Virus record (IMG/VR): IMGVR_UViG_3300008954_000321
Coordinates: 1 to 21,567 of that record
DNA: 21,567 bases
Source of the DNA: a virus
Direction: 5' to 3' (one strand)
How positions within the stretch are numbered: the first letter of the stretch is position 1; each line of letters begins with the position of its first letter. Of this stretch, positions 1 to 21,567 are shown piece by piece. The translations under genes were made by a program, and so were the position numbers. The notes below the pieces were generated by a model. The model had not been told where the DNA came from and did no database searches. It was given only the letters and a program-made list of their open reading frames with translations.

Positions 1-92
1 GCCACATAGCGCTTCTCGTCTTCAGTCAAAAGGTCTTGGCAAACGCCACCTTCGCAAAGTTCATAAAATTCTCTAAGTAGCTTCTGACCCAT
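1..92 (-). CDS. N-terminus of a gene running off the left edge; candidate prohead protease
   Basis: An ATG at position 92 opens a frame that stays open to the window edge and gives 30 visible residues, starting MGQKLLREFYEL and including the acidic stretch LLTEDEK. An AAGGG element lies about eight bases upstream of the start. In T4 the prohead protease (gp21) follows the portal (gp20), with the small core genes gp67 and gp68 between. Here the gene sits downstream of portal and four smaller genes, so a gp21-like protease is a reasonable guess. The visible residues contain no catalytic motif, so this rests on gene order and a vague resemblance to N-termini of such proteins in marine phages. 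It could equally be a scaffold or an unrelated protein. Confidence 0.5.
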   Translation of the reverse strand, partial: MGQKLLREFYELCEGGVCQDLLTEDEKRYV

Positions 93-116
93 AACTAAGA
101 CCCTTTACAGCAGTGT

Positions 117-482
117 CTAACTGGCTGAAGCATCCACTTTCTTGTCCAAGTGGCAGGACTGCTCATTTGCGTGTTTGTGTTCATGTTTAACTCCATTGTC
201 TCCGAATACCATGTTCATTACATAAGATGTGCCAGAGGATAACCATCCAAGAAGAAAAAAGTTAGCTACTGTAACATCATAGCTAAATAGTTCTGTGAAT
301 GGGGAAAGCAGCATTAAAAACCACCCAACGTGAAATCCCATACACATTGGGCAGTGAAATACTTTACCATATCCTCCGCCAAAATCTTTTGATGGCCTCC
401 ATCTCTTTAAAAGCGGAAGGTCGCTATACACCAAAATTTGTGTAAGCCCATAGGCACATAATATAAAAGTTAATAATTCCAT
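117..482 (-). CDS. DUF1360-like small membrane protein
   Basis: This 121-residue protein has a hydrophobic N-terminus (about 1-20), a basic segment KRWRPSKDFGG, then CPMCMGFHVG at 44-53 leading into a second hydrophobic stretch (about 51-67) and a third (about 70-92). The C-terminus is hydrophilic and His-rich. A Cys-x-x-Cys that runs straight into a membrane helix with a G-[FH]-x-[GV] pattern is the hallmark of DUF1360 proteins, whose function is unknown. The start overlaps the upstream stop as TAATG, so translation is probably coupled. The fold and membrane location are fairly secure, but the role in the phage is not known. It could modify the host envelope, for example in superinfection exclusion, but nothing here proves that. 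Confidence 0.75.
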   Translation of the reverse strand: MELLTFILCAYGLTQILVYSDLPLLKRWRPSKDFGGGYGKVFHCPMCMGFHVGWFLMLLSPFTELFSYDVTVANFFLLGWLSSGTSYVMNMVFGDNGVKHEHKHANEQSCHLDKKVDASAS

Positions 483-988
483 TAGTTATCCTGTTCTGCT
501 AAGCCGGTTTCGGCACCACTAGCCATACCGATCACATCAGCAGCCTTAAGGGCTTTACCTTTGATTAAAATTTCAAAGGCATCTTGCATAATATCAGAGC
601 TAATATCTCCGCCTTGAGACAGTTGAAAAGCCATAAAAGCAATTGCTGCAGCCGGGGCGCCGTATGTTATAATTTTTTGGCCCAAATCTGTATCAAAGAA
701 ATTTTGAGCTTTTACGTAAGCAGTCGCACCAAGTTGATCTAACATTCCTTCTTGTAGATCCTGATCGATAAGGCTGGACATTTCTTCAAATGATTTTATC
801 AAATCCATTATTTCAGGATCATTTGAGACAATATTAAGAAAACCTTGCAACTTATCATCGTTTGCGCGGACTAGTTCGTTACCCAGAGATTTTACTGCTT
901 GCGGATCATTTTTGACATTTTCAAGATTTTCGTTTTCAAAAATCAAATACGTATCCCAACGCTCCATTAACATTTTCATTTCAGACAT
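482..988 (-). CDS. Putative virion or ejected protein with a type-B N-terminal tag and a hydrophobic segment
   Basis: I do not recognise this 168-residue protein by family. From residue 4 it reads MKMLMERWDTYL, which aligns without gaps to MKLIFENWRKHL at the start of the gene at 10723-11235: a shared MK-x3-E-x-W-x3-L pattern at the N-terminus. Residues 30-90 look helical and acidic. Residues about 108-122 (TYGAPAAAIAFMAFQ) form a short hydrophobic, Ala-rich segment that could insert into a membrane. An AAGGAG ribosome site seven bases before the ATG at 988 supports this start over the internal Met4. The gene lies between head genes in a tightly coupled run. A minor virion protein, possibly carried inside the head, is an inference from the tag and the location. 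Confidence 0.7.
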   Translation of the reverse strand: MSEMKMLMERWDTYLIFENENLENVKNDPQAVKSLGNELVRANDDKLQGFLNIVSNDPEIMDLIKSFEEMSSLIDQDLQEGMLDQLGATAYVKAQNFFDTDLGQKIITYGAPAAAIAFMAFQLSQGGDISSDIMQDAFEILIKGKALKAADVIGMASGAETGLAEQDN

Positions 989-999
989 CCGGGCGCTCC

Positions 1000-1578
1000 T
1001 TAGATAGTGTACATGTAGGAAAATCCAAATGGATCCCTTACGTATCCGGGCCGGATTGAACCCTGTTGTGCCTGTTGTGGTACTTCACCAAGCTCCGTAG
1101 AATCGGCCAGATCTGGGTCTACAAACTCAGAATCTGTCGCTGATACCATTGCTTCTAAGTTTTCAAAGTAAGGGCGCTCTTCCTCAATAAATTTGCTAAT
1201 ATTAATAAGAGCGAATTTAGCTGCATTAATTTTGTCGCTATATGGCGCTTCCATCATTCCCTCAATAGCACCATAGTAAGAGCCACCTTGAACTGATTCG
1301 GCGATTACAATTCCTTTTTTGCGAAGAAATGTAAACAATCTATTTTGAGCGCCGTAGACGATATCATTCATTGTCTCTTTTGGGAACGCAGTAATTTTAT
1401 TATTTTTTGAAGACATAACAATATCAATATCTGCGTGGTCGAAAATCATTAAATCCCCACTCAGGCTTTTGCGAATATTAAGTTCCAGAGTAATAGACGG
1501 TACCGGCTTTCTGGCCGCGGCGCCCACTTTAATGTGGATAGGCTCATCAGAAGGTATTAAATTAATTGTGACCGACAT
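1000..1578 (-). CDS. Conserved hypothetical protein in the head gene cluster
   Basis: The protein is 192 residues, beginning MSVTINLIPSDEPIHIKV. It has an N-terminal part rich in beta-type residues (1-60, with a LELNIRKSLSGDLMIFDHADIDIV stretch split over two strands), a helical middle (about 68-140) and a Pro/Gln-rich tail ending in an aromatic segment (GFSYMYTI). No catalytic motif is visible. The start overlaps the end of the upstream gene by 17 bases and is preceded by AAGGAA about ten bases away. Proteins of this appearance recur beside portal genes in marine T4-like phages, as far as I recall, without a proven role. A structural or assembly function is inferred from position only. Confidence 0.7.
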   Translation of the reverse strand: MSVTINLIPSDEPIHIKVGAAARKPVPSITLELNIRKSLSGDLMIFDHADIDIVMSSKNNKITAFPKETMNDIVYGAQNRLFTFLRKKGIVIAESVQGGSYYGAIEGMMEAPYSDKINAAKFALINISKFIEEERPYFENLEAMVSATDSEFVDPDLADSTELGEVPQQAQQGSIRPGYVRDPFGFSYMYTI

Positions 1579-2392
1579 CTTCGAAAATTTCCTTTACAAG
1601 TTGTTGTGTCTTTAACACAGTCATGATGACATTTTCACTGATTGTTTCATGAGAGTAGCCTTCAAGTCGTGATAAGACTTGTTGTGTCTTTTCAGTCATT
1701 GAGGAGTCAGCCTTAATCTCTTCTATTTGTTTAGCTTTTTTCAGCTGTTCTTTTAATCTACCTATCTCTGCGTTCAAAAACACTTTTAATTCCAGAGAGT
1801 TATCAGAAAAAGATGTTATATAGCGAGATAATAAACTCTTTTGCTCCTCAAGAAGTTGGTTGTCATATTTTTCATTAAATTTATTAACAAAGGTCTTATA
1901 TACAATGTTGTCAACTGGTACTTCAGTTTCATTTATTGTTGCTGTATTACACATATCGTTGATAATCTTAGTTTCAAGAATAACTTTTTCTTTTGGAGAC
2001 GAAGTATTGAACATTTTATTAATTGTAGCTAAGGCTTTATAGTTTGGTACAAAATTATTAAATACAGAAGGCGAGAGAGTCTTATTGACTACGTTTATAA
2101 TCTCTGTTTGTTTGATAAATAACTCATCAGGATTGATCATTCTTTTAGCTAACGAAGCTTCTTTCAATATCTTTTCACTAATTTCTTGCTCAAGCGATTG
2201 GTTTTCATAAAGCGATCTGTAACATTCCAAATCCTTAGTCAGCAACGATTCTGCACTAAAATGTTCTCTGATTACATCTACTGCTTTTTTGCTTCTCTCA
2301 TTATCATTTTTTAAAACAGCGACAGTGGCCTCTTTAATCAGGGCCTCATAAACAAATGCTGTATTACGTTTTTTGTTGTGCTTAGCTTTCAT
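1562..2392 (-). CDS. Helical protein directly after portal (possible head assembly or core protein)
   Basis: I set the start at the ATG at 2392 because GGAG lies seven bases before it. The frame is open further upstream, to an ATG at 2425, but that would overlap the portal gene by 44 bases. With this start the protein has 276 residues and overlaps the portal stop by 11 bases. The N-terminus is strongly basic (MKAKHNKKRNTAFVYEAL). The rest is almost entirely helical and charged, including a Lys/Glu-rich coiled-coil-like segment (about residues 205-235). No enzyme motif is seen. In T4 the genes right after portal encode prohead core proteins gp67 and gp68, so a core or scaffold role is possible, but I see no direct sequence match to either. 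Confidence 0.75.
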   Translation of the reverse strand: MKAKHNKKRNTAFVYEALIKEATVAVLKNDNERSKKAVDVIREHFSAESLLTKDLECYRSLYENQSLEQEISEKILKEASLAKRMINPDELFIKQTEIINVVNKTLSPSVFNNFVPNYKALATINKMFNTSSPKEKVILETKIINDMCNTATINETEVPVDNIVYKTFVNKFNEKYDNQLLEEQKSLLSRYITSFSDNSLELKVFLNAEIGRLKEQLKKAKQIEEIKADSSMTEKTQQVLSRLEGYSHETISENVIMTVLKTQQLVKEIFEDVGHN

Positions 2393-4346
2393 CTTTTTGC
2401 TCCGTTGGCTTTTCTTTCTTATCAAGATCTTCTAAAAGAACTGTTAGTGATTTATTCATCGATAACATTTTTTGTTCTTCTTTTTGCTCACTCAATGAAT
2501 AAATAGGCACTTCTTCTTCATAAATGCCTCTAGATAAAGATCTAAGTTCCGCGCCGCCGAGATTATTAGTTCGGTATGTGTTCGTTTCTGGTGTTGCTAT
2601 ACGTGCATAATTTCTTGTTCTGGCTCCGGCCGGCCGTGAATCTGTACGTTGGGGGTAATAAACTTTACCTTTGGCGCCGGGAGTTAGGCGAGGCGCGTCT
2701 CTCGCTCCGGGAGGGGCTGCCAAAAGTGTAGAATCATCTTCGCCGTCGGCGCCTTCTGGCTCGGCGTCGGCTTCGCCGCCGAGATCTAAATCTCCGCCGG
2801 CGTCACCGCCAAGATCTAAATCGCCACCGCCAGTATCGCCGCCAAGATCTAAGCCACCACCTCCGCCTGCTGCGCCGGCGGCTTGAGCCTCGGCAACGGC
2901 CTGAAGAGATGCATCCTGCTTGCGATCGTAAAACATCTCTCTCTGACATCTTGCAAATTCTTCGTGAGACATATTGAAAATGTTTTCGGTAACCCAGCGA
3001 CGAGAGAAATAGCCCTCGGTTGCGGAGCCGGCGATATCAAACTTAGCTTTCCAGTGCTCAATCTCTTGAAGTTCCGCAATCTTAGATGGGTTGTTTAAAG
3101 AAAGTTTGAAATTAATAAGGTCATCGCCGCGGAAACCAAGAGTATAAAGATGAATGATGCCGATTTTTTCAAGCTCATGTATAACTGTCCTTTGTAATCT
3201 TTGGACTGTTCGGGCAAAGCGAATGTCTTTTTGGGCTAACGTTGTCTTGTCTTCAGTGGCGCCTTCGCCCATAGAGAGATAAGACTGTGGGACCTTTAAT
3301 GCTGAAAATAATTTATCTCTTAAATATTTGATGTCATCAATTTCGGTTGTATTTGTGCCGCCGGCGATGTTCGAAATATCTGTAGCTGAGCCGGCGCGTA
3401 CGGGAATGTAATAGTCTTCTTCAATTGATAAAGGATTGTAACGCAAGTCAACTCGTCCAGTGTCTTTGTCTACGATTGAGTGTCTTTTAAGTTGTGAAAC
3501 AATCTTTTGCATATAGCCTTCAACATCTTGAGGCGGGATGGCGCCGACATCAATCTTGAATACGCGCCTTTCGGAAGATCTGACAATACGATATGCCATC
3601 ATAGCGTCTTCCATAAGTGTAAGTTGGCGCCAAATGCGGCGGGCGGGCTCCAGAACTGATGAGCCATAAGGGACATATTTATCGTTACCTAGAATACGAA
3701 AGTGTGCGACCTGCCAATTTTCAAAAGTCATACCAGCGGAATTCCATTGATATTGTACATAATTAGGATTAGTTGCATCTAGCCCTTCTAGTCTTTCAAC
3801 TTCCTGCAGTGGCAGCGCGATGGCTGACTGGACACCCATCTTATCATCAATGTCAAGGTAGAGCATGAAGTCACCATATTTACACATCGTGCGGCACCAG
3901 CCAAAAAGATTATATTCAATATTCAATATATTGTGATACAAAAGATCCAATACCGCCTTAATCTCTTCGTTTGTACAGTTGATGTTGAGCATCGGGCGCA
4001 AAGCAGAAAATGTTGTCATTTCATCAGCATAGATATCTAGCGACGAAGCGATCTCGGGCATATATTCCATCTGATCAAAATCAATATATCTCTCGGCACG
4101 TCGTTGATTAGAAATTGCATTAGCGGCAATTTGGTCTAACGGATTATAAGTCTGCTTCTTGAACTGCTGTCCAGAAGCAGTCTTGAATCTAGAGGCGTAT
4201 TTGTCTAGATGCTGTCTTCTAATTTTACGTCCGGATTGCGAACGATACGTAACTATCGGACCTGAAAAAAGCCTAGTTAGCGACTTAAATAACGATGATT
4301 GTGTGTTCGCAGGGTTTTTCCCTTTTCTCATATTTCTTGGTGCCAT
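2382..4346 (-). CDS. Portal vertex protein, T4 gp20-like
   Basis: This 654-residue protein forms the dodecameric portal ring at the head vertex, through which DNA is packaged and ejected. The strongest signature is at residues about 310-360: EDYYIPVRAG, then GGTN and EIDDIKYLRDKLFSALKVP. This corresponds to the gp20 segment with D-Y-W-[IL]-P-R, P-G-G-x-N and a [ED]-[ID]-[DE]-D-[IV] helix. The N-terminus is basic. The C-terminus (about 490-654) goes beyond the core fold: Ala/Gly-rich, with three LDLGG units at 499-524, then Pro/Arg-rich and acidic parts. It starts nine bases after the terminase stop, with only a weak GAGAA ribosome site, so coupling to terminase translation is likely. T4 itself has tail sheath and tube genes between terminase and portal; here they are absent from this spot. 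Confidence 0.93.
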   Translation of the reverse strand: MAPRNMRKGKNPANTQSSLFKSLTRLFSGPIVTYRSQSGRKIRRQHLDKYASRFKTASGQQFKKQTYNPLDQIAANAISNQRRAERYIDFDQMEYMPEIASSLDIYADEMTTFSALRPMLNINCTNEEIKAVLDLLYHNILNIEYNLFGWCRTMCKYGDFMLYLDIDDKMGVQSAIALPLQEVERLEGLDATNPNYVQYQWNSAGMTFENWQVAHFRILGNDKYVPYGSSVLEPARRIWRQLTLMEDAMMAYRIVRSSERRVFKIDVGAIPPQDVEGYMQKIVSQLKRHSIVDKDTGRVDLRYNPLSIEEDYYIPVRAGSATDISNIAGGTNTTEIDDIKYLRDKLFSALKVPQSYLSMGEGATEDKTTLAQKDIRFARTVQRLQRTVIHELEKIGIIHLYTLGFRGDDLINFKLSLNNPSKIAELQEIEHWKAKFDIAGSATEGYFSRRWVTENIFNMSHEEFARCQREMFYDRKQDASLQAVAEAQAAGAAGGGGGLDLGGDTGGGDLDLGGDAGGDLDLGGEADAEPEGADGEDDSTLLAAPPGARDAPRLTPGAKGKVYYPQRTDSRPAGARTRNYARIATPETNTYRTNNLGGAELRSLSRGIYEEEVPIYSLSEQKEEQKMLSMNKSLTVLLEDLDKKEKPTEQKDES

Positions 4347-4354
4347 TTAATTTC

Positions 4355-5938
4355 TCACTTTATAATCCACATATATTCTTTGTATAAATTTTCTGCATCT
4401 GACATTTTATCCATAACTCCATCTTCTTTGTATCCAATTTGTCCCTTTATTTTTGTATCAAAACTGGTTCTTGAAGTTATTATAGCATCCACAAAAGCTT
4501 TCTTGTAGTTCAAATCTCTTTGATTTGTCTGTAATGCAGTATCACGGACCCAACAAGCAATCGAGAGCGCCATAACTAAATCATCATTGTATCCTTTTAA
4601 AGCTTGGGGTTTTCCATTTGTCCAAATAAATGTTCTCAATTCATTTGCCAAACGCGACGAATATGTAGTAATTAGTTTGTTTCTTATAAACTCTTCTAAT
4701 TTAGCAACAACCAAGGGGCGAGTTTTTGAAGATGTTGTAAACCCGGGGACCGCTGAGTTCCTGTGTTCTGCCATGTGCTGCTCAATATATTCATGAGTTG
4801 ACTTAACAGAATAATAAATATTTGGGTACTCATAATCAATAAGTTTATCTAAAACTGTATATCCGATGCTGTTGTTCTCAATGACCATCATCGCGTTCCC
4901 GAACTCCCGGCCGACTTGATTTAATATATTCGCATATAAATCGGGAGTTGGCTTGCCTTGATATTCTCCCACAACCTGCATTGTCTCTAACTTAATAATG
5001 TGAAAAGTTGAATAGTCTGCTCCATCGCCGCGAGCGACATCTGCAGTCAACAAGTAGCTGCACGAAGGATCGTGCTCTTCCCAAATCCAGAAATTACGAT
5101 CAAACGCTGTTTTATATTTTGGCTCAACTATGTTGTCTGTAATCCATTCAAGAGCATCTGGATCGATAACAGTCTCGCCGGATGTGTTGAAGTTACACTC
5201 CAACTCTTGTGCAATTTGCCTGCGTGACATATTTTTAGTTTCTTTTTTGAACCACTCTTCGTCACGTTCAGGGTGCACATCCCACATTAAAGTTGTTAAT
5301 TTGAAATTATTTTCATTTGTTTCAGCGCCGACGCAAGTTTTATGGAACCAGTTACCGACACCATTCGGGGTTGATATTGCTATACAGCGACCACCAGTTG
5401 ACAACGTGGGATACAAACCAGTCCACAGATCTTCAAGACCATCAATGTGTGCAGCCTCGTCAAGAACCAGAAGAGACAGCGCTTCAGAGCGGCCGGCGTC
5501 ACCAGATGTTGAGGCTGCTTTGATGGTTGAGCCATTTGACAATTCAAACGAGGTGCGGTTATCCGTAGAGATAGAAGCGATGCGGATCCAGTCTGGTAGA
5601 TTTTTCATGATGCTTTTAACTTTGCGGACAAGGTTCCCCGCGGTCTCAAATTTGGTAGCCATAACCAGAATAGATTTATCGCGGTGAAACAACATCATCC
5701 ACACAATATAGCCAGCGGTTAACGTAGAGATACCTAATTGCCGGCCCTTATTGATGACGTTAAAACGATAGTCATTAAAATCGTCTAATAAATCATCTTG
5801 ATAGTCAAACGTATTAAAAAGAATCAGCCCGTGCATCGGATGAGATATACGGGCATACGTTTTAAGAAAGTACGATGGATCTTTTCCGCACTTAACTACT
5901 TCTTTTAATATTTCTTTCTTTGTTAATTTGAAACTCAT
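4355..5938 (-). CDS. Terminase large subunit, T4 gp17-like
   Basis: This is the DNA-packaging motor with ATPase and nuclease domains, 527 residues from the ATG at 5938. That start forms an ATGA overlap with the upstream stop. The frame stays open upstream to 6028, but using that start would overlap the previous gene by 94 bases. The ATPase part has a P-loop-like KGRQLGIST (64-72), Walker B LLVLDEA (156-162) and a coupling-type segment AISTPNGVGNWF (187-198). The RNase H-fold nuclease part has acidic residues in TADVARGDGADYS (D300), VIENN (E354) and GYNDDLVMA (D452/D453). The usual P-loop lysine before Ser/Thr is replaced by Ile70, with Lys64 or Arg66 as candidate substitutes. The family assignment is firm. 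A small terminase subunit is not recognised in the window. Confidence 0.95.
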   Translation of the reverse strand: MSFKLTKKEILKEVVKCGKDPSYFLKTYARISHPMHGLILFNTFDYQDDLLDDFNDYRFNVINKGRQLGISTLTAGYIVWMMLFHRDKSILVMATKFETAGNLVRKVKSIMKNLPDWIRIASISTDNRTSFELSNGSTIKAASTSGDAGRSEALSLLVLDEAAHIDGLEDLWTGLYPTLSTGGRCIAISTPNGVGNWFHKTCVGAETNENNFKLTTLMWDVHPERDEEWFKKETKNMSRRQIAQELECNFNTSGETVIDPDALEWITDNIVEPKYKTAFDRNFWIWEEHDPSCSYLLTADVARGDGADYSTFHIIKLETMQVVGEYQGKPTPDLYANILNQVGREFGNAMMVIENNSIGYTVLDKLIDYEYPNIYYSVKSTHEYIEQHMAEHRNSAVPGFTTSSKTRPLVVAKLEEFIRNKLITTYSSRLANELRTFIWTNGKPQALKGYNDDLVMALSIACWVRDTALQTNQRDLNYKKAFVDAIITSRTSFDTKIKGQIGYKEDGVMDKMSDAENLYKEYMWIIK

Positions 5939-6645
5939 ACATTTTTCAAGGCCGCCAACACTTCTTCGCGATTGACGAGATCTCCTTCGCCGTCCAATAT
6001 AATTATTTTTTCGATGCCATCTTTCCAAGCCATATCCACAAGCTGAGCATCGGTCATTTCTCCGAAGCCGTGAGGATCTAGAGCATCATATTTTTCTTCG
6101 TCACCAAAGCCGAAATGATAATCTCCGACTTCATTTAATACTTCTTGAATTATATATTTAACTTCTCTGAAGCCTATTTCGCGGCGTTGAGGTTCTATAT
6201 ATTCGGGAGCAAGCTTTTCAATAACGGCTGTAAATAAATCTAACATCTCTTCTGGTGGCAATTCTTGTACCAAGGCTGTGACTTGATCTTCTAAAGGTGG
6301 GCCGGCGCGATCTTGGAAACCACTAACGTGGCTCTCTGGTGCGTCGTCTGATGGAATGTCTGAGGGTCCATATCGTTCTGGCGCGTCGTCTGAGGAAATG
6401 TTATCAGCGGGGAAGGGCATCGTCTGTGCTGCTCTGTCGGCATTTGGATCCGCTGGAGCACGGCCATATCTTACTTTCTTGCTGTGTCCGTAGTCATCTC
6501 CGAGCCAAGCCGGTTTGGGCCCTTGCTTCCGGATCCATGCCAACATTTCCTCTGCCTGCTGTGGGCTCAATTCTTCTCCAAGAGTCTCTTCTTTTATGTA
6601 CTCTTCTGCGATAATTCTCTTTAATTGCGATTTTGTAAAATTCAT
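5935..6645 (-). CDS. Tagged acidic protein upstream of terminase (type-A N-terminal tag)
   Basis: I do not recognise this 236-residue protein. It opens with MNFTKSQLKRIIAEE, one of six copies of the type-A tag in this window, with Ile-Ala-Glu at residues 12-14. The middle is Pro/Asp-rich and probably disordered, with two SDDAPE units. A helical segment follows (about 130-180), containing a second tag-like run YIIQEVLNE. The C-terminus (about 190-236) is compact and acidic, with the segment IEKIIILDGEGDLVNREE. It starts through an ATGA overlap with the upstream gene and ends in an ATGA overlap with terminase. That is the slot of the small terminase subunit in T4 (gp16), but the tag and the disordered middle argue against that role. 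An internal virion protein is more likely. Confidence 0.7.
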   Translation of the reverse strand: MNFTKSQLKRIIAEEYIKEETLGEELSPQQAEEMLAWIRKQGPKPAWLGDDYGHSKKVRYGRAPADPNADRAAQTMPFPADNISSDDAPERYGPSDIPSDDAPESHVSGFQDRAGPPLEDQVTALVQELPPEEMLDLFTAVIEKLAPEYIEPQRREIGFREVKYIIQEVLNEVGDYHFGFGDEEKYDALDPHGFGEMTDAQLVDMAWKDGIEKIIILDGEGDLVNREEVLAALKNV

Positions 6646-7040
6646 ATTCTACCCCCCATACAGTCTTTAATTTTAATAAGGTTTTCAATCACATCAATTT
6701 CATTTTGTGTTTCTAATTTTTCTTTATCTTCTTTTGAATCTAAATCTTGATGAAGAATGTTAAGCGTGTTCTGAAGTTCTTCGCACGACGCTGAGTCATA
6801 ACCGTCCTCATTGAGTTTAGCTGCAAGACTGGAGGTTGGTCGGTAAGCACGGCCCATGGTTTTCTGACCAGCGCCGATGGAAACAGGATCGCCACCTATG
6901 ATAGCGGCAGACAAAAAATCAAGACTAACATCCAGATTTTCTATTTTGTCAGTCAACGCCCAAATAGCTTTCATTAGAGCAGCATCATTTTGAATCTCTT
7001 CTTTGATGATCTGCTTAAGTCGGGATTTGCTGATTTTCAC
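6642..7040 (-). CDS. Tagged helical protein, GTG start
   Basis: I place the start at the GTG at 7040. It follows the upstream stop (TAA at 7042-7044) by one base and has AAGGA eight bases before it. It also makes the protein begin MKISKSRLKQIIKEE, in exact register with the other type-A tags. The ATG at 7175 in the same frame would force a 134-base overlap with the previous gene, so I rejected it. The product is 132 residues, mostly helical: an N-terminal helix, a segment DKIENLDVSLDFLSAAI, a Gly/Ser-rich loop and a long C-terminal helix rich in Glu, Lys and Asp. Ile-Lys-Glu falls at residues 12-14. The function is unknown. A capsid-loaded protein is inferred from the tag. Confidence 0.72.
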   Translation of the reverse strand: MKISKSRLKQIIKEEIQNDAALMKAIWALTDKIENLDVSLDFLSAAIIGGDPVSIGAGQKTMGRAYRPTSSLAAKLNEDGYDSASCEELQNTLNILHQDLDSKEDKEKLETQNEIDVIENLIKIKDCMGGRI

Positions 7041-7041
7041 T

Positions 7042-7590
7042 TTACGATTCCTTTTTTCTAGAATCATTCTCCGGGCGTTTTCCGCCTTTACCATTCCACC
7101 CACCTTGATCGAGGAACTTTTTAAAACTATCTTCAAGGCGATCTTCAGATGGTTGGCTGTAAGCCATGTTTTCATCTAAACCACCAATTTTGTAGTGCAT
7201 CTTGGCTGTCACCCAGCTTCTTACTCTGGAAGAGTTTTCGACGCGAACATCAACTTCGCCCTCTTTGGTAAGGGTAACTCCGGTGCCTGTGATCTTCTTA
7301 TATTCTTTCTTCAGAAACTTAACAACATCCGCAAGGCGTTGCTCAATCTCTTGCTCAAAACCATTAGCATATACTTCACGAAGCTGTACTTCGGAGTGGT
7401 AACCTAGACAAAGCATGTTTCCATAAAAACTAACATTAAATCCGTCCATCACCCTTTTGTCAATCAGTGGACGCCCTTCATCGCGCTGGAGCCCGGGCTT
7501 CAAGGCTTCTCCGTTTTCGTCCAATGCTCCATCATAAGCATTAGCTGCGGCCTGCGATAAGCCTTGTATAATTTCGTAAACTGTTGCCAT
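7042..7590 (-). CDS. Conserved hypothetical protein (MATVYEII family)
   Basis: This 182-residue protein begins MATVYEIIQGLSQAAANAYDG. The order appears to be a helical, Ala-rich N-terminus, a mixed region with FNVSFYGNMLCLGYHSEV (about 64-80), a Lys/Glu-rich helix (about 86-113), beta-type segments around EGEVDVRVENSSRVRSWV, and a basic, Gly-rich tail. It carries no tag, unlike the genes on both sides. The start overlaps the upstream stop as TAATG with GAGGAG in front. I have the impression of related proteins in marine T4-like phage clusters, but no function is known to me. A virion or morphogenesis role is inferred only from its place between tagged genes and the terminase-portal block. Confidence 0.7.
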   Translation of the reverse strand: MATVYEIIQGLSQAAANAYDGALDENGEALKPGLQRDEGRPLIDKRVMDGFNVSFYGNMLCLGYHSEVQLREVYANGFEQEIEQRLADVVKFLKKEYKKITGTGVTLTKEGEVDVRVENSSRVRSWVTAKMHYKIGGLDENMAYSQPSEDRLEDSFKKFLDQGGWNGKGGKRPENDSRKKES

Positions 7591-8183
7591 TACTGGTCTC
7601 CTCTAACGTTCTTGTAATATAAATAGTGTTTAACTGAAGAAAGGTAATCAGAGGCTTTGGTGATTTTAGCTTGTACCCACGCATCCAATTCATCACCATC
7701 TTGAATCATTTGTTCTAACTCTGACGCATATTCGGCTGCTCTATATAATTGTGACTTGGCCATTCTACCTTCGTCGTGTTCATCGCTGTGTGTCATTTGC
7801 GGTGGTGGTTCTGCAGAAGGCAACGGGTCGCCACAACCCTCTGTTGTGACCGTTTGCTGCGTTTCAGGTTCATTTTCAGCGCTAGAACCGCCGGGGTGCA
7901 TTCTCTTATCGAGCAAATTAAAAACAATTTGGATTACGTTTCTCTTAGTGTTTAAATCCATACCCTCTTCAGCAGCTAATTGAAGTATATATTCGTAAAC
8001 CTTAGTTGCGATATTTCGTTCTTGCGGGCTAATCTCACCAGCAGTATCCTTCGTAGCTGAGCGGGTTGCTGCTGTGGCTTTTCCAACCCCAGCACTAGCG
8101 CGATCTTTCTTAACATCCAAAGGACTCTGTTCTTCAAGTGCCTCTAAAATTGCCCTCTTGATATCATTTTTCGTTATCTTCAT
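7590..8183 (-). CDS. Tagged protein with a conserved C-terminal helical module
   Basis: This 197-residue protein starts MKITKNDIKRAILEALEE, a variant of the type-A tag with Ile-Leu-Glu at residues 12-14. A Lys/Ala/Thr-rich linker (about 24-50), a helical segment (about 53-94) and a Pro/Gly-rich disordered stretch follow. The C-terminal module (about 138-190) contains GRMAKSQLYRAAEYASEL and WVQAKITKASDYLSSVKHYL. I remember close versions of this last module (AKSQL, WVQ-x-K-[IL]-TKA-x-DY) as a frequent domain in marine myovirus proteins, but without a proven role. The gene overlaps the zinc-ribbon gene by 20 bases and the next gene by one base. It is likely a virion component. Confidence 0.75.
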   Translation of the reverse strand: MKITKNDIKRAILEALEEQSPLDVKKDRASAGVGKATAATRSATKDTAGEISPQERNIATKVYEYILQLAAEEGMDLNTKRNVIQIVFNLLDKRMHPGGSSAENEPETQQTVTTEGCGDPLPSAEPPPQMTHSDEHDEGRMAKSQLYRAAEYASELEQMIQDGDELDAWVQAKITKASDYLSSVKHYLYYKNVRGDQ

Positions 8184-8553
8184 TTGGTCGCCATCCTTTT
8201 AGCCATCTATCTTCGCGCTGCTGTACATACTGAAAATAGCATTTCTCGCAACATTCAAATTTTACCATGCAAACATTATCCATAGATTTTTTGGGATAAC
8301 TCCCGCAAACTGGGCATGTCTGGGTCGGCTCTCTATTAAGTAGTTTTTTTGATACCTTTATACCATTAATATCGATTTTCTCAACAGAGTCTTCGTTTTG
8401 TTTCGCTTTCTGGTACAATTCTTTCATCTGTTGGAGATAGTCTCTCTCTTTATTCTGATCCCAATTTGCCTTTGGATTTTGAATAGTCTCGTCGCCGTAT
8501 TTTTCAGCTATAGCTTTCTCAACAGCAGCAATTTGATCATAGTTTTTATTCAT
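8164..8553 (-). CDS. Zinc-ribbon protein
   Basis: The product is 129 residues. The N-terminal two-thirds is a charged helical region (MNKNYDQIAAVEKAIAEKYG, then RDYLQQMKELYQKAK). The C-terminal part is a compact zinc ribbon: CPVC at 80-83 and CCEKC at 101-105, separated by 17 residues. The end has the pattern YFQYVQQREDRWLKGWRP. Four cysteines arranged as two C-x2-C pairs predict one structural zinc. Similar proteins are familiar from marine phages, as far as I recall, but no substrate or partner is known to me. It is coupled at both ends: an ATGA overlap with the upstream gene and a 20-base overlap downstream. The domain call is sound; any role in transcription, DNA or virion assembly would be a guess. 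Confidence 0.8.
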   Translation of the reverse strand: MNKNYDQIAAVEKAIAEKYGDETIQNPKANWDQNKERDYLQQMKELYQKAKQNEDSVEKIDINGIKVSKKLLNREPTQTCPVCGSYPKKSMDNVCMVKFECCEKCYFQYVQQREDRWLKGWRPNEDNEK

Positions 8554-8966
8554 TTTAAGGCCCTATATACGCCATAGGAGCTTGCAGTACCAATAAGGAT
8601 CCCACCAGCAAAATATAGCCATTTGTGCCGGGGCGAAGTTTTTTTTAGTGCATTAGCAAGAAAGTCAATCTCTTTGTCTTTCTGTATTATAAACAAATCA
8701 TACTCATCTGTTAAAGACTTATGTTCTATTCTTAAATTTTCTAATTTAAAATCATATTCTTCTTTCTGAATTTTTAATTCATAGTCTGTTCGTATATCGC
8801 ACGAATACTTGAATATATCATAATCGGACATTATTTTAGAAATAGCATGTTCGTCAAACAAAACACCTGCGAACGGGGCCGGGGCCTTGTATTCCAGTAT
8901 GGAAAATTTGGCGGCCTCGGTTGCATTGGCCGAAAGGCTAAACATTAGTAAAAGTTTAAGGAACAT
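8550..8966 (-). CDS. Secreted coiled-coil protein with C-terminal membrane anchor (spanin-like topology)
   Basis: I start the gene at the ATG at 8966; the frame continues to a TTG at 8978 that lacks a ribosome site. The 138-residue product has a signal peptide (MFLKLLLMFSLSANA, with an A-N-A cleavage pattern), a segment APAPFAGVLFDEHAISKI, a long charged coiled coil (about residues 60-108) and a C-terminal membrane helix followed by basic residues (WLYFAGGILIGTASSYGVYRALK, given in two parts: WLYFAGGILIGTA and SSYGVYRALK). A unimolecular spanin has this topology, but it also needs an N-terminal lipobox cysteine, and there is none. The gene overlaps the i-spanin-like gene by 11 bases. A role in the last step of lysis, bridging periplasm and membranes, is possible but unproven. 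Confidence 0.72.
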   Translation of the reverse strand: MFLKLLLMFSLSANATEAAKFSILEYKAPAPFAGVLFDEHAISKIMSDYDIFKYSCDIRTDYELKIQKEEYDFKLENLRIEHKSLTDEYDLFIIQKDKEIDFLANALKKTSPRHKWLYFAGGILIGTASSYGVYRALK

Positions 8967-9339
8967 ATTGAATACCAAAAGTTTGTTCTATATCTTTAAT
9001 TAGCTGTTCTCGGTCGTTGTTAAATTTGTTTCTGTATTCATCCTTCTTATCTTCCCTTAACCGCTCAATCATCCCAAGCGCATCTTCATAGTCTTCTTCA
9101 ATCGCTGCGATTGACTCTAGGTGACTTTCCATTAGCTTTTGTTTTTCACGAAGCTCTTGCTTGTGAATTTCCTTTAAGCCATCAATTTGTGCCTGATGTG
9201 ACTCATTTTGCGATTCGTATGCTTGCTGCATTAGATGATAGTCATATCTACTTTTCAATGCTACAACTGCCGACAACAACAATATTAACAACACTTTCCA
9301 ATTTTTAAGAGCAAAATCAAGAATCTTTGCTTTAATCAT
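8956..9339 (-). CDS. Putative inner-membrane spanin-like protein
   Basis: This protein has 127 residues from the ATG at 9339, which has GAGG five bases upstream. An ATG further upstream at 9369 would overlap the holin-like gene more deeply. It has a short basic N-terminus, one membrane helix (about residues 15-30, WKVLLILLLSAVVAL) and then a charged coiled coil to the end. This is the layout of an inner-membrane spanin, an N-terminal anchor with a periplasmic coiled-coil rod, which helps disrupt the outer membrane in Gram-negative hosts. The position between a holin-like gene and a secreted coiled-coil gene supports this. Coiled-coil membrane proteins are not unique to lysis, and no endolysin is seen nearby, so the call is tentative. 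Confidence 0.6.
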   Translation of the reverse strand: MIKAKILDFALKNWKVLLILLLSAVVALKSRYDYHLMQQAYESQNESHQAQIDGLKEIHKQELREKQKLMESHLESIAAIEEDYEDALGMIERLREDKKDEYRNKFNNDREQLIKDIEQTFGIQYVP

Positions 9340-9532
9340 TATAACCTCGTAATCTTGCAATACCATCAATAACCGTCTGGCCGCCGATATAGATTGCTGA
9401 AATGATTACCCAATCTTCGCTAGTTACGTGCCCAGCGAGTGTAAGGCCGGTGGCTGTTAACCATACCATTAACTTGCGGGATGTAAGTTTTGCCAGCCAT
9501 GTGTCCATAAATGCTTGTGCTTTAGCCATCAT
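9332..9532 (-). CDS. Putative holin-like small membrane protein
   Basis: This 66-residue protein has an amphipathic N-terminus with a basic segment (TSRKLM), a first hydrophobic helix (about 23-37, MVWLTATGLTLAGHV), a short charged turn (TSEDW) and a second hydrophobic helix (about 41-57, VIISAIYIGGQTVIDGI), then a charged tail RLRGYND. Two short membrane helices in a protein of this size, next to spanin-like genes, fit a class II holin, which makes the pore that starts lysis. The start has GGAG at suitable distance, and the alternative Met2 would be just as good. Small two-helix phage membrane proteins have other roles too, so this is a topology-based call. Confidence 0.5.
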   Translation of the reverse strand: MMAKAQAFMDTWLAKLTSRKLMVWLTATGLTLAGHVTSEDWVIISAIYIGGQTVIDGIARLRGYND

Positions 9533-9554
9533 TGTTTTCTCCGTTTCTCAACTC

Positions 9555-9583
9555 CACCTGAGTTCACTTTGTCTGGTCAGGTG
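9555..9583. repeat. Inverted repeat between the 59-residue gene and the holin-like gene
   Basis: CACCTGA at 9555-9561 is the exact reverse complement of TCAGGTG at 9577-9583, with a 15-base loop. In the minus-strand transcript the stem includes the stop codon of the 59-residue gene and ends 22 bases before the holin-like start. No run of T follows, so it does not look like an intrinsic terminator. It may act as an RNA hairpin for processing or for tuning holin translation, or be chance. Confidence 0.35.
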
Positions 9584-9756
9584 TCTTCTTCTGCCAAAAA
9601 ATTATTTAATTCTTTTTTTACCATTTCTTCGACAGAGTATAGTTTGCTCATGTACTTCTCTGCGGCTTTTTCATTGTCAGAGCAGCCTTTCTTTTTACCA
9701 CGAGAGCCGTCCGGCTTTTTCTTATATACACATTTACCGGAACGCATGTAGGGCAT
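9577..9756 (-). CDS. Small basic protein of 59 residues
   Basis: A short frame starts with ATG at 9756, directly after the TAA of the upstream gene, with GAGG nine bases in front. It encodes MPYMRSGKCVYKKKPDGS, a basic stretch RGKKKGCSDNEKA, then a helical acidic end KKELNNFLAEEDT. The pattern GKCVYKK, a Gly/Lys loop and GCSD recalls a family of very small proteins I associate with marine phages, whose function is unknown to me. The two cysteines (9 and 25) could pair or bind metal. It fills the space between two other genes with the usual tight spacing, which supports it as real. Confidence 0.72.
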   Translation of the reverse strand: MPYMRSGKCVYKKKPDGSRGKKKGCSDNEKAAEKYMSKLYSVEEMVKKELNNFLAEEDT

Positions 9757-10062
9757 TTACTTAAGCCTCGCCAATTTAGGCGCCATTTCTGGATGTTCAG
9801 CTTTAAACTGGGGTATTGAAGCCTTGATGTTCTCAATATTGGCGGGGCCATCGTACCATGCGAAGAAAATTGAGGCCATATTGTATCTAACAACCCATCT
9901 CTTTTGAATTCCAGCTTCAATACACAGATTTGTAAATATTTCGGCGACGTCGCCATCATCTTCCTCTACGACCACAAGGGTTGGCTTATGCGGAACATCA
10001 CAGCAGCCATCCGCACTCGGAGTAATAAACCAATTCCAAAGTTGTTTTAATAAATTCATCAT
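9757..10062 (-). CDS. Hypothetical protein, 101 residues
   Basis: I do not recognise this protein. It begins MMNLLKQLWNWFITP (AGGAG lies three bases before the first ATG and six before the second, so Met2 may be the true start). It then has a DGCCDVPHKPT segment, a strand-like run TLVVVEEDDGDV, a helix, and a C-terminal helical part ending KLARLK. A membrane-surface helix at the N-terminus is possible because of its Trp and Leu content. There is no clear transmembrane segment or catalytic motif. It follows the ParB-like gene by six bases and is joined to the 59-residue gene as TAAATG. Confidence 0.62.
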   Translation of the reverse strand: MMNLLKQLWNWFITPSADGCCDVPHKPTLVVVEEDDGDVAEIFTNLCIEAGIQKRWVVRYNMASIFFAWYDGPANIENIKASIPQFKAEHPEMAPKLARLK

Positions 10063-10064
10063 AA

Positions 10065-10088
10065 TCTCCTATGTTGCTAATCCATTCA
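10065..10088 (-). repeat. 24-bp direct repeat, copy 1
   Basis: This is identical at all 24 positions to 11489-11512 and differs from it in the next base on each side. On the minus strand it contains the codons for Asn-Gly-Leu-Ala-Thr, the TAG stop and the AGGAGA ribosome site of the following gene. The two host genes, ParB-like and FtsZ-like, therefore end in the same five residues although the rest of them is unrelated. Confidence 0.9.
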
Positions 10089-10710
10089 GGCTTCTTTTCA
10101 GTTCGTTCAGTGAAAAGTTTTCAAATCTTTCTTCTTTGGTGGGCAAAAGCCAACCATCAGCACCAGAATACCAATTAATTTCGCAATAGCAAGATGTCTC
10201 GCCATTTTGAATAAATTCAACCAATCTATGGAGCCCATCTACAACTAAGAATTTTTGCTCTTCTTCGATCCAGTTTACTTTAATTGGTCCTTGTGTTTGG
10301 CTACGAACCCCATCAAGAATATCCTTGTAAGCCCCGACAATTCCTTCTTCTAAATTTCCAGCCTCAATTATTAAGTGATCAAAACTAATTTTTGCTTCGC
10401 CCAATGCGCCAAACAATGCTTTAAGTTGTGTTTGCAAAGCAGCAAGTGTCGCTTGTATTTTTTGTCCCGACGCTTTCACCGCGGCAGGATTAACTCCTTG
10501 TTGTGGCGCCGCTTTTTTTGCTGGTACCTTCCGGGTGAAGTTGAGATCATGAGGGCCTGGCTGCGCAGTTGCCGGCTGCGGGGCACGTTGCGGGGTGGCT
10601 TGGACTTTACGAGTACTGCCGAAAGGATCTTTCTCTTCCTTAACAATCTCTGTCTTCTCGTCCATAAAATAACGAGGATCAATAAATTTCTTGTTTTTTC
10701 TTATAGCCAT
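10069..10710 (-). CDS. ParB/sulfiredoxin-fold-like protein
   Basis: This 213-residue protein starts MAIRKNKKFIDPRYFMDE, followed by a Pro/Ala/Gln-rich linker (about 28-78) and an Ala-rich helix (about 79-106). The C-terminal domain (about 110-190) has the segment GPIKVNWIEEEQKFLVVDGL, then HRLVEFIQNGE and CYCEINWY. The pattern of strand, LVVDGLHRL, helix, then a strand with C-x-[IV] matches ParB/Srx-type domains, where D-G-x-H-R sits in the nucleotide-binding core. Possible roles include a CTPase-like switch, a nuclease or a kinase-like enzyme, and I cannot choose among them. The [IF]DPRYF N-terminus seems to recur in proteins of marine phages, as far as I recall, and may be a third tag type. 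It ends in NGLAT, shared with the FtsZ-like protein. Confidence 0.72.
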   Translation of the reverse strand: MAIRKNKKFIDPRYFMDEKTEIVKEEKDPFGSTRKVQATPQRAPQPATAQPGPHDLNFTRKVPAKKAAPQQGVNPAAVKASGQKIQATLAALQTQLKALFGALGEAKISFDHLIIEAGNLEEGIVGAYKDILDGVRSQTQGPIKVNWIEEEQKFLVVDGLHRLVEFIQNGETSCYCEINWYSGADGWLLPTKEERFENFSLNELKRSLNGLAT

Positions 10711-10722
10711 TATAATCTCCTT

Positions 10723-11235
10723 TTAATAGCCTGCATCGTATGGTGATTCGTCGCCATACCAATCGTGTGAGCCATGTATATCTTGACCTGTTTCGTCTGC
10801 TAACTCTTTGTACATCTCTTCTGTGTCATTATACATTGACACTTTGCCGTCTTGGTGCTTTACTATAATAGAAGGCTTTCCATCGCTAGCAATCTCGACG
10901 AAGGCTTCGACATTAAACTTGTCAGCCAAGTCTTGTACCTCTTCGTCCCTAATTTCTTCGGGGCTCATGTAATCTTCGCCGGTGTCAATATCGGCAACAG
11001 CACGACCGGGAACGTATGCTGCTTCGTCTAAGTCTTGTTTAGCGCTTTCCATCTCATCCTTGTGGCGATCAAGCCAACGCTCAGCTTCTTCATCAGAAAG
11101 ATCAGTAGTTAAACTCTTTAGTGCTTCCTTGGCACTTAGTCCTGTTTTCTTCATTTTTTTAACGACATGATGGGTTGAATGCGGCACGGCGCCTTCGTTT
11201 AGATGCTTTCGCCAATTTTCAAATATTAGTTTCAT
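10723..11235 (-). CDS. Acidic protein with a type-B N-terminal tag
   Basis: The protein has 170 residues and begins MKLIFENWRKHLNEGAV, with Leu-Asn-Glu at positions 12-14 followed by Gly-Ala. This is close in style to T4 internal-protein targeting sequences, which end in Ile-Ala-Glu-Ala. A basic stretch HHVVKKMKKTG follows, then a helical acidic part with DLSDEEAERWLDRHKDEME, a Ser/Pro/Glu-rich acidic linker and a small C-terminal segment with VEAFVEIASDGKPSIIVKHQ. The end is rich in Asp, Gly and Tyr. No family is recognised. If cleaved at Glu14, the mature protein would be 156 residues. The gene sits in the run of tagged genes. Confidence 0.72.
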   Translation of the reverse strand: MKLIFENWRKHLNEGAVPHSTHHVVKKMKKTGLSAKEALKSLTTDLSDEEAERWLDRHKDEMESAKQDLDEAAYVPGRAVADIDTGEDYMSPEEIRDEEVQDLADKFNVEAFVEIASDGKPSIIVKHQDGKVSMYNDTEEMYKELADETGQDIHGSHDWYGDESPYDAGY

Positions 11236-11242
11236 GTTGCTC

Positions 11243-11482
11243 TTATATCAAACCTTCATCGCGCAATATGTCTAAATCGCCGCGATCCAACTGAGCAGTC
11301 ACCGCAAAAGTTTGTCCGTTAGGCAAAACTAAATCAAGCGTCAAGTTACCGCTCATGTTAATAACGACATCACCTTGAGCACTTGCAACCAGTGATCCTC
11401 CGTGACGAGCCTTTCCAGTCATATCAAGTTCGCTCAATTCTTTTTTTATTATTTCTTTAAGTTGGGATTTACTTAGTTTCAT
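11243..11482 (-). CDS. Small tagged protein with a beta-rich C-terminus
   Basis: This 79-residue protein starts MKLSKSQLKEIIKKELSEL (type-A tag). Here the Leu/Ile-x-Glu triplet is shifted: Leu16-Ser17-Glu18. After the tag comes a Gly/His loop (GKARHGGSLVASAQGD), strand-like segments DVVINMSGNLTLDLVLPNG and TFAVTAQLDRGDLD, and a short end. The fold after the tag looks like a small beta domain. No motif is recognised. AGGAG precedes the start, and that ribosome site lies in the 24-bp repeat. The protein is a good candidate for a small internal head cargo, by inference from the tag. Confidence 0.72.
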   Translation of the reverse strand: MKLSKSQLKEIIKKELSELDMTGKARHGGSLVASAQGDVVINMSGNLTLDLVLPNGQTFAVTAQLDRGDLDILRDEGLI

Positions 11483-11488
11483 CTTGGT

Positions 11489-11512
11489 TCTCCTATGTTG
11501 CTAATCCATTCA
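11489..11512 (-). repeat. 24-bp direct repeat, copy 2
   Basis: This is identical to 10065-10088. On the minus strand it holds the last five codons and stop of the FtsZ-like gene plus the ribosome site of the 79-residue tagged gene. It is most simply explained by a short recombination or gene-insertion event between the two gene ends. Confidence 0.9.
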
Positions 11513-12632
11513 TACTTAGTATCGCAATCAATCCGGGCACATTCTTTCTGACATAAACGCCAGAGAAAAGTGTCTCGCACCGACCGCCGACATAAGCGAT
11601 TGCCGACTCAATATTCTTGCTGACTTTTGGATCAGCCACCATCTCTTCCGACACAACCAGCACTAACGAGCCGGCCTTTGCCTTTCCCTTGGGGGGAGGA
11701 CATGCAGAACGATTCATGCAGTTATGTAGGATCACCGATCCAAGCTTTCCAGTATTTGGATCCTTAATCATGGTTGAGCCTAAGAAGGCACGACCGTCAT
11801 TGCCCAAGCATGTTTCCAGATCTTTACTATCAAAAGATTGGATCGGTGAATCCTCGGTGGAGAGTTTTAACACTTGGGCAAGTGACTTAGCAAAAGTTGT
11901 GTTGGCGACAGGATACATGCCGAGCATGCCGATTCTGCCGCGAAGTAAGCGTGTGGCTCGTTCGTTGTCGAGAACGATATGCGGATACTTGGCAACATCG
12001 TTTGCCAGCGTCAACGCATTACGAGCGATTGTGGGGTTAAGATTTTCTTGTGCTGTCGGCCATGAGACTATGTAAACGACCTTGCCGCTCGACTGCACAG
12101 AGCGCATGTAACGCTCAAAGACAGGGTGCAGAGCGGTAACACTACTACCGGTGCCACCGCCACCACCAGCAAGGACGAACAACCAATCAACCTTACCGAG
12201 TTTGATACGCAGGGCATCTTCAACAATCGCACCATTTTGACTTAAAACCTCTTTTCCATATTCTACGTTTTTTCCAATCCCGTCTGAGTCGGGGATGAGG
12301 ACAACGTGATCCTCTTCTACATTCTTAGGAATGTCTTTACCTGTTGAATTTACGAGTAGCGTCTTATTGAAACCAAGTTCAATAAACGCATTCGCCATTT
12401 TGTTGCCTCCACCGCCAACACCGACAAAACCAACATTGATAGATGAGGGGGCGGTATTCTCGGGAAGAAGATCTTCGTCAGAGTATTCCATCTGTAATCC
12501 GAAGTCCTCAACCATACCGAAGTCTTCTGCTTCTACTGATTCGTGGTAGCTGTCTTTTTCCTGCGCGAACGCGGGAGGTGGTTCTGCGGGAGGCAGAAAA
12601 TCAAATTCGTTGTTATCGTTTTCGTCTGACAT
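11493..12632 (-). CDS. FtsZ/tubulin-like GTPase
   Basis: This 379-residue protein belongs to the tubulin/FtsZ superfamily of GTP-driven filament proteins. Residues 1-63 form an acidic, Pro-rich, probably disordered extension. The GTPase domain then shows an N-terminal strand and glycine loop, INVGFVGVGGGGNKMANAF (65-83), and the tubulin signature loop AGGGGGTGSS (155-164). A T7-loop-like segment SFDSKDLETCLGNDGRAFLG follows (266-285), keeping both aspartates (D268, D271) needed for catalysis at the filament interface. The C-terminal domain runs to about 370 with no long FtsZ-type tail. Phage tubulins are known (PhuZ in nucleus-forming jumbo phages; TubZ in phage-plasmids). It is not clear which this is closest to. 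Genes for tagged proteins flank it on both sides. Roles may include placing the phage DNA or heads in the cell or blocking host FtsZ. Confidence 0.88.
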   Translation of the reverse strand: MSDENDNNEFDFLPPAEPPPAFAQEKDSYHESVEAEDFGMVEDFGLQMEYSDEDLLPENTAPSSINVGFVGVGGGGNKMANAFIELGFNKTLLVNSTGKDIPKNVEEDHVVLIPDSDGIGKNVEYGKEVLSQNGAIVEDALRIKLGKVDWLFVLAGGGGGTGSSVTALHPVFERYMRSVQSSGKVVYIVSWPTAQENLNPTIARNALTLANDVAKYPHIVLDNERATRLLRGRIGMLGMYPVANTTFAKSLAQVLKLSTEDSPIQSFDSKDLETCLGNDGRAFLGSTMIKDPNTGKLGSVILHNCMNRSACPPPKGKAKAGSLVLVVSEEMVADPKVSKNIESAIAYVGGRCETLFSGVYVRKNVPGLIAILSMNGLAT

Positions 12633-12640
12633 AATAATTC

Positions 12641-13078
12641 CTAATTGTTAAACGACTGATATATCAATATACCAAGTGCAGCCGCCATCAAACCTGCCGC
12701 GGCTGGGATACCGAGAGTTGTTGCCGCGCCCACTGCACCGGCACCGACCATACCTATTTTACCCATGGCGATCATGCCTCCGGTTGCCGATGCTATGCCC
12801 ATGGCGCCTGCAGCAGCAGGTAAGCTTGCACCGACCATATCGCTGTGTTTCTGTTCTGCACTTTTATATTCTTGCATCGTGCCTTGCGCGTCTTGGACCG
12901 CTGCTTGGACTTCTGGGTCTTGTTTTGCTTTGTTTACAAAATCCATAACGGCAGGGCTTTGGGATAAGGCTTGTGCAAGCTGTTCTGCTTGTGCCATCTT
13001 ATCCCCACCTTGTTCCTGCATGGTTGCTTCTATCTCTTCCTTAATAATGTTCTTAAGTTGTCTCTTGGTTACTTTCAT
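12641..13078 (-). CDS. Tagged protein with a glycine-rich hydrophobic C-terminus
   Basis: This 145-residue protein begins MKVTKRQLKNIIKEEIEA (type-A tag, Ile-Lys-Glu at 12-14). A hydrophilic helical part rich in Gln and Ala follows (about 20-82). The last 60 residues are strongly hydrophobic and rich in Gly and Ala: GAMGIASATGGMIAMGKIGM and VGAGAVGAATTLGIPAAAG, ending AALGILIYQSFNN. Small residues every few positions resemble glycine-zipper or pore-forming helices. With a head-targeting tag and a membrane-active end, it is a good candidate for a protein that is injected with the DNA and inserts into the host membrane. A simple membrane anchor is the alternative. AGGAG lies upstream of the start. 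Confidence 0.75.
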   Translation of the reverse strand: MKVTKRQLKNIIKEEIEATMQEQGGDKMAQAEQLAQALSQSPAVMDFVNKAKQDPEVQAAVQDAQGTMQEYKSAEQKHSDMVGASLPAAAGAMGIASATGGMIAMGKIGMVGAGAVGAATTLGIPAAAGLMAAALGILIYQSFNN

Positions 13079-13089
13079 TTTAAAATCTC

Positions 13090-16000
13090 CTATTGATTTA
13101 CTCTTGCGTATCCGTCTTTCTTTTCAATTACGATTTGCATGTCAACACAATCTTTGAGCGAGTCAAGGTGCGAGATCAACAAAACGTTCTTAAAATACAC
13201 TTTAATTAGTTCCAAGATCCTAATAAAACCCTCCATATTTTCTTCGTCTAAAGCGGTACCCGGTTCGTCAAGGACAAATATGTCGCTCTTAGGCAGCGAT
13301 GAAACACTCAAAAGTGCCAAGCGAATTGCCATGGCTGCCATCGTTTTTTCTGCTCCGGATGCCATCTCAATTGGGCGCTCATTATACTGTGGGTGTTTGA
13401 TGAATATATCAAATTTATTTCCTGACGTCTCAAAGAAAATTTCGAAATCTACAATATTGGCTAATACTTTAGCAATTTCTGAATTAATAACAGGCATTTT
13501 CTTTTTAATTATGTCGTAGGCAATGCCGTTAGAGTGCATACAACGCATAAACAGATCATAAGCTGAGAATTCTTTTTCCAACTGAATATATTCTGCTTTT
13601 AATTCTTTCAAATTTTCAGATTGTTGTTCAAATGAGCCCACTTTTTTATAAAGGCCGAGGGTCTTATCTGTTTCTATTTTGATACTTTGTTCCATGTTAA
13701 TAATGTTCTGTTCATAATCTTCTTTGTCGTTCAGCAGTTTTTCAAGATTTTCAATAGCTTCTTTGTTTTGTTCATACACCATCTTTTTGTCGGTCAAATC
13801 AGAAACAGAGTTATTGATTCTCTCAAGGGCGATATTATTTCTTTCAATACCCAATTTTAAATCATTAACCAAGATCTCTGTTTCTTGTTTTTTGTTCTGC
13901 AGTTTCTTATATTTTTCTATATGATCTGTAACGATCGTGGGGGCCAGAGCGGTCAAGGTTTTTTCTAATTGACCAACTTCGGTTTTCATTTCAGGTATGG
14001 TCGCGACAGCAACATGTGCATCTTTTATAAATTTGCACGTAGGATATGATGTGCCACAAGGTATATCATCTAGCAATCGCTCTTTGCTTATTGCAGAATC
14101 TAACAAACTTGCAAACTCAGATAGTTTATGGCTAGTTTCAGCTATTTGAGTCTGCTGCGTAAGTAAAGCATCATAATCAAGCTGCCCCATAAGAACAGTT
14201 ATCTTATCGTATCGGGCTTTTTCATTTTTGAGAGTGGTTGAATCTTCAATTATCTTATTAGACAATAAATTAATCTGTTTTTGATTCTTTTCCAAGGCAC
14301 GATAAATATCAAAGATGTCAATTGCCTCGGCCGGAATGTCTGATATTTGCTTGTCAACTTCTGTCAATTTTGTTTTTTGCTCATTTAAAGCTTTTTCTTT
14401 AGATTTTACAATCTTTTCTTGTTTTAAAATTTGATTTTTACAGTTTTTCAGATTTTTGATCGCTTCTTCAATTTCGGTCTCATACTCTCTATCTTCTAAT
14501 TTTTTAAGATATGCTTTCGCCTCAATTGATTCTTCCTTCGCTAATTTAAACTTTTTGTCAAATATTTCTAAGTCTAAAAACTTGGCAATGATTTCCTTAC
14601 GACGCGTGGAGCCTTCATCAATGAACGCTAGCGAGCCATGTTGTGAGGCTAGTGATGATACATTGAAATCCTCAATTGTACCAAAGTGTTTACGTATGTT
14701 CGCATCTGTGTTATTGCGCGTTAGGCCATTTAAGGATGTTGTTTCGCCGGTGGCCCGATTGTGAACCTCAAAATTTAACTCAGTCTTAGCTTCTTGTGTT
14801 TTCTCTCCCTTCAGCGTCTTAACATATTTCGTGGCTGTTCTTTCAATCGTGTAAAAATTGTCATTAATTTGAATTTCTAATTTGCCGCGGCCATGGTCTT
14901 TATTTTGATTAATTACATTAAGATTTTTACGCTCATTCTTAGAGGTTGTATTAAACAATGTCCACAAAGCAGCATCTACAACAGAACTTTTACCTGAGAA
15001 GTTTTTGCCAAATATACCAACGATTCCATCCAATGTATCAAAACAAACATTATTTTCTTCACCATAATTAAACAAATTATCAAATTCAAAATTTATCAAC
15101 TTCCAATTAATATTACGAGAAACATCTTCCTCTTTTTCAATGATCACATTGTATTTTCTATTTAACTCACAAACACTTTCTAATATTTCATCTGTAATAT
15201 GGTAATCCTTCAGATATTCGCTGATCAATTCTTCTTGAACTTTGATATCACGTAGATTTTCGGTCTTAAGTCCATCTGTTAGTTCTTCTACATTTCCGCG
15301 CTCGCCAGAGGCCCTGTTAAGAAATGAAATGCTCTCAGGCTTAAATCTATGCTTCGCAATGCCTACTGCTCGTTTCATCACGTCCAGAGGCAGATTGTTG
15401 TTACTCACCAATCGCAGGCGGGCCCCAGATGGTATTTTGGTGTTCTTTGGCATACGCCCTTTGCGCGTAAGCTCAATTGTGATGAACGCCTTGGGGTTTA
15501 CAAGAGAAACATGCCGGGTATTAAAATTATTTTTATCTTCAATATCCCAAATTAAGTAGCCTTTATCGTTGCTCTCGCCATGATTCTGCTGTACTAAGCT
15601 GCCCGGGTATCTTGCTTTTCCGTCATTGTCAATCTTTTGGTTAGTCTTGTGAATGTCGCCCAAGAGTGCATAATCGTATTTCTCAAGGGTTTCCATGTCG
15701 ATATCGCCATGAGTCATCATCCAGCCGGTGTCGGTGACAGAACCAACCACAGAGCCATGATAGAGGGCAATATTCGTGCGGTCTTCTGGTAGTGTTTCTT
15801 GCCAGTTTTCTGGATCAACAATGGATAGCACGTGTAAATCAATTCCGTCGGCAACCTCAACAACATCTGAATATTTGTGAAAGTGAATATTGGGGTGTTT
15901 CAGGTTATCCACGATGGGGCTTATCGCATCCAATCTTCCGCTATTTTTAAGATTCATATCATGATTACCAAGAATTATATAGTATGGCGCGATGTCTGCC

Positions 16001-16206
16001 AAATTAACAAACAAGTCGCTCATCATACGAATCGCCTCGGGGCTTAAATCAAGCTTAGTGTGGAAGGTGTCACCAGTATTAACGATAATATCTGGCTTCT
16101 CTTCTCTTAGTTTTTCGTATAATTGTTTGAATACCTCTCGGTATTCCTTATGATACTTTAATTTTCGGACATGGATATCCGATACATGCGCAATCTTAAT
16201 GCCCAT
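13090..16206 (-). CDS. Fused Mre11 nuclease and Rad50 ATPase (SbcD-SbcC, T4 gp47-gp46 type)
   Basis: One 1038-residue polypeptide holds both subunits of the Mre11-Rad50 complex, which resects DNA ends for recombination-driven replication and repair. The Mre11 part (about 1-340) has the metallophosphoesterase motifs D10-x-H12, NTGD at 43-46, LGNHD at 79-83, H150, THGDID (165-170) and GDIH (183-186). The Rad50 part starts near 368 (WKLINFEF), with Walker A GKNFSGKSS (400-408), coiled coils about 555-715 and 740-880, and a zinc-hook-like C717-x6-C724. It ends with an ABC signature ASGAEKT (949-955), Walker B VLDEPGTALD (978-987) and a histidine switch SHLD (1012-1015). In T4 and bacteria these are two genes. 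All key residues appear intact in both halves, and nothing suggests a frameshift. AGGAG precedes the start. Confidence 0.93.
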   Translation of the reverse strand: MGIKIAHVSDIHVRKLKYHKEYREVFKQLYEKLREEKPDIIVNTGDTFHTKLDLSPEAIRMMSDLFVNLADIAPYYIILGNHDMNLKNSGRLDAISPIVDNLKHPNIHFHKYSDVVEVADGIDLHVLSIVDPENWQETLPEDRTNIALYHGSVVGSVTDTGWMMTHGDIDMETLEKYDYALLGDIHKTNQKIDNDGKARYPGSLVQQNHGESNDKGYLIWDIEDKNNFNTRHVSLVNPKAFITIELTRKGRMPKNTKIPSGARLRLVSNNNLPLDVMKRAVGIAKHRFKPESISFLNRASGERGNVEELTDGLKTENLRDIKVQEELISEYLKDYHITDEILESVCELNRKYNVIIEKEEDVSRNINWKLINFEFDNLFNYGEENNVCFDTLDGIVGIFGKNFSGKSSVVDAALWTLFNTTSKNERKNLNVINQNKDHGRGKLEIQINDNFYTIERTATKYVKTLKGEKTQEAKTELNFEVHNRATGETTSLNGLTRNNTDANIRKHFGTIEDFNVSSLASQHGSLAFIDEGSTRRKEIIAKFLDLEIFDKKFKLAKEESIEAKAYLKKLEDREYETEIEEAIKNLKNCKNQILKQEKIVKSKEKALNEQKTKLTEVDKQISDIPAEAIDIFDIYRALEKNQKQINLLSNKIIEDSTTLKNEKARYDKITVLMGQLDYDALLTQQTQIAETSHKLSEFASLLDSAISKERLLDDIPCGTSYPTCKFIKDAHVAVATIPEMKTEVGQLEKTLTALAPTIVTDHIEKYKKLQNKKQETEILVNDLKLGIERNNIALERINNSVSDLTDKKMVYEQNKEAIENLEKLLNDKEDYEQNIINMEQSIKIETDKTLGLYKKVGSFEQQSENLKELKAEYIQLEKEFSAYDLFMRCMHSNGIAYDIIKKKMPVINSEIAKVLANIVDFEIFFETSGNKFDIFIKHPQYNERPIEMASGAEKTMAAMAIRLALLSVSSLPKSDIFVLDEPGTALDEENMEGFIRILELIKVYFKNVLLISHLDSLKDCVDMQIVIEKKDGYARVNQ

Positions 16207-16217
16207 ATATTCTCCTA

Positions 16218-16337
16218 TTAATTAATATAGGGCACGCCGAAAAGAGAATGTAATATAATCGGTAGTATATACAAGCCAATATTACCGCCAATAATAAGAC
16301 CCAAAGCTCTATAAAGAGTAAACTCAACAAATTCCAT
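16218..16337 (-). CDS. 39-residue membrane peptide
   Basis: A short frame from the ATG at 16337 to the TAA at 16218-16220 fills the gap between the 326-residue gene and the fused nuclease gene. It encodes MEFVEFTLYRALGLIIGG, then NIGLYILPIILHSLFGVPYIN, shown in two parts. The centre is one hydrophobic helix with glycines, and the N-terminus is acidic. A GAGG element five bases before the ATG and tight spacing to the next gene (11 bases) support translation. A sigma70-like TATAAT lies just upstream. The function is unknown. Such peptides can regulate membrane proteins or affect the host, but nothing points to one role. Confidence 0.55.
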   Translation of the reverse strand: MEFVEFTLYRALGLIIGGNIGLYILPIILHSLFGVPYIN

Positions 16338-16354
16338 AATGCCCTCTAATATAG

Positions 16355-16383
16355 ATTATAACACGCAGATGTTGACTATGCAA
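16355..16383 (-). promoter_or_regulatory. Candidate sigma70 promoter before the membrane peptide and nuclease fusion
   Basis: On the minus strand TATAAT (16355-16360) is a perfect -10 element. The -35 position, 17 bases away, is TTGCAT (16378-16383), with only TTG matching the consensus. The element overlaps the end of the 326-residue gene. Transcription would start about 10-12 bases before the 39-residue gene, just ahead of its ribosome site. Confidence 0.4.
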
Positions 16384-17356
16384 GCTTTTTCTTTCGGTTT
16401 TTGTAATTTCGCCAAGATACTCGGCTTTCTTTTAGGCTTGCAACGCGTTGCGTCGTCTTCTGAATTAATTCTGGGTTCAGTTCTGTATCGGGGGTTGGTT
16501 CTATCTCGCCTTTTAAGTTATTGAATTCTTCCAAACTCATACCGTCGCCATAATAATAGTTCTTATAAAGATCTGATTTTGTTAGGCCGGAAAGAGGCAT
16601 TTTGTAATCGTCAGGGATTTCATCGAAAGGAACATATACCAAGTTTTGTTGTACATTTTCGCCATCGATCTGGAGCATTGCCGATGGAACGCCCGGGTTG
16701 GAACTTATAAAGCCGTGGGCGCCCAATTCGCTAGCGTCACTAAACGGAAACGATTCGGGAGAAAAGTCATTAAAAAATTGCTTGTGTGGGCCCGGAGCAG
16801 CATCTCCTTTAACATTATAGGCGCCGGCGAGAGCATCGGGTGAGTCGGCTGCTTGGAGATAAAGCTTGTTTACTTCATATTGGGGAGTTCCCGCTTCTTT
16901 ATCCATGGCCACTTGAGCCATAACTGACCATTCAAGAGGCAAGACTGCTTCGCGATGGTTTTCTGGATTTGTTGGGTATGGTAATGTTTGTGTATCTGTT
17001 GTCGACCACATCCACGCTTTAAAATTGCCGGCCTGTTTGTTTAAGTCTTCCGCGCTTTTCTCGATGGTGGAAGATTTCTCAATATTTTGTTGTGTTACTG
17101 TTTCTCTGTCGGCGGCTAGCGCATCTTCGTGATCCGAAACTTGCCCCTGTATACCCAATGCGGTGCCGCCGAGTGCTGCCGCGCCGCCGATCATATTTCT
17201 AATATTCTTCCTTCGTGCTTTACGCTTAGCAGCATCCCAATCTGCTTCTATCTCAAGCAAATATTTATCAAGTTCTTCAGCAATGATTTGTTCTAAAAGA
17301 AGGCTCTTGACCTCTTCTAAAACAATCTGTCGAAGTCTTGCTTCTGTGATGTTCAT
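16376..17356 (-). CDS. Large tagged protein, 326 residues
   Basis: I do not recognise this protein. It begins MNITEARLRQIVLEEV (type-A tag; Val-Leu-Glu at 12-14, so the Leu/Ile-x-Glu rule holds only loosely) and continues as an amphipathic acidic helix (LLLEQIIAEELDKYLLEIEA). A basic segment KRKARRKNIRNM comes next, then a Gly/Ala hydrophobic stretch IGGAAALGGTALGIQG (56-71) that may span or enter a membrane. After a helical linker, residues about 115-300 look like a folded domain rich in Pro, Asp and aromatic residues. The tail is basic (NYKNRKKKLA). It follows the primase stop by one base. The domain order, tag, helix, hydrophobic stretch and globular part, fits an injected virion protein, but this is inference. 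Confidence 0.7.
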   Translation of the reverse strand: MNITEARLRQIVLEEVKSLLLEQIIAEELDKYLLEIEADWDAAKRKARRKNIRNMIGGAAALGGTALGIQGQVSDHEDALAADRETVTQQNIEKSSTIEKSAEDLNKQAGNFKAWMWSTTDTQTLPYPTNPENHREAVLPLEWSVMAQVAMDKEAGTPQYEVNKLYLQAADSPDALAGAYNVKGDAAPGPHKQFFNDFSPESFPFSDASELGAHGFISSNPGVPSAMLQIDGENVQQNLVYVPFDEIPDDYKMPLSGLTKSDLYKNYYYGDGMSLEEFNNLKGEIEPTPDTELNPELIQKTTQRVASLKESRVSWRNYKNRKKKLA

Positions 17357-17357
17357 A

Positions 17358-18296
17358 TTAAACCGCCGATAGTAAATCTAGCAGTAAATAGTTGTCTCTA
17401 TCGATAAAGGACGCTTTATTCTTTCTTTCAAAAAACACTTCTTTCGGCATTGAGCCTACATCTTCGTACCCAGAAATATCAATCTTGTAAAGTTCAATAT
17501 CATATCGCAAAAGCATTTCAATGATCCTTCTCTCTTTGTTGGCTGCGTCCGGATCAAGTGCGACGTAGATTGGGGTGTCGTTTCGTACAATCTTTCGTAA
17601 TAAGTCGGATCCGGGTCGTAAGGTTGAGCCCAATATAGGAACAGCATTTCCGGCGACCAATGCATCAAATACTCCTTCAACCAATACTAGGTCTCTATTC
17701 CAGTCAATATATAGGTCGTTAAACACTATATCCTTGGATGCTCTTGGGTTTTTATACTTATAGGAGTCCCCAGTATAGGATCTCGCGATAAAGTAGCTAC
17801 AATCGCCATCTTCGTCAAAAGACGGTATAATGATTCGGTTGCGATATTCACCACTAAAACAAAAACCAATCTTCCACTTAATTATGTCTTCTTTTGTAAG
17901 TCCTCTTTTGAGTAAATATTTGAGGGCGTAAGCACCTGTTGCTGGGACTTTGTTTGTGCAGAGTGTTGTGAATTCTTCTGGTAATTGTATTTTTTCACTC
18001 CTTGTTTCAGGCTCATGTTCATCAAAGAGTTCATTAAACTTTTCCAAGTCTGTCCGAACTGTAATTTCGTCCCAGCGCTGGAGTTGTGTAAAAGAACCAA
18101 AACGCCTAATAACACGCCTAATATTACGACCGCGATAATCACAAACCCAACACTTAAAAGCATTTTTATCCAAATTAATAGAGAACTTACGCTTGTGATG
18201 ATTGCATGCAGGACACGTGAAAAGAAGTTCCTGTCCTTTGCCAATGTTGTTTCCAAACGTTTCATATAATATTCTCTTTGCTTCTTTCTTATTCAT
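17358..18296 (-). CDS. DNA primase, DnaG-type (zinc finger plus TOPRIM)
   Basis: This 312-residue protein makes RNA primers for lagging-strand DNA synthesis. A zinc-binding domain at the N-terminus has C28-x2-C31 and C49-x2-C52. A central segment RIIIPSFDEDGDCSYFIAR (154-172) matches the part of DnaG before the TOPRIM core. The TOPRIM core has LVLVEGVFDAL (203-213, with Glu207) and YVALDPDA (244-251, with Asp248 and Asp250). Phage T7 and bacterial primases share these motifs. It lacks a helicase domain and is shorter than bacterial DnaG, so a separate helicase is expected outside this window. It has its own promoter-like element upstream and GAGGGC before the start. Confidence 0.92.
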   Translation of the reverse strand: MNKKEAKRILYETFGNNIGKGQELLFTCPACNHHKRKFSINLDKNAFKCWVCDYRGRNIRRVIRRFGSFTQLQRWDEITVRTDLEKFNELFDEHEPETRSEKIQLPEEFTTLCTNKVPATGAYALKYLLKRGLTKEDIIKWKIGFCFSGEYRNRIIIPSFDEDGDCSYFIARSYTGDSYKYKNPRASKDIVFNDLYIDWNRDLVLVEGVFDALVAGNAVPILGSTLRPGSDLLRKIVRNDTPIYVALDPDAANKERRIIEMLLRYDIELYKIDISGYEDVGSMPKEVFFERKNKASFIDRDNYLLLDLLSAV

Positions 18297-18310
18297 ATGC
18301 CCTCAAAGCA

Positions 18311-18339
18311 AATTTATCATGAATCAATGTCCATGTCAA
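18311..18339 (-). promoter_or_regulatory. Candidate sigma70 promoter for the primase transcript
   Basis: On the minus strand a perfect -35 TTGACA (18334-18339) is followed after 17 bases by TAAATT (18311-18316), a four-of-six match to the -10 consensus. It lies directly after the terminator of the FKBP gene and before the primase start at 18296. A 15-base spacing to GATAAA is an alternative. Confidence 0.6.
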
Positions 18340-18342
18340 GTA

Positions 18343-18366
18343 AAAACCCCGCCGAAGCGGGGTTTT
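18343..18366 (-). terminator. Rho-independent terminator after the FKBP-SAP gene
   Basis: A perfect 10-base-pair stem (18343-18352 with 18357-18366) encloses a four-base loop that reads TTCG on the minus strand, closed by C-G, which makes the very stable UUCG tetraloop. A run of five T follows the GC-rich stem on the minus strand. It begins four bases after the FKBP-SAP stop codon. The flanking A and T runs mean it might also work in the other direction, though no plus-strand gene is seen. Confidence 0.93.
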
Positions 18367-18370
18367 AATT

Positions 18371-18949
18371 TTACTGTGCTTGTAAGGCGTCAATAATTTG
18401 GGCCTTAGTAGACTTTGTGTTGACCGGCAAGCCTCGCGACTTTGCAACTTCAAGAAGTTCAGACTTCTTCATACTAACACTCCAGTCAGTGAATGTAATA
18501 TTGTCTTCGTCTGTTGCTAAGCCTTTAGTAACGCTCATCAATTCGATCTCAAAAGTTAACTCTTCTCCGGCTAGCGGATGATTAAGGTTTAATACAACCT
18601 CGTCTTCTAAGATCTCGTGAATCTTGGCTAAAAAAGTCCCTTGGGGACCATTTCCCTGAACTACCTCCCCTACCACAAAATCAAAACCATCACCAAAAGC
18701 TGATTTCGGTGCTGGACGAAGTGCGTCAGGGTTTATAGGTCCGTAGGCTTCTTCTGGGGAGAGCTGGACTACAGTCTTTTCCCCCTCGGTCATGCCGACG
18801 ACGGCATTCTCAAAACCTTCAATCATGGTTCCGGTACCAAGATTAAAATTTAAAGTTTCGCCACGTGTGCGTGAGTTGTCAAATTCGGTACCATCAATCA
18901 AGGTACCTCTGTAATGGACACTAACTCTGTGTCCTGTTTCTGCTTTCAT
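18371..18949 (-). CDS. FKBP-type (SlyD-like) prolyl isomerase with a C-terminal SAP-like domain
   Basis: This 192-residue protein joins a peptidyl-prolyl isomerase or chaperone to a likely nucleic-acid-binding module. Residues 1-70 have the FKBP opening VSVHYRGTLIDGTEFDNS and MIEGFENAVVGMTEGE. An insert-in-flap region follows (about 71-120), as in SlyD. The FKBP fold resumes with NLNHPLAGEELTFEIELMSV (121-140), typical of SlyD. After a linker, residues 159-192 (SMKKSELLEVAKSRGLPVN, then a short helix KAQIIDALQ) look like a SAP or HeH/LEM-like helix-extended-loop-helix. The SlyD metal-binding His-rich tail is missing. The gene has its own promoter and a strong terminator, so it is expressed alone. 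It may help fold phage proteins, perhaps at DNA. The FKBP part is firm and the SAP part likely. Confidence 0.9.
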   Translation of the reverse strand: MKAETGHRVSVHYRGTLIDGTEFDNSRTRGETLNFNLGTGTMIEGFENAVVGMTEGEKTVVQLSPEEAYGPINPDALRPAPKSAFGDGFDFVVGEVVQGNGPQGTFLAKIHEILEDEVVLNLNHPLAGEELTFEIELMSVTKGLATDEDNITFTDWSVSMKKSELLEVAKSRGLPVNTKSTKAQIIDALQAQ

Positions 18950-18980
18950 TTTTATCTCCTAGGTTGATGAAAGAACATCA

Positions 18981-18996
18981 TGTGTAAGATAACACA
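18981..18996 (-). promoter_or_regulatory. Candidate operator: inverted repeat around the -10 element
   Basis: On the minus strand TGTGT (18992-18996) and ACACA (18981-18985) form a perfect inverted repeat whose six-base spacer is exactly the -10 hexamer TATCTT. A repressor or regulator bound here would block the promoter. The arms are only five bases, so chance is possible. Confidence 0.35.
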
Positions 18997-19014
18997 CAAA
19001 GATTTGTTTGTCAA
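18986..19014 (-). promoter_or_regulatory. Sigma70-like promoter of the FKBP-SAP gene
   Basis: On the minus strand a perfect -35 TTGACA (19009-19014) is separated by 17 bases from TATCTT (18986-18991), a four-of-six match to TATAAT. The -35 overlaps the stop codon of the RuvC-like gene. The expected start of the transcript is about 30 bases before the FKBP ATG at 18949, which has AGGAG in front. Confidence 0.72.
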
Positions 19015-19568
19015 GAACATTCTGTGTTATAGCCGGCTTGGGCTATTATAATAGCATCTGCTCTATCGTAAGATTCTGGCTTAGGGTTTCCGTGCCTTGT
19101 ATATTCAATTTTGAATGCTGGCTCGTTTTCTAATAGATGTTTTAATACTACTTGCTTAGCCTTTTGTCCGCGTGGGACTTTAATTCCAGCTAGCTTTCTA
19201 GCGGAGGTGGCGCCGAGAAATTTGGGCTTAATTTCAAAAAGCTCATAAACAATCCAAGACACAATTCCATTAAATTTTTGCAATGTAGCCATAGTTTTAG
19301 CGGACGAACCGCCAGAATTAAAAAATGTAAAAGGCTGCTCAATATAAATATGTTCAATGGGATATTCAGAATTTCCAAGACGTCCTACATCTTCGTTGTT
19401 ACACTGATACATTTCAAACAAATCTAGCAGCTTCTCTTTTATAGCTACAGTTTTATCAAACACATCTTTGTATTTTCTTAGATCAATTGAATCATAAAAA
19501 ACTAATTGACCTTCAGCTACGATAGCAAAACCAGTAATACTGGTGCTAATATCAATTCCCAAAACCAT
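19011..19568 (-). CDS. RuvC-like nuclease (Holliday-junction resolvase fold)
   Basis: This 185-residue protein has an RNase H fold with acidic residues in RuvC order: D6 in MVLGIDISTSITGFAIV, E77 in HIYIEQPF (73-80), and D168 or D171 in ESYDRADAIIIA (165-176). The LGIDxS-x-x-x-TG opening and the final DRADA-II-A helix are typical of phage and bacterial RuvC-type resolvases, which cut DNA branches before packaging. The central region has KTMATLQKFNGIVSW and a basic stretch GIKVPRGQKAKQVV, which probably contacts DNA. T4 uses the unrelated gp49 for this job. The protein may replace gp49, but substrate specificity cannot be read from sequence. It is followed by the FKBP promoter. Confidence 0.85.
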   Translation of the reverse strand: MVLGIDISTSITGFAIVAEGQLVFYDSIDLRKYKDVFDKTVAIKEKLLDLFEMYQCNNEDVGRLGNSEYPIEHIYIEQPFTFFNSGGSSAKTMATLQKFNGIVSWIVYELFEIKPKFLGATSARKLAGIKVPRGQKAKQVVLKHLLENEPAFKIEYTRHGNPKPESYDRADAIIIAQAGYNTECS

Positions 19569-19569
19569 T

Positions 19570-19911
19570 TTAAACCCTATATTTTCGCCAACTATATGGT
19601 TTTCTATTATCTAAATAGCTCTCGTTGAACATCTGAGCATATGCTTCTTGCTCAAAACGAATCCTGCGATATGCTAATTCTTTATCTCGGAACTTTATAT
19701 ACCCTCTCAGGTAATCCCAACCATATAACATATAAAAGAATACCACAAAAAGTTCTTTTTGTTGAGCAATATGTATGCTTTCGTGATTTAAAACATCCTC
19801 GGACATTTCTTCGCGAGCTATAATAAATGGATATAATGTAATTGCACAGATGTCAACTACCCAAGAAATCGCTTTCAAAAATTTTGGAGCTATTATTAAT
19901 ATTGGCTTCAT
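19570..19911 (-). CDS. Small zincin-like protein with an HExxH motif
   Basis: This 113-residue protein has an N-terminal hydrophobic region (about 1-31) that may be a membrane anchor, with a VVDICAITLYPFIIARE stretch. The HExxH zinc site follows as LNHESIHIAQQKEL (41-54). A third ligand could be Glu87 or Glu89 in FEQEAY. An aromatic segment lies between them (FFYMLYGWDYLRGY). HESIH-x-x-Q with a later E-x-x-[AG] is seen in small metalloprotease-like phage proteins, but I know of no assigned substrate. The start overlaps the upstream structural gene by one base (TAATG), so it is coupled to that gene, which could hint at virion maturation. The fold call is fair; activity is unproven. Confidence 0.68.
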   Translation of the reverse strand: MKPILIIAPKFLKAISWVVDICAITLYPFIIAREEMSEDVLNHESIHIAQQKELFVVFFYMLYGWDYLRGYIKFRDKELAYRRIRFEQEAYAQMFNESYLDNRKPYSWRKYRV

Positions 19912-21206
19912 TATATGTCTATCTTCAATTTAAACGAATAATCGTCATCTTCATTTTTCAGTACTGGATTAGCTAAAGTTGCCACACCCATTAAGTTTTT
20001 ATGTTCGTCATATATTGCAATTCTTGAAATATACACTTGTCTTTTAAAATCAGCATTGTGCCCCATATAGCTTGACGATACTACATTAGCTATCAATTTA
20101 TTTTCATTTTCCTGATAAACTTGGGACGAGGAAATCGCGATTTTCTTTTGTCCATATTTTATATATGACGGATTATTAGAATAATTCACTTCGCCCTTTT
20201 TGGCATGCGCAAACATGGTGACAACCTGTGTGTCTGTTTGTCCCCTAAAAGACAGATTAAAAGAAGCAGACACAAAATTTCCGCCGGCGGTCGTTTGATT
20301 AACACCATCTAGCGCGCCGGCTCCGAAATAGATCCAGCGCGGCCTGTCGCTGGTTGTATCGCTTTTGATCGGAATGGAATCACCCTCAAGTTGCCAAGAT
20401 CCTGTTAACAATAGGAAGCCTTCATCGTAAAGAACAACGCCGGCCACAGAACCTGAGCCAGTAGAGCCTGCGGGCCCGACTTGTACAAGTTCTCCATTTC
20501 GCTTTTCATCTCTAAGTTCGCCAACAAGTGAGCCTGTAAAATACCACTTGAGAGAAACTGTGCCGGGTTGCAACTGGGTGCCATAAAATATTGACGGTAT
20601 GGAAACTAAGTTAATAATTTGGTTGTCTTTGTTCCAGTTCCAGTATACACCATCAGCGGCATCCATAGCGCCGCCTTGTGATTCTACTAGATAGTGACGA
20701 CTTCGAGTCTCTCCATAAAAATTTAACCGGTTCTTCAAAGCAAAATAAAATGGATGAAGGGGGGCGCCGGTGGCTGTGCGGGTGCCCGTATTGGTGTCAA
20801 CAACCGTATCTCTTTGACTAGGATTGGCCATATAATAACGGTGTATGGATGCTGACATTGGGTAGCTACTGGTTATAGTATCACCAAAGACGAATTCATT
20901 ACTATAGCTAGCAGGACTAGCTGTTCTGAAGCTGGCGCCGGCGGAATCCTTTGTGATAAACGGATAAATTGACTTCGCGGTCGACGGCTTTGCAGGTGTG
21001 CCGCGGTCAATTACACGATCAATATTATACTCGTATAAACTTATGTGGCCTTCTGGAACATTATAAACGTCGTGCGATAAGACACCAGATTGTTCTGGTA
21101 TGCTATTGTAAAATACACGACTATCAAATATTAAAAACTCAACGCGAGGATGGGCTCGCATTGTGTTGATTATAATATCTTTGTCCGAGAACTTCTTTAG
21201 GGACAT
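19911..21206 (-). CDS. Putative virion (tail or receptor-related) structural protein
   Basis: This 431-residue protein has no enzyme motif. The N-terminus (MSLKKFSDKDIIINTMRAHP, then VEFLIFDSRVFYNSIPEQSG) and GHISLYEYNIDR resemble, as far as I recall, a recurring structural family in marine T4-like phages. The middle is rich in Gly, Ser, Thr and aromatic residues, consistent with a beta-rich fold (SLKWYFTGSLVGEL; GVVLYDEGFLLLTG). The last about 110 residues form a module shared with the neighbouring gene: VNYSNNPSYI, a strand segment, then VYISRIAIYDEHKNLMGVAT and LKIDI at the end. A beta-rich tail, baseplate or fibre component is the best guess. It is followed at once by the HExxH gene. Confidence 0.72.
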   Translation of the reverse strand: MSLKKFSDKDIIINTMRAHPRVEFLIFDSRVFYNSIPEQSGVLSHDVYNVPEGHISLYEYNIDRVIDRGTPAKPSTAKSIYPFITKDSAGASFRTASPASYSNEFVFGDTITSSYPMSASIHRYYMANPSQRDTVVDTNTGTRTATGAPLHPFYFALKNRLNFYGETRSRHYLVESQGGAMDAADGVYWNWNKDNQIINLVSIPSIFYGTQLQPGTVSLKWYFTGSLVGELRDEKRNGELVQVGPAGSTGSGSVAGVVLYDEGFLLLTGSWQLEGDSIPIKSDTTSDRPRWIYFGAGALDGVNQTTAGGNFVSASFNLSFRGQTDTQVVTMFAHAKKGEVNYSNNPSYIKYGQKKIAISSSQVYQENENKLIANVVSSSYMGHNADFKRQVYISRIAIYDEHKNLMGVATLANPVLKNEDDDYSFKLKIDI

Positions 21207-21217
21207 AACAGCCCCCC

Positions 21218-21567
21218 TTAGTAATCCAGCCTGACGCGGAGGGTTAATTCATTTGTTGGATCTTTGCGCAGCGGCTCAGACAGCTTGGCAGTGGCTAACA
21301 GTTCGCCGGCGGCACTATACATGCCCACAGTGGTTATATATGATATTGGAATATCACTAGAGATGTTTTTAACAACAATTGAGGCGCCCGAAACATAAGT
21401 TGGGTTTGTACTATAGTTAAATTTATTCCAAGGCACACGACAGAAGAAGATGTTTGAATTGATCTCTGTTGTGTTGTTGAAAGCAATGTTCGTGATCCTG
21501 TGGCGTAATGCGTTGCAGGCGCCTGAAATTGAGGAACCGGTCATAACCCCCAGAAGCGATTTACAAC
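21218..21567 (-). CDS. C-terminal part of a structural protein cut by the right window edge
   Basis: The frame continues past the ATG at 21544 with no stop up to the window edge, and no ribosome site is apparent before that ATG. I treat it as the 3' end of a longer gene. The visible end (KFNYSTNPTYV, then ISYITTVGMYSAAGELLATA and LRVRLDY) aligns with the end of the 431-residue protein, apart from an insertion in that one. The common features are NYS-x-NP-x-Y, an aromatic turn, a Leu-rich strand pair, PL-x-K and a hydrophobic final strand ending in L-D/I. The two genes lie 11 bases apart with a G-rich ribosome site. They are probably paralogues sharing a C-terminal attachment or oligomerisation module. 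Confidence 0.7.
   Translation of the reverse strand, partial: CKSLLGVMTGSSISGACNALRHRITNIAFNNTTEINSNIFFCRVPWNKFNYSTNPTYVSGASIVVKNISSDIPISYITTVGMYSAAGELLATAKLSEPLRKDPTNELTLRVRLDY

Follow-up and report, generated by a model that had tools for sequence, protein, structure and literature searches.

The window, i.e., the whole stretch of 21,567 bases that was analysed, corresponds to the entire IMG/VR virus record. It carries an open reading frame (ORF) in which an Mre11 (SbcD) nuclease is followed by a Rad50 (SbcC) ATPase (Table 1). This ORF, uninterrupted between 16206 and 13090, lies on the minus strand, and the plus strand is rich in stop codons there; the preliminary description of this DNA had given the same limits without naming the strand.

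Table 1. Coordinates in the window of the fused gene, its domains and motifs, and two neighbouring genes.
Feature	Coordinates	Strand	Residues of the fusion protein	Basis or remark
Mre11-Rad50 (SbcD-SbcC) fusion gene	13090..16206	-	1-1038	1038 aa; coordinates include the stop codon
Mre11 calcineurin-like nuclease core	15472..16206	-	1-245	Metallophos, invariant motif columns, PDB sequence and fold matches
Region where the Mre11 capping domain is expected	15262..15471	-	246-315	Name inferred from position
Helix-loop-helix where Mre11 has its Rad50-binding domain	15130..15246	-	Helices 321-335 and 339-359	AlphaFold2
Linker (actual joint)	15109..15129	-	360-366	About 7 residues; AlphaFold2
Rad50 N-terminal ATPase lobe	14572..15108	-	367-545	AAA_23/SMC_N, AlphaFold2 model
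Walker A GKNFSGKS	14986..15009	-	400-407	Family alignment
Antiparallel coiled coil	13537..14571	-	546-890	Arms of 175 and 160 residues
Hook tip CGTSYPTC (C-X6-C, type A)	14035..14058	-	717-724	Both Cys kept in 53/53 type A members
Rad50 C-terminal lobe	13093..13536	-	891-1038	Signature SGAEK, Walker B, D-loop, His switch
DnaG-type primase	17358..18296	-		phrog_47, 5e-44; two genes upstream of the fusion, same strand
RuvC-like Holliday junction resolvase	19011..19568	-		phrog_159, 3e-12; same strand as the fusion

The presence of both proteins in a single frame, as had been proposed, was confirmed by profile searches, since both domain sets were matched within this one ORF: Pfam returned Metallophos (residues 3-186, 3e-13), SMC_N (376-1013, 4e-10), and AAA_23 (378-621), and PHROGs returned the SbcD-like phrog_100 on residues 1-472 (6e-34) and the SbcC-like phrog_77 on residues 304-1037 (6e-53). 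A sequence search of the PDB gave SbcD/Mre11 for the N-terminal half and Rad50 for the C-terminal half. The nuclease core displays the phosphoesterase motifs of Mre11/SbcD (DxH, GD, GNHD, H, and HxH) in the forms DIH, GDTFH, GNHD, H150, and GDIH, with D10/H12, D46, N81/H82, H150, and D184/H186 as motif residues; all of these are invariant in an alignment of 64 family members, including Asp184, which stands for the first His of the usual GHxH. As this His is usually a metal ligand, the activity of the fusion protein could differ. The Rad50 half has the complete ATPase layout, with Walker A, signature (residues 950-954), Walker B (D980/E981), D-loop (L986/D987), and His switch (H1013) distributed over two lobes separated by an antiparallel coil, whose arms, measured between fixed landmarks, fall in the short class. 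In the same 64-row alignment, the core residues of the motifs are fully or almost fully conserved in both halves.

An AlphaFold2 model built from the family alignment reached a mean pLDDT of 83 with a pTM of 0.48, so the relative placement of the domains is uncertain. The end of the capping region, residues 299-314, is modelled with low confidence (pLDDT about 40); residues 367-376 form the first Rad50 strand. The joint had been placed near residues 340-368, where Mre11 normally has its Rad50-binding helices; it does adjoin these helices, but they are kept intact (321-359), and the joint comes after them. The segment around the joint (residues 318-371) hardly varies in length: it measures 54 aa in 89 of 100 aligned proteins, 55 aa in 10, and 52 aa in one. 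Structure searches of the PDB gave matches to MRN and SbcCD components. In a library of viral structures, the best full-length matches were fusion-length proteins of Tupanvirus, Harvfovirus, Yasminevirus, Terrestrivirus, and Catovirus, followed by those of the Tenacibaculum phages pT24 and PTm1, which were recognised by their fold only and not from the sequence matches in phage records.

The novelty that had been suggested for this arrangement does not hold, since Yoshida, Claverie and Ogata described a Mre11/Rad50 fusion in Mimivirus R555 in 2011 (PMC3175470), as well as in Bacillus phage 0305phi8-36, plasmids, bacteria, and eukaryotes, argued that fusion is compatible with the MR structure, and inferred that R555-like genes are abundant in aquatic viruses, probably phages. 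In these other fusions, the helix-loop-helix is kept and the interdomain linker is predicted at about 9-12 residues (PMC3175470). Our protein belongs to this R555 kind and is, for that reason, mostly ordinary: it has both full domains in one chain with Mre11 first, as well as the helix-loop-helix and a linker slightly shorter than predicted. Two substitutions reported for R555, i.e., a His in GDxxD and an Asp for His206 (PMC3175470), correspond here to GDTFH and GDIH. R555 differs by its length (1351 aa) and by its owner, as the virus studied here is an uncultured, tailed aquatic phage with a T4-type portal and terminase. Our literature search for work following up R555 found nothing on phages other than the 2011 paper.

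In order to place the fusion among its relatives, we scanned IMG/VR, where 378 stretches encode related proteins. In all of the best 80 of these 378 loci, which come from many metagenomes and show 51-95% identity, a single ORF spans the joint, and a second scan with a Microcystis phage protein as the query added 20 more distant loci with the same fusion. Among the matches listed from 50,697 phage records, the clear fusions were those of Microcystis phage Mel-JY01 and of a 735-kb uncultured phage. The protein of Mel-JY01, a cyanophage isolate (WWT39521, in PP395634), is encoded by a single fused ORF, 30% identical to ours along its full length and with a primase close upstream as here, but it has a C-X2-C hook and is labelled “AAA domain containing protein”. 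Long joined tblastn matches to Pseudoalteromonas phage XG4, marine virus AG-345-L05, and the Melnitz phages turned out to come from split genes.

Mre11 and Rad50 are also split in the phages of T4, T5, SPO1, and Kyanoviridae kinds that we examined, and the statement that T4-like gp46/gp47 and E. coli SbcCD are separate proteins was confirmed. Whether the fusion is common in T4-like phages has two answers: isolated T4-like phages have split genes, and the uncultured lineage studied here, whose portal is of the T4 type, regularly has the fusion. T4 gp46/gp47 and the SbcC/SbcD pairs of other phages share the domains and the presumed role of the fusion but use two genes; in all but one of the pairs examined the hook is C-X2-C, and most have GHxH, except for T5-like phages, whose GDxH carries the same Asp as D184. 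E. coli SbcCD shows the same catalytic architecture, in two genes and on the canonical branch, and its SbcC (about 1048 aa) has a longer coil than the fusion.

In a quick tree with long branches, computed from the columns of the heads and the nuclease, with E. coli SbcCD as the outgroup and R555 left out, the 22 true fusions group together in a clade that excludes the split phage pairs (SH-aLRT 99). A single origin of these 22 fusions is thus supported rather than proven, given the way the tree was built. In each of 11 contigs of 112-203 kb, not known to be complete genomes, exactly one SbcD-like and one SbcC-like match were found, both within the fused ORF; as these are the only such matches, the fusion probably stands in for T4-type gp46/gp47. 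The 735-kb phage, with an additional SbcC-like place, is the exception. The closest relatives of the portal protein of the window (2382..4346, minus strand) are those of Microcystis phage Mel-JY01 (40%) and Flavobacterium phage immuto (39%), which indicates a lineage with hardly any cultured members.

Bacterial and archaeal MAGs yielded 12 matching loci. Several are complete fusions located on short contigs, which are probably phage contigs binned with cells. Locus L121 (4956..7049), on a 2.8-Mb chromosome of a WOR-3 MAG, encodes a relative 56% identical over residues 4-629; this ORF has only 698 codons and would be either a phage remnant cut short or an assembly chimera. Altogether, long contigs now show what the 2011 paper inferred from short reads (PMC3175470): tailed phages whose portal and terminase are of the T4 type, and whose contigs reach about 200 kb, are major carriers of aquatic Mre11/Rad50 fusions, and they seem to have no MR enzyme other than the fusion.

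With good confidence, we interpret the protein as a single-chain Mre11-Rad50 (SbcD-SbcC, gp47-gp46) end nuclease serving recombination-dependent replication and repair. The observations behind this reading are the fusion itself, the conservation of the motifs and of the joint, and a second MR pair missing from the large contigs; its oligomeric state, catalysis, and role in replication are what we infer from them. Two chains would dimerise via their Mre11 cores, their ATPase heads, and the hook tip into an M2R2-like particle, in which the Rad50-binding helices and the short linker would hold each nuclease beside its own ATPase. ATP binding and hydrolysis would gate the access of the nuclease to DNA ends or hairpins, and the resulting 3′ single strands would be used in recombination-dependent replication and in the repair of the phage genome, a pathway to which the neighbouring primase and RuvC-like resolvase would also belong. 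In T4, gp46/gp47 resect DNA ends for recombination-dependent replication and repair (summarised in PMC3175470). By analogy, and given its domain content and these two neighbours, the fusion protein most likely has the same end-resection role.

It had also been claimed that the fusion fixes the ratio of nuclease to ATPase at one to one. This argument is weak, as the known MR complexes, made of separate proteins, are already 2:2, and fusion by itself leaves the stoichiometry unchanged. What the fusion does is secure co-synthesis and keep nuclease and ATPase tethered. With its 1038 residues in one chain, the protein lends itself well to structural studies of the MR nuclease.

One has to consider that SMC-like ATPase-nucleases also occur in defence systems, and our structure searches indeed gave fold matches to Lamassu and JetABC, so that the fusion might be an anti-defence or host-DNA-degrading nuclease rather than a replication or repair enzyme. 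We consider this improbable, as these matches are limited to the generic SMC head and the gene adjoins primase and RuvC-like genes, besides being the sole MR copy in the 11 large contigs. It is very improbable as well that nuclease and ATPase function as two chains, after cleavage of the fused protein or separate initiation: flexible residues (299-314) do lie ahead of the helices, but the length of the joint is nearly constant, and a search around the joint of 100 family members revealed no conserved internal start codon accompanied by a Shine-Dalgarno-like sequence. Finally, an artefact in which a lost stop codon or a frameshift joined two adjacent genes has a genuine precedent in Listeria phage LMTA-57, but misassembly and chance are excluded here by the single ORF in the 80 best and 20 distant loci, by the near-constant joint, and by the annotation of the fusion as one CDS in the cultured phage Mel-JY01.

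LMTA-57 itself was rejected as an independent fusion. Its single ORF of 1009 aa (L005, 2542..5571; annotated as “recombination exonuclease”) results from one base missing in an A-run by comparison with its near relative LP-083-2, in which the genes are separate (350 and 627 aa), and it reads through the intergenic stretch and a ribosome-binding site. LMTA-57 was placed beside the split LP-083-2 in the head and nuclease tree, and the one-base difference is probably a sequencing error or a recent frameshift.

The preferred reading, a single-chain end nuclease, leaves the hook to be considered. A full Rad50 with a hook had been announced; the motifs are present, but the hook is C-X6-C and not the usual C-X2-C, so that the coil tip lacks a CXXC zinc hook. 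Pfam Rad50_zn_hook matched neither the fusion protein nor the relatives tested, whichever their hook type. Zinc binding nevertheless appears plausible from the sequence, as two invariant Cys remain at the tip. Among 84 non-redundant members, 53 have a type A hook (PCG-X5-C-x-F-I, C-X6-C) and 31 a type B hook (YDPxCxxC, C-X2-C), with both Cys invariant within each type. On a family tree built without the coil and hook columns, the hook type changes at least 10 times, nine of these changes being forced by well-supported branches. Hook types thus swap while nuclease and ATPase remain up to 97% identical: in the pairs L017/L019 and L008/L018, the heads are 95-97% identical and the coils about 50%. 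The arms also fall into classes, 182/167 or 175/160 residues in type A and 179/173 or 172/166 in type B, which differ by exactly 7 + 7 residues; the class changed at least four times in the marine set, and such a paired loss of a heptad on both arms is what an antiparallel coiled coil requires.

A replacement of the whole coil was considered as the way hooks are exchanged and is not clearly supported, since the protein nearest by its coil often has the other hook; perhaps only the tip is exchanged, or a fast evolution of the coil may be the simple explanation. Yeast Rad50 functions with an SMC-type hinge in place of its hook (PMC6969161), which makes a natural exchange of the tip plausible. 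In limited searching, we found no literature on a C-X6-C hook or on natural tip exchange, and the pattern may be new. The exchange pattern is itself observed; that the hook tip is a natural exchangeable part, perhaps with separate dimerisation specificities that would separate the enzymes of co-infecting phages, is a doubtful idea, speculative as regards these specificities. Be that as it may, the two interchangeable hook types constitute a natural experiment on what Rad50 needs from its hook.

Some other genes of this phage deserve a mention. An N-terminal peptide like MKITKSQLKQIIKEE is common to many unrelated proteins of the window and of the related loci L006-L085; in the window, it is found on the minus strand in the ORFs at 12641..13078, 16376..17356, 5935..6645, and 7590..8183 and also at 11243..11482. 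The pattern occurs in 107 of the 1338 ORFs of at least 100 aa (window and related loci) versus 2 after shuffling, and the peptide resembles a T4-type capsid-targeting sequence ending in a putative I-x-E protease site. On the same strand, 11493..12632 encodes a tubulin/FtsZ-like GTPase (Pfam Tubulin, 5e-8) in a phage with a T4-type portal, and its sole match in the 50,697 phage records is a weak one, to Bacillus phage G. An FKBP-type prolyl isomerase (Pfam, 1e-22), unusual for a phage, is encoded at 18371..18949, again on the minus strand, with a weak SAP-like match at its C-terminal end.
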